Positions 1-64,000 of a stretch of 64,000 nucleotides of DNA are shown here, piece after piece. Made by a program: the position numbers and the translations under genes. The notes under the pieces were generated by a model. That model made no database searches, was not told the origin of the DNA, and worked only from the letters and a program-made list of their open reading frames with translations. The DNA is from Alloyangia pacifica (GTDB lineage: Bacteria; Pseudomonadota; Alphaproteobacteria; Rhodobacterales; Rhodobacteraceae), in assembly GCF_020524285.1 (NCBI RefSeq), contig NZ_JAIVKX010000004.1:248001-312000 (forward strand), given 5' to 3'. How positions within the stretch are numbered: position 1 is the first letter of the stretch; the number at the start of each line of letters is the position of its first letter.

Positions 1-15
1 TGATCTCTGGTCTAA

Positions 16-378
16 ATGGATCGCATTTCGCTTCTCACCCTCGCCCTCGTCCTCGGTCTCGCCACGCTGGTCACCGCGCTCACCGTGGGCCCGCGGCTGC
101 CGCTCGCGGATGCCCTGATGAATGACAAGCTGCAGCACGCGCTCGGCTTCGGCGCGATCATCGCGCCCGCCGCCTTCCTGCGTCCGCGCTGGCTCTGGGT
201 GCTCGCCCCGGCGGCGATCGCCTTCGGCGGGATGGTCGAGGTCGTCCAGGCCTATGTCGGGCGTGATGCGGAGCTGAGCGATTGGGCCGCCGATATCGTC
301 GGTGTCATGGCTGCCTCGACGCTGGCGATCCTGCTGCGCGGCCAGTTGCACCGGCGCGGACTGCTGCGCGGCCTCTGA
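16..378 (+). CDS. VanZ-like family membrane protein
   Basis: A 120-residue protein with about four hydrophobic segments, including residues 5-25, 45-65 and 95-110. A VanZ-type pattern is visible: the segment NDKLQHALGF near residue 36, then EVVQAY near 75 and the SDWAADIVG stretch near 88-96. VanZ-like proteins are small integral membrane proteins; some confer low-level teicoplanin resistance, but most have no known substrate. It begins only 15 bases into the window, so its promoter cannot be seen, and it converges on the glycosyltransferase gene. The family call is good; the function is unknown. Confidence 0.85.
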   Translation: MDRISLLTLALVLGLATLVTALTVGPRLPLADALMNDKLQHALGFGAIIAPAAFLRPRWLWVLAPAAIAFGGMVEVVQAYVGRDAELSDWAADIVGVMAASTLAILLRGQLHRRGLLRGL

Positions 379-390
379 TCCGGGGCTCCT

Positions 391-1170
391 TCAGCGCGCT
401 GCCTCGAAGCCCTCGAACAAAGTGCAGTAGTGAGCGTAGGCCGCCGGATCGAGCCGCCAGAGATTGCGGTACTGAGGCATGAACCCCGCGCCGCCCCCGG
501 CCTCCAGCGCGCGGATGTTCTCGGGCTTCGGCCCGTGGAAGTGCACGATGGAGACATCCCGACCGATGCCCCAGTAGGGCTTCCAGTTCATCCCGTGCGG
601 CAGCCGCGCATGCCGCCAGCGGAAGACGCTGTTGTAGCTCACCTGGTCGTGCCCCGGCGGCGACCAGGGCTCGCGGAAGCGGCGCGCGACCGAGGCGGCG
701 AAGGGCTCGGCCAGCGCCCGCAGCTTTGGCACGTTCATCACCAGCACCCCGCTGTTGAAATGCGGGTAGCGCCAGCGGTAGCGCTCGGGCGCGGCGGCGA
801 GCGGCTTGCTCAGGCGCGGCGGTGTCGGGTGGGCGAGGAACATCACGTCGACATCGGTGTAGAGAACAAAGTCGTCCTCCTGCTCGAGCGCGGGAATGTC
901 GAGGCGCAGCCAATGTCCCGAGAAGGTGTCATAGGCCTCGCCATAGGCGCGGCGCAGCAGCGGCTCGAGCGAGCTGCGGTGCCCGATGACCTCGACGCCA
1001 AGCGCGCGCAGCCGCGCCACATGCGCCTCGGAGGCGCCGTTATAGAGGCAGATCGGGCGCAGCCGGGTCTTCGCGAGACAGGAGGCCACGGCGACCCGCA
1101 CCTGCACCAACACCTGCTCGAAGCCCTTTTCGTTCAGGCAGAAATACCACTTGCGAAGTTCCGTCGTCAT
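391..1170 (-). CDS. GT8-like glycosyltransferase
   Basis: A 259-residue protein with a GT-A style fold signature. The metal-binding DVD triad sits at about residues 106-108 after a hydrophobic strand, FNSGVLVMN follows near 145, and HFHGPKP near the C-terminus matches the second metal-binding histidine segment of glycogenin/LgtC-type family 8 enzymes. Such enzymes transfer sugars from nucleotide sugars. I chose the ATG at 1170 over one seven codons upstream because the conserved part begins there. It stands alone with no polysaccharide genes around it, so the acceptor is unknown. Confidence 0.8.
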   Translation of the reverse strand: MTTELRKWYFCLNEKGFEQVLVQVRVAVASCLAKTRLRPICLYNGASEAHVARLRALGVEVIGHRSSLEPLLRRAYGEAYDTFSGHWLRLDIPALEQEDDFVLYTDVDVMFLAHPTPPRLSKPLAAAPERYRWRYPHFNSGVLVMNVPKLRALAEPFAASVARRFREPWSPPGHDQVSYNSVFRWRHARLPHGMNWKPYWGIGRDVSIVHFHGPKPENIRALEAGGGAGFMPQYRNLWRLDPAAYAHYCTLFEGFEAAR

Positions 1171-1371
1171 TCCGCCCACGCGTCCAGTCACCTAGGGCGC
1201 CGTTAAAGGCCATGCCCGGGCGGCCATCAACCCAATTCCCCGCAGATTCCCCGCAGCGCGCCAGGATTGCCCGCACATCCGGCAACCGCGCCACGCCGCC
1301 CTTCCGCCAAGGCGCCGCCGCCTTGACCCTGCCCCGCGCATGTCTGATACCTGCGCGCAAAGGACGAACCC

Positions 1372-2187
1372 ATGACCACTCCCCTGATCACCGACAGCCA
1401 CTGTCACCTCGACTTCCCCGATTTCGACGAAGAGCGCCCCGAGATCATCGCCCGCGCGCTCGAGGCCGGGGTGCATCGCATGGTCACCATCTGCACCCGC
1501 CTGCGCAACGAGCCGCAGGTGCGCGCCATCGCCGAGGCGAACGAGCCGGTGTTCTACGCCGCCGGCACCCACCCGATGAGCGCCGCCGAAGAGCCCCTGG
1601 CCTCGGTCGACGAGCTGGTGGCGCTGGCGCAGCACCCGAAGTTCGTCGGCATCGGCGAGACCGGGCTCGACTACCACTACACCGCCGAGAGCGCCGAGGT
1701 TCAGAAGGTCTCGCTGGGCATCCACATCGAGGCGGCGCAGGAAACCGGCCTGCCGCTGATCATCCATGCCCGCGCCGCCGATGACGACATGGCCCGCATC
1801 CTCTCCGAGGCCCACGCGCGCAAGCCCTACGCCTGCGTCATGCATTGCTTCAGCTCCTCGCCCGAGCTGGCGCGTGCGGCGCTGGACTGCGGCTTCTACA
1901 TGTCGATGTCCGGCATCGCCGCCTTCCCCAAGTCGAAGGACCTGCGCGAGATCTTCGCCGCCGCTCCGCTCGAGCGCATCCTGGTGGAAACTGACAGCCC
2001 CTACCTCGCGCCGCCGCCCTACCGCGGCAAGCGCAACGAGCCGGGCTACACGGTGCACACCGCCAAGGTCGGCGCCGAGGCGTTCGGCCTCAGCTACGAA
2101 GATTTCGCCGCGGCCACCGAGGCCAACTTCGAGCGTCTCTTCGCCAAGGCCGCCGCCTGGTCCCCGGCGCGGAGCACCGCCGAATGA
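1372..2187 (+). CDS. TatD family metal-dependent hydrolase
   Basis: A 271-residue TatD-family protein. The HxH metal site appears as SHCHLD at residues 9-14, the glutamate ligand in GETGLDYH near 101-108, the His of IIHAR near 130, and the last ligand in ETDSPYLAP near 205. TatD proteins are two-metal hydrolases with 3'-5' DNase activity and roles in DNA repair; some members act on D-aminoacyl-tRNA. The length is typical for the family. It overlaps the next gene by four bases (ATGA), so the two are probably translationally coupled. Confidence 0.95.
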   Translation: MTTPLITDSHCHLDFPDFDEERPEIIARALEAGVHRMVTICTRLRNEPQVRAIAEANEPVFYAAGTHPMSAAEEPLASVDELVALAQHPKFVGIGETGLDYHYTAESAEVQKVSLGIHIEAAQETGLPLIIHARAADDDMARILSEAHARKPYACVMHCFSSSPELARAALDCGFYMSMSGIAAFPKSKDLREIFAAAPLERILVETDSPYLAPPPYRGKRNEPGYTVHTAKVGAEAFGLSYEDFAAATEANFERLFAKAAAWSPARSTAE

Positions 2188-2984
2188 ACGGCGAGCTGCG
2201 CTTCACCATTCTCGGCTGCGGCTCCTCTGGCGGCGTGCCGCGGCTTGGCGGAAAATGGGGCGATTGCGATCCCGCGAACCCGAAGAACACCCGCCGCCGC
2301 TGTTCGATGCTGGTCGAGCGCGAGGGGTCCGACGGCACCACCCGCGTGCTGATCGACACCTCGCCCGACATGCGCGCACAGCTGCTCGACGCGGGCATCG
2401 GCCATCTCGACGCGGCGGTCTGGACCCACGGCCATGCCGACCACACCAACGGGCTCGACGACCTGCGCCAGATCGTCTTCAACCGCGGCTCGCGCCTGCC
2501 GGTCTGGGCCGACGCCGACACGCAGAACGACCTGATCTCGCGTTTCGGCTATGCCTTCGTGCAGCCCGAGGGCAGCCCCTACCCGCCGATCTTCGACCTG
2601 CATGCGATCCAGGGGCCCTTCACCATCGAGGGCGCCGGCGGCGCCATCGAGCTGACCCCGATCAAGGTCGACCACGGCAGCATCGACGCGCTCGGCTTCC
2701 GCATCGGCGGCCTCGTCTATATGCCCGACGTGGTGCGCATCCCCGAGGAGGCCTGGAGCCAGCTTCAGGATCTGGATTGCTTCATCGTCGACGCGCTGCG
2801 CCGCACGCCGCATCCGACCCATGCGCATCTCGACCTGGCGCTGGACTGGATCGCCCGGGCGCAGCCGCGCGAGGCGGTGCTGACCAACATGCACATCGAC
2901 CTCGACTACGAGACGCTGGCGGCGGAAACCGCCGATCACATCCACCCGGCCTACGACGGGATGGTCCTGCGTTATGCGCTCTGA
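2184..2984 (+). CDS. MBL-fold metallo-hydrolase (PhnP-like)
   Basis: A 266-residue metallo-beta-lactamase-fold protein. It opens with the LGCGSSGGVP segment of PhnP/RNase Z-type proteins, followed by a Cys-rich stretch near residues 27-40 and the HGHADH motif near 80-85. Later metal ligands are likely in the VDHGS segment near 160. PhnP cleaves cyclic phosphodiesters, but no phn genes lie nearby, so the substrate here is unknown. It overlaps tatD by four bases and is probably co-transcribed with it. Confidence 0.92.
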   Translation: MNGELRFTILGCGSSGGVPRLGGKWGDCDPANPKNTRRRCSMLVEREGSDGTTRVLIDTSPDMRAQLLDAGIGHLDAAVWTHGHADHTNGLDDLRQIVFNRGSRLPVWADADTQNDLISRFGYAFVQPEGSPYPPIFDLHAIQGPFTIEGAGGAIELTPIKVDHGSIDALGFRIGGLVYMPDVVRIPEEAWSQLQDLDCFIVDALRRTPHPTHAHLDLALDWIARAQPREAVLTNMHIDLDYETLAAETADHIHPAYDGMVLRYAL

Positions 2985-3103
2985 GGAGAAGCGCCGCGCA
3001 GACCTCCCGGGCCGCTGCCCGCCGCAAGGCCCCACGCCGCAATCCCTGACCCACCGCCGGAGCCCGCAGGCGCCCCGGCGCGCGCATTGAAAGCTCCTCT
3101 CCC

Positions 3104-4033
3104 ATGCAGGCCCTTCTCGACGTCATCCTCCCGGTCTTCATCGTCATCGGCGCGGGCTACCTCGCCAGCTGGCGCAAGCTGCTGACCGACAATGCGATCG
3201 ACGGGCTGATGGGCTTTACCCAGACCATCGCCGTGCCCTGCCTGCTGTTCCGCGCCATGTGGCAGCTCGATCTCGGCGAGTACTTCCGCTTCGACCTGCT
3301 GTTCTCCTTCTACGCCGGGGCGATCACCTGCTTCTTCGTGGCGCTGCTCGGCGCGCGCTTCATCTTCGGCCGCGACTGGGAAGACAGCGTGGTGATCGGC
3401 TTCTGCGGGCTGTTCTCCAACTCGCTGCTGATCGGCCTGCCGATCACCGAGCAGGCCTATGGCGAGGCCGCGCTGAACGGCAACTACGCGATCATCGCGA
3501 TGCACTCGCCGCTCTGCTACGCCATCGGCATCACCGCGATGGAGATCGCCCGCGCCCGCGGCACCGAACTGCGCCGCCTGCCGATCACCATCACCCGCTC
3601 GCTGTTTCGCACGCCGATGGTCATCGGCATCTCGATCGGCATCGTGTTCAACCTGCTGAACGTCGAGCTGCCGCATCCGGTGACCGAGGCGCTGGGGCTG
3701 ATCACCCGCACCGCCCTGCCCTGCGCGCTCTTCGCACTCGGCGGCGTGCTCTTTCGCTACCGCCCCGAGGGCGACCTGCGTACGATCCTCTTCGTGTGCG
3801 CGCTCTCGCTCGGGCTGCACCCGCTGATCACCTACACGCTCGGCACCGCCTTCGCCCTGCCCACCGACGCCTTCCGCTCGGCGGTGGTCACCGCCTCGGT
3901 GGCGCCGGGGGTGAACGCCTATGTCTTCGCCAACCTCTACGGGCGCGCCAAGCGCGTCGCCGCCTCCTCGGTGCTTCTGGCCACCGGCATGTGCATCGTC
4001 ACCACCTGGGCCTGGCTGCACCTGCTGCCCTGA
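3104..4033 (+). CDS. AEC family transporter
   Basis: A 309-residue protein of about ten membrane segments matching the auxin efflux carrier / malate permease (AEC) family. It has two five-segment halves, with conserved features such as FVIGAGYLASW near residue 15, NSLLIGLPI near 109 and the ASVAPGVNAYVFA segment near 268. AEC members move dicarboxylates or other small acids across the inner membrane; the substrate cannot be read from sequence. It sits 119 bases after the MBL hydrolase, so co-transcription is possible but not certain. Confidence 0.92.
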   Translation: MQALLDVILPVFIVIGAGYLASWRKLLTDNAIDGLMGFTQTIAVPCLLFRAMWQLDLGEYFRFDLLFSFYAGAITCFFVALLGARFIFGRDWEDSVVIGFCGLFSNSLLIGLPITEQAYGEAALNGNYAIIAMHSPLCYAIGITAMEIARARGTELRRLPITITRSLFRTPMVIGISIGIVFNLLNVELPHPVTEALGLITRTALPCALFALGGVLFRYRPEGDLRTILFVCALSLGLHPLITYTLGTAFALPTDAFRSAVVTASVAPGVNAYVFANLYGRAKRVAASSVLLATGMCIVTTWAWLHLLP

Positions 4034-4337
4034 CGGCTCGCACCGCCCCCGGCTTCTTCTCTTTCAAAATACGCCGGGGGTGAATTGGCCGCAGGCCAAG
4101 AGGGGGCCGAGCCCCCGGCCACGTCGCCGACCTCTGCAACGGAACGGGCCGTATTCCAATGCCACGCTGCGGGCACCGTTTCCCGGCAGGGGCTGCGCAT
4201 ATCGGTAAAGCCAGCCCCTGCCGCAGAGGAATTCTTTTCCGCAAGCCCTCGCCAATCCCCAATTTGATGGTTCCCACCGCCGCCGCGCGGATCTATACGG
4301 AGCCCGTTTGAACCGCCGGCAAAAGGACAGGTGAGCA
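4034..4337. other. Intergenic region before purA
   Basis: This 304-base gap holds one copy of the intergenic repeat family at its left end. The rest is leader for purA. I found no convincing hairpin with a T-run, no riboswitch I recognise and no coding sequence that looks real. Confidence 0.5.
4050..4112 (-). repeat. Intergenic repeat copy (reverse orientation)
   Basis: On the minus strand this reads CCCCCGGCGTATTTTGAAAG and continues into AGAAGAAGCC. It is flanked by a small G-rich/C-rich inverted arrangement (gagggggcc/gccccc side). The core matches the copy at 15100-15124 apart from one base. It lies just 3' of the AEC carrier gene. Confidence 0.7.
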
Positions 4338-5633
<1,296 letters not shown>

Positions 5634-5640
5634 GCCCGGT

Positions 5641-5874
5641 ATGGCCCTCAGCTACAAATCCCGCCGCCGCTGGTCGCTGGTGATCCTGCTGGTGGGCCTG
5701 CCGCTCTACATCGTCGCGGCGGTGAGCGTGGTGAACGCGCTCGGCCGCCCGCCGATCTGGCTGGAGTTTCTGGTCTACGTCTTCCTCGGGTTCCTCTGGA
5801 TGCTGCCCTTCAAGTTCGTCTTCAAGGGTGTCGGCAAGGAAGACCCGGAGGCGGAGCCGCCGCGCGAAGACTGA
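5641..5874 (+). CDS. DUF2842 domain-containing membrane protein
   Basis: A 77-residue protein with two membrane helices (about residues 11-33 and 40-62), a basic N-terminus and a charged C-terminal tail. It matches the DUF2842 family, small alphaproteobacterial membrane proteins often found next to purA. The start is seven bases after the purA stop, indicating one transcript. Its function is unknown. Confidence 0.9.
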   Translation: MALSYKSRRRWSLVILLVGLPLYIVAAVSVVNALGRPPIWLEFLVYVFLGFLWMLPFKFVFKGVGKEDPEAEPPRED

Positions 5875-5910
5875 AGCTCGCGCCAGAAGGTGCCTATTTG
5901 ACGAACAATG

Positions 5911-5945
5911 AAAGGGCGCGGCCACCGAGGCCGCGCCCTTTTTTG
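5911..5945 (+). terminator. Terminator after purA-DUF2842
   Basis: A perfect 13-bp stem (AAAGGGCGCGGCC with its complement) around a five-base loop runs straight into a T-run. It is a textbook intrinsic terminator for the plus-strand purA transcript. Confidence 0.93.
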
Positions 5946-6131
5946 CCTATCAGTTCACGCAACGGGAGCCGGGTAAGCGCCTGCCCGTGGGGTGGCGCAC
6001 TGCCACTCGGCATCGGCATTCTATCTTTGCCAGCTCCGCATGAACTTCGAGCACTGCGCAAGGGTGACTAAGCGCCAGCCCGCGCTCGCCCAGCGGCGTC
6101 GCCTTGCTTCCGGGCGAGCGAAATCCCAACG

Positions 6132-6160
6132 AAAAAGGGCGCCGAAACCGGCGCCCTTTC
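6132..6160 (-). terminator. Terminator after the MHS transporter gene
   Basis: The stem AAAGGGCGCCG/CGGCGCCCTTT has a four-base loop and a T-run in the minus-strand direction. It lies 23 bases past the stop of the transporter gene. Together with the purA terminator it accounts for most of the 308-base gap between these convergent genes; nothing else stands out there. Confidence 0.9.
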
Positions 6161-6182
6161 CCAAACTTTCAGGCGATCCGCC

Positions 6183-7484
6183 TCAGACCTTGCCCTTGCC
6201 GCTGGCGAAGATGCACAGCAGGGTGATCGCCGCGGCGAAGAGCACGTAGTACCCCACGTAGGCCAGCCCGTAGTTGCTCTGCAGCCAGGTCGCGATATAG
6301 GGCGCGAGCGAGGCGCCGAAGATGCCGGCGAAGTTGAAGGTGATCGACGAGCCGGTGTAGCGCACGCGGGTCGGGAAAGGCGCCGCCAGCGCGGTGCCGA
6401 TCAGACCGTAGGTCATGCCCATCAGCGCCATGCCCAGCGTCACGAAGCCCATGATCCGCATCTCGTTCTCGACCATCAGCACCGGCACGAGGAAGCTGAA
6501 CACGCCGATCAGGATGGTGGTCAGCGTCAGGATCTCTCGGCGGCCGAAGCGCTCGGCCAGCTTGCCGGCCAGCGGGATGAAGGCGCCGAAGACCACCGAG
6601 CCCCAGATCTGGATCGCCAGCGCGTCGGTGAAGGGGATCTTCACGACCTTGACGTTGTAGCTCAGCAGGTACGCCGTGCAGATGTAGAAGAGCACGAAGG
6701 TCGCCAGCGCCACGAAGGTGCCGAGCACGATCGAGACCTTGTGGTTCTTGAACAGCTCGACCGCGGGCACGGCGACACGCTCTTCGTTGTCGATGGCCTT
6801 CTGGAAGTCCGGCGTCTCTGTGATCGACAGGCGCACCCAGAGGCCGACGGCGATCAGCAGCAGCGACGAGATGAAGGGAATCCGCCAGCCCCAGCTCAGG
6901 AGCGCCTCTTCGCTCATGAAGTGCAGCAGGATCCAGAACAGGCCCGACGAAAGGAACAGGCCCAGCGGCGCGCCGAGCTGCGGGAACATGCCGTACCAGT
7001 TCTTCTTGCCCTCGGGCGCGTTCTCGGTGGCCATGAGCACCGCCCCGCCCCATTCGCCACCAAGACCGAAGCCCTGGCCGAAGCGGCAGAGCGCCAGCAG
7101 CAGAGGCGCGATCACGCCGATGCTCTCGTAGCTCGGCAGGAAGCCGATCACCACGGTCGAGATGCCCATGGTCAGCAGCGCCGCGACCAGCGTCGCCTTG
7201 CGGCCGATGCGGTCGCCGAAGTGCCCGAAGACCAGCGCGCCGAAGGGGCGCGCGAAGAAGGCGATGGAGAAGGTGGCGAAGCTCGCCAGCAGCGCGGTCA
7301 TCGGATCGCTGTTGGGGAAGAACAGCGTCGGGAAGACCAGCACGGCGGCGGTCGCATAGACGTAGAAGTCAAAGAATTCGATGGTGGTGCCGACGAGGCT
7401 CGCCGTCAGGACCTTGGCCGGGGAGTTCAGTGCCGGCGTGGCCCCGGCGCGCGGCGCGTCATAGGCTGCGTCTGAGAGGGACAT
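6183..7484 (-). CDS. MFS transporter, metabolite:H+ symporter (MHS) type
   Basis: A 433-residue, 12-segment major facilitator protein. The MHS pattern is clear: TIEFFDFYVY near residue 33, RPFGALVFGHFGDRIGRK near 78-95 (the loop 2-3 signature), and GFGLGGEWGGAVLMATE near 140. MHS members move ligands such as alpha-ketoglutarate, shikimate or proline/betaine with protons. The substrate is not readable here, and no catabolic gene adjoins it. It is a single-gene transcript with its own terminator and an inverted repeat in its leader. Confidence 0.93.
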   Translation of the reverse strand: MSLSDAAYDAPRAGATPALNSPAKVLTASLVGTTIEFFDFYVYATAAVLVFPTLFFPNSDPMTALLASFATFSIAFFARPFGALVFGHFGDRIGRKATLVAALLTMGISTVVIGFLPSYESIGVIAPLLLALCRFGQGFGLGGEWGGAVLMATENAPEGKKNWYGMFPQLGAPLGLFLSSGLFWILLHFMSEEALLSWGWRIPFISSLLLIAVGLWVRLSITETPDFQKAIDNEERVAVPAVELFKNHKVSIVLGTFVALATFVLFYICTAYLLSYNVKVVKIPFTDALAIQIWGSVVFGAFIPLAGKLAERFGRREILTLTTILIGVFSFLVPVLMVENEMRIMGFVTLGMALMGMTYGLIGTALAAPFPTRVRYTGSSITFNFAGIFGASLAPYIATWLQSNYGLAYVGYYVLFAAAITLLCIFASGKGKV

Positions 7485-7508
7485 TTTATTTCGTCTTTCA
7501 TTGCGTCA

Positions 7509-7524
7509 GGAACAGCTTTGTTCC
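7509..7524 (-). promoter_or_regulatory. Inverted repeat in the MHS transporter leader
   Basis: GGAACA and TGTTCC are separated by four bases, starting 25 bases upstream of the transporter start codon. This could be an operator or a short RNA hairpin. No adjacent regulator is available to assign to it. Confidence 0.35.
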
Positions 7525-7774
7525 GAGATGGGATCGGTTAACGCAATCAGCAGGCGGGTGTAACCCGAGTGCCCGACTGTTTTCGTCAGCCCCGCCATGC
7601 GCTTGGCGCATAGCAAGGACGCCGAACCCGCCAAAACCGGAGGTTTTGGCCGCAAACATCGCGAATTATTCCCCTAGGTCAGCCGGTTGGCGGCACAGCC
7701 AAGCGGCACGCAACAAAATTACCGGGAACTTCCGCGCTCGCGCGGTGCCTCTACACCATCGCAGCGCGGCGCCT

Positions 7775-8377
7775 TCAGTCCTTGTCGGCCTCGAGCGCGT
7801 AGCGCTTGAACAGCCCGCCCTGCGTCATGAAGAAGACGAAGACCGCCGCGGTGAGGCCGAAGGTCTTGAAGTAGACCCAGCTCTCGGTGCTCATCGTGCG
7901 CCAGACGATCTCATTGAGCACCGCCAGGCCGAAGAAGAAGGCGCAGATACGCTTGGTGAGGATCATCCAGCCCTCTTCCTGCAACGGCATCAGCCCCTCC
8001 ATCACCTTGCGCAGGTAGCTTTCGCCGCGCAGGATCCCGGCGAGCAGCGCGAAACCGAAGAGCAGGTAGATCAGCGTCGGCTTCATCTTGAAGAAGCGCT
8101 CGTCGTTGAGCCAGACCGAGAGCCCGCCGAAGACCACGATCAGCACCGCGGTGACCACCTGCATCGCCGAAAGATGCCCGGTCAGCTTCCACAGCAGCCC
8201 GGTGCAGAGCAGCATCAGCGGGATGAACCCGGCGGTGACCACGACAAAGCCCTGATACTCGCGCCCGCCGATCATGTAGGTGTTGTCCTTCAGCAGCAGG
8301 TAGGCCGCGAAGAAGGCCAGCACCGGCCCGAATTCGAGCGCCGACTTGAGGAAGGGGTTGATCTGCTTCGTGGCCAT
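7775..8377 (-). CDS. yciB: Inner membrane septation protein YciB/IspZ
   Basis: A 200-residue polytopic inner-membrane protein of the IspZ/YciB family, with about five to six helices and the conserved LEFGPVLAFF segment near residue 15 and NEIVWR near 150. In enterobacteria YciB affects cell elongation, division and envelope integrity. The position close to ftsY is typical of this bacterial group. It diverges from the MgtC gene with about 108 bases between start codons. Confidence 0.94.
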   Translation of the reverse strand: MATKQINPFLKSALEFGPVLAFFAAYLLLKDNTYMIGGREYQGFVVVTAGFIPLMLLCTGLLWKLTGHLSAMQVVTAVLIVVFGGLSVWLNDERFFKMKPTLIYLLFGFALLAGILRGESYLRKVMEGLMPLQEEGWMILTKRICAFFFGLAVLNEIVWRTMSTESWVYFKTFGLTAAVFVFFMTQGGLFKRYALEADKD

Positions 8378-8485
8378 GCGGGTCTCCTTGTGCGAGAGCA
8401 GAGATAACCTCGCGGCGACGGCTTCTCAATGGCGGAACTGCCCCGCCCGCCGTCTCGTTGATCACGGACCAGCGGAGGAGACGTG

Positions 8486-8974
8486 ATGATCGAGGACATG
8501 CTGAACGAATTCCGGGGCACCTTCTCGGTGATCGCCCCGGCAAGCGCCTTTGCCCGGCTGCTCGCGGCCATCGTGCTGGCGGGGCTGATCGGGCTCGAAC
8601 GCGAACGGCGCGGCAAGCCCGCCGGCCTGCGCACCCATATCCTCGTGTCGGTCGCCGCCTGCCTCTTCGTGCTGCTGGGCCTCGAACTCGCCGCCATGGA
8701 CTTCGGTGGCTCGGACGAGCAGCGCAACGATCCGCTGCGGATGATCGAGGCGGTGACCGCCGGTGTCGCCTTTCTTGCCGCCGGGCTGATCTTCACCTCG
8801 GGCGGCAAGGTCCGCAATATCACCACAGGCGCCTCGCTCTGGCTCGCGGGCGCCGTGGGACTGGGCTGCGGCGCGGGGCAGATGCCGCTCGCCGCCATGA
8901 CAACGGTGATCGTGCTCGTGGTGCTGACGCTGCTGCGCTTAGTCGAGAACAGGATGGGCTGGAGCGAGGAGTAA
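8486..8974 (+). CDS. MgtC/SapB family membrane protein
   Basis: A 162-residue protein with four hydrophobic segments and the MgtC N-terminal-domain signature: GLIGLERERRGKPAGLRTH near residues 35-53 and FLAAGLIF near 98. MgtC relatives lower ATP-synthase activity or support growth in low magnesium and inside hosts. This copy lacks the C-terminal ACT-like domain of Salmonella MgtC. I chose ATG 8486 over GTG 8483 because the GGAGGAG ribosome site at 8474-8480 leaves too little spacing for the GTG. It is convergent with ftsY. Confidence 0.9.
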   Translation: MIEDMLNEFRGTFSVIAPASAFARLLAAIVLAGLIGLERERRGKPAGLRTHILVSVAACLFVLLGLELAAMDFGGSDEQRNDPLRMIEAVTAGVAFLAAGLIFTSGGKVRNITTGASLWLAGAVGLGCGAGQMPLAAMTTVIVLVVLTLLRLVENRMGWSEE

Positions 8975-8992
8975 CCCCCGCCCCTCCCGGGT

Positions 8993-10378
8993 TCAGCCCT
9001 TCTCGAGACCGGTCAGCGCCGCCGCGAACTCCTCGGGATCGAAGGGCTGCAGGTCATCGATCTGCTCGCCGACGCCGATGGCGTGGATCGGCAGGCCGAA
9101 CTTGTCGGCCAGCGCCACCAGCACGCCGCCGCGCGCGGTGCCGTCGAGCTTGGTCATCACCAGACCCGAGACATCCGCCACCTGCTGGAAGATCTCCACC
9201 TGCCGCAGCGCGTTCTGCCCGGTGGTCGCGTCCAGCACCAGCAGCGTGTTGTGCGGCGCGTCAGGGTCCTTCTTGCGGATCACGCGGACGATCTTGGCCA
9301 GTTCCTCCATCAGGTCCGCGCGGTTCTGCAGGCGCCCGGCGGTGTCGATCATCAGAAGGTCCGCCCCCTCGGCCTGCGCCTTGGTCATCGCGTCGAAGGC
9401 GAGGCTCGCGGGGTCAGAGCCCTCGGGCGCGGTCAGCACCGGCACCCCGGCGCGGTCGCCCCAGATCTGCAGCTGCTCGACGGCGGCGGCGCGGAAGGTG
9501 TCCCCGGCGGCGATCACCACCGATTTGCCCGCGGCGCGGAACTGGCTGGCGAGCTTGCCGATGGTCGTGGTCTTGCCCGAGCCGTTGACGCCCACCACAA
9601 GCACCACCTGCGGCTTCTTGGCATAGAGCGGCAGCGGCTTGGCGACCGGGTCCATGATGCGCGCCACCTCGGCCGAGAGCAGCTGCTTGATCTCCTGCGT
9701 CGAGACGCGCTTGCCATAGCGCCCCTCGGCGATGTTCGAGGTGACCCGCAGCGCGGTATCCACGCCCATGTCGGACTGGATGAGCAGCTCCTCGAGGCTC
9801 TCGATCATCTCGTCGTCGAGCGCGCGGCGCACCACCGGCGCGGCCGGCTGGCCCTTGCCGAAGAGCCGACCGATGAGACCGCCGCCGCGCGGCTGCTGCG
9901 GGACCTCCGGATCCTGCACCGGCTCCGGGATCTCCAGCGGCGCGGGCATCGGCGACGGGTCCGCGGGCGGCATCACCGGCGCCTCCTGCGGCGCGGGCTG
10001 CGGATCGGCGGGCGGCGGCGCCTGCGGTGTTTCCGGTGCGGGCTGCGGGTCCGGCTCGGGCAGCGGCGGCGCTTCGGGCTCCGGTGCGGGCGGTGTCTCC
10101 TGCGGCGGCGCCGGGGGCACTTCCTCCGGCACGGGCGGGGTCTCCGGCGCGGGTGCGGGCGGCGTCTCGGGGGCCGGCGGCGGCACGTCCGGGCCGGGGG
10201 TTTCCGGCGCCGGGGGCTCGGCGGGAGGCTGCGCCGGGGTCTGCGGCTCCTCGGGCGTTTCGGGAGCCGGTGCGGCGGCATCTTCCGTGCCGCCCTCCTG
10301 GACGATCGCGTCCAGCCCTTCCTCGAGCTTCGAGGAGGATTTGAAAAGCTTGCTCTTGAGCTTGCCGAAGAAGGACAT
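8993..10378 (-). CDS. ftsY: Signal recognition particle receptor FtsY
   Basis: A 461-residue SRP receptor GTPase that docks ribosome-SRP complexes at the membrane. The NG domain occupies roughly the last 290 residues: Walker [11 protein letters not shown], the DTAGR G3 motif and [10 protein letters not shown] are all present. Between residues about 35 and 160 lies a long Pro/Glu/Ala-rich A domain built of loosely repeated PAPETP-type units. I chose ATG 10378 (MSFFGKLK) over one ten codons upstream because this basic amphipathic opening is typical of FtsY. Confidence 0.96.
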
Positions 10379-10476
10379 GGCTGGACCTCTCTCTGCCTTT
10401 GCTTCCACCTAATACGCGCCGCGCGCGGATAAAAGTGTGAGTTGACCTTTCCGCGTCGCGCGGCCTTCATGGGGCC

Positions 10477-11391
10477 ATGTTGCGGGCCGTGTTTTTCCTC
10501 GTCCTCCTGCTCGCCCCGCCGATGCTGCGGGCCGATCCTCTCCATCCCCATGCCAGCCCGCCGGAGCCCGGCACGCTCTGCTCTCCCGGCGCCTTCGGAC
10601 CGGTGCAATGCATCCGGCCCTCGCAGTTCGTCCACGACACCTGCCAGGCGATCGAGCATTTCGCGCAGCGCAACGGTCTCGACCCCGGCTTCTTCGCGCG
10701 GCTGATCTGGCAGGAGAGCCGGTTCAACCCCAACGCCCTCAGCCCGGCCAATGCCCAGGGCATCGCCCAGTTCATCCCCTCGACGGCAAAGCTGCGCGGG
10801 TTGAAAGACCCCTACAACCCCGCCGAGGCGCTGGAGTATTCCGCCGAGTACCTCGGCGAGCTGACCCGGCGCTACGGCAACCAGGGGCTGGCGGCGGTGG
10901 CCTACAACGGCGGCGAGGCGCGGGCCGACGGGCTGATGGCCCGCAGCGGCGGGCTGGCGCGCGAGACGATCAACTACGTGGCGATCATCACCGGGCTCGC
11001 CGCCGAAACCTGGCGCGACACCCCGCCCGACACCCATGATTTCCGGCTGCAGGGCGACAAGCCCTTCCGCCGGGCCTGCCACGAGCTGGCCCGGCACCGC
11101 ACGCTGACGAAATATCCCGAGGCCCGGCCGCCGCTGCATCCCTGGGGCGTGCAGATGGCCTTCGGCACCACGCAGGACCGGGCGCTTGCGCAATTCCGCC
11201 GCCGGGCGCAGGCCTGCCCCGGCGCCGTCGGCGGCGAGGCGCCCGAGCTGGTCTGGCAGAAGAGCCCCGCCAGCCCGCGCGGCGGCTACTGGATGGCGCG
11301 GATCGGGCGTGACGGGCGCGCCGAGGCGGCCAAGCTCTGCACGCAACTCAGGCAATCGGGCTGCATCTGCGCCGTCTACAAGAATTCCTGA
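10477..11391 (+). CDS. Secreted lytic transglycosylase (SLT domain)
   Basis: A 304-residue protein with a signal peptide (about residues 1-19) and an SLT-type transglycosylase domain. The catalytic Glu80 lies in IWQESRFNP, followed by AQGIAQFIPSTA and the VAYNGGEAR segment, as in Slt70-like enzymes that cut peptidoglycan between MurNAc and GlcNAc. The C-terminal 80 residues, with paired cysteines and an aromatic-Gly stretch, resemble a degenerate SPOR-like region; that is tentative. It diverges from ftsY with 98 bases between starts. Confidence 0.9.
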   Translation: MLRAVFFLVLLLAPPMLRADPLHPHASPPEPGTLCSPGAFGPVQCIRPSQFVHDTCQAIEHFAQRNGLDPGFFARLIWQESRFNPNALSPANAQGIAQFIPSTAKLRGLKDPYNPAEALEYSAEYLGELTRRYGNQGLAAVAYNGGEARADGLMARSGGLARETINYVAIITGLAAETWRDTPPDTHDFRLQGDKPFRRACHELARHRTLTKYPEARPPLHPWGVQMAFGTTQDRALAQFRRRAQACPGAVGGEAPELVWQKSPASPRGGYWMARIGRDGRAEAAKLCTQLRQSGCICAVYKNS

Positions 11392-11560
11392 TCTTGCCCG
11401 GGGCCACGCATGCCCCCCGCGCAGGCCGGCACGCCCGCGACTTTCTCAACGTTCCCATAGCCTTCCGGCCTACCGGCACGCCTCCGCCGATCTCCGCGCT
11501 CGCCACGGGCCGCGCCGCTTCACCCTTCCCCAAAGGCCCCGGCTCTGGCAGTCTGCAGGC

Positions 11561-11953
11561 ATGATCCGCCTCATGCTCCTGCTGTGCCTGCTCGCCAGCC
11601 CCCTTGCCGCCGCCCAGCCGATGAGCGCCGCGGAATTCGAGGCCTATGTCACCGGCAAGACGCTCTACTTCGGCAGCGAGGGCGCCGCCTACGGGGTCGA
11701 GGAATACCTGCCGGACCGCCGCGTGCGCTGGTCGTTTCTCGACGGCGACTGCAAGGAGGGGCACTGGTACGCCGACGCGCAGATGATCTGCTTCGTCTAC
11801 GAGGACATGAACATCCCGCAATGCTGGAGCTTCTTCCGCGAGGGGAGCGGGCTGCGCGCGGTCTTCGAGAACGATCCGCAGAACACCGTGCTCTACGAGG
11901 CGCAGCAGAACGACGAGCCGATGCTCTGCTACGGCCCCGACACCGGCGTCTGA
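11561..11953 (+). CDS. Small secreted protein of unknown function
   Basis: A 130-residue protein with a clear cleavable signal peptide (residues 1-18, ending near AAA). The mature part is acidic, with paired cysteines (near DGDCKEGHW, MICF, PQCW and MLCY) that could form two disulfides, and many aromatic residues. I do not recognise the family beyond similar periplasmic proteins of Rhodobacteraceae. The start is the ATG that opens the signal peptide; longer in-frame starts have no supporting features. Confidence 0.75.
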   Translation: MIRLMLLLCLLASPLAAAQPMSAAEFEAYVTGKTLYFGSEGAAYGVEEYLPDRRVRWSFLDGDCKEGHWYADAQMICFVYEDMNIPQCWSFFREGSGLRAVFENDPQNTVLYEAQQNDEPMLCYGPDTGV

Positions 11954-11971
11954 GGCGCGGCGCCGCCCCGC

Positions 11972-12036
11972 CCCCCTTCGTCTAGACGAAAATATCCCGG
12001 GGGAGCCGCGCGCGGCGCGGCGGGGGCAGCGCCCCC
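11972..12036 (-). repeat. Intergenic repeat copy (diverged, reverse)
   Basis: On the minus strand this reads CTCCCCCGGGATATTTTCGT, beside a G-rich/C-rich inverted pair (gggggcagcgcccccT side). It is a diverged member of the family seen at 4050, 15058, 38328, 44824 and 63596. It lies between two convergent genes. Confidence 0.55.
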
Positions 12037-12097
12037 TCCGACCCGACCTGCGCGCCCCTGGCACTCGGTGGCAGAGCCTCCGCCCTCAGCCTCAGCC

Positions 12098-13588
12098 TCA
12101 GAACAGGCTGCCCTGCTCCGGCGCCTTGGCCTTCTTCGGTTTGCCCGAGCCGCCGCCGCCGATCTTCATCCGCCCGTCGGCGAATTCGATCTCCAGCCCG
12201 GCGGCTTCCTTGGCAGCGGCCGAGGTGGTCAGCACCTGCCCGCCCTCGCCGCGCACCACGGCGTAGCCGCGCGCCAGCGTGCCCTTGTAGCTCAGCGTCT
12301 GCAGCAGCCGGTCGAGCCCGTCGAGACGGTCGCGCGGCGCCTCGACCCGGCGCGCACCGGCATCGTCGAGCCGCTTGCCGAGCGCCTTCAGCCGATCGCC
12401 CCCGAGCGCGATCTCGCGCTGAATGGGACGGATCGAGAGCCGGTCGGCGCGACGGCCCAGCGCCTCGGCGCGGGTGGCGAGCATGCGGCTCAGCAGCCCC
12501 GGTCGCAGCGCCCCGGCGGGCTGCGACAGCGCCAGCCGGCGCCGGTCGACGCCGCGGATCAGCGCCTGCGGCAGCCGGTCCGACAGCAGGTCGAGTCTCT
12601 GCCGCGGCTGGTCCAGAAGCGTCTCGGCCCGTGGCATGGCCCGCGCCAGATCCCGCAGGCGCTGACCACGTACCTCCAGCCGATGTGTCAGCGCCCGCGT
12701 CAGGCGCATCTGCCCCTCGCCCGCCCGCGCCAGCAGCTCCATGCGCACCGGCACGGCCATTTCCGCGGCGGCGGTGGGGGTGGGTGCGCGCTTGTCCGAG
12801 ACAAAGTCGATCAGCGTGGTGTCGGTTTCGTGGCCGACCGCCGAAATCAGCGGGATCTGCGAGGCGGCGGCGGCGCGCGCCACGATCTCCTCGTTGAAGC
12901 CCCAGAGATCCTCGACCGAGCCGCCGCCGCGCGCGACGATCAGCAGGTCGGGCCGCGGCAGCGCGCCGCCCGGTGTGAGCTTGTTGAACCCCTCGATGGC
13001 GCGGGCCACCTCGGGGGCGCAGTTCTTGCCCTGCACGGCCACAGGCCAGATCAGCACCTTGCGCGGGAACCGCTCGCGCAGGCGATGCAGGATGTCGCGG
13101 ATCACCGCCCCAGACGGCGAGGTGACCACGCCGATGATCTCGGGCAGGAAGGGCAGCGGCTTCTTGCGTTCGGGATCGAAGAGCCCCTCGGCCTGCAGCA
13201 TGGCCTTGCGCTTCTCCAGCATGGCCATCAGCGCGCCGAGCCCGGCGGGACGCATGTCCTCGATGATGATCTGGTAGCGGGACTGCCCGGGATAGGTGGT
13301 CAGCCGCCCGGTGGCGATCACTTCCATCCCCTCCTCGGGCTGCATGTCGAGCTTGGAGGCGACACCGCGCCAGACGATGCCCGAGATCACCGATTTGTCG
13401 TCCTTGAGATCGAGGTAGAGATGCCCCGAGCGCGGCCGCGAGATGCGCCCGAGCTCGCCGCGCACCCGCACGAATCCGAACTCGCCCTCGATCACCCGCT
13501 TCACCGCGCCGGAAAGCTCCGAGACGGTGAATTCCGGCATGTTGCCGTTGCCGGCGTCCTCGGGGGTGTCGTCTTCGAAAAGGTCCAT
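12098..13588 (-). CDS. xseA: Exodeoxyribonuclease VII large subunit
   Basis: A 496-residue subunit of exonuclease VII, which degrades single-stranded DNA from both ends. The N-terminal OB-fold spans about residues 15-115 (VRGELGRISRPRSGHLYLDLKDD), then the catalytic region has VVTSPSGAVIRDI, ARGGGSVEDLW and SAVGHETDTTL. A long coiled coil and a basic C-terminus follow. I start at ATG 13588 (MDLFEDD) because the 47 upstream codons look like non-coding leader. The small subunit gene xseB is not in this window. It diverges from purD. Confidence 0.96.
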   Translation of the reverse strand: MDLFEDDTPEDAGNGNMPEFTVSELSGAVKRVIEGEFGFVRVRGELGRISRPRSGHLYLDLKDDKSVISGIVWRGVASKLDMQPEEGMEVIATGRLTTYPGQSRYQIIIEDMRPAGLGALMAMLEKRKAMLQAEGLFDPERKKPLPFLPEIIGVVTSPSGAVIRDILHRLRERFPRKVLIWPVAVQGKNCAPEVARAIEGFNKLTPGGALPRPDLLIVARGGGSVEDLWGFNEEIVARAAAASQIPLISAVGHETDTTLIDFVSDKRAPTPTAAAEMAVPVRMELLARAGEGQMRLTRALTHRLEVRGQRLRDLARAMPRAETLLDQPRQRLDLLSDRLPQALIRGVDRRRLALSQPAGALRPGLLSRMLATRAEALGRRADRLSIRPIQREIALGGDRLKALGKRLDDAGARRVEAPRDRLDGLDRLLQTLSYKGTLARGYAVVRGEGGQVLTTSAAAKEAAGLEIEFADGRMKIGGGGSGKPKKAKAPEQGSLF

Positions 13589-13784
13589 GGTGCCCGTCTT
13601 GTCTTGCCCTGAGTGCCCTGTCCGGGCTGCAACGCCCGCGTTGCCCCCAGAGTAGCGCCGCGCGGCGACAAGGGAAAGGCGGGCGGCCCGGGAAACGCTG
13701 TGAAGCGGCCCGCCCTGCCTTCTTGCCACAAGCCCCCGCCCCCGCTAGGAAGCCCGCGATCCTTACCTTGAGAGAGCGGGCCCC

Positions 13785-15047
13785 ATGAACATCCTCATCC
13801 TCGGCGGCGGCGGTCGCGAACATGCCCTCGCGTGGGCGGTCATGCAGAACCCCAAGTGCGACAAGCTGATCGTCGCCCCGGGCAATGCCGGCATCGCGCA
13901 GATCGCCGAATGCGCCACGCTCGACGTCGAGGACGGCGGCGCGGTGGCGGAATTCGCCGGGGAGAACGCCATCGACCTCGTCATCGTAGGCCCCGAGGCG
14001 CCGCTTGCCGCGGGCGTCGCCGACCGGCTGCGCGAGGCCGGCGTGCTGGTCTTCGGCCCGTCCAAGGCCGCGGCCCGGCTCGAGGCGTCGAAGAGCTTCA
14101 CCAAGGAAATCTGCGACGCCGCCAAGGCGCCGACCGCCGGCTACGGTCATTTCACCGATGCCGAATCTGCAAAAGCGCATGTCCGGGCGCAGGGCGCGCC
14201 GATCGTGGTCAAGGCCGACGGGCTCGCCGCCGGCAAGGGCGTGATCATTGCCGAAACGGTGGCGCAAGCTGAAGACGCCATCGACGACATGTTCGGCGGT
14301 GCCTTCGGCGGCGCCGGTGCCGAGGTGGTGATCGAGGAGTTCATGACCGGCGAGGAAGCGTCCTATTTCGTGCTGGTCGACGGCGAGGATGTGCTGCCCA
14401 TCGGCACTGCGCAGGACCACAAGCGCGTCGGTGAGGGCGACACCGGCCCCAACACCGGCGGCATGGGCGCCTACTCCCCCGCCCCGGTGCTGTCGGACGA
14501 GGTGGCGCAGAAGGCCCTGGACGAGATCGTCCGGCCGACCATGGCCGAGATGGCCCGCCGCGGCACCCCCTACCAGGGCGTGCTCTACGTCGGGCTGATG
14601 ATCGAGAACGGTTTGCCGCGGCTGGTGGAATACAACGTCCGCTTCGGCGATCCCGAGTGCCAGGTGCTGATGATGCGTCTCGGCGGACAGGTGCTCGACC
14701 TGCTGCACGCCTGCGCCGAGGGGCGGCTGGCCGAGGCCAAGGTGACCTGGGCCGATGATCACGCGATGACCGTGGTGATGGCCGCCGAGGGCTACCCGGG
14801 CGCCTACGAGAAGGGCACAGTGATCGGCGGGCTGGAGGCGCTGCCCGAGGACAGCTTCACCCAGATGTTCCACGCCGGCACCGCCGAGAAGGACGGCAAG
14901 ATCGTCGCCACCGGCGGCCGGGTGCTGAACGCCACCGCCCGCGGCGCGACGCTGGCCGAAGCGCAGGCCCGCGCCTACGCGCTGGTCGACGCGGTGGACT
15001 GGCCGCAGGGCTTCTGCCGCCGCGATATCGGCTGGCGCGCGCTCTGA
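13785..15047 (+). CDS. purD: Phosphoribosylamine-glycine ligase
   Basis: A 420-residue ATP-grasp enzyme that makes GAR from phosphoribosylamine and glycine in purine synthesis. It opens with the nucleotide-binding [14 protein letters not shown], has GPEAPLAAG near residue 70, the ATP-grasp lysine segment [13 protein letters not shown] near 144-156, and [21 protein letters not shown] near 208. The length is normal. It diverges from xseA, with 196 bases between the start codons. Confidence 0.97.
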
Positions 15048-15057
15048 TGCGCGCGCC

Positions 15058-15125
15058 GTGAGGGGGCGCTGCCCCCTCGCCCGTTCCGGGCTCACCCCCG
15101 GCGTATTTGGAAAGAGAAGAAGGGG
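15058..15125 (+). repeat. Intergenic repeat copy
   Basis: An inverted pair (GAGGGGGCGCTGCCCCCTC) is followed by CCCCCGGCGTATTTGGAAAG and AGAAGAAGGG. The 25 bases at 15100-15124 are identical to 38352-38376. The copy lies 11 bases past the purD stop and could double as its terminator hairpin. Confidence 0.8.
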
Positions 15126-15327
15126 CGGGTCGCGGTGTGCGGACCGCCCTTGTCGTATCAGTGCGCGTTGGCGTGGTGCCGCATCAGCTCGCACCAGCCC
15201 GGTATCCGCTCACAGCGCACGCGGCGCGCGTTGCGGCATCCTCGCAGGGTCAGCCAGAAGCACACCGCGTTGGCTCACGCATTTCCCCTGAAGGCGCCTC
15301 CCGTAGTCCGCCGCCCCGCGGTGCGGG

Positions 15328-15891
15328 TCAGCCTGCGGGCAGGGTGATCACCTCGGTGGGGGTGACGATCATGTCGAGCGGTGCATCGGTGGCCTCGAGC
15401 GGGATGCGCTCGGCCTCCTGCTCGGCATAGGCGAAGCCGATGGCCAGCGTCGGGCGCGCGGCGCGCAGCCCCTCGAGCGTGCGGTCGTAGAAGCCGCCGC
15501 CGTAGCCGAGCCGGTGGCCGCCCCGGGTGAAGGCCAGCAGCGGCACGATCAGGATCTCGGGGACGAGGAACTCCGGCGCCTCGGGGATCATCGCGCCGAA
15601 GGCACCGGGCACCAGGACCATGTCGGGCTCCCAGCGGGCGAAGCGCAGCCGCTGGCCCATGCCCTCGATCACCGGGATCGCCACCGGACCATGCGCCGCC
15701 GCCTCGGCCATGGCAGGCAGCGGGTCGATCTCGGAACGGATCGGCATGTAACCCGAGAGCGGCACGCCGCGGTAGCCGGCCAGCACCGAACTCAGCACGC
15801 CCGCCGCCGCGCCGGGATCGGCGGCATGCGCCGCCTTGCGGCGCGCCCCGGCGGCGGCGCGGGCGGCGCGCTTGTCCTCGGCGAGGCTCAC
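15328..15891 (-). CDS. 5-formyltetrahydrofolate cyclo-ligase
   Basis: A 187-residue enzyme converting 5-formyl-THF to 5,10-methenyl-THF with ATP. The family signature is visible: the start-proximal basic helix, then VPLLAFTRGGHRLGYGGGFYDRTL near residues 118-137, which contains the phosphate-binding Gly-rich loop. Translation most likely begins at GTG 15891, which overlaps the mgtE stop codon (CTG TGA / GTG AGC); no ATG is available at the conserved N-terminus. It is therefore coupled to mgtE. Confidence 0.93.
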   Translation of the reverse strand: MSLAEDKRAARAAAGARRKAAHAADPGAAAGVLSSVLAGYRGVPLSGYMPIRSEIDPLPAMAEAAAHGPVAIPVIEGMGQRLRFARWEPDMVLVPGAFGAMIPEAPEFLVPEILIVPLLAFTRGGHRLGYGGGFYDRTLEGLRAARPTLAIGFAYAEQEAERIPLEATDAPLDMIVTPTEVITLPAG

Positions 15892-17282
15892 AGCAGCACC
15901 GCCTGCGCCAGACCGAGGAAGGCGAAGAAGCCGACCACGTCGGTGACCGTGGTCACGAAGGTGCCAGAGGCCAGCGCCGGGTCGACCTTGAACTTCTCGA
16001 GCACCACCGGCACGGCGATGCCCGCCAGCCCGGCCACCACGAGGTTGATCACCATCGCCGCGGCGATGACCACCGCCAGCATGGCGCTGCCGAACCAGAG
16101 ATATTCGAGAACCCCCATCACCAGTGCGAAACTGAGCCCGTTGATCAGCCCGACCATCAGCTCGCGCCCGATCACCCGCCAGACGTTGGCGCTGGTGAGG
16201 TCCTTGGTGGCCAGCGCGCGCACCGCCACGGTGAGCGACTGGGTGCCGGCGTTGCCGCCCATGGAGGCGACGATCGGCATCAGCACCGCCAGCGCCACGA
16301 GCTGGCCGATGGTGTCCTCGAACTGCGCGATGACCAGCGAGGCGAGGATCGCGGTCAGCAGGTTCACCGCCAGCCACGGCAGGCGCTGCCGGGTGGTCTC
16401 GAGCACGCTGTCGGAGATCCGGCTCTCGTCGCCGACACCGGCGAGGCGCAGGATGTCCTCCTCGTGTTCCTCGTCGAGCACGGTCATCGCGTCGTCGATG
16501 GTGATCACGCCGACCAGCCGCTCGTTCTCGTCGACCACCGGGGCCGAGATCAGGTGATACTGGTTGAAGGCATAGGCGACCTCGGCCTCGGGCCGCGTCA
16601 CCGGGATCACGTGGAAGGTCTCCTCGACCAGCGATTTCAGCAGCACCTCGCGGCGCGCCGCCATCAGCTTGCCGAGCGTGACATTGCCCACCGGGCGCAG
16701 CTTCGGGTCGACCAGGATGATGTGGTAGAACTGCTCGGGCAGATCCTCGGAGCTGCGCAGGAAGTCGATCGCCTCGCCGACGTTCCAGTGCTCGGGGGCC
16801 ATCACCACCTCGCGCTGCATCAGGCGGCCGGCGGAGTATTCGGGGTAGGTCAGCGATTTCTCGACCGCCACCCGGTCGCTGTCCTCGAGCACCTCGAGGA
16901 TGGCGTCCTGCTGCTCCTGGTCGAGGTCTTCGAGCAGGTCGACCACATCGTCGGAATCGAGCTCGCGGACGGCGTCGGCCAGCACCTCGGGGGTCAGGCC
17001 GCGGATCACCTCCTCGCGGATCGACTCGTCGAGTTCCGAGAGGATCTCGCCGTCGAACTCCTTGTCGTAGAGCTTGATCAGCCGCGTCCGGTCGTAAGCG
17101 TTGATCTGCTCGAGAAGGTCGGCGATGTCGGCCGCGTGCAGCGGCTCCATCAGCTCGACGAGCTGCTCCCGATCGCCCACATCCACCGCGTAGAGGATGG
17201 CCGAGACCACCTTGCGCTCGAGCGGGTTGGTTTCGTCGTCCTGGGTCTCTTCCGCCGCCGGGTTGCCGGTCTCTTCGGTCAT
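15888..17282 (-). CDS. mgtE: Magnesium transporter MgtE
   Basis: A 464-residue Mg2+ channel. The acidic N-terminal superhelix spans about residues 30-140, followed by two CBS domains (about 145-270, with VGVITIDDAMTVL) that sense cytoplasmic Mg2+. The five-helix membrane pore includes LMPIVASMGGNAGTQS and the conserved Asp of TTVTDVVGFFAF near the end. The length and domain order match the family. It is the first gene of a two-gene unit with the folate cyclo-ligase. Confidence 0.96.
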   Translation of the reverse strand: MTEETGNPAAEETQDDETNPLERKVVSAILYAVDVGDREQLVELMEPLHAADIADLLEQINAYDRTRLIKLYDKEFDGEILSELDESIREEVIRGLTPEVLADAVRELDSDDVVDLLEDLDQEQQDAILEVLEDSDRVAVEKSLTYPEYSAGRLMQREVVMAPEHWNVGEAIDFLRSSEDLPEQFYHIILVDPKLRPVGNVTLGKLMAARREVLLKSLVEETFHVIPVTRPEAEVAYAFNQYHLISAPVVDENERLVGVITIDDAMTVLDEEHEEDILRLAGVGDESRISDSVLETTRQRLPWLAVNLLTAILASLVIAQFEDTIGQLVALAVLMPIVASMGGNAGTQSLTVAVRALATKDLTSANVWRVIGRELMVGLINGLSFALVMGVLEYLWFGSAMLAVVIAAAMVINLVVAGLAGIAVPVVLEKFKVDPALASGTFVTTVTDVVGFFAFLGLAQAVLL

Positions 17283-17404
17283 GCCTGCCCCATTGAATGC
17301 CGTTCGCGCAAACCTTAGGGGATTGCGGGAACGAGCAACAGAGGCGCATTGCGCTTGACCTTGGCCGCCCGCATCCTAGGCCGGCCGCAGACAAGAGACT
17401 TTCC

Positions 17405-18706
17405 ATGACCCTGCCCGCCTCCAAGACGCTTCACCTGGGCCAGACCCTGAGTTTCGCCGCCTCGCCCTTCGACGAAGGCCCGGAGGCGGCGCGCTTCGAG
17501 AGCGCCGGCGCGCTGCTGGTCGAGGGCGGCATGATTCGCGAAACCGGAAGCGCCGCGGGGCTGCGGGCGGCGCACCCCGAGGCAGAGGTGGTGGATCATG
17601 GCGCGGCGCTGATCGTGCCGGGCTTCGTCGATGCCCATGCGCACTACCCGCAGACGCCGATGATCGCGAGCTGGGGCAAGCGGCTGATCGACTGGCTGAA
17701 CCACTACACCTTCCCGACCGAGGCGCGCTTTGCCGACCGCGCCTACGCCGACGAGATCGCCGGGCGCTACCTCGACCTGTTGCTGGCGCATGGCACCACC
17801 TCGGTCTGCTCCTATTGCACCATCCACCCCGAGTCGGTGGAGGCGCTGTTCTCGGCCGCCGCGGCGCGCGGCATGCGGGTCTTCGCAGGCAAGACCTGCA
17901 TGGACCGCGACACCGCCCCCGAATTCCTGCGCGACAGCGCGCAATCGGCCTATGACGACAGCAAGGCGCTGCTGGAGCGCTGGCACGGCAAGGGCCGCGC
18001 CGAATATGTCATCACCCCGCGCTTCTCGCCGACCTCGACGCCCGAGCAGTTGCAGGCACTCGGCGCGCTCTGGGCCGAGCATCCGGAGGTGCTGATGCAG
18101 ACCCATCTGTCGGAGCAGACCGACGAGATCGCCTGGGTGAAATCGCTCTACCCGCAGGCGCGCGACTACCTCGACACCTACGAGGCCTACGGGCTGCTGG
18201 GGGAACGCGGCCTCTACGGCCACGCCATCCATCTGGAGCCGCGCGAACATGCGCGGCTGAAAGAGGTGAACGCGGCGCTGGTGCATTGCCCAACCTCGAA
18301 CACCTTCATCGGCTCGGGGCTTTTTGACATGGACGGGCTGACCAAGGCAGGGATGCGGGTCGGGCTGGCCACCGACACCGGCGGCGGCTCGTCCTTTTCC
18401 ATGCTGCGCACCATGGCGGCGGCCTATGAGGTGGCGCAGCTGCGCCACCGCCCGCTGCACCCGGCGGAACTGCTGTGGCTGGCGACGCAGGGCTCGGCGA
18501 TCGCGCTGATGGCCGAGGACCGGATCGGCAATCTTGCGCCCGGGCTCGAGGCGGACTTCACCGTGCTCGACCTCGCCTCCACCCCGGCCATCGCGCAGCG
18601 CGCGACCAGCGCCGAGGACATCTGGGAGGCGCTCTTCCCGACCATCATGATGGGTGACGACCGGGCGGTAAGCGCCACCTACGTGGCCGGGAAACGGATG
18701 CTCTGA
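17405..18706 (+). CDS. guaD: Guanine deaminase
   Basis: A 433-residue amidohydrolase that turns guanine into xanthine. Metal and substrate motifs are in order: VDAHAHYPQ near residues 78-86, QTHLSEQ near 237, the His of GHAIHLE near 275, and the Asp of ATDTGGGSSFSM near 326. The N-terminal beta-sandwich and C-terminal segment are complete. I chose ATG 17405, which follows an AGAGACTTTCC leader, over an in-frame start 36 codons upstream. A second purine deaminase gene lies 1.3 kb downstream on the other strand. Confidence 0.94.
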   Translation: MTLPASKTLHLGQTLSFAASPFDEGPEAARFESAGALLVEGGMIRETGSAAGLRAAHPEAEVVDHGAALIVPGFVDAHAHYPQTPMIASWGKRLIDWLNHYTFPTEARFADRAYADEIAGRYLDLLLAHGTTSVCSYCTIHPESVEALFSAAAARGMRVFAGKTCMDRDTAPEFLRDSAQSAYDDSKALLERWHGKGRAEYVITPRFSPTSTPEQLQALGALWAEHPEVLMQTHLSEQTDEIAWVKSLYPQARDYLDTYEAYGLLGERGLYGHAIHLEPREHARLKEVNAALVHCPTSNTFIGSGLFDMDGLTKAGMRVGLATDTGGGSSFSMLRTMAAAYEVAQLRHRPLHPAELLWLATQGSAIALMAEDRIGNLAPGLEADFTVLDLASTPAIAQRATSAEDIWEALFPTIMMGDDRAVSATYVAGKRML

Positions 18707-18752
18707 CGCTCTTGGTCGGGGTGTGTCGTCCGCCCCGACGGTCGCAACCGCC

Positions 18753-19316
18753 CTATTTCCGCACGCCCATGACCAGCGTCCAGTAGCGGCCGGTCTGCGC
18801 GAGGCCGAATTCGCGCACATCGGTGCGCAGCATGGCGGCGCGGTGCGAGGAGGACTTGGCCCAAAGCTCCATCGCGCTGTCGATGCCGAGCGGGGTCATG
18901 GCGACGTTTTCCGAGACGTGGCGGTACGGGTAGCCCTGCGCATGCGCGCGCGCCCCGACCCGGCTGCCGTTGCTGCCCACGTGGCTCATCTTGTTCATCC
19001 GCGCCATGTCGTCGGAATGGACCTGTGCCGCGCGCTGCAGCTGCGCCGAACGGGTCAGCGGCGCGAGCCCCTGCGCCCGCCGCCAGCCGTTGAAGGCCGC
19101 GGCGGCCTCGGCCTGCGAGCTCTGCACCACCTGCGCGGGCGCGCGGCGCAGCTCGTAGATGCTTGCCCCCTCGACCTGTCCACGCGCCGCGGGCTGGCTG
19201 GCCACGGGCACCGCCCTAGCCGCCGGCGATGCCGCTCCGGGTTGCACACGCACGTCGACGCAGGCGGCAAGCGTCAACGGCAGCAGGGTCAGGGCAAGCC
19301 ACGCGGGCAGGTTCAT
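18753..19316 (-). CDS. CAP-domain lipoprotein (copy 1)
   Basis: A 187-residue predicted lipoprotein: a signal peptide ends in the lipobox LAAC (Cys19), a low-complexity linker runs to about residue 65, then a CAP/SCP-like domain follows. The CAP domain shows the helical repeat RAAQVHSDDMARMNKMSHVGSNG, SENVAM, and the final SSSHRAAML and YWTLVMG segments. Bacterial CAP proteins are secreted and mostly uncharacterised. A related gene lies 97 bases upstream on the same strand. Confidence 0.88.
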   Translation of the reverse strand: MNLPAWLALTLLPLTLAACVDVRVQPGAASPAARAVPVASQPAARGQVEGASIYELRRAPAQVVQSSQAEAAAAFNGWRRAQGLAPLTRSAQLQRAAQVHSDDMARMNKMSHVGSNGSRVGARAHAQGYPYRHVSENVAMTPLGIDSAMELWAKSSSHRAAMLRTDVREFGLAQTGRYWTLVMGVRK

Positions 19317-19413
19317 GGGCGCTCTCCGGAAAGTCAGGTTGTCCCGATAGATGGCGCAGAGAGGCCGATCCGGCAAGCGCCGACGGCGCCGCGCTCTCTT
19401 CACGCTCGGCGGA

Positions 19414-19890
19414 TCACTTCACCCGCGCCACAACCATGGCCCAGTAATTGCCCGAGCCCGCGATGCCGTATTCCTTCACGTCCTCCATCAGCATGTTGGA
19501 CAGATGCGGCGGCGAGTTTGTCCAGATCTCCATCGCGCCGCCCAGCCCCCGGCGGGTCACGGCGATGTTCTCGGCGCCGCGCCGCAGATTGTAGCCCCGG
19601 CGCTTGATACGGTCGCCGATGGTGCTGCCGTCGCTGCCGATATGGGTCATCTCCTGCATGCGCGCCATGTCCCTGGCATGGCCCTGTGCCACCTTCTGCA
19701 AGGTGGGCGAATAGCTCAGCGGCGCCAGGCCGTTGCGCGCGCGCAGCGCGTTGAGCTGCGCCCCCGAGGGATTCTCGAGAAACCGCGCCGGCTCTCCGCC
19801 GGTGTCGGTCTGCGGCAGGGGCACCACCACGCAGGCGGTCAGCGTCGGGACAAGCGACAGGGGCAGAAGGATCGCGGTCCGTCTTCGCAT
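19414..19890 (-). CDS. CAP-domain lipoprotein (copy 2)
   Basis: A 158-residue predicted lipoprotein with lipobox LTAC (Cys20) and a CAP/SCP-like domain from about residue 40. It shares with its downstream neighbour the helix QGHARDMARMQEMTHIGSDG, AENIAV, PPHLSNML and YWAMVVARVK. The two genes are tandem paralogues, though the N-terminal linkers differ. I chose ATG 19890 because it opens the signal peptide. The role of the pair is unknown. Confidence 0.88.
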   Translation of the reverse strand: MRRRTAILLPLSLVPTLTACVVVPLPQTDTGGEPARFLENPSGAQLNALRARNGLAPLSYSPTLQKVAQGHARDMARMQEMTHIGSDGSTIGDRIKRRGYNLRRGAENIAVTRRGLGGAMEIWTNSPPHLSNMLMEDVKEYGIAGSGNYWAMVVARVK

Positions 19891-19963
19891 ATGGGTCTCC
19901 GGTTGCGCCCAAGTTTGATCCCCGATGGCACCACTGCCGGGAGACAAGATTGCTCAGGGGCGC

Positions 19964-21304
19964 TCAGCCGAGCCCGGCCAGTGTCCGCGCCATTTCCCTA
20001 TGTCGGGTTAATGCGGCTTCGATGTCTATGGTTGCAATGCGCCGGTCGCGCACAACCTGGCGCCCCTCGACAAAGAGGTGCCGCACCTTCTGCGGCCCTG
20101 CAAGCAGAAGCGCCGCCGGGTCCCAGGAACCGGCGCTTTCCAGCCCGCTCACGTCCCACAGCGCGAGGTCCGCGCGCATGCCGACGGCGACCTGCCCGCA
20201 ATCATGGCGCCCCAGCACCTCGGCACCACCGCGCGTCGCCACCCGCAGCGCCGCCCGGGCGCTCATCGCGTCGGCGCCGTTCTGCACCCGCTGCAGCAGC
20301 ATCGCCTGCCGCGCTTCGCCGATCAGGCTGGCCATGTCATTGCTGGCCGAGCCATCGACACCGAGCCCCACGTTCACCCCCGCGTCCAGCATCGCCCGCA
20401 CCGGCGCGATGCCCGAGCCGAGGCGGCAGTTGGAACAGGGGCAATGCGCAACGCCGGTGCGCGTGGCGGCGAAGAGGTCGATCTCCTGCCCGTCGAGCTT
20501 CACGCAGTGGGCGTGCCAGACGTCGGGGCCGGTCCAGCCGAGGTCCTCGGCGTATTGCCCCGGGCGGCAGCCGAATTTCTCCAGAGAATAGGCCACGTCC
20601 TCGTCGTTCTCGGCGAGGTGGGTGTGCATCATCACCCCCTTGTCGCGGGCCAGGATGGCGCTGTCGCGCATCAGCTCGCGGCTCACCGAGAAGGGCGAAC
20701 AGGGCGCGACGCCGACGCGCACCATGGCGCCCTCCGAGGGGTCGTGGAAAGCGTCGATCACCCGGATGCAGTCCTCGAGGATGGCCCCCTCGTCCTCGAC
20801 CAGCGAGTCCGGCGGCAGACCGCCCTTGCTGACGCCGATGCTCATGCTGCCGCGGGTGGCATGGAACCGCACGCCGAGATCCTCGGCGGCGGCGATGCTG
20901 TCATCCAGCCGCGCGCCGTTGGGATAGAGATAGAGGTGGTCCGAGCTCAGCGTGCAGCCCGAGAGCGCCAGTTCCGCCAGCCCGACCTGCGCCGAGACGT
21001 AGAACTCTTCGGGGCCGAAGCGCTCCCAGATCGGGTAGAGCGTCTGCAGCCAGCCGAAGAGCAGCGCATCCTGCCCGCCCGGCACCGCCTTGGTGAGCCC
21101 CTGGTAGAGATGGTGATGGGTGTTCACCAGCCCCGGCGTAACCACGCAATGACGCGCATCGACGATCTCGCCCACGGTTTCCAGCCGCGGGCCGATGCCC
21201 GCAATCACCCCGTCGCGCAACAGGATGTCGGCCTCCGAAAGCTCGGTCTCGGCATCGTCCATGGTCAGGACGGTGCGCGCGTTGCGGATCAGGATTTCGC
21301 TCAT
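19964..21304 (-). CDS. 8-oxoguanine deaminase (amidohydrolase)
   Basis: A 446-residue amidohydrolase of the atrazine chlorohydrolase/TrzN group, closest in pattern to 8-oxoguanine deaminases, which convert 8-oxoguanine to urate. Motifs: VNTHHHLYQG near residue 60, HTHLAEN near 232, HAHCVKL near 267, and GVDGSASND near 322. The SSDHLYLYPNG segment near 122 is typical of this subgroup. A substrate other than 8-oxoguanine (isocytosine-like compounds) cannot be excluded. Guanine deaminase lies close by on the opposite strand. Confidence 0.85.
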   Translation of the reverse strand: MSEILIRNARTVLTMDDAETELSEADILLRDGVIAGIGPRLETVGEIVDARHCVVTPGLVNTHHHLYQGLTKAVPGGQDALLFGWLQTLYPIWERFGPEEFYVSAQVGLAELALSGCTLSSDHLYLYPNGARLDDSIAAAEDLGVRFHATRGSMSIGVSKGGLPPDSLVEDEGAILEDCIRVIDAFHDPSEGAMVRVGVAPCSPFSVSRELMRDSAILARDKGVMMHTHLAENDEDVAYSLEKFGCRPGQYAEDLGWTGPDVWHAHCVKLDGQEIDLFAATRTGVAHCPCSNCRLGSGIAPVRAMLDAGVNVGLGVDGSASNDMASLIGEARQAMLLQRVQNGADAMSARAALRVATRGGAEVLGRHDCGQVAVGMRADLALWDVSGLESAGSWDPAALLLAGPQKVRHLFVEGRQVVRDRRIATIDIEAALTRHREMARTLAGLG

Positions 21305-21417
21305 TTCGGGCCTCCTCGCGTGGGTTCTGCCACCCTGCCCCTTCGGGGCAGCGAAGGAAAGGCTGGCCCCGCGCGAGGCTGTTTCGGGATTTGCCGAAGA
21401 ATGAAGGAGGCGGGCCC

Positions 21418-22242
21418 TCAGCCGTTCAGCAGCGCCATCGCCTCGGCATGGATCTCGGCGTTCGCGGCGGCAAGCACCTGCCCGCCCTCGTGCACCTTGC
21501 CGCCCTGCCAGTCGGTGACCAGACCGCCCGCGGCCTCGATCACGGCGATCGGCGCCTGGATGTCATAGGGCTGCAGCCCGGCCTCGATCACCAGGTCGAT
21601 CTGCCCCGCCGCGAGCAGCGCGTAGGCGTAGCAATCCATGCCGTAGCGGATCAGCCGCGCCTGCGCCGCAACCCGGCGAAACGCCTCGGCCTCGGCCTCG
21701 GTGCCGACCTCGGGGAACGTGGTGAACAGGATCGCCTCGGCCAGCGGCCGCGCCGCGCGCGCGCGCAGCGGACGGGTGCCCAGCGGGCCGGACCACGTGG
21801 CACGCCCAAGGCCGCCCTCGAAACGCTCTGCGGTATAGGGTTGGTCGATCACCCCCAGCACCGGGCCGGAGGCATCCGACAGGGCGATCAGCACCCCCCA
21901 GGTCGGCGTGCCCGACAAGAAGCCGCGGGTGCCGTCGATCGGGTCGAGCACCCAGGTCAGGCCGCTCTCGCCCGCCGCGCGGCCATATTCCTCGCCGAGG
22001 ATGGCATCCATGGGGCGCCGCGCCGCCAGCACCTCGCGCATCGCCTGCTCGGCGGCGCGGTCTGCGACGGTGACCGGATCGAAGCCTTCGGACAGCTTGT
22101 TCTCCGCGCCGAGCCCGTCGGCGCGGAAATGCGGCAGGATCGCCGCGCGCGCGGCCTCGGCCAGCTCTGCGGCGGTTCGCCAGAGCTCGTCGGCCAGCTC
22201 TGCAGAGATGTCTGCGGAAATGTCGGTGGAAGTCTCAGCCAT
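21418..22242 (-). CDS. hisN: Inositol monophosphatase family, likely histidinol-phosphatase
   Basis: A 274-residue IMPase-fold phosphatase. The metal-binding Glu lies in ILGEEYG near residue 87, the WVLDPIDGTRGF motif near 103-114, and the third aspartate in LQPYDIQAPIAVIEAAGG near 226. In Rhodobacteraceae this group usually serves as the HisN-type histidinol-phosphatase of histidine synthesis, since the HisB phosphatase domain is absent. No other his gene adjoins it, so the exact substrate remains an inference. Confidence 0.82.
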   Translation of the reverse strand: MAETSTDISADISAELADELWRTAAELAEAARAAILPHFRADGLGAENKLSEGFDPVTVADRAAEQAMREVLAARRPMDAILGEEYGRAAGESGLTWVLDPIDGTRGFLSGTPTWGVLIALSDASGPVLGVIDQPYTAERFEGGLGRATWSGPLGTRPLRARAARPLAEAILFTTFPEVGTEAEAEAFRRVAAQARLIRYGMDCYAYALLAAGQIDLVIEAGLQPYDIQAPIAVIEAAGGLVTDWQGGKVHEGGQVLAAANAEIHAEAMALLNG

Positions 22243-22299
22243 GACGGCCCCCTGCTGCGCGGTCCTACCGGATCCAGCTATCGCAGGGGGCGCTCAGGC

Positions 22300-22686
22300 T
22301 CAAGCGACGTCGGAGAGAACCCGCGCCAGCTCGAACAGGCGGCGGCGCTGGTTTTCCGGGATCGCGTAGTAGGAGCGCACGAGGTCGAGCGCTTCTTTGT
22401 CGCCGAGGATGTCGGCAGGCATCGCCGGGCTCGCGGGCGCGGCCTCGGCATCGCCGGATTGCTGTTCGCTCTCGATGCCTTCGAAGAAGAAGCTCACCGG
22501 CACCTCGAGGGCATCGGCAATGTCCCACAGGCGAGAGGCGCTGACTCGGTTCGCACCGGTCTCGTACTTTTGGATCTGCTGAAACTTGATGCCGACATGT
22601 TCGGCCAGCTGCTGCTGTGTCATACCAACAAGCCAGCGGCGGTGACGAATGCGTTTACCCACATGCACGTCCACGGGATGCGTCAT
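22300..22686 (-). CDS. XRE-type helix-turn-helix regulator
   Basis: A 128-residue DNA-binding protein. The lambda-repressor-like HTH spans residues 9-70, with recognition segment TQQQLAEHVGIKFQQIQKYE; an acidic linker and a C-terminal helix pair (about 90-127) follow. This layout matches small SinR/PhyR-region-like regulators widespread in Alphaproteobacteria. It has a 299-base upstream gap shared with the divergent oxidoreductase gene; I saw no clear operator in that gap. The target is unknown. Confidence 0.9.
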   Translation of the reverse strand: MTHPVDVHVGKRIRHRRWLVGMTQQQLAEHVGIKFQQIQKYETGANRVSASRLWDIADALEVPVSFFFEGIESEQQSGDAEAAPASPAMPADILGDKEALDLVRSYYAIPENQRRRLFELARVLSDVA

Positions 22687-22985
22687 CGTATTTTCCTTTC
22701 ACTCGCCCTGTGCAAAAAACCAGAGCACCAACAAAAATCCGACCGCTCACAGCAGCGGCCGGAGCCACACTTTTAACGTGAACAAAAGCTACCTTGCTTA
22801 TCCGAGTTAGATCAAGTGAGTTGCGCCGCAGGCGATGAGCGTCGGAGGGGCGTTGCACTCCGTGGTTGTAAATCCAAACAATGACTTAACGTCGCTTCCC
22901 GCGCGTTCACATTTTTGCCAAGTTCTTCCCGGCGCAGCGATAAATTTGGGCGCTTCCAGCACAAACCTATACCGAGGGATATGTA

Positions 22986-23951
22986 ATGCTAGCCTATCGG
23001 ATTGACTCGCAGGGCACCCTTCCGAATCTCACCGAGACGGCCATTCCGGCCCCCGGAGAGGGCGAGATTCGCCTCCGGATCGAGGCTTGCGGCCTCAATT
23101 TCGCCGATCTTCTGATGATCGAGGGACGCTATCAGGACACGCCGGAGCCTCCTTTCACCCTTGGGATGGAGGTCGCCGGGGCGGTCGACGCGGTGGGTCC
23201 CGGGGTCAGCGGGCTGCGCCCCGGCGACCGCGTCGCGCTCTTCGGCGGTCAGGGCGGGCTCGCGGAATACGGCGTCTTCGACGCGGCGCGCGCGGTGCCC
23301 CTGCCCGACACGATGAGCAGCACGGTCGCCGCCGGTTTTCAGATTGCTTATGGCACCAGCCACCTCGCCCTCGACCACCGCGCCCGGCTGCAGCCCGGCG
23401 AGACGCTGCTGGTGCTCGGCGCGGCCGGGGGCGTCGGCCTCACCGCGGTGGAGATCGGCAAGATGATGGGCGCGCGGGTGATCGCCTGCGCGCGCGGGCC
23501 GGAGAAGCTCGAGGTCGCGCGCCGCGCCGGGGCGGATCACCTGATCGATGCCCGCGAGGCCGACATCCGCGCCGAGGTGAAGGCCCTTGGCGGCGCCGAC
23601 GTGGTCTATGACGCGGTCGGCGGGGCGCAATTCGACGCCGCCTTCCGCGCCTGCAACCCCGAGGCCCGCATCCTGACCATCGGCTTCGCCAGCGGCACCG
23701 TCCCGCAGATCAAGGCCAACCACCTGCTGGTCAAGAACCTCACCGTGATGGGGCTCTACTGGGGCGGCTACCTGAAGTTCCGCCCCGAGGCGCTGACCGG
23801 CTCGCTGGCGCAACTCTTTGCCTGGCACGCCGAGGGAAAGCTGCACCCGCACGTCAGCCACGTGCTGCCGCTGTCGCGCGTGGCGGAGGGGCTCGAGCTG
23901 CTGCGCAGCCGGGCCTCCACCGGCAAGGTGGTGATCGAGATCCCCGGCTGA
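22986..23951 (+). CDS. NADPH:quinone oxidoreductase family protein
   Basis: A 321-residue zinc-free medium-chain dehydrogenase. The N-terminal catalytic domain has GLNFADLLMIEGRY near residue 33 and PFTLGMEVAG near 56. The Rossmann domain carries VLGAAGGVGLTAVEIGK near 143, the NADPH-binding fingerprint. Members reduce quinones or enones by NADPH. It is convergent with a LysR gene just three bases after its stop codon. Confidence 0.92.
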   Translation: MLAYRIDSQGTLPNLTETAIPAPGEGEIRLRIEACGLNFADLLMIEGRYQDTPEPPFTLGMEVAGAVDAVGPGVSGLRPGDRVALFGGQGGLAEYGVFDAARAVPLPDTMSSTVAAGFQIAYGTSHLALDHRARLQPGETLLVLGAAGGVGLTAVEIGKMMGARVIACARGPEKLEVARRAGADHLIDAREADIRAEVKALGGADVVYDAVGGAQFDAAFRACNPEARILTIGFASGTVPQIKANHLLVKNLTVMGLYWGGYLKFRPEALTGSLAQLFAWHAEGKLHPHVSHVLPLSRVAEGLELLRSRASTGKVVIEIPG

Positions 23952-23954
23952 GCC

Positions 23955-24827
23955 CTATTCCGCCGCCATCTCCGGGCGGCGGCGCAGGCTGCAGAACTCG
24001 CTGCGCAGCATCTCCTGCAGCGGCTCTATGATCTGCGGCTTGGCGCCCGAGCCGTAGAGGCAGATCTTCTGCAGCCCGAGGTCCGGCAGCACCCCCTGCG
24101 GGATCATCTCGAAATGCTGCGGCGCGTGGCCTTCGAGGATCGGCGTCACCGCAAGGTCCGCCGAGACCGAGACCTCGATGGTCCGGTCCATCTCGGAATC
24201 CACCGCCAGCTCCCAGTCCAGCCCCTCGCGCTCCATCTGCGCGATGGCCACCGGCCGGAACCCGCAGCGGCGCGAGAAGGCGATGCGCAGCGGCTTGCTG
24301 CGCCAGGCGGTGCCATCCGGTGCGCCGAACCAGCGCAGCGGCACCTCGAGCAGCGCCTCGCCGCCCTCGCCCGGCGCACTCTCGGTGGTCAGGATCACGT
24401 CGATCGCGCCGCGCGCGAACTGCTCCTTCAGGTCGGTCGTATACGAGCTGATCAGCTGCACCCGCACCCGCGGGTAGTCGCGCTGCATACGCTTCATGAT
24501 ACGCGGGATCACCGGGTAGACGATGTCATGCGGCACGCCGAGTACGATCTCCCCCTCCCAGTCCTGGCGGGTGAGCCGGGCGTAGATCTCGTCGTTCATC
24601 TCGACCATGCGGCGGGCGTATTTCAGCAGCTGCTCGCCGGCGGGGGTGAGCGCCACGCCGCGCCCCGAGCGGTCCAGCAGCGCCAGTCCCAGCATCTCCT
24701 CGAGCCGCTTGAGCTGCATCGAGACCGCCGATTGCGTCAGGTTCAGGAACCCGGCCGCGCGGGTCACCCCGCCGGAATCCGCCACCGCCACGAAGGAGCG
24801 CAGGGTCGTCAGGTCGAGATTTCGCAT
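23955..24827 (-). CDS. LysR family transcriptional regulator
   Basis: A 290-residue regulator with an N-terminal winged HTH (residues 5-62, with AAGFLNLTQSAVSMQLKRLEEMLG) and a periplasmic-binding-like effector domain from about residue 90. LysR proteins usually act on a divergent neighbour; here that is the small DUF1127 gene 126 bases away, and the gap contains an inverted repeat. The effector is unknown. Confidence 0.93.
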   Translation of the reverse strand: MRNLDLTTLRSFVAVADSGGVTRAAGFLNLTQSAVSMQLKRLEEMLGLALLDRSGRGVALTPAGEQLLKYARRMVEMNDEIYARLTRQDWEGEIVLGVPHDIVYPVIPRIMKRMQRDYPRVRVQLISSYTTDLKEQFARGAIDVILTTESAPGEGGEALLEVPLRWFGAPDGTAWRSKPLRIAFSRRCGFRPVAIAQMEREGLDWELAVDSEMDRTIEVSVSADLAVTPILEGHAPQHFEMIPQGVLPDLGLQKICLYGSGAKPQIIEPLQEMLRSEFCSLRRRPEMAAE

Positions 24828-24850
24828 ACATCAAGCTCCGTGATGAATAG

Positions 24851-24884
24851 CTTCAGGATCATTCGTTTTACAGATTTCCTGAAG
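24851..24884. promoter_or_regulatory. Inverted repeat in the LysR/DUF1127 divergent promoter
   Basis: CTTCAGGA (24851-24858) and TCCTGAAG (24877-24884) form perfect 8-bp arms 18 bases apart, in the gap between divergent start codons. It is a candidate operator for the adjacent LysR protein. Confidence 0.4.
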
Positions 24885-24953
24885 AGCAGCATAAACCATC
24901 ACACAGCAACATGGAAACACCGAGACACATCAGCATATGTGAAGGATAAGCTC

Positions 24954-25178
24954 ATGCCCCGTGATATCGCCCTCCCCCGCGCCCGGATCCGTCACCGCCC
25001 GCTGCGCCGCGCCACGCGCCTGGCGCGCTTCATCGACCTGCTCGGCCTCGCCCGCCAGCGCCGCAAGCTCGCCGAGCTCGACGATCATCTGCTGCGCGAC
25101 CTCGGGCTGACCCGGCGGCAGGCGCTGGAAGAAGCCAAGCGCGGCTTCTGGGACGCCCCGGGCCACTGGCGCAACTGA
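24954..25178 (+). CDS. DUF1127 domain-containing protein
   Basis: A 74-residue, very Arg-rich protein. The C-terminal 40 residues match DUF1127: LARQRRKLAELDDHLLRDLGLTR and the following acidic helix. Arg-rich DUF1127 proteins in other Alphaproteobacteria influence phosphate, RNA or nitrogen physiology, but no role can be given here. ATG 24954 has an AAGGA ribosome site just upstream. A strong terminator follows, so this is a one-gene transcript. Confidence 0.88.
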   Translation: MPRDIALPRARIRHRPLRRATRLARFIDLLGLARQRRKLAELDDHLLRDLGLTRRQALEEAKRGFWDAPGHWRN

Positions 25179-25237
25179 GTTCCCTGCAACCCCCTCGCGC
25201 CATTCCGCTTTTCGGGCCGCTCCCCCGGGGCCCGCAC

Positions 25238-25288
25238 TGCCCTCTTCGCCGACGCCCTTCCGCGGGCCGCACGAAGAGGGCATTTTTA
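25238..25288 (+). terminator. Terminator after the DUF1127 gene
   Basis: An 11-bp stem (TGCCCTCTTCG with its complement) encloses a 23-base loop and is followed by TTTTT. It fits an intrinsic terminator on the plus strand. Confidence 0.85.
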
Positions 25289-25406
25289 GTTCAGAAACAG
25301 TCTCTTTTGCGCATCGCCCGTCTTGAAATGGGCAAAGGTGCTGCCAATATCGAAGCGGAACAGTTATCTTTAGGCTGCACATATTCAACTCGGAGGACAC
25401 GACCCG

Positions 25407-26150
25407 ATGGCAGACTTGAACACAATCCGGACCCACGGCGCGGCGGGCGCACGCGCGGCCCAGATTGACGCGGGGCTCCGCGCGCACATGAACAAGGTCT
25501 ACGCGACCATGTCCGTGGGCATGCTGCTGACCTTCGCAGTCGCCTGGGCCGTGGGCACGAGCCCGAACCTTCTGGCGGTCTTCCGCGACCCGGCGACCCT
25601 GCAGCCGAACATCCTCGGCTGGATCGTCATGTTCGCCCCGCTGATCATGGTCTTCGCCTTCGGCGCGGCCCTCAACCGCCTGTCCGCCGCCGGCGCGCAG
25701 CTGTTCTTCTACGCCTTCGCGGCGGTGATGGGCCTGTCGCTGAGCTGGATCTTCGTGGCCTTCACCGGCTTCTCGATCGCCCAGGTCTTCCTGGTGACCG
25801 CGATCGCCTTTGCCGGCCTCTCGCTCTGGGGTTACACCACGAAGAAGGACATCTCCGGCTGGGGTTCGTTCCTGATCATGGGCGTGATCGGCATCCTGGT
25901 CGCCTCGATCATCAACATCTTCCTCGGCTCGCCGGCGATCTACTTCGCCATCTCGATCCTGGGTGTGCTGATCTTCGCCGGCCTGACCGCCTATGACACG
26001 CAGAACATCAAGAACACCTACCTCCAGCACGCCGCCCACGGCGACAGCGAATGGCTCGCCAAGTCGGCCATCGTCGGCGCGCTGAACCTCTACATGGACT
26101 TCATCAACCTGTTCATGTTCCTGCTGCAGCTGCTCGGCAACCGCGAGTAA
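25407..26150 (+). CDS. Bax inhibitor-1/YccA family protein
   Basis: A 247-residue membrane protein with seven hydrophobic segments after a 30-residue N-terminus. It carries BI-1 features such as MNKVYATMSVGMLLTF near residue 28 and GLTAYDTQNIK near 191, with the conserved Asp pair of the pH-sensing region. Members of this family are Ca2+-leak channels or protease-associated factors (YccA with FtsH). A GGAGGAC ribosome site precedes the ATG, and a terminator follows the gene. Confidence 0.93.
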   Translation: MADLNTIRTHGAAGARAAQIDAGLRAHMNKVYATMSVGMLLTFAVAWAVGTSPNLLAVFRDPATLQPNILGWIVMFAPLIMVFAFGAALNRLSAAGAQLFFYAFAAVMGLSLSWIFVAFTGFSIAQVFLVTAIAFAGLSLWGYTTKKDISGWGSFLIMGVIGILVASIINIFLGSPAIYFAISILGVLIFAGLTAYDTQNIKNTYLQHAAHGDSEWLAKSAIVGALNLYMDFINLFMFLLQLLGNRE

Positions 26151-26175
26151 TCGCGCCGCCGGCACCGGCATCCCG

Positions 26176-26213
26176 GCCCCGCCAGACCCCAGGGTTTGGC
26201 GGGGCTTTTCTTT
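26176..26213 (+). terminator. Terminator after the BI-1 gene
   Basis: The stem GCCCCGCCA/TGGCGGGGC, with further CCC/GGG pairing inside, is followed by CTTTTCTTT on the plus strand. Confidence 0.88.
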
Positions 26214-26242
26214 GGCGATTTGCAATATCGGCGCCCGGCGGC

Positions 26243-26929
26243 TCAGAGCGACACGGAAACCTCGCCGGGCAGCAGCTCGGCGGCCATGAGCCCGCGCAGC
26301 GAATTGCCGATCCAGAGCCGTTTCGCACGCTGAAGGTCGGCAAGGCTCACCCTTGCCTCGGCAAAGGCCCCCTCCTCCAGCAACGTCTCGCGCAGAACTC
26401 CCGGCAAGAGGCCGGACGACAGCGCGGGCGTCACCCGCGCGCCGTCTTCACGCTCCAGAAAGACATTCGTGTAAGCCCCTTCGCAGAGCGCGCCGTAGGT
26501 GTTGAGGAACAGCAGCTCGTCCACTCCCTCGGGCCGCGCCTTCAGCGCCGCGTCGTAGAGCGCGCGCGCGGTCGTCTTGTGGCGCAGCAGCGCGTCATCA
26601 GGATCGAGCCGCGCCGCACAGAGCATCACCCGTGTCCCCGCGGGGACAGAGGCCTGATCGAAGGGCGCCGAGGTGATCTCGATATCCCCGGCCCGCCCGA
26701 CCGTCAGCCGCAGCCGCCGCGGTCCGTCAGCTTGAAACCCGGACAGCGCCGCCTCCAGCGTGGCGCGCTCCATAGAAATGCCGAGCGCCACGCAGCTTCG
26801 CAGACAGCGCGCCACATGGCGGGCGCCGCGCAGCGCGCCGCGCCCCGGCTCCCAGCGCAGGGTCTCGATCAGCCGCAGCTCGGGGCTCAGCCCTTCTGCA
26901 GCAATCCGGTCAGGAATCGGGCTTTCCAC
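26243..26929 (-). CDS. pabC: Aminotransferase class IV, likely aminodeoxychorismate lyase
   Basis: A 228-residue fold-type IV PLP enzyme. The PLP lysine is likely in LRHKTTARALYD near residue 118, followed by the ELLFLNTYGALCEGAYTNVF segment near 140-160 and PGVLRETLL near 180. It overlaps pabB, so its likely role is release of p-aminobenzoate from 4-amino-4-deoxychorismate. I place the start at GTG 26929 because an AGGAGG site stands at good spacing and no ATG exists at the expected position. It overlaps pabB by 43 bases. Confidence 0.87.
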   Translation of the reverse strand: MESPIPDRIAAEGLSPELRLIETLRWEPGRGALRGARHVARCLRSCVALGISMERATLEAALSGFQADGPRRLRLTVGRAGDIEITSAPFDQASVPAGTRVMLCAARLDPDDALLRHKTTARALYDAALKARPEGVDELLFLNTYGALCEGAYTNVFLEREDGARVTPALSSGLLPGVLRETLLEEGAFAEARVSLADLQRAKRLWIGNSLRGLMAAELLPGEVSVSL

Positions 26930-28023
26930 AGCGCCTCCTCGTATTCCGCCTCGCAGGTGCTGTCCTGCACGATACCGCCGCCGACGCCCAATAGCGCACG
27001 GCCCGCGCCGGTCACCGTCAGCGTGCGGATCGCCACGTTGAACTCCGCCGACCCATCCGGCGCCATCCAGCCGAGCCCGCCACAATAGACCCCGCGGCGC
27101 CAGCGCTCGAGCCGGTGGATGGCCTTCATCGCCGCGATCTTCGGCGCGCCGGTGATCGACCCGCAAGGGAAGATCGCCCGCAGGAGATCAGGCACCGTGG
27201 GCCTGGCCTCGAACTCGGCCACCACGCGCGAGACCATCTGGTGCACCGTGGCGTAGCGCTCGACCTTCAGCAGCTCGGGCACCTTCACGCTGCCCGGCCG
27301 CGCCAGCCGCGACAGGTCATTGCGCATGAGATCGACGATCATCACGTTCTCGGCCCGGTTCTTCTCGTCCGCCGCCAGCGCCTCGCGCAGCGCGTCATCC
27401 TCGGCCGGAGTGGCGCCCCGCGGGGCGGTGCCCTTCATCGGCGCGACCTCGATGCGCCCCCCGGCGTCCAGCCGGAAGAACAGTTCAGGCGAGCAGGACA
27501 GGAGCGTTTCACCCCCAAGCTGTGCAAAGCCGCCGTGCCCCACCGGCTGGTAAGCCCGCAGCGCCGCCCAGAGCGCCTCGGGCGCGCCCTCGAAGCGGGC
27601 CTCCACCGGCATGGTCAGGTTGACCTGGTAGAGATCCCCCGCCGCCAGCATCTCCTTGACCTCTTGGAAAGCCGCGGCATAGCGATCGCGGGTCCAGAGC
27701 GGCGTCACCTCGGTGACCCGCGCGCGCTGTCCCTGCATCTCCGTAAGCGCCGCCGAGGCGTCCTGCGGGCCGTCGAAGACGCCGAATTGCAGCAGAGGGG
27801 CGCCGGGCTCCCAGAGGTGCGCCAGGGAGGGCTCCAGCGCGAATCCCAACTCGTAGGCGGCATAGCCTGCGACCCAGAACCCCGCCGCCCGGGCCTGCTC
27901 GAGCCGCGCGAGGGCGACCAGCGCCCCGGCGGGGCTGGAGGCGGTGACCAGCTCACGCGGACGGTCGAAGAGCGCCGGTGCGCCACCCGGCCCCGCCTCA
28001 AGAATGATCCGTGTCTCGTTCAT
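26887..28023 (-). CDS. pabB: Aminodeoxychorismate synthase component I
   Basis: A 378-residue chorismate-binding enzyme that aminates chorismate toward p-aminobenzoate for folate. Conserved segments are the YQVNLTMP region near 145, ENVMIVDLMRNDLSR near 228-242, VHQMVSRV near 265, and PCGSITGAPKIAAMK near 295. ATG 28023 is chosen over one 26 codons upstream because the upstream codons are a low-information Arg-rich leader. The glutaminase partner PabA is not in the window. It forms an operon with pabC. Confidence 0.94.
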   Translation of the reverse strand: MNETRIILEAGPGGAPALFDRPRELVTASSPAGALVALARLEQARAAGFWVAGYAAYELGFALEPSLAHLWEPGAPLLQFGVFDGPQDASAALTEMQGQRARVTEVTPLWTRDRYAAAFQEVKEMLAAGDLYQVNLTMPVEARFEGAPEALWAALRAYQPVGHGGFAQLGGETLLSCSPELFFRLDAGGRIEVAPMKGTAPRGATPAEDDALREALAADEKNRAENVMIVDLMRNDLSRLARPGSVKVPELLKVERYATVHQMVSRVVAEFEARPTVPDLLRAIFPCGSITGAPKIAAMKAIHRLERWRRGVYCGGLGWMAPDGSAEFNVAIRTLTVTGAGRALLGVGGGIVQDSTCEAEYEEALWKARFLTGLLQKG

Positions 28024-28099
28024 CGCCGCACCAGGTCGCCGCATCCTGGCGCGACCCCTAGCAGAGCGCCGGGGCGCGCGCGAGGGGCCAATGCGCAGC

Positions 28100-28129
28100 A
28101 AAAAGGGCCGTCCCCGCGGGGACGGCCCT
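28100..28129 (-). terminator. Terminator of the secreted-protein gene
   Basis: An 11-bp GC stem (GGGCCGTCCCC with its complement) has a two-base loop and is followed on the minus strand by TTTTTGC. The stem contains the palindrome GTCCCCGCGGGGAC that recurs elsewhere in the window. Confidence 0.88.
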
Positions 28130-28178
28130 GAGTGGTTTCTGCAGGGTCTCGGCGACCGCTTCGGCGCCGCCGCCCTAC

Positions 28179-28538
28179 TCAGTTCAACGCAAGTTCGGTC
28201 CGGGCCGGGGCGCTGGTCACGGTGACCGCATCCGCGCTGCGCTCGAAACGGTAAGAGACGCCCGAGACGCCCGGCAGGCCGAAGGTGGTGCTGTCGCCAT
28301 CCTCGAGGCGCATGGCGAGGCGCAGCGGCTCGGCGCCGGCGCGCTCGGTGTAGACGGCCACGACCTCGATTCCGGCCGCGTCGGCGGGCTGGGTGTAGAT
28401 GGACATGTCCACGGTGCCCTCGCGCAGGGTGCCGCCGGCGAGCGGCTCGGAGAGGGTCAGCGACGCCGCGGAGGCAGCCATGGGAAGCGACATGGGAAGG
28501 GCGATGGCCAGGGCGGCCAGGAGGGGAGCTTTGATCAT
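28179..28538 (-). CDS. Small secreted protein of unknown function
   Basis: A 119-residue protein with a signal peptide (residues 1-24, ending ASA-A). The mature 95 residues are acidic and beta-rich, with no cysteine. No family is recognised. ATG 28538 is the start that opens the signal peptide. It has its own terminator and lies between pabB and rpmG on the same strand, but the long gaps suggest separate transcription. Confidence 0.75.
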   Translation of the reverse strand: MIKAPLLAALAIALPMSLPMAASAASLTLSEPLAGGTLREGTVDMSIYTQPADAAGIEVVAVYTERAGAEPLRLAMRLEDGDSTTFGLPGVSGVSYRFERSADAVTVTSAPARTELALN

Positions 28539-28860
28539 TTCGGTCTCTTTCAGGTCTGCGCGGAGCGCGCCGGGAGGAAGGACCGCGACTCGTGCGGCCA
28601 AATTTCTGCGATGCAGAATTTCACGAAAGAGAGAGCCGGAAAACCCACGTGTCGGAATGCCCGACATGCAGCGAAATCAATGCGTTAGCTGTATACTATG
28701 GGCCACTTTGGCATACGAAGGACGGCAAGTGCCTCGGAAAACAGGCAAAATCGCGCCCGCCTGCCCCAGCCCTCGGAGCCGAGGCTTGCAAGCGGTCCGT
28801 CGAAACGACAAGAGCCGCGCGGTTTCCCGTGCGGCTCTCGTGATCCGAAATCAAGAAGGC
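28539..28860. other. Intergenic region between the secreted protein gene and rpmG
   Basis: This 322-base gap holds the rpmG terminator at its right end and a dyad TGTCGG-N5-CCGACA at 28650-28666, 112 bases upstream of the secreted-protein start. The dyad could be an operator. An 83-codon plus-strand reading frame here (28592-28843) runs through the rpmG terminator and has no supporting features. Confidence 0.4.
28811..28840 (-). terminator. Probable terminator after rpmG
   Basis: A 10-bp stem AGAGCCGCGC/GTGCGGCTCT (one G-T pair) with an eight-base loop starts 20 bases past the rpmG stop. The following T-run is weak (TGTCGTTT), so termination may be partial. Confidence 0.55.
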
Positions 28861-29028
28861 TTACTTGATCTTGCCTTCTTTGTATTCCACGTGCTTGCGC
28901 ACGACCGGGTCGTACTTACGCACGGTCATCTTCTCGGTCATGGTCCGCGCGTTTTTCTTCGTCACGTAGAAATGGCCCGTCCCGGCGGTCGAGTTCAGGC
29001 GGATCTTGATGGTGGTCGGCTTCGCCAT
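28861..29028 (-). CDS. rpmG: 50S ribosomal protein L33
   Basis: A 55-residue ribosomal protein with the L33 pattern: [19 protein letters not shown], then KMTVRKYDP and [12 protein letters not shown]. It lacks the four zinc-binding cysteines, so it is the C-minus form usual in this group. ATG 29028 follows a GGAGAAGAA leader. It is monocistronic with a readable promoter. Confidence 0.98.
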
Positions 29029-29084
29029 TCTTCTTCTCCTGCAACGGGGGGCGAGCGCCGCCCGTGAAATCTCTTGAAGCCCGC

Positions 29085-29112
29085 CTTTTACCCAGCCGCG
29101 GCCCGGAGTCAA
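29085..29112 (-). promoter_or_regulatory. Predicted rpmG promoter
   Basis: On the minus strand TTGACT (-35) and TAAAAG (-10) are separated by 16 bases, about 60 bases upstream of the rpmG start codon. Confidence 0.6.
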
Positions 29113-29197
29113 CAGCTCTTGGACCGGGAATCGCGACGAAGGCGGATTTTCCCCAATTTCCTCCCCAACCCGCCCCGGAGGGGCGGTGGGGCAGTCA

Positions 29198-29604
29198 TGC
29201 GTGGAGGGCCTGTAAGCCGGATTTTGTCCAGAGCGGGTTGCCCCGCCCCTGTGCGACCATTCCTCTAGGCCGTACGTTGCCGCACGGCTCAAGCTGCCAA
29301 CCCGGACCCCTCGGGCTGAAGCGGCCCTGCGGCGATATCTCCGAAGAGATCATGCCCCGCGCGGGGTCCCTATTTGGCATTGCTCCCGGTGGGGCTTGCC
29401 ATGCGGGGCCTGTTGCCAGCCCCCCGGTGGGCTCTTACCCCACCGTTTCACCCTTACCGCCCCGGAGGGCGGCGGTCTGTTCTCTGTGGCGCTTTCCGTC
29501 AGGTTGCCCTGCCCGGGCATTACCCGGCACCGATGCTTCAGCGAGTCCGGACTTTCCTCTCCGGCGGTCACCCCGCCGCAGCGGCCGCCCGGCCCTCCAC
29601 GCCC
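29198..29604 (-). ncRNA. rnpB: RNase P RNA (class A)
   Basis: The catalytic RNA that removes 5' leaders from tRNA precursors. On the minus strand the 5' part has the hallmark GAGGAAAGTCCGGACTC near 29562-29546. The 3' part has AAATCCGGCTTACAGGCC near 29224-29205. The ends pair as P1: CGTGGAGGGCC at 29601-29591 with GGCCCTCCACG at 29210-29200. Length is about 405 nt, normal for Alphaproteobacteria. The exact ends are inferred from P1 and the promoter. Confidence 0.96.
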
Positions 29605-29608
29605 GGCT

Positions 29609-29637
29609 CCCATAGGCGGCGGCGCGGGGGCGGTCAA
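29609..29637 (-). promoter_or_regulatory. Predicted rnpB promoter
   Basis: On the minus strand TTGACC (-35) and TATGGG (-10) have a 17-base spacer. The predicted start of transcription, about seven bases downstream, coincides with the 5' end of P1. Confidence 0.75.
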
Positions 29638-29650
29638 GCATTGGCGCGGC

Positions 29651-30358
29651 TCAGCGCGGCGCGGGCATGCGCATCCACTCGCGGATCGCCGCGCTGAGCG
29701 CGTCCGGATCCTCGAGCATCGGCAGGTGGCCGGTGCCGGAAATCATCCGAAGCACCGCGCCGGGCACCAGCTCGGCCAGCACGCTCTGGCGCTTCTCGGG
29801 GTAGAGGGTGTCCTGCGTGCCGGCGACGATCATCACCGGGATGCGCAGCTTGCGCACCACCGCCTGCTGGTCGCGCCGACGCTGCAGCGCCCGCGCCTGC
29901 CGCACGAAGACATCCGGGCCAAGCCCCTCGGCCATGTCGCGCACCAGCGCCATGATCTCGTCGCGGTAGGGGCTTTCTGCGAGGCATGTCTCGGGCAGCA
30001 GCCCGTCGATCGCCTCGGCGAACTTGCCGGCCCGGGCCTTGATCACCAGCCGGTCGCGCTCATCGGCCTGCTGCGGCGTGTCGGCGAGCGGCGAGCTGCC
30101 GATCAGCATCAGCCGCGCCATCCGGTCCGGGGCACGGCGCTGCAGCTCGATCGCCACCATGCCGCCGAAGCCGCAGCCCGCCAGCGCGAAGCGCCGCGGC
30201 AGCACGTCGAGCAGGCTCGAGGCGATCTCCTCGACGCGGTCCCCGAGGTGCACGGGGGCCACCATCACCGCCATCTCGCGCGAGAGGTCTGCGATCTGCG
30301 GCCCGTAGAGCCGCGCGTCGCACATGGTTTCCGGCAGCAGGACAAGCGGCTCAGCCAT
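29651..30358 (-). CDS. Alpha/beta hydrolase with a cysteine nucleophile elbow
   Basis: A 235-residue alpha/beta-fold hydrolase. The nucleophile elbow reads AGCGFGG, so Cys62 stands where Ser is usual. The acid is probably in the VAGTQDTLYP segment near 180, and the His in SGTGHLPMLEDP near 208. A Cys-Asp-His triad resembles dienelactone hydrolase, but the substrate is unknown. The stop codon lies only 14 bases before the -35 element of rnpB. Confidence 0.87.
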   Translation of the reverse strand: MAEPLVLLPETMCDARLYGPQIADLSREMAVMVAPVHLGDRVEEIASSLLDVLPRRFALAGCGFGGMVAIELQRRAPDRMARLMLIGSSPLADTPQQADERDRLVIKARAGKFAEAIDGLLPETCLAESPYRDEIMALVRDMAEGLGPDVFVRQARALQRRRDQQAVVRKLRIPVMIVAGTQDTLYPEKRQSVLAELVPGAVLRMISGTGHLPMLEDPDALSAAIREWMRMPAPR

Positions 30359-30612
30359 GATAGCCCCGCCGGGAAGTCCGATCGCGATGCCGCGCGGCGG
30401 GCGCCGCGCGCTTGAGGTGCGTGAGGTGGGTCACCAAGTCCGTTCTGCCCTGTCATCGAAGCGCGGGACTCTTCGCGGCGCCCCTTGCGCCGGTCCCTGC
30501 GGTAAAAGCTAGAGTATCGACGGAGATTTCCCAGTGAAAGCCGGAAGTCACCGCGCAGGCGGCTCGCCGCCGTGCGGCCACGCGAATGTGATCCCCGAGC
30601 CTTGTCCGCGCG

Positions 30613-31656
30613 TTAGCCTAGGCGCGCGGCCGGCCGACCCGGCCTGGTCCCGGTTGCATGAACGGTGCCGGTGCCACTGTCGATGCCACTGCCGGTGCCA
30701 ATGTGGATCTGCATCCAGACCGCCGCCTCGTCGTAGAGCGACCATTCCCGGCGCAGCCCCTGCGGGCCGAACTCCGCCTGGCTGAGGCCCATCACATGCA
30801 CCTCCGCGCCGGTGGGCGGGCCGAAGCGGCCCCAGCCCTCGTGCCGGCCGGTGAGCGACCAGCGCAGCGCGGCGCGCGGCGCCTGGCCCGGCTGCTCGGC
30901 GCCGATGCGGTGGTGGATGGTGAACCGCGCCGAGGGGAAGGCGGCGCGCAGGCCCAGCCAAAAGCGCTCGCCGCCTTCGGCCCCGCGCAACAGCTCGCCG
31001 CCGGTCAGGCAAAGCCGCGCGGCGGGGTCGTAGCGCGCCGGTGCGACGGAGAAGCCGCCCGCCATCATCTCCTCGAGCAGCGCGGCAAAGGCCCCGCCCC
31101 ACTGGCTGTCGTTGCCCTGCCCGGTGTAGGGCCCCTGCACGTCCGCCTGCGGGCGGAAGGGCTGGGTGTCGGGATCGCGCCCGGCGAGCCGCCAACGCGC
31201 CCAGTCCCGCACCGACAGGCCGAGCTGGCGCAGGATTGCCCCGGTATCGCGCACCGCCCAGAGGTCGGCGACGCGATTGTCCTTGGCGTGCAGCTCGGCG
31301 AGCGCGCGGAAGCGCAGGCGCTTGCCGGTGGGCGCGCCGAAGACGCCCTCGCCGCCATGGGTCGCAGAGCAAAGCAGCCGCTGCGCCCCCAGCAGCCCCC
31401 GCCGTGGCGTGCCGGTGCAGATCACCTCTTCGGTCAGCGCCTCGAGGTCCGGCAGGGCCGAGACCAGCTCGAAGACCTCGGCCCGCAGCGCCTCGGGGCC
31501 GAAGCCGATGCCGCCGGGACGGCGCAGGATCACGTGCGGGTGCCAGAAGCGGTCGGTGTCCTGCTCGCCGCCGAGCCCGCGGCGGGACCACACCCGCTGC
31601 GCCAGCCGGCGCAGGTAGTCCGGGTAGTCCCGAAACTCCGGATCGAAGCCCTGCAT
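30613..31656 (-). CDS. Two-domain NTF2/SnoaL-like protein
   Basis: A 347-residue protein that appears to contain two SnoaL/NTF2-like cone domains. Both halves share patterns of the ester-cyclase type: GEGVFGAPTGKRLRFRALAEL in the first, and HEGWGRFGPPTGAEVHVMGLS in the second. Family members include polyketide cyclases and many proteins of unknown role. The last 30 residues are a Gly/Thr-rich tail encoded by short GTGCCACTGCCG-like repeats, so the true C-terminus may have drifted. No pathway genes are next to it. Confidence 0.75.
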   Translation of the reverse strand: MQGFDPEFRDYPDYLRRLAQRVWSRRGLGGEQDTDRFWHPHVILRRPGGIGFGPEALRAEVFELVSALPDLEALTEEVICTGTPRRGLLGAQRLLCSATHGGEGVFGAPTGKRLRFRALAELHAKDNRVADLWAVRDTGAILRQLGLSVRDWARWRLAGRDPDTQPFRPQADVQGPYTGQGNDSQWGGAFAALLEEMMAGGFSVAPARYDPAARLCLTGGELLRGAEGGERFWLGLRAAFPSARFTIHHRIGAEQPGQAPRAALRWSLTGRHEGWGRFGPPTGAEVHVMGLSQAEFGPQGLRREWSLYDEAAVWMQIHIGTGSGIDSGTGTVHATGTRPGRPAARLG

Positions 31657-31718
31657 GGCCGCCTCCCTCGTTGAGGGCAGCCTAGGGATGTGTGGTTAAG
31701 GAAGCCTTGCCGACGCCC

Positions 31719-32147
31719 TCAGTAGCCACGCCAGCGGAAGGCACCATCTTCCGCGCGCAGCGGCGAGAACGGGTTGTGGGCGATCTCCCAGACGTGGCCC
31801 TCGGGGTCGGCGAAATAGCCGATGTGCCCGCCCCAGTGCACCGCGCCGCCGGGGCGCAGGATCTTCGCCCCCGCCGCCTCGGCCTGGGCCATCAGCGCGT
31901 CCACCTCCTCCGCCGAGCCGACGTTATGCGCCAGCGTCATCGCGCCATGGCCGAGCGTCTCGGGGTCCACACCCATGTCCTCGGCCAGCGCATCACGGGA
32001 ATAGATGCCGATCGCCTGTCCCAGCAGGTCGAAGACCACCATGCCGGGCACCGCATCGACGCGCTGCCACCCCAGGGCCTCGTAGAACCCCGCCAGCGCC
32101 TCGGGGTCGCGGGCGGCCAGGGTGATCAGGCTGATGCGGTGGTCCAT
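31719..32147 (-). CDS. VOC family (glyoxalase-like) protein
   Basis: A 142-residue vicinal-oxygen-chelate fold protein with two beta-alpha-beta-beta-beta units: ISLITLAARDPEALAGFYEALGW at the N-terminus and IGYFADPEGHVWEIAHNP near the C-terminus. The latter carries the typical DPEGHxWE segment with its metal-binding Glu. The substrate is unknown. It lies 10 bases downstream of an alpha/beta hydrolase gene on the same strand, so the two are probably co-transcribed. Confidence 0.9.
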   Translation of the reverse strand: MDHRISLITLAARDPEALAGFYEALGWQRVDAVPGMVVFDLLGQAIGIYSRDALAEDMGVDPETLGHGAMTLAHNVGSAEEVDALMAQAEAAGAKILRPGGAVHWGGHIGYFADPEGHVWEIAHNPFSPLRAEDGAFRWRGY

Positions 32148-32157
32148 CGGTCTCTCC

Positions 32158-32889
32158 TCAGCCGCCGACTTCGAGGATGGCGGTCTCGATATGGGTCAGG
32201 TTGTCGGGCTCGGAAAAGCGGTGGTCGGCGCCTTTGACCAGCGTGAGCCGCAGGTCGGGGCTGTCGATGTGGTCGAGCAGGCGCAGCGCGGTCTCGCGGG
32301 TCACCGCCTCGTCCTCGGTGCCCTGCACCAGCCGCACCGGGTAGGGCATCGGCAACGGCGCGCGCAGCACGAGGTTCTCGCGCCCGTCCTCGATCAGCTT
32401 GCGGGTGACGGCGTAGGGATCGCCATAGGCCGAGGGCAGGTAGACCACGCCCTTCTCCATCACCTCGGCGCGCTCGGCCTCGGAGAAGCCGGCCCAGAAG
32501 CTGTCTTCCGAGAAATCCGGCGCGGCGGCGATGCCGACGAAGCCGCGGACGTCCTTCAGCCGCCGGGTCAGCAGGCTGGCGATCCAGCCGCCCATGGACG
32601 AGCCGACGAGGATCAGCGGGCCGGAGGTGACGTGCTCGATCACCGCCTGTGCGTCCGCCGCCCAGTCGCCGATGCAGCCCTCCTCGAAGGCACCGCCGGA
32701 CTGGCCGTGACCGGAGTAGTCGAGCCGCAGGAAGGCGCGGCCCCGGGCCTTAGCCCAGGCCTCGAGATGCACCGCCTTGGTGCCCTCCATGTCCGACTTG
32801 TAGCCCGACAGGAAGACCACGGTCGGCCCCTCCCCCGGCGTGTGGACATAGGCGAGGCGATAGTCGGGCATGTCGAGGTATTGGGTCAT
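32158..32889 (-). CDS. Alpha/beta hydrolase
   Basis: A 243-residue alpha/beta hydrolase resembling ABHD10-like depalmitoylases and carboxylesterases. It has FLSGYKSDMEG near residue 30, RLDYSGHGQSGG near 55, the nucleophile elbow VGSSMGG near 95, and the His of GADHRFSEPDN near 225. ATG 32889 begins the conserved fold; a longer in-frame extension is low-quality sequence. It is upstream of the VOC gene in a two-gene unit. Confidence 0.9.
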   Translation of the reverse strand: MTQYLDMPDYRLAYVHTPGEGPTVVFLSGYKSDMEGTKAVHLEAWAKARGRAFLRLDYSGHGQSGGAFEEGCIGDWAADAQAVIEHVTSGPLILVGSSMGGWIASLLTRRLKDVRGFVGIAAAPDFSEDSFWAGFSEAERAEVMEKGVVYLPSAYGDPYAVTRKLIEDGRENLVLRAPLPMPYPVRLVQGTEDEAVTRETALRLLDHIDSPDLRLTLVKGADHRFSEPDNLTHIETAILEVGG

Positions 32890-33079
32890 CGGTCCTTGCG
32901 TCTCTGGGCACGGGTCTTGAAGTCTGTCGGCGCCAACCTGACGCCTCGCCCGGCGCGAGGCAAGACCCGCCCGCTGGCGGTTTCCCGCCTGCCACAGAAT
33001 CGCTGTTGGCCACCCGCCCCGGTTGCGGCAGACTAACCCTCGTATTTTTGCACGAAGTCCATTTTCAGGAGAGATAGTC

Positions 33080-33700
33080 ATGGCAGGTATTGCCACCAAC
33101 GCGGGCATGCGTCCGCATACGGCCCCCATTGCATCGCACGACATCCTTGGCGCCTTCGAGGCGCTGCGCGGCGATCTCGGCACCATGCAGCACCCCGCGC
33201 CGGCGCTGCAGGTCGAATTCGTCATCGCCAATGACACCGAACTGACCTGGCGCCTCATGGGAACCGCCCTGCATGCCGGTGAATGGCTCGAAGGCGCCCT
33301 GCCGCCCGAGCTGATCTCGCGCTTCGAGGCCGTCGGCGCCACCGCCGAGACCCACAGGGGCGGGGTCGGCGCCTCGCTCGGCTTCCGCCACGATTTCCAC
33401 GATGCGCGCGCGGGCCTGCTCAGCGCCTTCTTCGTCGTCTTCGGCGCCAGCCCCCAGGCCACCGCGGACCGGGTCGAGCTCTATGCCGGCGTGATGCCCA
33501 AGGCCGCGCTCGACGGTATGGCCCACGACGGCGACGAATTCGTCATGCGGATCGGCGAGAAGCTGGAAGACCGCGGCGGCGCACGCCGGGCGCAGCACAC
33601 GCATATCACGCTGGGCAATCTCGACCTCGTGCTGACCGCCACCTATTCCGGCACCGAGCCGGGGGTTGTCGAACTGGCGGTCACCCACGCCGAGGTCTGA
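33080..33700 (+). CDS. Conserved protein of unknown function
   Basis: A 206-residue soluble protein without signal peptide or membrane segment. It has an AGGAGAG ribosome site 6 bases before ATG 33080. No known domain is recognised. Composition and codon use match the neighbours. It ends in a shared bidirectional terminator and is convergent with the YebC gene. Confidence 0.75.
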   Translation: MAGIATNAGMRPHTAPIASHDILGAFEALRGDLGTMQHPAPALQVEFVIANDTELTWRLMGTALHAGEWLEGALPPELISRFEAVGATAETHRGGVGASLGFRHDFHDARAGLLSAFFVVFGASPQATADRVELYAGVMPKAALDGMAHDGDEFVMRIGEKLEDRGGARRAQHTHITLGNLDLVLTATYSGTEPGVVELAVTHAEV

Positions 33701-33738
33701 GCGACCGCCTCCATCGCGAGCACAGCCTGAACAAACCA

Positions 33739-33767
33739 AAAGGAGCGGGGCCGGGCCCCGCTCCTTT
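33739..33767. terminator. Bidirectional terminator
   Basis: A perfect 13-bp stem (AAAGGAGCGGGGC with its complement) has a three-base loop, with A/T tracts on both sides. It sits between two convergent genes and can serve both. Confidence 0.88.
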
Positions 33768-33788
33768 CACATTCGGTTGCGCTGCGGA

Positions 33789-34529
33789 TCAGAGCTGCGC
33801 CATGACCTCGTCGGAGGCTTCGAAGTTAGTGGTGACGCGCTGCACGTCGTCGTCGTCTTCCAGCGCATCCACCAGCTTCATCAGCGTCTGCATGGAGTCG
33901 AGATCAAGCTCGGTGGTGGTGGTCGGCTTCCAGATCAGCTTGGTCGACTCCGACTCGCCGAGATCGGCCTCGAGCGCGGTGGCGACCTCGTTCAGGTCGG
34001 TGTCGGCGCAGTAGATGACGTGGGATTCCTCGTCGCTCTCGACATCCTCGGCACCGGCCTCGATCGCGGCCATCATGATGGTGTCGGCGTCGCCGGCGTC
34101 AACCTTGTAGACGATCTCGCCCTTGCGCTCGAACATGAAGGCGACCGAGCCGGTCTCGCCGAGGTTGCCGCCGTTCTTGGTGAAGGTCGAGCGCACGTTC
34201 GAGGCGGTGCGGTTACGGTTGTCGGTCATCGCCTCGACGATCACCGCCACGCCGTTCGGGCCGTAGCCCTCGTAACGGATTTCCTCGTAATCCTCGCCGT
34301 CGCCACCGATGGCCTTCTTGATGGCGCGCTCGATATTGTCCTTCGGCATGGACTGGCTCTTGGCTTCCTTGACGGCAAGCCGCAGGCGCGGGTTCTTTTC
34401 GGGATCGGGATCGCCCATCTTGGCGGCGATGGTGATCTCCTTGGAGAATTTCGAGAAGAGCTTGGCGCGCACCGCGTCCTGACGGCCCTTGCGGTGCTGG
34501 ATGTTTGCCCATTTGGAATGGCCGGCCAT
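33789..34529 (-). CDS. YebC/PmpR family DNA-binding regulator
   Basis: A 246-residue protein with the full YebC signature: [18 protein letters not shown] at the N-terminus, [12 protein letters not shown] near 80, [10 protein letters not shown] near 105, and [11 protein letters not shown] near 145. Family members act as transcription regulators, and some relieve ribosome stalling at proline runs. The window's FtsY has such runs. The length is standard. It is monocistronic, with the bidirectional terminator at its 3' end. Confidence 0.96.
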
Positions 34530-34684
34530 GTGGACCCCTTGCCTCGTCTAAGTAGTGAATGTGGAATATCGCGGTCTCATACCGCACAGCCCCCTGCCCC
34601 CGCAAGCCCGCTGCCCCTGTTTTGCAGGGAGATGGGCGCGGCCTCACCCGAGCCGCCGCAACACCGGCCGGCCCCGCCCCGCGC

Positions 34685-36463
34685 TCAGAGCGGGAAGAAC
34701 AGCGGGATCAGAGCCGAGGCGAGGATGCCCATGGTCAGGTTCAGCGGCACGCCGACCTTGAGGAAGTCCGAGAAGCGATAGCCGCCGGGGCCGTAGACCA
34801 GCGTGTTGGTCTGGTAGCCGATGGGCGTCGCGAAGCTGCAGGAGGCCGCCACCATCACCGCCACCACCAGCGGGCGCGGATCGAACCCGAGGTGATGCGC
34901 GAGGCCGATAGCGATCGGCGTGACGACCACCGCCACGGCGTTGTTGCTCACCGCCTCGGTCAGCACCGAGGTCATCAGGAAGACCGCCCAGATCAGCAGC
35001 GGCCCCGGCAGGCTCTCGAGCAGCGGCGCGATGGCGCCGACGATCAGTTGCACCGCCCCCGAGGCCTCGAGCGCCGCACCGATGGCGAGCATGGCGAAGA
35101 TCAGCGCCAGGAGCTGACCCTCGACGAACGAAAACGCCTCGTCGCTGTCGATGCAGCGGGTGAAGAGCACCACCGCCACGGCAATCACCGCCAGCGCGAG
35201 GATCGGCGCGACACCGAGCGCCGCCAGCACGACGATGCCGCCCATGGCACCGATGGCCACCGGCGCATGGCCGCGGCGAAAGGCGCGCACCGAGGGGCGC
35301 GAGACGTCAACGAGGTCCATTTCCTCGGCGAGGCGCTTGATGTCCTCGGGCGCCCCCTCGAGCAGCAGCGTGTCGCCGACGCGCACCACGAGGTCGTCGA
35401 TCTTGCGGCCGATGTTCTGGTTCCGCCGGTGCACCGCCAGCGGGTAGACCCCGAAGCGGCGGCGCAGGCGCAGCCCGCCGAGGCTGCGTCCGACCATCTT
35501 GCAGCCGGGCGAGATCAGCACCTCGACCGTGGTGGTCTCCTTGGCGGAGACCTGGTCGACGCGCTTGAGCGACCTGTTGCGCTGCAGCGACAGAAGCTCG
35601 GTCATCTGGGTGCGCAGCACGACACGGTCACCGACCTCCAGCGTCACCCCCTCGAGGTTGCGGCGCAGCGACTCGTCGCCGCGCACCACGTCGATCAGCC
35701 GCACGCCCTCGCGCTTGAAGAGCTGCACGCCCAGAACCTCGCGGCCGATCAGGTCGCTGTCGGGCGGCACCACCGCCTCGGTGAAGAACTTCATGCGCGA
35801 GCGGTCCGAGAGCATGCCCGCCATCGAGTGCCGGTCGGGAAGCAGGAAGCGCCCCACCACCGTCAGGTAGAGCATGCCCCAGGCCACCAGGATAATCGCC
35901 AGCGGCGTGACCTCGAAGATGCTGAAGGCCTCGAGCCCCTGCGCCCGCGCCACGCCGTCCACCAGCAGGTTGGTCGAGGTCCCGATCAGCGTGGTGGTGC
36001 CGCCGAGGATCGCCGCGTAGCTCAGCGGGATCAGCAGCTTGGAGGGCTGCAGGCCGAGCGATTTCGAGATCTGCACGAAGACCGGCAGCATCAGCACCAC
36101 CACCGGCGTGTTGTTCATGAAGGCCGAGGCGACGATGACCACCGCCATGATCACCGCCATCGCCTTCTTCGGGCGGCGCTGCACCTGCGCCTGCGCGTAG
36201 GTGGCAAAGGTGTCGAGCGCGCCGGTGCGCACCAGCGCCCCCATCACCACGAACATCGCCGCGATGGTCCAGGGCGCCGGGTTCGACAGCACGGTCAGCG
36301 CGTCCTGGTAGGGCAGCACGCCCACGGCCAGCAGGAAGGCGGTGCCGCCGATGGCGACGACCTCGGTCGGATAGCTCTCGCGGACGAACAGGATGAACAT
36401 GGCCAGCACCGTGCCGATGGTCACCCAGGCCTGCGCCGTTTGGCTCAGCTCGAGAAAATTCAT
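34685..36463 (-). CDS. SLC13/DASS family permease with RCK_C domains
   Basis: A 592-residue transporter. Two membrane halves show the repeated hairpin motifs of the DASS family: SAFMNNTPVVVLMLP and GTSTNLLVDG in the first half, TEAVSNNAVAVVVTP and TPIGYQTNTLVYGPGGY in the second. Between them, about residues 205-370, lie two TrkA-C/RCK_C-like regulatory domains. Such proteins carry dicarboxylates, sulfate or other anions with Na+. ATG 36463 is chosen because the membrane part begins there. It lies 28 bases after the DMT gene. Confidence 0.93.
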   Translation of the reverse strand: MNFLELSQTAQAWVTIGTVLAMFILFVRESYPTEVVAIGGTAFLLAVGVLPYQDALTVLSNPAPWTIAAMFVVMGALVRTGALDTFATYAQAQVQRRPKKAMAVIMAVVIVASAFMNNTPVVVLMLPVFVQISKSLGLQPSKLLIPLSYAAILGGTTTLIGTSTNLLVDGVARAQGLEAFSIFEVTPLAIILVAWGMLYLTVVGRFLLPDRHSMAGMLSDRSRMKFFTEAVVPPDSDLIGREVLGVQLFKREGVRLIDVVRGDESLRRNLEGVTLEVGDRVVLRTQMTELLSLQRNRSLKRVDQVSAKETTTVEVLISPGCKMVGRSLGGLRLRRRFGVYPLAVHRRNQNIGRKIDDLVVRVGDTLLLEGAPEDIKRLAEEMDLVDVSRPSVRAFRRGHAPVAIGAMGGIVVLAALGVAPILALAVIAVAVVLFTRCIDSDEAFSFVEGQLLALIFAMLAIGAALEASGAVQLIVGAIAPLLESLPGPLLIWAVFLMTSVLTEAVSNNAVAVVVTPIAIGLAHHLGFDPRPLVVAVMVAASCSFATPIGYQTNTLVYGPGGYRFSDFLKVGVPLNLTMGILASALIPLFFPL

Positions 36464-36491
36464 GCTTTTTTGTCGCCTGTTAAGTCGCCAG

Positions 36492-37436
36492 TCACTGCGC
36501 GCCCGACCTTTCGAAGTGCGGCTCATTCTTAGCGGATGTCGCGGCGCTGACAAGCAAGCCGCGCGGGCGCGGCTGCACCAGCGCCATGCCTGCCAACATC
36601 ATGAGCAGCGCCCCCCAGATCGCCCCGGTGTAGCTCTCGCCAAGGAAGAGCATGGCCCAGAAGAGGCCGAAAAGAGTTACCAGGTAGCTGACCTGCACGG
36701 CAAAGACCGTCCCCGCCGAGGTCACCACCGCCACGTAGCCCGCATAGGCCAGCGCATGGATCGCCGAGCCCGCCAAGACCGCGAGATCCGGCGCCCCCCA
36801 GGGCGGGCGCGGGTCAATGAACTGGCCGCTCAGCAAGGCCAGCGGCAGCGCGATCACGGCGCCAAGGGCCGAGGCCCCGGCGAGCAGCTTCACCGGATCG
36901 AGTCCGCGCGTGCTCCAGCGCCCCACCACGTTGCCCTCGAGCGCGTAGAAGACCGAGGAGATCAGCGCCACCGGGATCCAGCGCGCCATGCCGGGCTCCG
37001 GCAGGCTGGTCTCCGGAAGAACCAGCAGCGCCACCGCGCCCAGCCCCAACGCCAGCCCCGCCAGGCGGCGCCAGGAGAACCGGTCGTTGCCGAGCGCCAG
37101 TGCCAGCGGGAAGGCGAACATCGGCACCGCCGAGAGCAGGATCGAGATCAGCCCCGAGGGCAGGTGCACGGCGGCGGTGTAGGAAGAGATCCCGGGCAGG
37201 ACCGTGCCCGCAAGCGCCACGAAGAGTAGCAGCGGCAGGTCACCGCGCCTGAAGCGCAGGCTGCGCCCGCGTAGCAGCGTCATCGCCCCGAGCAGCAGCG
37301 CGCCGAGCGCCAGTTGCCAGAACAGGATGCCGACATGGCGATAGCCTTCGGAAACGGCGGTCTTTGCCAGCGGCTGGCCCGCCCCCCAGAGTGCGCCGAC
37401 CGCGATCAGCGCGAGAAAGGGCATGGCCCGGCGCAT
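36492..37436 (-). CDS. DMT superfamily transporter (EamA)
   Basis: A 314-residue, ten-helix protein with two EamA repeats. The first opens with LIAVGALWGAGQPLAK, and the second contains LISSVFYALEGNVVGRW near 160. EamA proteins export amino acids, nucleosides or other metabolites. The start codon shares one base with the stop of the phosphoesterase gene (TGATG), so translation is coupled, and the SLC13 gene follows closely. Confidence 0.92.
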   Translation of the reverse strand: MRRAMPFLALIAVGALWGAGQPLAKTAVSEGYRHVGILFWQLALGALLLGAMTLLRGRSLRFRRGDLPLLLFVALAGTVLPGISSYTAAVHLPSGLISILLSAVPMFAFPLALALGNDRFSWRRLAGLALGLGAVALLVLPETSLPEPGMARWIPVALISSVFYALEGNVVGRWSTRGLDPVKLLAGASALGAVIALPLALLSGQFIDPRPPWGAPDLAVLAGSAIHALAYAGYVAVVTSAGTVFAVQVSYLVTLFGLFWAMLFLGESYTGAIWGALLMMLAGMALVQPRPRGLLVSAATSAKNEPHFERSGAQ

Positions 37437-38248
37437 CAGGGGCCGGCCTGCTCCAGCCGCCCGCCCTGGCGCACCATGCGCACCGAGGTCGCCTTGCCGG
37501 TGCGGTCGTCGGTCTCGACCAGCACGCCCGAGAGCGTCGCCTCGCCGAGCGCCGGCTGGAATCGGGTCTTGCCCATGCCGGTGACGAAACGGCGCATGGG
37601 CTCGGCCTTTTCCATGCCGATCACCGAGTTGTAGTCGCCGCACATGCCGGCATCGGTCAGGTAGCCGGTGCCGCCCGGCAGGATCTGCGCGTCGCCGGTG
37701 GGCACATGGGTGTGGGTGCCGACGACGAGGCTGGCGCGCCCGTCGCAGAAATGCCCCATGCCCATCTTCTCCGAGGTGGCCTCGCAATGCATGTCGACGA
37801 GGATCATCTGCGCCTGCCCGCCCAGCGGATGGCGCCGCAGCACCTCGTCCACCGCCGAGAAGGGATCGGCGAAGGCGCGCTTCATGAAGACCTGCCCCAG
37901 CACCTGCAGCACCAGCACCTTGCGCCCGCGGCGGTCGGTGAAGAGCGCGGCGCCCCGGCCCGGCGCCTGCTTCGCGAAGTTCAGCGGCCGGATGATGCGC
38001 GGCTCGCTCTCGATGAAGGTGAGCATTTCCTTCTGGTCGAAGGCGTGGTCGCCCAGCGTCACCACGTCGGCCCCGGCCTCGAGAATCAGCTTGGCATGGG
38101 CGCCGGTGAGCCCGGTGCCGCTCGAGGCGTTCTCGCCGTTCACCACGACGAAATCGAGTTTCCAGTCTTCGCGCAGGCGGGGCAGGGTTTCGGCGATGGC
38201 GGCCCGCCCGGCGCGGCCCATCACGTCCCCAAGAAAGAGTGTTCTCAT
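37436..38248 (-). CDS. TIGR00282 family metallophosphoesterase (YmdB-like)
   Basis: A 270-residue calcineurin-like phosphoesterase of the YmdB/TIGR00282 group. Metal ligands are visible in FLGDVMGRAGR at residues 5-15, VNGENASSGTG near 38, GDHAFDQ near 66, and DMHCEATSEK and GTHTHVPTGD further on. YmdB of Bacillus hydrolyses 2',3'-cyclic nucleotides and affects biofilm behaviour. Coupling to a DMT exporter gene is shown by the overlapping stop/start. Confidence 0.93.
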   Translation of the reverse strand: MRTLFLGDVMGRAGRAAIAETLPRLREDWKLDFVVVNGENASSGTGLTGAHAKLILEAGADVVTLGDHAFDQKEMLTFIESEPRIIRPLNFAKQAPGRGAALFTDRRGRKVLVLQVLGQVFMKRAFADPFSAVDEVLRRHPLGGQAQMILVDMHCEATSEKMGMGHFCDGRASLVVGTHTHVPTGDAQILPGGTGYLTDAGMCGDYNSVIGMEKAEPMRRFVTGMGKTRFQPALGEATLSGVLVETDDRTGKATSVRMVRQGGRLEQAGP

Positions 38249-38327
38249 GTGAGCATGGGTACGCGCGGCGGGCGGGAAAGCAAAGCCCCTTTTGAGCGCG
38301 GCGCCCTGCCCCGGCGACGCACCGGCG

Positions 38328-38377
38328 GCACGCCTGGGACCGCCTCCGGCGGGCGTATTTGGAAAGAGAAGAAGGGA
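38328..38377 (+). repeat. Intergenic repeat copy
   Basis: The core GGCGTATTTGGAAAGAGAAG is preceded by CGCCTCCGGCGGGCG. The 25 bases at 38352-38376 are identical to 15100-15124. It sits between the phosphoesterase promoter side and the 3' end of the VCBS-like gene. Confidence 0.8.
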
Positions 38378-38389
38378 ACCGCCCCTGCG

Positions 38390-39112
38390 CTAGCGGCAGC
38401 GCAGCGCCGCCTCGGACCCGGCCTGCGACCACGGGCCAAGATCCTGCAGTGCGATCTCTGCCCCGCGCAGCCGTGCCGAGACCAGCCGCGAGAAAGAGCC
38501 GTCGGCCAGCACCATCTCGGGGCCCGCGCCGCAGTCGCGCAGGCCGCCCGAGATGAAATCCCAGCCAATGCGGTGGTTGGTCAGACCCGGCCGCGCCGCG
38601 ACCTCGCGCAATTGCGGATCGCCGGGACGGTAGCGCACCACGCGCAGGGTCTTTGCCAGATGCGGGCGGTCGACATAGGCCAACTCCAGCGCGCCATCGT
38701 CGTCGAGATCGGCGCCGCCCAGCGGGGCGAGCCAGCGGTAACGCTGGCCGATGAAACCGGTCGCGGCGAGCAGGCCCGCGTGGGTGTAGAGCGCCAGCCG
38801 GGCGCCTTTCGAAAGATCGCTCTCGACCACCAGCGCGGCCCAGCCACCCTCGGGCAGCGGCACGACGCGCGGGGCGATGTCCTCGAAGACGCGGGTGTCC
38901 GGCAGGCGCAGGAGCACCGGGCCTTGGGGACCGTCGAGCCGCAGCGCGCCCCATTCCACCGCATCCCCGAGCACGCCGTGATCGTAGCGGGTGGTGGGCT
39001 CGGCATAGCTGGCGGCGGGGGATGTCTCGGCGCGGGCAACGCCGAAAGAAGGGCTCAGCGCCAGCCCCGGGACGATCCACAGGGCCAGCGCCGCAGCACA
39101 CGCGCGGATCAG
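38390..39112 (-). CDS. Secreted FG-GAP/VCBS-like protein, start codon unclear
   Basis: A protein of about 240 residues, with a hydrophobic N-terminal segment that looks like a signal peptide, and a beta-propeller-like body containing the calcium-loop pattern ADLDDDGALELAYVD. No ATG, GTG or TTG stands at a sensible position: the only in-frame candidates near the signal peptide are CTG 39112 and CTG 39142, the latter overlapping the ferredoxin stop as CTGA. The reported start is therefore provisional. It lies directly downstream of the ferredoxin gene. Confidence 0.7.
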   Translation of the reverse strand: MIRACAAALALWIVPGLALSPSFGVARAETSPAASYAEPTTRYDHGVLGDAVEWGALRLDGPQGPVLLRLPDTRVFEDIAPRVVPLPEGGWAALVVESDLSKGARLALYTHAGLLAATGFIGQRYRWLAPLGGADLDDDGALELAYVDRPHLAKTLRVVRYRPGDPQLREVAARPGLTNHRIGWDFISGGLRDCGAGPEMVLADGSFSRLVSARLRGAEIALQDLGPWSQAGSEAALRCR

Positions 39113-39138
39113 CTCGCGCGGGGATCCGGGCGCGCGGC

Positions 39139-39483
<345 letters not shown>

Positions 39484-39658
39484 TCAGGGCGCGTTGTAGC
39501 CTTCGTCGTGGGGGCGGGTCCAGAGGCCAGCACTGTGCTTTCCGTGCCGAAAGCAAAGCCCGCGCCCTGCAGATCATCCGGCAGGCAGCGCCCCGCCCTT
39601 CCCCGGTTCCGCGGCACTTGCTAGGGTCCGCCGCAAAAGACGACTTGAGACCCGAGCC

Positions 39659-40198
39659 ATGCCCCTCTCCCTGCCCCGCGCCCGCCTATCTCGTGCCTGC
39701 CTGCCCGCCCTGCTTGCAGGGCTCGCCGCCTGCACCGCGCCGCAGGCGCCAGGCGAGCAGGCGCCCCTGCCCCCCGAGCGCGCCGCGGACGGCAGCTGCT
39801 GGGCCCGGGAACACATCCCGGCGGTCTACGAGCAGGTGCAGGGCGAGGTGCTGGTGGTCCAGGCCGAGATCGCCGAGGACGGCACGGTGCTGCGCGCGCC
39901 GATCTATCGCCGCACCAAGGTGCCCAAGCTGGTGCGCCCGCGCGGCGAGATGCGCTTCGAAGCCCCCTGCCCGGCGCAGACGACCCCCGAATTCATTGCC
40001 TCGGTGCAGCGTGCGCTGGCCGCGCGCGGCGAGTTTTCGGGCGCGGTGACCGGAGAGATGGACGCCCCGACCCGTGCCGCGGTGCGCCGCTACCAAGCGG
40101 CGCGCGGGCTCGACAGCGGGCAGATCTCGCTCGAGACCGCGCGGGCGCTCGGCCTCGTTGCCGTGGACCTCTCGGAGCTTGAGGATTCGGCCACTTAG
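39659..40198 (+). CDS. Peptidoglycan-binding-domain lipoprotein
   Basis: A 179-residue predicted lipoprotein with lipobox LAAC (Cys25). The C-terminal 60 residues are a PG_binding_1 domain (SVQRALAARGEFSGAVTGEMDAPTRAAVRRYQAARGL), which binds peptidoglycan. The middle part has a paired-Cys segment of unknown fold. It is followed, 261 bases later, by a CHAP-domain lipoprotein gene, which suggests related cell-wall roles. Confidence 0.88.
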   Translation: MPLSLPRARLSRACLPALLAGLAACTAPQAPGEQAPLPPERAADGSCWAREHIPAVYEQVQGEVLVVQAEIAEDGTVLRAPIYRRTKVPKLVRPRGEMRFEAPCPAQTTPEFIASVQRALAARGEFSGAVTGEMDAPTRAAVRRYQAARGLDSGQISLETARALGLVAVDLSELEDSAT

Positions 40199-40459
40199 CG
40201 CGGAATGAGGATCGCCTGACCGCACAAGCGAGAGATCGCCGCCGGTTTCGCCAAGAGGAAATGCCGAATTTTTAGTCACTTGCCGACGTTTATGGATGCG
40301 AATTCCGGAACGTAAAGAGAACAAGTAAGCGGAAATCCGCCGGTTCCAAAACAGTCACCATTTCTTCGATTTTTTGAAAGCGCCGTGTTAACCATTCTTC
40401 TCCCGAGGCCGCCGCGGGAACAGTGGCGCCGAGCAGAACAACAAGATTTCGAGGGACAC

Positions 40460-41014
40460 ATGCGCGTGGAAAACGCCACCCTGAAGTCGCGGGCCATGCC
40501 GGTCGCCTGCGCGCTTCTTCTGATGATCACCGCCGCCTGCTCCAGCACGCCCGAGATCCAGCGCCTGTCTGATCTCGAGCTGAGCCCGGACCGCCAGGAG
40601 CTTGCCCTGCGCGAAGCGCAAAAGCTGCAATCCAAGGGCCAGCGGGTCTGGTGCGTGCCCTACGCGCGCAATCTCAGCGGCATCAACATCCGCGGCAATG
40701 CCGAGACCTGGTGGGGCCAGGCCAAGGATCTCTACCAGCGCGGCAAGCAGCCGGCGATCGGCGCGGTCATGGCGTTCAGCAAGACCTCGCGCCTGCCGAT
40801 GGGCCATGTTGCGGTGGTCTCGGAGGTGGTGTCGCCGCGCGAGGTGATGGTCGATCACGCCAACTGGCACCGCAATCAGGTCTCGCTGAAGATGGCGGTG
40901 GTCGATGTCTCGCCGCGCAACGACTGGTCCGAGGTCCGGCTCGAGAGCAACCCCGGCGCGCTCGGCAGCATCTACCCGGTGACCGGCTTCATCTACCCCA
41001 GCCGGCTGAACTGA
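40460..41014 (+). CDS. CHAP-domain lipoprotein
   Basis: A 184-residue protein with a signal peptide and a probable lipidated Cys27 (ITAAC, an imperfect lipobox). A CHAP amidase/endopeptidase domain follows: catalytic Cys65 in RVWCVPYAR, His116 in MGHVAVV, and VDHANWH near 131-137. CHAP enzymes cut peptidoglycan peptides or similar amides. ATG 40460 is preferred because the 25 upstream codons do not form a signal peptide. A terminator follows a short tandem repeat. Confidence 0.88.
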   Translation: MRVENATLKSRAMPVACALLLMITAACSSTPEIQRLSDLELSPDRQELALREAQKLQSKGQRVWCVPYARNLSGINIRGNAETWWGQAKDLYQRGKQPAIGAVMAFSKTSRLPMGHVAVVSEVVSPREVMVDHANWHRNQVSLKMAVVDVSPRNDWSEVRLESNPGALGSIYPVTGFIYPSRLN

Positions 41015-41030
41015 GCTCTCTCGACCTTTC

Positions 41031-41079
41031 CCGAAATGACGAACGTTCCGAAATGACGAACGTTCCGAAATGACGAACG
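41031..41079. repeat. Tandem 17-bp repeat
   Basis: Two exact copies and one 15-base partial copy of CCGAAATGACGAACGTT lie directly after the CHAP gene and before its terminator. The junctions create GAACGTTC palindromes. Confidence 0.85.
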
Positions 41080-41112
41080 GCGCGGCCCAAGGGACCGCGC
41101 CGCGTTGTTTTC
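41078..41112 (+). terminator. Terminator after the CHAP gene
   Basis: The stem GGCGCGG/CCGCGCC with a nine-base loop is followed by GCGTTGTTTT on the plus strand. Confidence 0.75.
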
Positions 41113-41151
41113 GGGGGATGCGCCGCCCCCGTGGGGGCGATGCACCAGACC

Positions 41152-41991
41152 TCAGTCGTCAGCCACGCAGAGCTGCTTCTGGGTGCCGAGCCCTTCGATG
41201 CCCAGCTCGACCGTGTCGCCTGCCTTCAGGTAGCGCGGCGGCTTGAAGCCGAGACCGACGCCCGGAGGCGTGCCGGTGGAGATGATGTCGCCCGGCTCCA
41301 GCGTGAAGAACTGCGACAGGTAGGAGACGAGGAAGGGCACGCGGTAGACCATGGTGGCGGTCGAGCCGTCCTGCACGCGCTCGCCGTTCACCTCGAGCCA
41401 CATGCCGAGGTTGTCGAAATCGCCCACTTCGTCGGGGGTCACCAGCCAGGGGCCGGTCGGGCCGAAGTTGTCCGAGGACTTGCCCTTCACCCACTGGCCC
41501 GCGCGCTCGGCCTGAAACTCGCGCTCCGACACGTCGTTGATCAGGCAGAAGCCCGCGACGTGGTCCATCGCATCCTCTTCCTTGACGTATTTCGCGGTCT
41601 TGCCGATGACGAAGCCGAGTTCGACCTCCCAGTCAGTCTTGACCGAATTGCGCGGGATGATGATCGGGTCGTTCGGGCCGCAGATCGCCGAGGTGAACTT
41701 GGCGAAGATCACCGGCTCCGGCGGCACGTCCATGCCGCTCTCGGCGGCGTGGTCGGCGTAGTTGAGGCCGATGCAGATGAACTTGCGGGTGCCGCCGACG
41801 CAGGCGCCAAAGCGCGGTTCGCCCTCGACCAGCGGCAGCGAGGCCGGGTCGATCGACTTCAGCGTGTCGAGGTCGGTCAGCACACCGCCCGCGATGTCCG
41901 AGACGTGGCCCGAGAGGTCGCGCAGCTTGCCGTCGGCGTCGATGAGGCCGGGTTTCTCGGCGCCGCGTGCGCCGTAACGTGCGAGTTTCAT
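41152..41991 (-). CDS. Fumarylacetoacetate hydrolase family, likely diketo-deoxy-sugar-acid hydrolase
   Basis: A 279-residue FAH-fold enzyme. Conserved segments are FICIGLNYADHAAE near 70, EPVIFAKFTSAICGP near 90, the metal-binding acidic cluster in DWEVELGFVIGK near 120, and GDIISTGTPPGVG near 235. In this operon the likely substrate is 2,4-diketo-3-deoxy-L-fuconate (or the rhamnonate equivalent), split to pyruvate and L-lactate. It is the last gene of the five-gene unit, 20 bases after the SDR gene. Confidence 0.88.
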   Translation of the reverse strand: MKLARYGARGAEKPGLIDADGKLRDLSGHVSDIAGGVLTDLDTLKSIDPASLPLVEGEPRFGACVGGTRKFICIGLNYADHAAESGMDVPPEPVIFAKFTSAICGPNDPIIIPRNSVKTDWEVELGFVIGKTAKYVKEEDAMDHVAGFCLINDVSEREFQAERAGQWVKGKSSDNFGPTGPWLVTPDEVGDFDNLGMWLEVNGERVQDGSTATMVYRVPFLVSYLSQFFTLEPGDIISTGTPPGVGLGFKPPRYLKAGDTVELGIEGLGTQKQLCVADD

Positions 41992-42011
41992 GGGGAGTTC
42001 CTTCTGAAGTC

Positions 42012-42758
42012 TTAGGTGGTCCAGCCGCCGTCGATGACGTGGGCCTGACCGGTGGTGAAACCGGATTCGTCGGAAGCGAGATAGGCGACCAGCGCGGCCA
42101 CCTCGTTCGGGTCGCCCACCCGGCCCATCGGCTGGCGGCCGATGAAGGCCTTGAGCGCGCCCTCGTAGTCGCCGGTGTCGCGCAGGCGCTGGTGCAGCGA
42201 GGGGCTGTCGACCGTGCCCGGGCAGATGGCGTTGCAGCGGATGCCCTGGGTCACGTAGTCGGCGGCAACCCCCTTGGTCAGCCCGACGACCGCGGCCTTC
42301 GAGGCCGAGTAGACCAGACGGTTGACCGGCCCGGTGATCGGCCCCGCGACCGAGGACATGTTGATGATCGAGCCGCCGCCGCGCTCCAGCATCCCGGGCA
42401 GGAAGGCGCGGATCATGCGGAACTGCGCCTTGGCGTTGAGATCGAAGGCGAAATCCCATTCATCCTCGGTGGCTTCGAGAAGCGTGCCGGCGTGCACGAT
42501 GCCGGCGCAGTTGAACAGCACGTCGACCGGGCCGACCTCTTCGGCAAAAGCCGAAATGGCTGCGCCGTCGAGCACGTTCAGCGCCTTCGCGGTGATGCCC
42601 TCGATCTTGCCGAGCTCTTCCAGCGCCGCCTCGTTGATGTCGGTGGCGATGACCTCGGCGCCCTCGGCGGCGAAACGCTCCGCCGTGGCCCGTCCGATCC
42701 CCTGCCCGGCGGCGGTGATCACCGCTTTCTTGCCGGCAAGTCTTTGTTCCAGGTTCAT
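42012..42758 (-). CDS. SDR dehydrogenase, likely 2-keto-3-deoxy-L-fuconate dehydrogenase
   Basis: A 248-residue classical short-chain dehydrogenase. The cofactor motif TAAGQGIGRATAERF is near residues 15-29, NCAGIVHAG near 83, the catalytic Ser in MSSVAG near 133, and YSASKAAVVG near 147 (YxxxK). It likely oxidises 2-keto-3-deoxy-L-fuconate before FAH cleavage. A strong AAGGAGGAAGA ribosome site precedes ATG 42758, which decides the start over an ATG seven codons upstream. Confidence 0.9.
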   Translation of the reverse strand: MNLEQRLAGKKAVITAAGQGIGRATAERFAAEGAEVIATDINEAALEELGKIEGITAKALNVLDGAAISAFAEEVGPVDVLFNCAGIVHAGTLLEATEDEWDFAFDLNAKAQFRMIRAFLPGMLERGGGSIINMSSVAGPITGPVNRLVYSASKAAVVGLTKGVAADYVTQGIRCNAICPGTVDSPSLHQRLRDTGDYEGALKAFIGRQPMGRVGDPNEVAALVAYLASDESGFTTGQAHVIDGGWTT

Positions 42759-42786
42759 TCTTCCTCCTTGATCCCTCATGCGTGCA

Positions 42787-43977
42787 TCACGCGGCCGGCA
42801 GACAGGCCGGACCGATCGGCTCGAAGCTCTTGTAGGTCAGGATAAACTCCCGATGCCCAAGAGCCTCGGATTTGGTCAAAGCGCCTCCTGCCACCGCGAC
42901 CACGAGATCGCGGATCTCGCGGCCCACCTCCTCGATGCTGCGCTTCCCTTCTATGATGTCGCCGGCGTTGACGTCCATGTCCTCGGCGAGGTTTCTGTAA
43001 GTCTGCGGGTTCGCGCAGATCTTGATGACCGGAGAAATGGCGGAGCCGACCACAGAGCCGCGCCCGGTGACGAAAAGCGACAGATGCGCGCCGCTGGCGA
43101 TCATCTCGACGATTTCGGCATTGTCCGAAATGTTCGGGAAGCCGAAGCGGACGTCGCCGTCGGGCACCACGTCCATCAGGTAGAGCCCGCCGCGCGGCGG
43201 CACGTCGCCGGGCTTGATCAGCCCGGAGATCGGGCTGTCGCCGGATTTGACGTAGGCGCCGAGGCTCTTTTCCTCGATGGTCGACAGCCCGCCCGCAGCA
43301 TTGCCCGCGGCGAAGCTGCCGTAGCCCAGGGTGGCGTAGTAGCGCTCGGCCTTCTGCACGCTGTCGCGCAGCGCCCGGCCCAGTTCGGGGGTCACCGCGC
43401 GCGCGGCCATGATCTCCTCGCAGCCGATGAGCTCGCCGGTCTCCTCGAAGATGCAGGCGGCCCCCTCCCCCACCAGTAGGTCAAAGGCCTTGCCCGCCGC
43501 CGGATTGCCGGAGATGCCCGAGGTGCCGTCGGAGCCGCCGCAGACCGTGCCGATCACCAGTTCGTCCACGCCCATCCGCGCCCGCGGCACCTCGGCGACC
43601 TCTGCCAGCGCGCCGCGCACCCAGTCGCGGCCCATCTGCACGGTCGAGGCGGTGCCCCCGGCCTTCTGGATCACCAGCGTCTTCACCGGGCGGCCCGAGG
43701 CCGAGACGGCCTCGGAGGCGCGCACCTTGTCGAAGCTCTCGCAGCCGAGGCTGACGAAGAGCACCGCGCCGACGTTGGGATGTGTGCAGAGCCGGTCCAT
43801 CATTCGCGCCGCGTACTCATTGGGGTAGCAGCCCGGGAAGCCGATCAGTTGCACGTCTTCTTCGGGAAAACCCGAAACGATCTTCGAGGCCACGAAATGC
43901 GCGCATTCCACCAGGTAGGCGACGATCACCGTATTGCGGATGCCTTTGCGCCCGTCCTGCCGCAGCCAGCCGTTCAT
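42787..43977 (-). CDS. UxaA family sugar-acid dehydratase, large subunit
   Basis: A 396-residue protein matching the C-terminal catalytic part of altronate/galactarate dehydratases (UxaA/GarD). It shows RKGIRNTVIVAYLVECAHF near residue 10, GFPGCYPNEYA near 45, GTVCGGSDGTSGISGNPAAG near 143, and CEEI near 187. These enzymes dehydrate sugar acids using Fe2+. In this operon it is probably the L-fuconate (or L-rhamnonate) dehydratase. It overlaps the small-subunit gene by four bases and precedes the SDR gene by 28. Confidence 0.9.
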   Translation of the reverse strand: MNGWLRQDGRKGIRNTVIVAYLVECAHFVASKIVSGFPEEDVQLIGFPGCYPNEYAARMMDRLCTHPNVGAVLFVSLGCESFDKVRASEAVSASGRPVKTLVIQKAGGTASTVQMGRDWVRGALAEVAEVPRARMGVDELVIGTVCGGSDGTSGISGNPAAGKAFDLLVGEGAACIFEETGELIGCEEIMAARAVTPELGRALRDSVQKAERYYATLGYGSFAAGNAAGGLSTIEEKSLGAYVKSGDSPISGLIKPGDVPPRGGLYLMDVVPDGDVRFGFPNISDNAEIVEMIASGAHLSLFVTGRGSVVGSAISPVIKICANPQTYRNLAEDMDVNAGDIIEGKRSIEEVGREIRDLVVAVAGGALTKSEALGHREFILTYKSFEPIGPACLPAA

Positions 43978-44321
43978 TGCGCCACCCCCGCCGAAAGACC
44001 GTCGGCGTCCTGCAGCATATGCGTCGGCGTATAGGCCGAGCGGATGTTGTGCACGTGCACATGCGCGCCCGCCGGGATGGCCTCGGTCGCGATGCCGATG
44101 GGCATGCCGTATTTCAGGATGCGATCTCCGGCTGCGATGTCGTGGCGCGCGATCTTATGGGCCAGCGGGATTGGCCGCGCGAGCATCACCGCCCCGCCCT
44201 CGAGCGGCACCTCGGTACCTTCGGGGGCCCTTTCGCGGGCGACCAGCACATTGTCCGAGGGGCTGAGCAGCAGAAAGGGGCCGCGCATGGCGCTACCCGG
44301 CTTCGGGGCGGTGTCAGTCAT
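43974..44321 (-). CDS. UxaA family dehydratase, small subunit (SAF domain)
   Basis: A 115-residue protein with the SAF domain that forms the N-terminal part of UxaA: LLSPSDNVLVARERAPEGTEV near 17, IPLAHKIARHDIAAGDRILKYGMPIG near 50-75, and HVHVHNIRSAY near 87. The domain positions the substrate for the large subunit. The split into two genes resembles SuyA/SuyB-type and archaeal arrangements. ATGA overlaps join it to the large subunit, and it overlaps the mutarotase gene by eight bases. Confidence 0.9.
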   Translation of the reverse strand: MTDTAPKPGSAMRGPFLLLSPSDNVLVARERAPEGTEVPLEGGAVMLARPIPLAHKIARHDIAAGDRILKYGMPIGIATEAIPAGAHVHVHNIRSAYTPTHMLQDADGLSAGVAQ

Positions 44322-44649
44322 GGTGAAAGACCTCCTGGGCCTCGGCCCACCACTCGCCCTCCTGCCGGGTGTCGAGCGGGCGCTGCAGCGGCATGCAATG
44401 CGACCACCAGTCCTGCGTCACCGGGTCCGCCGCCATCTTCGCCATATCCGCCTCGAAGGCGCTTCCGATATACTCGAAATAGGCGAAGAGCAAGTTCTCC
44501 GGCTCCTTGAGGAAGATCGAGTAGTTGCGGATGTTGCAGGCGGAAATCATCTCGAGCACCTGCGGCCAGACGGCGGCGTGCAGGCGCTTGTACTCGGCGA
44601 TCCCCTCGGGATCGACGGCAATGATCTGGCCGTGGCGTTGGACGGTCAT
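44314..44649 (-). CDS. L-rhamnose/L-fucose mutarotase
   Basis: A 111-residue protein of the RhaM (rhaU) dimeric alpha-beta-barrel family. It has YKRLHAAVWPQVLEMI near residue 20 with its conserved His, the IRNYSIFL strand, and the C-terminal WWSHC and WWAEAQEVFHHD segments. It interconverts anomers of a 6-deoxy sugar, L-rhamnose or L-fucose. It is the first gene of the operon, which makes a 6-deoxyhexose the probable substrate. No dehydrogenase, lactonase or transporter for the sugar is in the window. Confidence 0.9.
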   Translation of the reverse strand: MTVQRHGQIIAVDPEGIAEYKRLHAAVWPQVLEMISACNIRNYSIFLKEPENLLFAYFEYIGSAFEADMAKMAADPVTQDWWSHCMPLQRPLDTRQEGEWWAEAQEVFHHD

Positions 44650-44823
44650 GTCGGCTCCTGTGGGTAGCGCGGGCAGCGCGGGGAAGGCAGCGTCCGACCC
44701 TCGCTACGCTCGGCGTTATTCATATCCGGATGCATCATTTATATCTAAACACCACTGGCCGAACCTGTCAATTCGGGGCACTCCGGAATGTTGGCGCTCA
44801 CAAAGGCAGATGTCGCGATGCGG

Positions 44824-44876
44824 CGGGCCGGGGATGCCTCCGGCGGGGATATTTGGGCCTGGAAGAAGGGCGGAGG
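44824..44876 (+). repeat. Intergenic repeat copy (diverged)
   Basis: GCCTCCGGCGGGGATATTTG is followed by GGCCTGGAAGAAGGG. It matches the copies at 15058 and 38328 in layout, with several changes in the core. Confidence 0.65.
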
Positions 44877-44925
44877 TGGCGCGTCGGCCCGAGGCCGTGC
44901 CTCGCGGGATCGGCGCTGCAGGCAC

Positions 44926-44955
44926 GAAAAAGCGCCCCGGCATCGCGGGGCGCTT
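44926..44955 (-). terminator. Terminator after the thioesterase gene
   Basis: A 10-bp stem AAGCGCCCCG/CGGGGCGCTT with a six-base loop is followed on the minus strand by TTTTTCG. Confidence 0.88.
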
Positions 44956-44997
44956 GATGGAGATCGCTTGGGCTTGTGTCCCCGTGGGGACAGCGTG

Positions 44998-45483
44998 TCA
45001 GCCCTCGGCGGCCTTGCGCATCTCCTCGCCGAACTGAACCCGCAGCTTCTTGCGGATCGCCGCGGCGCGGTGGCGCTTCTTCTCGAGCTCCGTGGTCACC
45101 TCGAGATCCGGCACCTCGGCGGGCCGTCCTTCGTCATCCACCGCGACCATGGTGAAATAGCACGAGTTGGTGTGCCGGCGGGTGCGCTTGCGGATGTCCT
45201 CTGCCTCGACGCGGATGCCGATCTCCATCGAGGTGCGGCCCGCGTGGTTCACCCGCGCGCGGAAGGTCACCAGCTCGCCCACGTTGATCGGCTGCTTGAA
45301 GGTCACCTGGTCCACGGAAAGCGTCACCGCGTAGCGCCCGGAAAACCGCGAGGCACAGGAAAAGGCCACCCGGTCGAGCAGGTTGAGCAGCGCGCCGCCG
45401 TGCACCTTGCCGCTGAAATTGGCCATATCCGGCGTCATCAGCACGGTCATCTCGAGTTCGCGGGGATCCATGGCTTGCTCCAT
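44998..45483 (-). CDS. Hotdog-fold acyl-CoA thioesterase
   Basis: A 161-residue YciA/BFIT-type thioesterase. The hotdog helix segment MANFSGKVHGGALLNLLDRVAF near residues 19-40 contains the active-site region, and VDQVTFKQPINVGELV and TNSCYFTMVAVD follow. It hydrolyses acyl-CoA esters, probably of varied length. ATG 45483 is chosen; ATG 45471 is also possible. It is monocistronic with its own terminator. Confidence 0.9.
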   Translation of the reverse strand: MEQAMDPRELEMTVLMTPDMANFSGKVHGGALLNLLDRVAFSCASRFSGRYAVTLSVDQVTFKQPINVGELVTFRARVNHAGRTSMEIGIRVEAEDIRKRTRRHTNSCYFTMVAVDDEGRPAEVPDLEVTTELEKKRHRAAAIRKKLRVQFGEEMRKAAEG

Positions 45484-45839
45484 CACTGGCCTTGTTGTCC
45501 GAAGCTCAGCGCTAGCACAGCGCCGGGACCGGATGCCGCAACATTCGAACGGACCACGGCGGATTCCGGCGTGCACGGGCATCCGCGCATCGCAGTGCAC
45601 TTTTAGCGGGTGCCCCCTATGGGCATTCTCGCCAAGGGTAGCGGCGGTGCGGGTCGCCGGCCCTCGTCGCGCCCCGAGAGGCCGAAACAGTGGCCTTTTG
45701 GCCACCGCCGGGAAACCCCACACATTCCCCCCGGCTTATCCACGTGGACGCTACGTAAACCTCGGGATGACTCGGTTGAGCGGCGCGCTTCGGATCGCCA
45801 TCCTCGGCACTTCAGACATCACCGCAAAAGGAGTGCCTC
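45484..45839. other. Intergenic region between the thioesterase and receiver genes
   Basis: A 356-base gap between divergent genes. It contains a short perfect palindrome TGGCCTTTTGGCCA-like element near 45690 (imperfect at the centre). I see no RNA gene or real coding sequence; the rest is presumed promoter region. Confidence 0.4.
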
Positions 45840-46199
45840 ATGGCCCGGATTCTTCTGATCCTTCCCGACCAGGACCAGCGCAGCGCGCTGGATCGCATCC
45901 TCGCCGAGGGCGGCCATGATGCCTTTCAGACCGCCACTGCCGTGGATGCCCGGCCGCTGATCGAAAGCGGCCAGTATGATCTGGTGATGCTGGATCCGGA
46001 ACTGCCCGACCAGGACGGGTTCGACTTCCTGCGCGACCTGCGCGCCGGCAACACCCGGCAGCCGATCGTCGTGCTGAACCGCTACGCACGGGTCGCCACC
46101 ACGCTGATCGCCAAGGCGCTCGGCGCGAGCGGCATCCTGACCATGCCCTTCACCCGCGGCGAGTTCTTCTCGACCATCGACGACGCCATCGCGGCCTGA
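45840..46199 (+). CDS. Stand-alone receiver-domain protein
   Basis: A 119-residue protein consisting only of a response-regulator receiver fold. Asp52 in MLDPELPDQDG aligns with the phospho-acceptor. The switch Thr/Ser is Asn80 and the conserved Lys is Met102 (TMPF in place of the usual KPF), so phosphorylation chemistry may be impaired. No histidine kinase is adjacent. An AAAGGAG ribosome site precedes the ATG. Its partner is unknown. Confidence 0.9.
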   Translation: MARILLILPDQDQRSALDRILAEGGHDAFQTATAVDARPLIESGQYDLVMLDPELPDQDGFDFLRDLRAGNTRQPIVVLNRYARVATTLIAKALGASGILTMPFTRGEFFSTIDDAIAA

Positions 46200-46391
46200 C
46201 GCCGCCCTGCGGCAGGCCGGCGGCCCTGCCTGCCGCCCTGTCGAGGAGGAGAGGCGCAAGCCCTGCGCCCCACCTAAGCGTCATCGCCCTCAGACAGAAT
46301 TTTGAAGCCCGCCGCGCCGCGCCCGGTGCAGACAGCAGACCGAGCGGGCAGTGCAGAGCACCCGCCCCCCGACTGAGGCTGAAGCCCGGCC

Positions 46392-46778
46392 TCAAAGCCG
46401 CGGGAGCGGCGCTCTTCGAAACGCGATATCGCAGTTCTTTGCGATGCTGGCTTCTTCCAGCGCATCCATCCTGCCCTTCAGCCGCGCGACCTCGGAGGCA
46501 TTCGCGTCGTTGCCCCCGACAAGCATTGCGGCGGGCCAGAACAGCACGATCGCAACGCTCGCCACGACGGCGTCGTTGCGCGCCTTGCGGTTTTGAAGGC
46601 TGAAGGTCTGCGCGGAGCGTTCGGAGATGCGCAGCGCCTCCTGGGTGACCTGGCTGCAGGAATACGACTGGAACTGCAGCGGAGAAACATACTGACCGGA
46701 AATATACTCAGACTTCGTCGCACAACCCGAAGTTACAACACAGGCAGCGAGCCAAATGGCTGCAAGCTTGAAGTTCAT
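46392..46778 (-). CDS. Small lipoprotein (paralogue A)
   Basis: A 128-residue protein with a signal peptide ending in TSGC (Cys19, probable lipidation). A conserved block follows: YVSPLQFQSYSCSQ, a helix, a hydrophobic segment VASVAIVLFWPAAMLVGG and a C-terminal helix ARLKGRMDALEE. It is closely related to the gene at 47114. The inner hydrophobic segment suggests a lipoprotein that also inserts or packs in the membrane. Function unknown. Confidence 0.8.
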   Translation of the reverse strand: MNFKLAAIWLAACVVTSGCATKSEYISGQYVSPLQFQSYSCSQVTQEALRISERSAQTFSLQNRKARNDAVVASVAIVLFWPAAMLVGGNDANASEVARLKGRMDALEEASIAKNCDIAFRRAPLPRL

Positions 46779-47113
46779 ATCTTCATTCCCTTAACAGATA
46801 GCCCCCACAAAAGGCGGATTTCCGCTCATGAAATCAACCTTGCGTAGTTTTTGCTTTCACTTCTCTCGCGAGGGATGTGCCCCTACGGCAACAGCCCCTA
46901 TCAGGGACATGGGCGCCCATTTGCCGTCGAGACCGCGAAGACGACCGCATTGAATATTGGGGAAAATTGGGTTTACGCCGCGCTGCAGCGGTCATGCGCG
47001 ATCCCCCTCCCTTCTAGGGGCGACCATCGCACGCCGCCAAGACGCCGAGGGCCCGGGCCCCTCGCGGGACCCAGGACACATGCAAGTTTCAAGCCAGTGA
47101 TGAACCCGGATGC
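46779..47113. other. Intergenic region between the paralogous lipoprotein genes
   Basis: A 335-base gap with an AT-rich left side (46780-46860), presumably the promoter of paralogue A, and a GC-rich right side. I see no RNA gene, repeat or terminator with a clear T-run. Confidence 0.4.
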
Positions 47114-47503
47114 CTACGTCGCCTCGGGCAAAGGCGCCTTGCGGAATTCCAGCCCGCAGTCCTTCTGAATACTCGCGCTTTGCAGGGCATCCATCTGCCC
47201 CTTGAGGCGCGCCAGTTCGGCGGCATTCGCACCGTTCCCGCTGACGAAGAAGGCCGCGGGCCAGAAAAGCACCAAGGCGACGCCGGTCGCGACAGCGTCA
47301 CTGCTGGCTGTTTTGTTCTGAACGAGCATCGCACGCGCCGAATATTCGGAAACACGCTGCGCTTCCTCGGTGATCTGGCTGCAAGAGTATGACTGGAATT
47401 GCATCGGCGACACATATTGCGCCGCGATATCTGTGGATTTCTTCGCGCAACCCGAGATCGCAACACACGCAATTAGCCCAAGGGCGACATTCAAATAACT
47501 CAT
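47114..47503 (-). CDS. Small lipoprotein (paralogue B)
   Basis: A 129-residue predicted lipoprotein with lipobox ISGC (Cys19). By hand alignment about 63 of 97 residues are identical to paralogue A from the YVSP block onward, including VALVLFWPAAFFV and ELARLKGQMDAL. I chose ATG 47503 because it opens the signal peptide. The two genes are tandem on the same strand, 335 bases apart, and their function is unknown. Confidence 0.8.
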   Translation of the reverse strand: MSYLNVALGLIACVAISGCAKKSTDIAAQYVSPMQFQSYSCSQITEEAQRVSEYSARAMLVQNKTASSDAVATGVALVLFWPAAFFVSGNGANAAELARLKGQMDALQSASIQKDCGLEFRKAPLPEAT

Positions 47504-47765
47504 ATTAAAATTCCCAGAAATGGACATATTCAAAATAAACGTGGACCAATAGCCACGTTTTCAAAGCCTTGCCCTAGGATCATATGCGATTTTTGACATG
47601 ATTTCACCATATTTCGCACATGCGTCCTGATCGCGCACGCAGAAGAGTGATGCGCGACCATGTGGCCCGAGGCGCGCTGACGCAGGGGGCGGCGTTTTGC
47701 AACTGACGGGGGCCGGCAGCGAAACGCTGCCACGCATACGGGAGCCCCCGCACGGATGTCTGGGC

Positions 47766-48674
47766 TCAGCCGCTCATCACCTGAGAGCGTGACGTATTCG
47801 ACTGCTGTGACACCAGCCAGTCACCGAAAAGCCGCGCTTCTTCCGAGGCGCCGGGATGCAGCTTGAGATAGAACGGCTGCGGCGCGGCAATGCAGTCTTC
47901 AACCAGCGGCACGAGCTGACCGCTCTCGAGCAGCGGACCAACGAGGCCGTCCCAGCCGAGCACGGCCCCCGCCCCGTCCTGCGCCAGCTGCAGCGCGATC
48001 ATGTAGTTGTTCACGCTGACCTTCCGGCCCCTTGGTGCCGGTTGCCCGATGGCTTCGAACCACTCTGTCCAGCCGGTCCAGCCGGGTTCGGCGACGAGAT
48101 GGATCAACGGCGCGGTGCGCAGCCGGTCGATCCCGAAAATCCCGTGGGTGTCGGCAAACCCCGGCGCGCCGAGCGCGAGGATCCGATCGCGGAACAGCGG
48201 CCGATAGTCACCGTTATCGTCCGGCACCTCACCGTAGTGCAGGCTGATGTCCAGGCGCTCCGCCCCCCGCCCCACGTCGCTGACGGACTGCGAGATGACG
48301 ATGTCGGGATTCTCGCGCCAGAAGCCGCTGATCCGAGGTGTCAGCCAGAAGGCGCTCATCGCCGTGGTCACCCCCACCACCACATCCTCGCGCTCTGCGC
48401 GGTGGCGCATGTCGCGGACGGTGTCCGACATGCCCTCGAGCCCCTTGCGCACCGAGACGAAGAGGTAGGCCCCGACTTCGGTCAGCTCGACCCCGCGGTG
48501 ACCGCGATCAAAGAGCTTCCGGCCGAGATCGGACTCCAGATGCCGGATCTGGTGGCTGACCGCCGTGGGGGTGACATTCAGCTCTGCCGCGGCCTTCTTG
48601 AAGCTCAGATTTCGCGCAGCCGCCTCGAAGCAGAGCAAGGAGGTCATCGACGGAAGGTCGTAGGGACGCGCCAT
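47766..48674 (-). CDS. LysR family regulator (GcvA-type)
   Basis: A 302-residue regulator. The HTH lies at residues 8-65 (FKKAAAELNVTPTAVSHQIRHLESDLG) and the effector domain from about 90, with GcvA-like spacing. It is divergent from the Rieske oxygenase gene, and the 140-base gap between starts holds a T-N11-A dyad, so it probably controls the demethylation genes. ATG 48674 has an AAAGGCG site upstream. Confidence 0.92.
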   Translation of the reverse strand: MARPYDLPSMTSLLCFEAAARNLSFKKAAAELNVTPTAVSHQIRHLESDLGRKLFDRGHRGVELTEVGAYLFVSVRKGLEGMSDTVRDMRHRAEREDVVVGVTTAMSAFWLTPRISGFWRENPDIVISQSVSDVGRGAERLDISLHYGEVPDDNGDYRPLFRDRILALGAPGFADTHGIFGIDRLRTAPLIHLVAEPGWTGWTEWFEAIGQPAPRGRKVSVNNYMIALQLAQDGAGAVLGWDGLVGPLLESGQLVPLVEDCIAAPQPFYLKLHPGASEEARLFGDWLVSQQSNTSRSQVMSG

Positions 48675-48724
48675 GGTGTCGCCTTTGGGACAGAAGATGT
48701 CGGAAACGGGAAGAGATGATTTCA

Positions 48725-50043
<1,319 letters not shown>

Positions 50044-50044
<1 letters not shown>

Positions 50045-51114
50045 TGGGCTTCGCACGGCAAGAGCCCAGGCTCGCCTTCTGGACCGATACGGAGGCGCTT
50101 GAATGCGTCTCCTACCTGCCGGAAACGCCGGGCACGGCGACCTTCACCTTCCAGGCACCCTCGGGTGCGCTCTTCAGCTACAAGCCCGGGCAGTTCATCA
50201 CCCTCGAGCTGCCAGTGCCCGGCGGGCCGCTGCACCGCACTTACACGATCTCCTCCTCGCCTTCGCGCCCGACCTCGCTGACGGTGACCGTCAAGGCACA
50301 GCCGGACTCCCTCGGAACCCGCTGGATGCTCGACAACCTGCGCCCCGGCATGCGCATCAAGGCCAGCGGCCCGCGCGGCGAGTTCACCTACTTCAACGCG
50401 CCGGGGAAGAAATACCTCTTCATCTCCGCCGGGTCGGGCATCACCCCGATGATGTCGATGACGACGCATATGTACGACGGCGGGCGCGACGCTGACGTCG
50501 TCTTCGTCAACTGCGCCCGCCGCCCCTCGGAAATCCTGTTCCGCGAGCGGCTCGCGCACATGGCGTCGCGCATCTCGGGCATCGAACTTGCCTGGGTGGT
50601 CGAAGGCACCGACCGCTTCCAGCCGTGGACCGGCTACAAGGGCCTGTTCAACCAGTTGATCCTCGGCCTCGTGGCGCCCGACTACCTCGAGCGCGAGGTG
50701 TTCTGCTGCGGCCCCGAGCCTTTCATGCAGGCGGTGCGCGAGGCCCTCGCCGGGCTCGGCTTCGACATGGATCACTACCACCAGGAAAGCTTCGGTGCGC
50801 CCGAACCCGTCGCGCTGCCGCTCCCGGACGATGACCTGCCCGAAGACGGCGTCATGGCGGAGATCCATTTTGCCGCCTCCGACGTGACAAGCACCTGCGC
50901 CGAGACCGAAACCGTCCTGTCAGCGGCCAAGGCGGCGGGCATCAGTATCGCCTCGGGCTGCACCTTCGGCATTTGCGGCACCTGCAAGGTCCGCAAGACC
51001 GAGGGCGAGGTGCACATGGTCCACAACGGCGGCATCACCGACGACGAAATCGAGCAGGGCTACATTCTGGCCTGCTGCTCGAACCCCAAGGGAAAGGTCT
51101 CGCTCGACCTGTGA
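50044..51114 (+). CDS. FAD/2Fe-2S oxidoreductase partner of the Rieske oxygenase
   Basis: A 356-residue reductase. The FAD-binding barrel has RTYTISSSPS near 64, the NAD domain has SAGSGITPMMSM near 127 and CCGPEPFM near 221, and a C-terminal plant-type 2Fe-2S domain carries CTFGICGTCKV near 315 with a final Cys in ILACCS. It passes electrons from NAD(P)H to the oxygenase. ATG 50044 overlaps the upstream stop by one base (TGATG); GTG 50041 is less likely. Confidence 0.93.
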
Positions 51115-51198
51115 CCCGGAGCCGGGCGCGCCAGCCCCGCCCCGGCCCGCCCCCGACCGCGCGAGCCTGCACAAATCCGCGGACGCCTGACAGCCGGC

Positions 51199-51837
51199 CT
51201 ACTGACCTTTTGCCCGGTACCCGATGCGCGCCATGAAGCGCTCCATTTCCTGCTGCGGCGGGCGCTTGCCGGTGTAGATTTCGACGTAGCTCGGGAAACG
51301 GTCCAGGCGTTCCTCGACCGGCTCGTCGACCCGCATCGAGATATAGCCGACCTGCACAAGGTAGATGGTCCGGGCACGCACGTCGGCATCTTGCTCCCCG
51401 TGCCCCCAGGCCAGCAGCATGTCGCGCAGCGCCGCGAGCCGCTCCGCATCCGCACGTTGCACCCGGGCCAGCACATCCGGATCCTGCTGCGCCCAGGCCC
51501 GCACGGCCAGCTCCAGCCGGGTGTCGAAGACCGCATCCGACAGGAAGGTGCTGATCACGTTCAGCATCGCCTCTGTCTCGGTTGCGGCATAGTCACGGCT
51601 CGCCGCCAGCAGCGCGCCGGTGGTGCTGGCCTCCCAACGGTTCAGCAGCATTGCGAGCAATTGCCTGCGGTCCTTGAAGAACCAGTAGAAGCTGGTCCGC
51701 GAAAGGTTCAGCGCGGTCGCCAGCGGCATGATCTTCACCGCGTCGACGCCCTTCTCGATCAGGGTCTCATAGGCCGCATCGAGCCAGAGCTCTGGAGAGC
51801 CGCGCCAGCCGCGGTCGGGGTGTGATTCTTGGGTCAT
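51199..51837 (-). CDS. TetR/AcrR family regulator
   Basis: A 212-residue repressor-type protein. The HTH lies at about residues 20-65 (PLATALNLSRTSFYWFFKDRRQLLAMLLNRW), followed by an all-helical effector domain. It sits between the reductase and the OYE-type demethylase genes, convergent with the first and divergent from the second, so it may control the demethylase promoter in the 338-base gap. The effector is unknown. Confidence 0.92.
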   Translation of the reverse strand: MTQESHPDRGWRGSPELWLDAAYETLIEKGVDAVKIMPLATALNLSRTSFYWFFKDRRQLLAMLLNRWEASTTGALLAASRDYAATETEAMLNVISTFLSDAVFDTRLELAVRAWAQQDPDVLARVQRADAERLAALRDMLLAWGHGEQDADVRARTIYLVQVGYISMRVDEPVEERLDRFPSYVEIYTGKRPPQQEMERFMARIGYRAKGQ

Positions 51838-52175
51838 GGGGCTCCGATATGCGCAGAAGGGCCGGCATCACAGCCCGCGTTAGCACAGCCGCCCATTAAA
51901 TGTACATAACTGTCATCCCCAATCAAGCTCCTCCCCACGACATTCGAGTTCTCGACTGGAGAATGCCCGAGCCAAAATTGACCAACATTGTACAAAATTA
52001 ACTAATTAAATCATATACTAAACACCTAGATTCCGCCATCCTTCCGAGATCGACGCGGATCCACAAGGCATCATGAGCCAAAATCACTCGTGATCTTAAT
52101 ATTGACACCTATGCACATTTTGTAAAAGTCAGGGTCAGGCACTCAGCAAACGCCCCTCCGCAGAAGGCACCCAAC
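51838..52175. promoter_or_regulatory. Divergent promoter region of the TetR and demethylase genes
   Basis: A 338-base gap that is clearly more AT-rich than its surroundings. Two palindromes with core TGTACA lie at 51900-51907 (ATGTACAT) and 51988-51995 (TTGTACAA), 88 bases apart. They are candidate operators for the adjacent TetR protein. I could not fix -10/-35 boxes with confidence. Confidence 0.45.
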
Positions 52176-54212
52176 ATGTCGAACGATCCGCTCCTGCAGC
52201 CGTACCAGCTCAAGCACCTGACGCTGAAGAACCGCATCATGATCACCAGCCACGAGCCGGCTTACCCCGAGGATGGCATGCCCAAGGAGCGTTACCGCGC
52301 CTACCACGTGGAGCGGGCGAAAGCGGGCGTAGCGCTGACCATGACCGCAGGCTCGGCTTCGGTCGCGCGCGACAGCCCGCCGGTGTTCAACAATATCCTG
52401 GCGTGGAAGGACGAAGTCGTCGGCCATATGGCCAAGCTCGCGCAGGAATGCCACGACGAGGGCTGCGCGGTGATGATCCAGCTCACCCACCTCGGCCGCC
52501 GCACCCGCTGGGACAAGGCCGACTGGCTGCCGGTGGTCTCCACCGGCCACGAGCGTGAAGCTTCGCACCGCGCCTTCCCCAAGAAGATGGAAGACTGGGA
52601 CATCGCACGGATCATCGAGGACTACGCCGAGGCCGCAGAGCGCATGCAGGCCGCCGGCCTCGACGGCATCGAGATCCAGGCCTACGGCCACCTGATGGAC
52701 CAGTTCTGGTCGCCGCTGACCAACGAGCTCGACGGCCCCTACGGCGGCAGCCTCGACAACCGCCTGCGCTTCACCTTCGACATCCTGTCGGAAATCCGCA
52801 AACGCTGCGGCGACGCGTTCCTCGTCGGCGTGCGCTATACCGGTGACGAGGACCTGCCCGGCGGCCTCACCCGCGAGGATGGGCTGACCATCTCGCACAA
52901 GCTCAAGGACAGCGGGCTGGTCGACTTCCTCAACGTGGTGAAGGGCCATATCGACACCGACCCGGGGCTGACCGACCTGATCCCGATCCAGGGCATGCGC
53001 AACGCGCCGCATCTCGACTTTGCCGGCGACATTCGCGCTGCGACCAACTTCCCCACCTTCCACGCCGCCAAGATCCCCGACGTCGCCACCGCCCGCCACG
53101 CCATCGCCAGCGGCAAGCTCGACATGGTGGGCATGACCCGCGCGCAGATGGCCGACCCGCATCTCGTGCGCAAGGTGATCGAGGGGCGCGAGGATGACAT
53201 TCGCCCCTGCGTCGGCGCCAACTACTGCCTCGACCGCATCTACCAGGGTGGCATGGCGCTCTGCCTGCACAACCCCTCGACCGGGCGCGAGATCGAGCAG
53301 CCGCACACCATCGAGAAGGCCGAGGTGAAGAAGCGCGTGACCATCGTCGGCGCCGGCCCGGCCGGGCTCGAAGCCGCCCGCGTCGCCGCCGAGCGCGGCC
53401 ACGCGGTGACGGTCTTCGAGGCCGCCGACCAGCCCGGCGGACAGATCCGCCTCACCGCCCTGCAGGAACGCCGCCGCGAGATGTCCTCGATCGTCGCCTG
53501 GCGCTTCGACCAGTGCGAGAAGATGGGCGTTTCCTTCAACTTCAACACATTCGCGGATGGGGCCGACGTGCTCGCGAGCAATCCGGACGAGGTGATCATC
53601 GCCACCGGCGGCCTGCCCCACACCGAGGTGCTGAGCGCCGGCAACGAGCTGGTGGTGTCCGCCTGGGACATCCTGTCGGGCGACGTGAGGCCGGGGCAGA
53701 ACGTGCTGGTGTTCGACGATGCGGGCGACCACGCCGGCCTTCAGGCGGCGGACCTGCTGTCCGAGGGCGGCGCACGGGTCGAAATCGTCACCCCCGACCG
53801 GGCCTTTGCACCCGAGGTCATGGCGATGAACCTCGTGCCCTACATGCGCAACCTGCAGAAGCGCGACACCACCTTCACCGTCACCTGGCGGCTGAAGTCG
53901 GTCACCCGCGAGGGGAACCAACTGAAGGCGGTGCTCGGATCGGACTACGGCGATGTCACCCGCGAACGGCTGGTCGACCAGGTCGTGGTCAACCACGGCA
54001 CGCGCCCGCTCGACGACGTCTATTTCGAGCTGAAGCCGCTGTCGCGAAACCTCGGCGAGGTCGATTACGACGCGCTGGCGACGGGCGGCCTGCAGGCGGT
54101 CGAAAGCAACTCCGAGGGCCGCTTCCGCGTCTTCCGCATCGGCGACGCCGTCTCTGCCCGCAACACCCACGCGGCGATCTACGACGCGCTGCGCCTCACC
54201 CGCGGCCTCTGA
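52176..54212 (+). CDS. stcD: Old-yellow-enzyme-type demethylase, likely N-methylproline demethylase
   Basis: A 678-residue flavoprotein of the 2,4-dienoyl-CoA reductase/trimethylamine dehydrogenase group. The FMN barrel spans residues 1-340, with NRIMITSHEPAY and YGHLMDQFWSP. A 4Fe-4S segment CVGANYCLDRIYQGGMALC is near 348, and an FAD/NAD domain starts with VTIVGAGPAGLEAARVAAE near 390. StcD (N-methylproline) and DgcA (dimethylglycine) share this architecture. The absence of dgcB or sarcosine oxidase genes favours StcD. The symbol is an inference. Confidence 0.85.
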   Translation: MSNDPLLQPYQLKHLTLKNRIMITSHEPAYPEDGMPKERYRAYHVERAKAGVALTMTAGSASVARDSPPVFNNILAWKDEVVGHMAKLAQECHDEGCAVMIQLTHLGRRTRWDKADWLPVVSTGHEREASHRAFPKKMEDWDIARIIEDYAEAAERMQAAGLDGIEIQAYGHLMDQFWSPLTNELDGPYGGSLDNRLRFTFDILSEIRKRCGDAFLVGVRYTGDEDLPGGLTREDGLTISHKLKDSGLVDFLNVVKGHIDTDPGLTDLIPIQGMRNAPHLDFAGDIRAATNFPTFHAAKIPDVATARHAIASGKLDMVGMTRAQMADPHLVRKVIEGREDDIRPCVGANYCLDRIYQGGMALCLHNPSTGREIEQPHTIEKAEVKKRVTIVGAGPAGLEAARVAAERGHAVTVFEAADQPGGQIRLTALQERRREMSSIVAWRFDQCEKMGVSFNFNTFADGADVLASNPDEVIIATGGLPHTEVLSAGNELVVSAWDILSGDVRPGQNVLVFDDAGDHAGLQAADLLSEGGARVEIVTPDRAFAPEVMAMNLVPYMRNLQKRDTTFTVTWRLKSVTREGNQLKAVLGSDYGDVTRERLVDQVVVNHGTRPLDDVYFELKPLSRNLGEVDYDALATGGLQAVESNSEGRFRVFRIGDAVSARNTHAAIYDALRLTRGL

Positions 54213-54627
54213 CCGGCCAAACGCCCTCGCGACACATCAAGGCAGACTGCGGGCCGGCCCAGGACGGGCCCGCAGTCTCTACATATGGAAGCATTGTCCG
54301 AAGTGGCGCCCTATAGCAGCATTGGTCCCCGTCATACGGGTGATCGAGCACGATGGAAGGTTCGTCTCTTCATCTGCCGCCTCCAGAGGAGCGGTCACGA
54401 CCTTATCTTCGCGTCGACGGAAGCGGCAGCAGGCCACTCTCCCCCTCCATCCTCCTGCCTAGCTGCACAGAAAAGCGCCTGACCTCACACGACAAAAGAC
54501 CCCGTCATCATGCTCAGCGCATGCGGGAAGTGGTCAGCAAACAGGGTGAGATAGGTGGGGCACTTACGGGGGCATTTCTACCGCCCTCGGGCCGGAAGTC
54601 TCGTAACTTCGGTATGTTAGGAGATAT
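54213..54627. other. Intergenic region between the demethylase gene and tRNA-Gln
   Basis: A 415-base gap. It begins with a 12-bp hairpin (54244-54255 with 54267-54278) that lacks a T-run and may end the demethylase transcript. The rest has no convincing coding sequence, repeat or terminator. A small RNA cannot be excluded by eye. Confidence 0.45.
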
Positions 54628-54702
54628 TGGCTGGGGCGGTAGGATTCGAACCTACGGTGCGCGGTACCAAAAACCGGTGCCTTACCACTTGGCTACGCCC
54701 CA
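54628..54702 (-). tRNA. tRNA-Gln (anticodon TTG)
   Basis: A 75-nt tRNA on the minus strand with encoded CCA. The acceptor stem TGGGGCG pairs with CGCCCCA, the D arm reads GCCAAGTGGTAAGGC, and the T arm has GGTTCGAATCC. The anticodon loop TTTTGGT gives anticodon TTG, reading CAA. The overall sequence closely follows the Escherichia coli tRNA-Gln(TTG) pattern. One C-C mismatch closes the anticodon stem. Confidence 0.96.
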
Positions 54703-54714
54703 ACCGTGGCGCGG

Positions 54715-54743
54715 GATTTACGCCAGCCTCCGGGAGGGCGCAA
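54715..54743 (-). promoter_or_regulatory. Predicted tRNA-Gln promoter
   Basis: On the minus strand TTGCGC (-35) and TAAATC (-10) are separated by 17 bases, ending 12 bases before the mature tRNA 5' end. Confidence 0.55.
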
Positions 54744-54777
54744 CCCCCTTCTGGGAAAAATCCTGCACTTTTTTGCT

Positions 54778-55836
54778 TCACCTCGGGGAACCCTCCTCCG
54801 GGCCTCGGACGGAGCCGCCCGCTGCCCGTCGCTCGGGTCCCTTTTCCGCACTTTCGGGGTGATGAAACGCGTATTGCCCGCGCCCGGCTCTCTTGGCGGC
54901 ATAGAGCGCGACGTCGGATGCCTCGAGCACTGCCTCGGCGGTGCTGAGGCGCGCACCTGCCTGCCTCAGGGCGATCCCGATGCTGGCGGAGACCCGGGCC
55001 GCCCTGCCGTGAGCTTCGGCCTCAAAGCCGATCGGCGCCTCCAGCCGCGCGATGAGCCGCGCCGCCAGTTCTCCGAGCCGCACCCTGTCGGTCACGCCGA
55101 CAAGGACAATAACAAACTCGTCGCCGCCGATCCGCGCCACCGTATCCTCCTGCCGGGTGACCTCGAGCATGAGCGCCGCGACCCGGGCCAGGACCCTGTC
55201 GCCCGCGCCGTGGCCCAGCGTGTCGTTCACCTGTTTGAAGAAATCGAGATCCACATGCATCACGGCAAAATCCATGTCGCGCCGCAGGAGGTCGGTGAGC
55301 GCCCGGGTGAGCGCCCGGCGGTTTCGAAGACCGGTCAACGGGTCGGTGAAGGCGCGCTCCTCGGCCGCGAGCATGGCGCCGCGCAGGCGTCGATTGAGGG
55401 TGCGCGACGCTTCCATTGCGGCGGATTTCGCCTCGACCAGGTAGAGCATGTCGATCGCCAGGTCGGTGGCGGCGAAATCGCTGCTGGTGAGCGCGTGATC
55501 GCGCACCGCCTCGACCAGGCCAAGGCCGAAGGAGAGGTTCAGCACGGCACCGCCGGCGCCATCGGGCACGGCAAGCCCGCGCAGCGTGTCGCCCTGCCCC
55601 GCAAGCCGCAGCTGCAGACGCCGCCCCGCAAGCGACAGCAGGTCGGGCAGGGTCGCCACCGTGCGCGGACGGAACACCACGAAGACCCGGGAGAAGTGCG
55701 TATCGCGAAGCTCCTGCCCCGCAAGCACCCGCTGCAGGGTCGGCCCCAGCCCCTGCACCCGCCCCGAAGCGTCGAGCCGGGCATGCATGGGGCACAAAAT
55801 GTCGAGACTTGCCTGGTCCATGAGGAGCGGCGTCAT
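54778..55836 (-). CDS. Diguanylate cyclase with H-NOX-associated (HNOBA-like) domain
   Basis: A 352-residue protein. Residues 10-130 match the HNOBA-type domain: CPMHARLDASGRV, FVVFRPRT, LNLSFG and DFAATDLAIDMLYLVEA. A signalling helix follows at 135-162. The GGDEF domain has intact GGDEF at 237-241, TDPLTGLRNRRAL at its start, and an inhibitory I-site RxxD at 228-231, so it should make cyclic di-GMP and show product inhibition. The start overlaps the H-NOX stop (ATGA), tying the pair together. Confidence 0.93.
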   Translation of the reverse strand: MTPLLMDQASLDILCPMHARLDASGRVQGLGPTLQRVLAGQELRDTHFSRVFVVFRPRTVATLPDLLSLAGRRLQLRLAGQGDTLRGLAVPDGAGGAVLNLSFGLGLVEAVRDHALTSSDFAATDLAIDMLYLVEAKSAAMEASRTLNRRLRGAMLAAEERAFTDPLTGLRNRRALTRALTDLLRRDMDFAVMHVDLDFFKQVNDTLGHGAGDRVLARVAALMLEVTRQEDTVARIGGDEFVIVLVGVTDRVRLGELAARLIARLEAPIGFEAEAHGRAARVSASIGIALRQAGARLSTAEAVLEASDVALYAAKRAGRGQYAFHHPESAEKGPERRAAGGSVRGPEEGSPR

Positions 55837-56465
55837 TTCCGCCCTGCCCCCGGCCCGCCAGGCTGCCGTCCCGCCCCATGCGCGCCGAGATCAAAGGCCC
55901 GCCCCTCGGAATAGGCGGTCTCGATCACCGCGATCTGAATCACCTCGGCCTCCCCCGGCCCCTCCTCCAGCTCAAGCAGGACCAGCGCACCGTAATCGTC
56001 CGCCATGGCACGCAGGACCCCGGCCAGCACGCGGGAATAGCCCCGGTTCGTCGGCCCCTTGCAGCGGCAGACAAGGGTGAAGCGGCGCGGTGCGGTCTCG
56101 GTCAGTTCCAGCGGCGGCAGGTCGAGGTCGGGCACCGCCAGTCGGGCCCGCCCGGGCAGCTCCTCCAGCGAGTGCAGGAAGTCGATGAAATCCTCGCCGC
56201 CGTAGCGCATCAGGCGGCGCAGCCGCTCGTTGTGGGGGTGTGCCATGAGATAGGTCCCGATATCCTCGAGAATCGCCGCCCGCGACTTGCCGAGCTCCAC
56301 CTCGGCACGGGTCAGGATCTGGCCGATGAGCTGCGACTCATAGTCGAGCATCGCCTCGAACTCCGGCAGATCGAGATGCGCCGCATCGGCCACGTTCTGC
56401 CAGCAGTCCTGCCCGTAGGTGTCCTGCACGAAGCATTGCAGCGTCCGCGCGACCAATCCGTGCAT
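55833..56465 (-). CDS. H-NOX-fold protein lacking the canonical heme ligands
   Basis: A 210-residue protein. Residues 1-165 follow the H-NOX fold (MHGLVARTLQCFV at the start, YGGEDFIDFLHSL near 88-100). Aligned without gaps to Shewanella-type H-NOX, the proximal heme His is Pro104, and the YxSxR motif (Y, S, R) is Cys133, Cys135 and Gly137. His98 lies six residues earlier on the same helix and might substitute as a ligand. Cys11, Cys21, Cys133 and Cys135 could form a redox or metal site. I start at ATG 56465 because H-NOX proteins begin MxG; ATG 56477 is possible. Confidence 0.85.
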   Translation of the reverse strand: MHGLVARTLQCFVQDTYGQDCWQNVADAAHLDLPEFEAMLDYESQLIGQILTRAEVELGKSRAAILEDIGTYLMAHPHNERLRRLMRYGGEDFIDFLHSLEELPGRARLAVPDLDLPPLELTETAPRRFTLVCRCKGPTNRGYSRVLAGVLRAMADDYGALVLLELEEGPGEAEVIQIAVIETAYSEGRAFDLGAHGAGRQPGGPGAGRK

Positions 56466-56729
56466 GCGCCGTTCCATAAGCAGCCCCCCGGACCCCAGGC
56501 CAATCGCCTTGCCCATAGCCGCGTGCTGCAGACCGTGAACCCTGCCACGTCTCCCTATCGAAGAACCAAGACGCAGCCTTCCGCGTCACATCCGCTCAGC
56601 ATCATGACCCGGCACGGCGCGCAGCTCAGCCAACCGTTCCAGTGGCGCGCACCGTTGGGCCAGCCCTGTCAGGCTAGCGCGGGGCTCTTAAGATTTTCGC
56701 AATGGATAAAATACGAGAGGAATTCCGCC

Positions 56730-57446
56730 TCAAGCCTCGATGGCGCAGAGCCAGCGCGGCAGATGCCCGATGTCGGGAAGCACCACATCCGCGAGGTGAC
56801 GCAGCTCATCGGCTTCGGCGGGCCCGGTCAGCACGCCGACGGTCATCATCCCCGCCGCACGCCCGGCCTGCAGGTCGTGGGTGCTGTCGCCGACCATCAC
56901 CACCTGCCCGGGCGGCAGACCGATTGCCGCGGCGAAGGCGAGCAGCGGCGCGGGCGAGGGCTTCGCGCCGTGGCCGCTGTCGAAGCCCGCAACGAAGTCG
57001 AACCGGTCGCCAACCCCGACCTGCGCGAGGTGCGCATGGGCCACGGCCTCGTTGTCGTTGGTCATCACGCCAAGGCGCAGCCCAGCCCCGCGCAACGAAT
57101 CCAGCAGTGGCGCCAGCGGCACCGCCTCGGCCAGCGGCGCCCGCGCCGCCTCTTCGGACAGGAAGCGCTCGAGGGCATCGGGATCGGTCCGCCCCAGCGC
57201 GCGGCACAGGCTGTCCGCCGCCTCGCGGCTGGTGCCGGCGATCACCGGGCTGTCCTTGAAGAAGACCCCTTCCGCCAGATCGAAGCGCAGCGCCTGCGCC
57301 ATAGCCTCGACCAGGTCCGCATCGCCCCCGGCAAGCTGCCGCATGACTTCCTGCAGCCAGGCGCTCCAGGTCCGGGTGAAATCGAACAGCGTGCCGTCCT
57401 TGTCGAACAGCACCGCCGCGGCGCGCATGCGGGGCGTAGTGCTCAT
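56730..57446 (-). CDS. HAD family hydrolase (phosphoglycolate phosphatase-like)
   Basis: A 238-residue HAD-superfamily phosphatase. The catalytic motif I is VLFDKDGTLFDF near residues 13-24, motif II is the Thr of GVMTNDNE near 128, and motif IV is MVGDSTHDLQAGRAAG near 185-200. A helical cap lies between motifs I and II. Substrates are small phosphate esters such as phosphoglycolate, but the identity is not readable. It overlaps the DUF3572 gene by four bases. Confidence 0.92.
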   Translation of the reverse strand: MSTTPRMRAAAVLFDKDGTLFDFTRTWSAWLQEVMRQLAGGDADLVEAMAQALRFDLAEGVFFKDSPVIAGTSREAADSLCRALGRTDPDALERFLSEEAARAPLAEAVPLAPLLDSLRGAGLRLGVMTNDNEAVAHAHLAQVGVGDRFDFVAGFDSGHGAKPSPAPLLAFAAAIGLPPGQVVMVGDSTHDLQAGRAAGMMTVGVLTGPAEADELRHLADVVLPDIGHLPRWLCAIEA

Positions 57447-57724
57447 GTCCAGTGCACCTCGCCGCCGCCCGGCAGGTGCTGGCGCGCCTGGAACGGCAGG
57501 TCATAGGCCAGCCCCGCCTCGTCGCAGAATCCGCGCACCCAGGCGTCATCCATCAGCAGGAAGTCAAGCACGGCGCCCTGGAACGCCGGGTCCGACAGGC
57601 CGGTGCGGAAATCCTCGGCTGAAGCGCCGGTGGCGCCCAGGAAAACCGGGAGCAGCTCGTCGTTCGCCGCCAACCAGGCCGCCGCCTGCAGGCCGATCAG
57701 CTCGGCCTCGTCACGCCCCACCAT
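57443..57724 (-). CDS. DUF3572 domain-containing protein
   Basis: A 93-residue acidic, helical protein matching DUF3572: GLQAAAWLAANDELLPVFLGATGAS near residues 11-35 and FLLMDDAWVRGFCDEAGL near 56. The family is common in Alphaproteobacteria and often lies next to the downstream HAD or response-regulator genes. It overlaps the HAD gene (ATGA). Function unknown. Confidence 0.88.
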   Translation of the reverse strand: MVGRDEAELIGLQAAAWLAANDELLPVFLGATGASAEDFRTGLSDPAFQGAVLDFLLMDDAWVRGFCDEAGLAYDLPFQARQHLPGGGEVHWT

Positions 57725-57974
57725 CTTTGCAACTCCCCGTATTCAGAAAGGCTTTCTTAACCGGTTCTCATAAAGACTGAGCGGCGAAACGGATGCAAGC
57801 CCGGGCGGGGCGGCGCGACAGGCACGGGCACGCGACAAGCGTGAGCGCGGGACTGAAAGCTGTGCTCGGAAGGCTGTGTTCGAAAGGCTGTGCTGGGAAG
57901 GCTATGGCCCGAAGGCTGCGGCAGGAATTTGGCGTCAGAAGGACGCCGACGAGACCAGGAAGGCGACGTCAGGA

Positions 57975-59477
57975 ATGGCAGGACGCATACTTATCGTCGA
58001 AGGCACGGCGAGCCACAGGATCCTGTTGCGGGCCAGGCTGACCTCCGCCTTCTATCAGGTACTCTCGGCACAAAGCGGGCACGAGGCATTGCACATGTTG
58101 GGGAAAGCCCGGGTCGACCTCGTGCTCGCCGCGGCCGATCTGCCGGACATGTGCGGCAGTGGCTTCTGCACCCGCCTGCATGCCTTGCCCGGCCAGGCGG
58201 AACTGCCGGTGGTCCTGCTGATCGACGACGACCGGATCGAGGAGCGGCTGGCGCTGCTCGCGGTGGGGGCCGACGATGTCCTTGCCCGTCCGGTCGAGGA
58301 TATCCTGCTGCTTGCGCGGATTCGCAGCCTGCTGCACCGCAGCCGGGCGCAGGACGAGCTGCCGCTGCGCGCCGACGCGCGGCGCGCGCTCGGCCTGTCC
58401 GAGGCCCCGCCGAGCTTCGACCGGCCCGCCCGCATTGCCCTTGTCCCGCTGGATCGAACCCGCGACCTCGGCGCCATGGCGGCGCGCCTGCAGATCGCGC
58501 TCGGCGCGCAGGTCAGGCAGGCGGAGCCGGATCAGCTGTTGCGGCGCGATGCCGCCTCGGCAGAGGCGGTGGTCCTGGTCGACTCCGATGCCGATCCGGG
58601 CGCAGGGCTTGCGCTGCTGTCGCAATTGCGCACCGCCCCGGCGCAACGCCGCGCCGCGCTGCTCTACGTCACGCAGCCGGGCCGCGATACCACCGCCGCG
58701 CAGGCGCTCGATCTCGGCGCGGATGACCTGCTGCGTGCGGGGCCCGACGCGCTGGAGCTCGCGCTGCGCCTGCCCCGGCTGATCCGCCGCAAGCGCACCG
58801 CCGAGCGGCACCGGGCGGCCCTGCGCAGCGGGCTGCGCGCGGCGATGATCGACCCTCTCACCGGGCTCTACAACCGCCGCTACGCCCTGCCCGAGGTGAG
58901 CCGCAGGGCGCAGCTGTCCATCCAGCGCGGCGGCCAGCTTGCGCTTCTCGTCGCCGATCTCGACCACTTCAAGCAGGTGAACGACCGCTGGGGACACAGC
59001 GCGGGGGACAAGGTTCTGACCGCAACGGCGCAGGCGCTCATGGCGCAGCGCCGCGGCGGCGACCTCGTGGCGCGCCTCGGCGGAGAGGAGTTTCTCATCG
59101 CTCTGCCCGACGCCACGCGGGAGGACGCTCTCGAGACCGCGCGGCAGCTTTGCGAGACCGTGGCCCGGCTCACGTTGCCGATGCCCGGCCCCGAGACCCC
59201 TGCACATCTGCTGTCGCCGACGGTCAGCATCGGGATCGCGATGATGGAAGAGCCCAGCGAAGCGGTCTCCACCGGCCTCCTGCGCGCCGATCGTGCGCTC
59301 TACGCGGCGAAGCGCGCAGGGCGCAACCGGGTCGAAATCGCTCCAAAGCAGGGGTTTTGGCAAGGGCCGCAGCTCTGCGCCGCCCCTGACCCGTCGTGCC
59401 CGCCGGATCAGTCCGCCGGTTTGCGCGGGATTCGCCGGGCCAGTTCGTCGAGCTCCGCCTCGAGCCGGTCGGCGTAG
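57975..59477 (+). CDS. PleD-like diguanylate cyclase with degenerate receivers
   Basis: A 500-residue protein with a PleD layout of two receiver-like domains (about 3-120 and 148-270) and a GGDEF domain (about 310-475). In receiver 1 the acidic pair is Glu9-Gly10, the phospho-Asp position is Ala53 and the conserved Lys is Arg105, so it is probably not phosphorylated. The GGEEF motif is at 369-373 with an I-site RxxD at 360-363. A Ser-rich tail of about 23 residues overlaps the next gene by 70 bases. ATG 57975 is chosen because the receiver fold begins there. Confidence 0.88.
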   Translation: MAGRILIVEGTASHRILLRARLTSAFYQVLSAQSGHEALHMLGKARVDLVLAAADLPDMCGSGFCTRLHALPGQAELPVVLLIDDDRIEERLALLAVGADDVLARPVEDILLLARIRSLLHRSRAQDELPLRADARRALGLSEAPPSFDRPARIALVPLDRTRDLGAMAARLQIALGAQVRQAEPDQLLRRDAASAEAVVLVDSDADPGAGLALLSQLRTAPAQRRAALLYVTQPGRDTTAAQALDLGADDLLRAGPDALELALRLPRLIRRKRTAERHRAALRSGLRAAMIDPLTGLYNRRYALPEVSRRAQLSIQRGGQLALLVADLDHFKQVNDRWGHSAGDKVLTATAQALMAQRRGGDLVARLGGEEFLIALPDATREDALETARQLCETVARLTLPMPGPETPAHLLSPTVSIGIAMMEEPSEAVSTGLLRADRALYAAKRAGRNRVEIAPKQGFWQGPQLCAAPDPSCPPDQSAGLRGIRRASSSSSASSRSA

Positions 59478-59941
59478 GCCAGGCGCGCCTCCGGCGACAG
59501 GGCGGAGACATAGTCCACCAGCACCTGCTGGCCCATCTTCTGCCGTTCCGCCGCGCGGGCATCCTGCGCGCTCAGCATCTGCGCGAATGCGGCACTGTCG
59601 AAGGGCTCGGCCCGCAACATCTCGAGCGCAGTCCGGTAATCGCCAAAGGGTTTGGGCCGCGGCCGGTCGCCCTGCTTGCGCTGGAAGGAGCTGAACAGCT
59701 CGCGCCCCAACTCGCGCCGCTGGTCCTGCGAGAAGGCCTGCGTGTAGGGGGTGATAAAGTCGCGCCCCCGCGGCGGGCCACCGCGCTCGGGTCCGCCGTG
59801 CCGCAGCAGGCCGCCGGCGACCACGCCGACCACCGCCAGGTTGAGCGCCAGGGACGCCAGCAGGAGCCAGCGCATCCACCTTGGAGACCGCACGGGGCCC
59901 TGGCTGCCGGGGGCCTGAAGGGGTTCATTCGTCATCGTCAA
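59408..59941 (-). CDS. Periplasmic sensor of the heavy-metal-sensor (Metal_resist) type
   Basis: A 177-residue protein with one membrane helix (about 25-45) and a helical periplasmic domain of the Metal_resist/CnrX-like family: FSQDQRRELGRELFSSFQRK near 70-89 and SALSPEARLAYADRLEAELDEL near 146-167. The metal-binding histidines known from CnrX are absent: His48 is the only His. It is the last gene of the sigma-factor operon and overlaps the anti-sigma gene by four bases. It may sense something other than a transition metal. Confidence 0.85.
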   Translation of the reverse strand: MTMTNEPLQAPGSQGPVRSPRWMRWLLLASLALNLAVVGVVAGGLLRHGGPERGGPPRGRDFITPYTQAFSQDQRRELGRELFSSFQRKQGDRPRPKPFGDYRTALEMLRAEPFDSAAFAQMLSAQDARAAERQKMGQQVLVDYVSALSPEARLAYADRLEAELDELARRIPRKPAD

Positions 59942-60312
59942 AGTCCCAACATCGCGTAGTCAAATCCGCTCGCCGGATCGAGGGCCGAGAGCGTGTTGCC
60001 GCTGTCCGCCGACAGCAGCGTGGTCATGGTCTGCGGCGAAGCGACGCCGATCCAGACGCCCGCCGCGCAGGCCGCTGCGAGCCCGGCCAGGGCCGGCCAC
60101 CCACCGAAGGCGCGCAGCGCCTCGCGCCAGCCGCCGCCACGGAGGCGGGGCATCGGCGCGGGCGCCGGGCGCGGCGCGGGCTGCTGCTCGAGCGCCATCG
60201 CCTCCATCCGGGCCAACCAGTCGCCGGAGGGCAGCGGCGCGGTTCGCCGCTCTGCCTCGAACAGGCCGTCCAGCATCGCCTCTTCCGTCTTGGACCGATC
60301 AGTCATCGTCAT
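59938..60312 (-). CDS. Putative membrane anti-sigma factor
   Basis: A 124-residue protein. The N-terminal 75 residues are soluble with a Pro-rich stretch (about 44-55), one membrane helix spans about 88-108, and a 16-residue periplasmic tail follows. It overlaps the sigma-factor gene by 14 bases and the sensor gene by four. Size, topology and position fit a small anti-sigma factor of the CnrY kind, although sequence similarity to known families is not obvious. The role is an inference from context. Confidence 0.75.
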   Translation of the reverse strand: MTMTDRSKTEEAMLDGLFEAERRTAPLPSGDWLARMEAMALEQQPAPRPAPAPMPRLRGGGWREALRAFGGWPALAGLAAACAAGVWIGVASPQTMTTLLSADSGNTLSALDPASGFDYAMLGL

Positions 60313-60886
60313 ACCCCAGCTCTGCGCGCCGCCCGGCCAGCAGGCCCTCCAGCGCCTTGCGTCCGCGCGCGGTCAGACTTTCCACCGCACGCACGCCCAA
60401 GTCCATGATCCCGGCGATTTCCGGGTTCGAAAGCCCCTCGAGATGCCGCAGCACCACGGCCTGGCGCTGCCGCTCGGGCAAAGCGTCCAGCGCCTCCTGC
60501 AGCGCGCCGCTCCGGGCGCGGCCCTGCAACGACGCCTCGGCGCCGGGTCCGGGATCGGCGGGCTCGGCGATCTCGTCGAGATCCACCGTGCCGCCACGCC
60601 GCTTGCGAATCCGGTCGATGCAGAGATTCGACACCACCCGGTAGAGCCATGTCGAGACCTTCGCCTCACCCTCGCGCCAGCCCGGCGCCGCGCGCCAGAG
60701 CCGCAGCAACGCCTCCTGCGCCACGTCCTCCGCCTCGGCCCGATCGCCGCCGAGCATCCGCACGGCATGGCCAAAGGCGCGCGGACCCAGGCGCTGAACC
60801 AGCGCCCGCGCCGCAGCCTGATCGCCCGCGGCATAGGCCGCGAGCAAGCTCTCGTCGCTTTCCGTGCTCATCGCGTCATAGGGCAT
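60299..60886 (-). CDS. ECF-type RNA polymerase sigma factor
   Basis: A 195-residue sigma-70-family protein with only sigma2 and sigma4. Sigma2 spans about 25-95 (RAEAEDVAQEALLRLWRAAPGW, STWLYRVVSNLCIDRIRKRR). Sigma4 spans about 130-185 (ALDALPERQRQAVVLRHLEGLSNPEIAGIMDLGVRAVESLTARGRKAL). ATG 60886 has AAGGGA at good spacing; ATGs at 60895 and 60871 are alternatives. It lies between the EF-hand gene and the anti-sigma candidate in one operon. Confidence 0.93.
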   Translation of the reverse strand: MPYDAMSTESDESLLAAYAAGDQAAARALVQRLGPRAFGHAVRMLGGDRAEAEDVAQEALLRLWRAAPGWREGEAKVSTWLYRVVSNLCIDRIRKRRGGTVDLDEIAEPADPGPGAEASLQGRARSGALQEALDALPERQRQAVVLRHLEGLSNPEIAGIMDLGVRAVESLTARGRKALEGLLAGRRAELGYDDD

Positions 60887-60966
60887 CCGGTCCATCCCTT
60901 GCGCTAGCCCGATGTTCCGGGCTGCGCAAGGACCGGGCCGCATCGCGCGGCCCGGTCCTCGGGTCC

Positions 60967-61668
60967 TCAGTACTGCCAGAAGTCCTGCATGCCGCCACCG
61001 CGCGGGCCCTGCCCGTCGCGCGGGCCGTCACCGTTCTGCGGGCCGCGCTTGAAGCCCTGGCCACCGCGATCGTGGTCGCGATCCCCGTGCCACTGGCGCT
61101 GGTCACCGTCGTGGCGCATCATGCGATCGCCCTTCGGGCCCATGTTCTGCTCCACGCCGCGCTGCGGGCCGCGCATCGGGCCAGCCGCAGCCAGCTCATC
61201 GGCGCTCACCTGCCCGTCTTCATCTGCGTCGAAACGGTCGAAGAACCCCATCGGCCCCCGCGCCTGCATCTCCTCGAGGCTCAGCTTGCCGTCCTCGTCG
61301 GCATCGAAGCGCTCGAGCATCCGCTGCTCCATGCGGGCCTGGCGCCGTTCCAGCTGCTGCGCCTCACGCGCCGCCTTGCGGGCATCGGCAAAGGCGATCA
61401 ACTCATCGCCTTCCAGCAGGCCGTTGCCGTCGGCATCCGCCACGGCATAGGCATCGGCAAACCCCGCGGCGGGCCCATGCGCCGCGAATTCCTCGCGGCT
61501 GATCGCGCCGTCGCCGTCGGCGTCGAAGCTCTCGAACATCTGCGTCATCGGCGCCGGGCGCTCGCCGCGCGGCCCCATGGGCTTGGCGTCGGTTGCAGCA
61601 AAGGCAAGGCTCGCCGTTCCCAGGACCACCAGGGCGGCACCGGTCATCAGTTTGTTCATGCGTGTCAT
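60967..61668 (-). CDS. Secreted EF-hand protein with four calcium loops
   Basis: A 233-residue protein with a signal peptide (residues 1-24). Four EF-hand loops are at 49-60, 78-89, 122-133 and 147-158, each with the DxDxDG or DADGNG pattern and a closing Glu. The C-terminal 70 residues are a Gly/Asp/Arg/His-rich tail. It should bind calcium in the periplasm. An AAGGAGA ribosome site precedes ATG 61668. It is the first gene of the minus-strand unit running into the sigma factor, 80 bases downstream. Confidence 0.92.
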   Translation of the reverse strand: MTRMNKLMTGAALVVLGTASLAFAATDAKPMGPRGERPAPMTQMFESFDADGDGAISREEFAAHGPAAGFADAYAVADADGNGLLEGDELIAFADARKAAREAQQLERRQARMEQRMLERFDADEDGKLSLEEMQARGPMGFFDRFDADEDGQVSADELAAAGPMRGPQRGVEQNMGPKGDRMMRHDGDQRQWHGDRDHDRGGQGFKRGPQNGDGPRDGQGPRGGGMQDFWQY

Positions 61669-61977
61669 CGCTGCGATCTCCTTATTCCATCGCGTCTCAT
61701 GCCGGCGGCCTCCTTGCCGTCCGATCACTAGCTTTCACGCAGGGCGCCGGAACTTCCGTCGCCGGAGGACAGATTTTTTTCGCCCGTCGCCCCGCAGCGA
61801 TCCGCGCTGACCAAAACCTCCGTCAAAAACCCGCTGCCAATCACCGCCCGCAACCACCGCCGAAAACCTGCATCCGCAAGACCGCTTTGCGACATCACGC
61901 CGCTGCGCGCTCCTGTCCTCTTTAAATGACGCGGCGCTTGCGTCACCTTTCAGGGCATGACTTCGAAGGTGCCCCCG

Positions 61978-62382
61978 ATGACTGAGCTATCGCCGGACCG
62001 TAAGGCCGAGCAGGAGACCGAGCGCGAGACCTGGCCCGCCGTCTGGCGCGGCTTCCGCGGCCGCTGCCCGAGCTGCGGCAACGGCCCGATCCTGCGCTCC
62101 TACCTCAAGGTGCGCGACCATTGCCCGGTCTGCCGCGAAGAGCTGCACCATCACCGCGCCGACGACGGACCGGCCTATCTGACCATCCTCATCGTCGGCC
62201 ACATCATGGCGCCGGCGCTGCTCTGGGTGTTCACCACCTGGCGGCCCGAGCCGCTGATCCTGATCACCATCTTCCTTATTGGCTGCATCGGGCTTTCCCT
62301 CTACCTTCTGCCGCGACTGAAGGGGGCGATCGTCGGCTTCCAGTGGGCGCGCGAGATGCACGGCTTCTCACGCGAACACTGA
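61978..62382 (+). CDS. DUF983 domain-containing membrane protein
   Basis: A 134-residue protein with a zinc-ribbon-like head (GRCPSCGNGPILRSYLKVRDHCPVC at about 28-52, two CxxC pairs) and two membrane helices (about 67-87 and 92-110), matching DUF983. In some bacteria it lies near cytochrome oxidase genes; that is not the case here. ATG 61978 has AAGGTG upstream; ATG 61957, adding seven residues, is equally possible. It likely forms a unit with the NUDIX gene 49 bases downstream. Confidence 0.88.
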   Translation: MTELSPDRKAEQETERETWPAVWRGFRGRCPSCGNGPILRSYLKVRDHCPVCREELHHHRADDGPAYLTILIVGHIMAPALLWVFTTWRPEPLILITIFLIGCIGLSLYLLPRLKGAIVGFQWAREMHGFSREH

Positions 62383-62431
62383 CACCGCGGCGCGCCTCCC
62401 CGACGCAGACACAAGACGCAGGGGAATGCGC

Positions 62432-63166
62432 ATGAGCAGCGACAAGACAGCCATCCGCGACGCCGCCACGGTGATCGTGCTGCGCGACCGTGACAGCCGC
62501 CCCAGCGTGCTGATGGGCCAGCGCGGCGCGGGCGCGGCCTTCATGCCCAACAAGTTCGTCTTTCCCGGCGGCGCGGTGGATGCCGCCGACGCCGAGGTGA
62601 AGCTCGCCGCCCCCTTGCCCGCGGTCTGCGCCGCGCGGCTGGCCGAAGACGCCCCCGCGGGCCGCGCCCCGGCGCTGGCGGCAGCGGCGATCCGCGAGCT
62701 CTGGGAGGAGACCGGACAGATCCTCGGCTGGCCGGGCAAGTGGCCGGGAGCGCCCGAGGACTGGGAGGGGTTTGCCGAGACCGGTCACCGCCCCGACGCC
62801 TCGGCGCTGCAGTTCGTGTTTCGCGCGATCACCCCGCCGGGCCGCCCGCGGCGCTTCGATGCGCGTTTCTTCCTCGTCGATGCCGAGGCGCTGAAATCCG
62901 ATCCCGACGATTTCTCCGCCGCCTCGGACGAGCTGTCGCACCTGCAGTGGGTGCCGCTGGAGGAGGTGCGCCGCCTCGACCTGCCCTTCATCACCGAGGT
63001 TGTCCTGGCCGAGGTCTCCGCACGGGTTTCCGACCGACGTGCCCCGAGCTCGGTGCCCTTCTTCCGCAACGACGACGAGGAAAGCCTGTTCCTGCGACTC
63101 AATGGCCGTGCGCCCGGCGCGCCGGACGAGAGCAGGCCGAAGCGTCAGCTGCGGATCAGAAGGTAG
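62432..63166 (+). CDS. NUDIX hydrolase
   Basis: A 244-residue NUDIX-family protein. The family box is visible as FPGGAVDAAD near 47 followed after a 40-residue insert by AAIRELWEETGQILG near 88-102; the insert is typical of NUDT7/8- or NUDT19-like CoA or nucleotide pyrophosphatases. ATG 62432 is favoured by the GGGGA site at six bases. The 3' end overlaps the convergent gene by 22 bases. Confidence 0.9.
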   Translation: MSSDKTAIRDAATVIVLRDRDSRPSVLMGQRGAGAAFMPNKFVFPGGAVDAADAEVKLAAPLPAVCAARLAEDAPAGRAPALAAAAIRELWEETGQILGWPGKWPGAPEDWEGFAETGHRPDASALQFVFRAITPPGRPRRFDARFFLVDAEALKSDPDDFSAASDELSHLQWVPLEEVRRLDLPFITEVVLAEVSARVSDRRAPSSVPFFRNDDEESLFLRLNGRAPGAPDESRPKRQLRIRR

Positions 63167-63510
63167 TAGGCCCCGGCAAGCAGCGCCGCGAGCAGCGCGA
63201 GGTTGAACATCAGCCCCGCGAGCACCCCCAATTGCCAGTAGCGGCGACGTGCCTTTGCGTCGATCGCTTCGAGGTGACGGGCGAGACGGTCCTCGGCGCG
63301 GGCCAACGCCGGCGTGTCGAGCCGCATGGCGAGCTTGGGATGGCCCGTCATCCCCTGCGCCGCGCGCAGCGTGGCAAGGTCGCGCCGGGCCCACCTCGGC
63401 AGCCGGTGCGCCGCGCGCCGGGCGCGCGCCTCGAAGCTGCCCTTGCCGAGGCCGAGGCGGCTCTCGAACAGCGGCATCAGCCGCGCGCCGATCTTGGGGT
63501 CTGTCTCCAT
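63145..63510 (-). CDS. Conserved membrane-anchored protein of unknown function
   Basis: A 121-residue protein with a basic, helical N-terminal 90 residues and one C-terminal membrane helix (about 95-117), so the bulk probably faces the cytoplasm as a tail-anchored protein. No known domain is recognised. ATG 63510 is preferred to one six codons upstream. It is convergent with the NUDIX gene, with a 22-base overlap. Confidence 0.78.
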   Translation of the reverse strand: METDPKIGARLMPLFESRLGLGKGSFEARARRAAHRLPRWARRDLATLRAAQGMTGHPKLAMRLDTPALARAEDRLARHLEAIDAKARRRYWQLGVLAGLMFNLALLAALLAGAYYLLIRS

Positions 63511-63595
63511 GGCGCAAATCTCCGGCATTTGCCGGCCGCGCGCAAGCGGCCGCCGGCCCGCGCGGGCAAAACGGCAGGATTTTCATCGGGCGTGA

Positions 63596-63675
63596 CGGCC
63601 AACCTCCTTCGAAGGAGGTTGCAAATCTCTTCGAAGAGATTTGCCCCAGACCCCCGGCGTTTTGCTCTTTTCGGT
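63596..63675 (+). repeat. Intergenic repeat copy with two perfect palindromes
   Basis: A perfect 20-bp palindrome at 63601-63620 and a perfect 24-bp palindrome at 63621-63644, both centred on TTCGAA, directly abut. They are followed by CCCCCGGCGTTTTGCTCTTT at 63653 onward, a diverged core of the intergenic repeat family. The element lies between two divergent genes. Confidence 0.75.
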
Positions 63676-63702
63676 GCCGCGCCTGCGGCCTAGACAGGGC
63701 GC

Positions 63703-64000
63703 ATGCTGAACATGATCCGCCACGGCTCTGCCACCGACCAACCGCCGCTCCTGATCGTCCACGGGCTTTTCGGCTCCGCCCGCAACTGGGGCGTGATCTC
63801 GAAACGGCTCTCGGACCAGCGCGAGGTCATCGCGGTGGACCAGCGCAACCACGGCGAAAGCCCCTGGAGCGACCGCCACGGCTACGAGGACATGGCGGCC
63901 GACCTCGCCGAGGTGATCGAGAGCCTCGGCAGCCGCGCCGACGTGCTGGGCCACTCCATGGGCGGCAAGGCGGCCATGGTGCTGGCGCTGACCCGGCCCG
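63703..64000 (+). CDS. Alpha/beta hydrolase (partial, cut by window end)
   Basis: The first 99 codons of an alpha/beta-fold hydrolase of the YbfF-like esterase type. LLIVHGLFGSARNW lies near residue 16, VDQRNHGESP near 46, and the nucleophile elbow GHSMGGKAAM near 85-94 with Ser87. The reading frame is open to the end of the window, so the C-terminal half with the Asp and His is not visible. A diverged intergenic repeat lies just upstream. Confidence 0.9.
   Translation, partial: MLNMIRHGSATDQPPLLIVHGLFGSARNWGVISKRLSDQREVIAVDQRNHGESPWSDRHGYEDMAADLAEVIESLGSRADVLGHSMGGKAAMVLALTRP

Follow-up and report, generated by a model that had tools for sequence, protein, structure and literature searches.

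The stretch of 64,000 nucleotides from Alloyangia pacifica that was analysed, here called the window, contains two overlapping genes on the minus strand. The first (55833-56465) encodes a protein of 210 amino acids starting with MHGLV, which is predicted to have the HNOB fold without the canonical heme anchors and is here called a pseudo-H-NOX. The second (54778-55836) encodes its cognate diguanylate cyclase of 352 amino acids, with an HNOBA-like N-terminal domain followed by a GGDEF domain with an RxxD I-site. The start of the cyclase gene and the stop of the H-NOX gene share the bases ATGA (55833-55836, minus strand), which suggests translational coupling. The pseudo-H-NOX matches the Pfam family HNOB (PF07700) at 71.2 bits over residues 2-159, above the curated cut-off of 25.5, and its gene is the only HNOB gene in the genome. 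The closest named relative among the matches found comes from Alloyangia pacifica, with 80% identity, and Salipiger species come next.

A preliminary description of this DNA called the adjoining cyclase intact. This holds for the GGDEF motif, the I-site (RQED) and the ATGA overlap, and the GGDEF domain (cyclase residues 162-320; 54877-55353, minus strand) scores 130.9 bits with Pfam GGDEF. It holds less well for the N-terminal domain because the HNOBA match in the window cyclase, 19.4 bits, is under the Pfam cut-off of 23.4. Among 29 cyclases of the class described below, the window's included, HNOBA is matched at E <= 0.01 in 25 and GGDEF in all 29.

No sigma-70-type promoters were found between 54600 and 56900, and terminators in the same interval were not above chance. 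A gene for tRNA-Gln (TTG; 54628-54702, minus strand) lies directly downstream of the cyclase gene, and genes for a HAD hydrolase and a DUF3572 protein (56730-57724, minus strand) lie just upstream of the H-NOX gene. Of the 129 class loci measuring at least 6 kb, 69 have a HAD relative nearby and 55 a DUF3572 relative, which makes this gene block only partly conserved; on a Phaeobacter plasmid both genes also precede an H-NOX/GGDEF pair. A second cyclase gene is located 1.4 kb away on the opposite strand (57876-59477, plus strand). Its product has a receiver and a GGDEF domain (Pfam 70 and 146 bits) with a GGEEF motif, and is PleD-like by domain order. A PleD-like neighbour was scored at 128 of the 129 loci, a result that was ignored because the query matches any GGDEF domain. 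Further away (48746-54212, plus strand) there are genes of the Rieske ring-hydroxylating oxygenase and NADH:flavin oxidoreductase families with a ferredoxin-reductase-like open reading frame between them, which may be a glycine-betaine/dimethylglycine demethylation block.

Heme-ligand positions and fold of the window protein

H-NOX proteins are generally regarded as sensors that detect gases through heme. The proximal histidine is absolutely conserved according to a survey of 598 homologs, as given in the available text of PMC7108781, and the YxSxR motif is called absolutely conserved in that of PMC12329717. When the window protein is aligned to Nostoc Alr2278 with HMMER, the proximal His105 falls over Pro104 (codon 56154-56156, minus strand) in a helix without gaps; the one gap, of a single residue, comes earlier, in a loop. 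Members of the class that keep the histidine align residue by residue around the ligand site, as seen for the Dinoroseobacter shibae-type sequence DDLHDRARLAVPDL versus EELPGRARLAVPDL, and over a wider stretch for DDLHDRARLAVPDLDLP versus EELPGRARLAVPDLDLP in the window. The proline at the ligand position and the H-NOX fold, both recognised in the preliminary description, are borne out by these alignments and by the HNOB match.

The YxSxR motif is absent from the window protein. Cys133 (56067-56069, minus strand) stands at the position of its tyrosine, and Cys135 (56061-56063, minus strand) and Gly137 are also present, as had been noted. Their pairing one by one with YxSxR is less secure: the subclade of the window protein has a three-residue insertion at about 137-139, and HMMER sets PTN, not C-x-G, under STR, so that the residues replacing serine and arginine depend on where the gap is placed. 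The alignments confirm the earlier claim that the proximal histidine and YxSxR are both missing, and the canonical heme anchor is lost. By profile and by structure model the protein is a member of the HNOB fold that, judged by its ligand residues, is not a heme-binding NO sensor.

A structure model of the window protein built on 58 sequences has a mean pLDDT of 88.6 and a pTM of 0.82, with a helix at residues 93-110 that runs through residue 104. In Foldseek the model matches 4iae_A with E 2.9e-12, and VIA aligns 178 residues to 2o09_A with Z 20.6 and rmsd 2.2. The predicted three-dimensional fold is that of H-NOX, matching solved structures over the whole domain, and the pairing of Pro104 with His105 rests on the sequence. 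The structural matches also include the PDB entry of the H103G mutant of Shewanella H-NOX, which is said to be a trapped, kinase-inhibiting form. The model is closer to NO-activated than to inactive sGC (Z 22.0 versus 20.5), but a control model of a class member with histidine (L149) has the same preference (21.9 versus 20.4). The models consequently do not discriminate, and the idea of a locked-on conformation was dropped.

A divergent H-NOX class in Rhodobacteraceae

The class to which the window protein belongs was collected from 324 loci. Twenty-five had no match to the class profile (including the 100-base stretches L093 and L097), matches below 70 bits were omitted, and merging of identical proteins gave 271. 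Eight of these lacked the Arg84-Leu85 signature or scored below 110 bits and were set aside (L022, L023, L026, L071 and L197-L200), one of them, L071, with asparagine at the ligand site. The remaining 263 are an uneven sample, in which 80 loci are the best matches of one scan and 20 come from the host genus.

A protein of the window type is present in all 20 genomes of the host genus, one of which (G017) additionally carries a canonical H-NOX. HNOB genes were found in 296 of 394 Rhodobacteraceae genomes (393 genera). The class profile matches 288 of the 394 genomes, a set with about one genome per genus, and the E value is under 1e-50 in 276; the latter number is 288 minus 12 weaker matches counted by eye, some of which are fragments of class genes. 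Among 385 genomes spread over Alphaproteobacteria the profile matches ten. Four belong to Rhodobacteraceae with E 3.3e-82 or better, one further Rhodobacteraceae genome has 9e-33, and the five from other families (2e-31 to 3e-14; L197-L201) have the canonical histidine and YxSxR. The class therefore looks confined to Rhodobacteraceae among the sampled genomes.

At position 104, 191 of the 263 class members have proline, 19 have histidine and 53 have other residues: serine in 14, arginine in 12, alanine, asparagine and glutamine in 6 each, glycine in 4, glutamate in 2, and threonine, lysine and aspartate in one each, with 12 different residues overall. In the part drawn at about one genome per genus (n=170), which covers some of the 288 genomes with a match, the numbers are 113 proline, 18 histidine and 39 others. 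None of the 263 has the three residues of YxSxR together. Absence of the ligand is the majority state of the class, and the window protein is neither a single odd protein nor a case of decay. Of the features singled out in the preliminary description, Pro104 is the commonest residue and is found in 20/20 members of the genus; Cys135 is not lineage-wide, occurring in 7 of these 20 and in 11 of the whole class.

Other positions are kept strictly. Arg87, Pro117, Gly149 and Gly159 are invariant in all 263, as is Arg84, which is itself part of the class definition. With Arg83 (261/263), the two arginines belong to the class signature RRLxR at residues 83-87 (56205-56219, minus strand). Asp156 (260), Tyr158 (259) and Phe191 (261) are nearly invariant. 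Gly149 (56019-56021, minus strand) is the second hinge glycine, and the first, Gly70 (56256-56258, minus strand), is found in 262/263. Pro117 sits at the position of the proximal proline, which distorts the heme in canonical H-NOX (PMC7108781). The roles of hinge glycine and proximal proline follow the available text of that paper, and the mapping onto the window residues is our own.

Canonical H-NOX proteins of the same family (n=35) have the histidine in 34 and YSR in 33, and a GGDEF gene comes next in 3/35 within the DNA examined. One protein of the canonical class (L055, G105:C4) has YSR intact and glutamine for the proximal histidine, a second route to loss of the ligand.

In the divergent class the cyclase gene lies directly behind the H-NOX gene in 260/263, and two of the remaining three run off the contig. 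The four-base ATGA-type overlap is present in 188/263, and the partner genes of the 263 encode GGDEF in 259 and RxxD in 256. Within the genus, dN/dS of the H-NOX gene is 0.08-0.19 (12 pairs) and below that of the cyclase in 11 of the 12. The pair is under purifying selection, which together with the linkage to the cyclase supports the earlier impression that it is functional. The same observations make it almost certainly wrong to regard the H-NOX gene as a decaying relic, as the varying ligand residues might suggest. Three Rhodobacteraceae genomes do have a stop inside a class H-NOX gene (G289:C24, G194:C2 and G214:C8), possibly by sequencing error, but the gene is kept throughout the genus and in 276 of the 394 family genomes, and a mutant phenotype is described for Paracoccus denitrificans in the available text of PMC5588039.

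The ligand position was followed in a tree of 142 rows (18 with histidine, 53 with other residues and 71 with proline, 70 of these drawn at random), based on H-NOX and cyclase with columns 104 and 135 omitted. The distinction between histidine and any other residue needs 9 changes, at least 6 of them forced by starred (well-supported) branches, and all residues at position 104 need 40; the tree is quick and unrooted with many weak forks, and these counts take gain and loss together. Because canonical H-NOX has the histidine, repeated loss would be the simpler reading, the other being one early loss followed by regains.

Genomes were regarded as NO-making when they had NirK over the cut-off or a cytochrome-d1 match with E below 1e-80. 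No significant link was found between retention of the histidine and these nitrite reductase genes: 9 of 18 genomes with histidine are NO-making versus 17 of 62 comparison genomes (Fisher p 0.09), or 18 of 62 when one fragment is counted (p 0.16), in a test that ignores kinship and with comparison genomes taken non-randomly from the available loci. In the window genome NirK was not found above the cut-off, and the cytochrome-d1 matches are short and weak, none of them full-length.

Heme, other ligands and the regulation of the cyclase

The reading we favour, with moderate confidence, is that the window protein is a stand-alone pseudo-H-NOX which has kept fold, hinge and cyclase, has dropped the heme anchor, and sets the activity of the cyclase, probably as an inhibitor. 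Such a protein would not sense NO via the canonical switch of histidine and heme. Its most likely binding site is the HNOBA-like domain of its own cyclase, whose activity it would set and probably inhibit. The level of c-di-GMP would then be tuned by the amount of pseudo-H-NOX, or by a signal other than heme-bound NO. Class members that have lost the histidine probably regulate without sensing NO through heme.

A different reading, which we regard as rather unlikely, is that heme is still bound in the pocket through another ligand, for example His2, and that NO or O2 is sensed in an altered way. His2 (56460-56462, minus strand), a candidate for another ligand or for a role at an interface, is found in 237/263 and in 172/191 members with proline, and Pro117 and the hinge glycines are kept. 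The D. shibae-type member also lacks YxSxR and is reported, in the available texts, as a heme NO sensor, so that loss of YxSxR alone does not equal loss of heme. However, His2 is equally common beside His104 (15/19), which makes it a mark of the class and not a compensation. The residue at the proximal position was compared with Trp135, His98, Cys133 and His2 on six starred independent tree pairs, a test without power, and nothing was significant; for His2 as compensation there was no lean toward support. After His2, the commonest histidine of the class is His76 (179/263). Tryptophan at position 135, formerly the serine of YxSxR, occurs in 9/19 members with histidine, 13/53 with other residues and, by difference, 5/191 with proline, and may mark members still holding heme.

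The preliminary description had proposed His98 (56172-56174, minus strand) as substitute ligand, or a redox or metal site of cysteines. As general mechanisms both fail. His98 is found in 159/263, in 122/191 members with proline but also in 10/19 that keep the histidine. The cysteines in the 263 are Cys133 in 160, Cys11 in 73, Cys21 in 19 and Cys135 in 11. Either could possibly apply to the window protein alone, and a switch of that protein to another ligand is likewise possible. A switch made of Cys133 and Cys135 with Cys11 and Cys21, replacing heme in the subclade of the window, would fit the host genus, where CxC is found in 7/20, Cys133 in 20/20 and Cys11 in 19/20, and a heme-independent switch of cysteines and zinc is described for Vibrio cholerae H-NOX (PMC7108781, available text). 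We nevertheless consider it very improbable: of these cysteines only Cys133 is common throughout the class, where the residue is otherwise mostly valine, leucine or isoleucine. In addition, V. cholerae-type zinc ligands occupy positions closer to the C-terminus, and the window protein has no cysteine after residue 135.

The fold and the hydrophobic core are kept in the model, so that a pocket may persist in the window protein. It might accept a new small molecule, such as a lipid, a quinone or another hydrophobic compound, with the hinge moving and signalling to the cyclase. The conservation of hinge glycines and core positions under purifying selection, despite the lost heme anchors, is consistent with this, but the positions of tyrosine, serine and arginine in YxSxR are variable and show no new polar anchor, and we find the proposal unlikely. 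We know of no ligand for the emptied H-NOX pocket of this class. A broader version, which we consider rather unlikely, is that the H-NOX fold was freed from heme several times across the family and became a general, NO-blind regulator of c-di-GMP synthesis, whose former heme pocket and hinge read some other small molecule.

Most members of the commonest H-NOX of Rhodobacteraceae (276 of 394 genomes) break both conservation rules. Annotations assigned automatically, for instance 'heme NO-binding domain-containing protein', and models leading from NO to c-di-GMP in these bacteria, may therefore be wrong. In the literature searched there was no account of the class, of how widely it occurs in the family or of the ligand having been replaced repeatedly, and an earlier description may exist.

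Comparison with known systems

Fusion to a cyclase and loss of heme ligand residues are combined in the alpha subunit of sGC. According to the available text of PMC8196705, its pseudo-H-NOX is a heme-free fold without the histidine (human) or YxSxR (moth) and is present in all known sGCs. The window protein resembles it in the missing ligand residues. Unlike the window protein, which is separate and starts with MHGL, the sGC domain is eukaryotic, belongs to a fused cyclase and has an N-terminal extension that blocks the pocket. No pocket-filling extension was found in the window protein; the sole start codon further upstream, at 56516, would lengthen it by 17 residues, and the MHGL start is common to 20/20 members of the genus.

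Output independent of heme has been shown for the H-NOX fold in V. cholerae (PMC7108781, available text). That protein differs in having the proximal histidine and a C-terminal zinc site of three cysteines, and in the window protein no such zinc ligands (three cysteines plus histidine or glutamine after the YxSxR region) were found. The H-NOX proteins of Legionella pneumophila and Shewanella woodyi are also encoded with, and act on, a c-di-GMP enzyme, but are heme-bearing NO sensors, as far as the available sources state. Both partners are bifunctional according to PMC5588039, whereas a review table gives the Legionella partner as a DGC.

The closest described case is the H-NOX Pden_3719 of P. 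denitrificans, which belongs to the same class and overlaps the GGDEF gene of DgcA (Pden_3720). It is only about 36% identical to the window protein (tblastn) and has no CxC pair, and the protein of strain HAMBI_2443 (L202) has proline at the ligand position. The available text of PMC5588039 already states that the H-NOX proteins of Rhodobacter sphaeroides and P. denitrificans lack the axial histidine. It describes hnoX mutants (Pd1222 derivatives) as partly biofilm-deficient and without BapA. The dgcAB mutant has the opposite phenotypes, and the authors conclude that DgcA is inhibited by H-NOX. They nevertheless suppose that NO acts via this histidine-less H-NOX, and report that NO stimulates biofilm in hnoX mutants also.

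The H-NOX of D. shibae (Dshi_2815; PMC7232146) and Dgc1 have the same class and operon as the window pair (L092), except that the ligand histidine is kept. Its NO-bound heme form is reported to inhibit Dgc1 in the available texts of PMC7232146 and PMC8846402. P. denitrificans and D. shibae would fit one common output, inhibition of the cyclase, with input from NO only where the histidine is kept. The histidine and proline versions of this one operon are natural pairs for comparing H-NOX control of a cyclase with and without heme.
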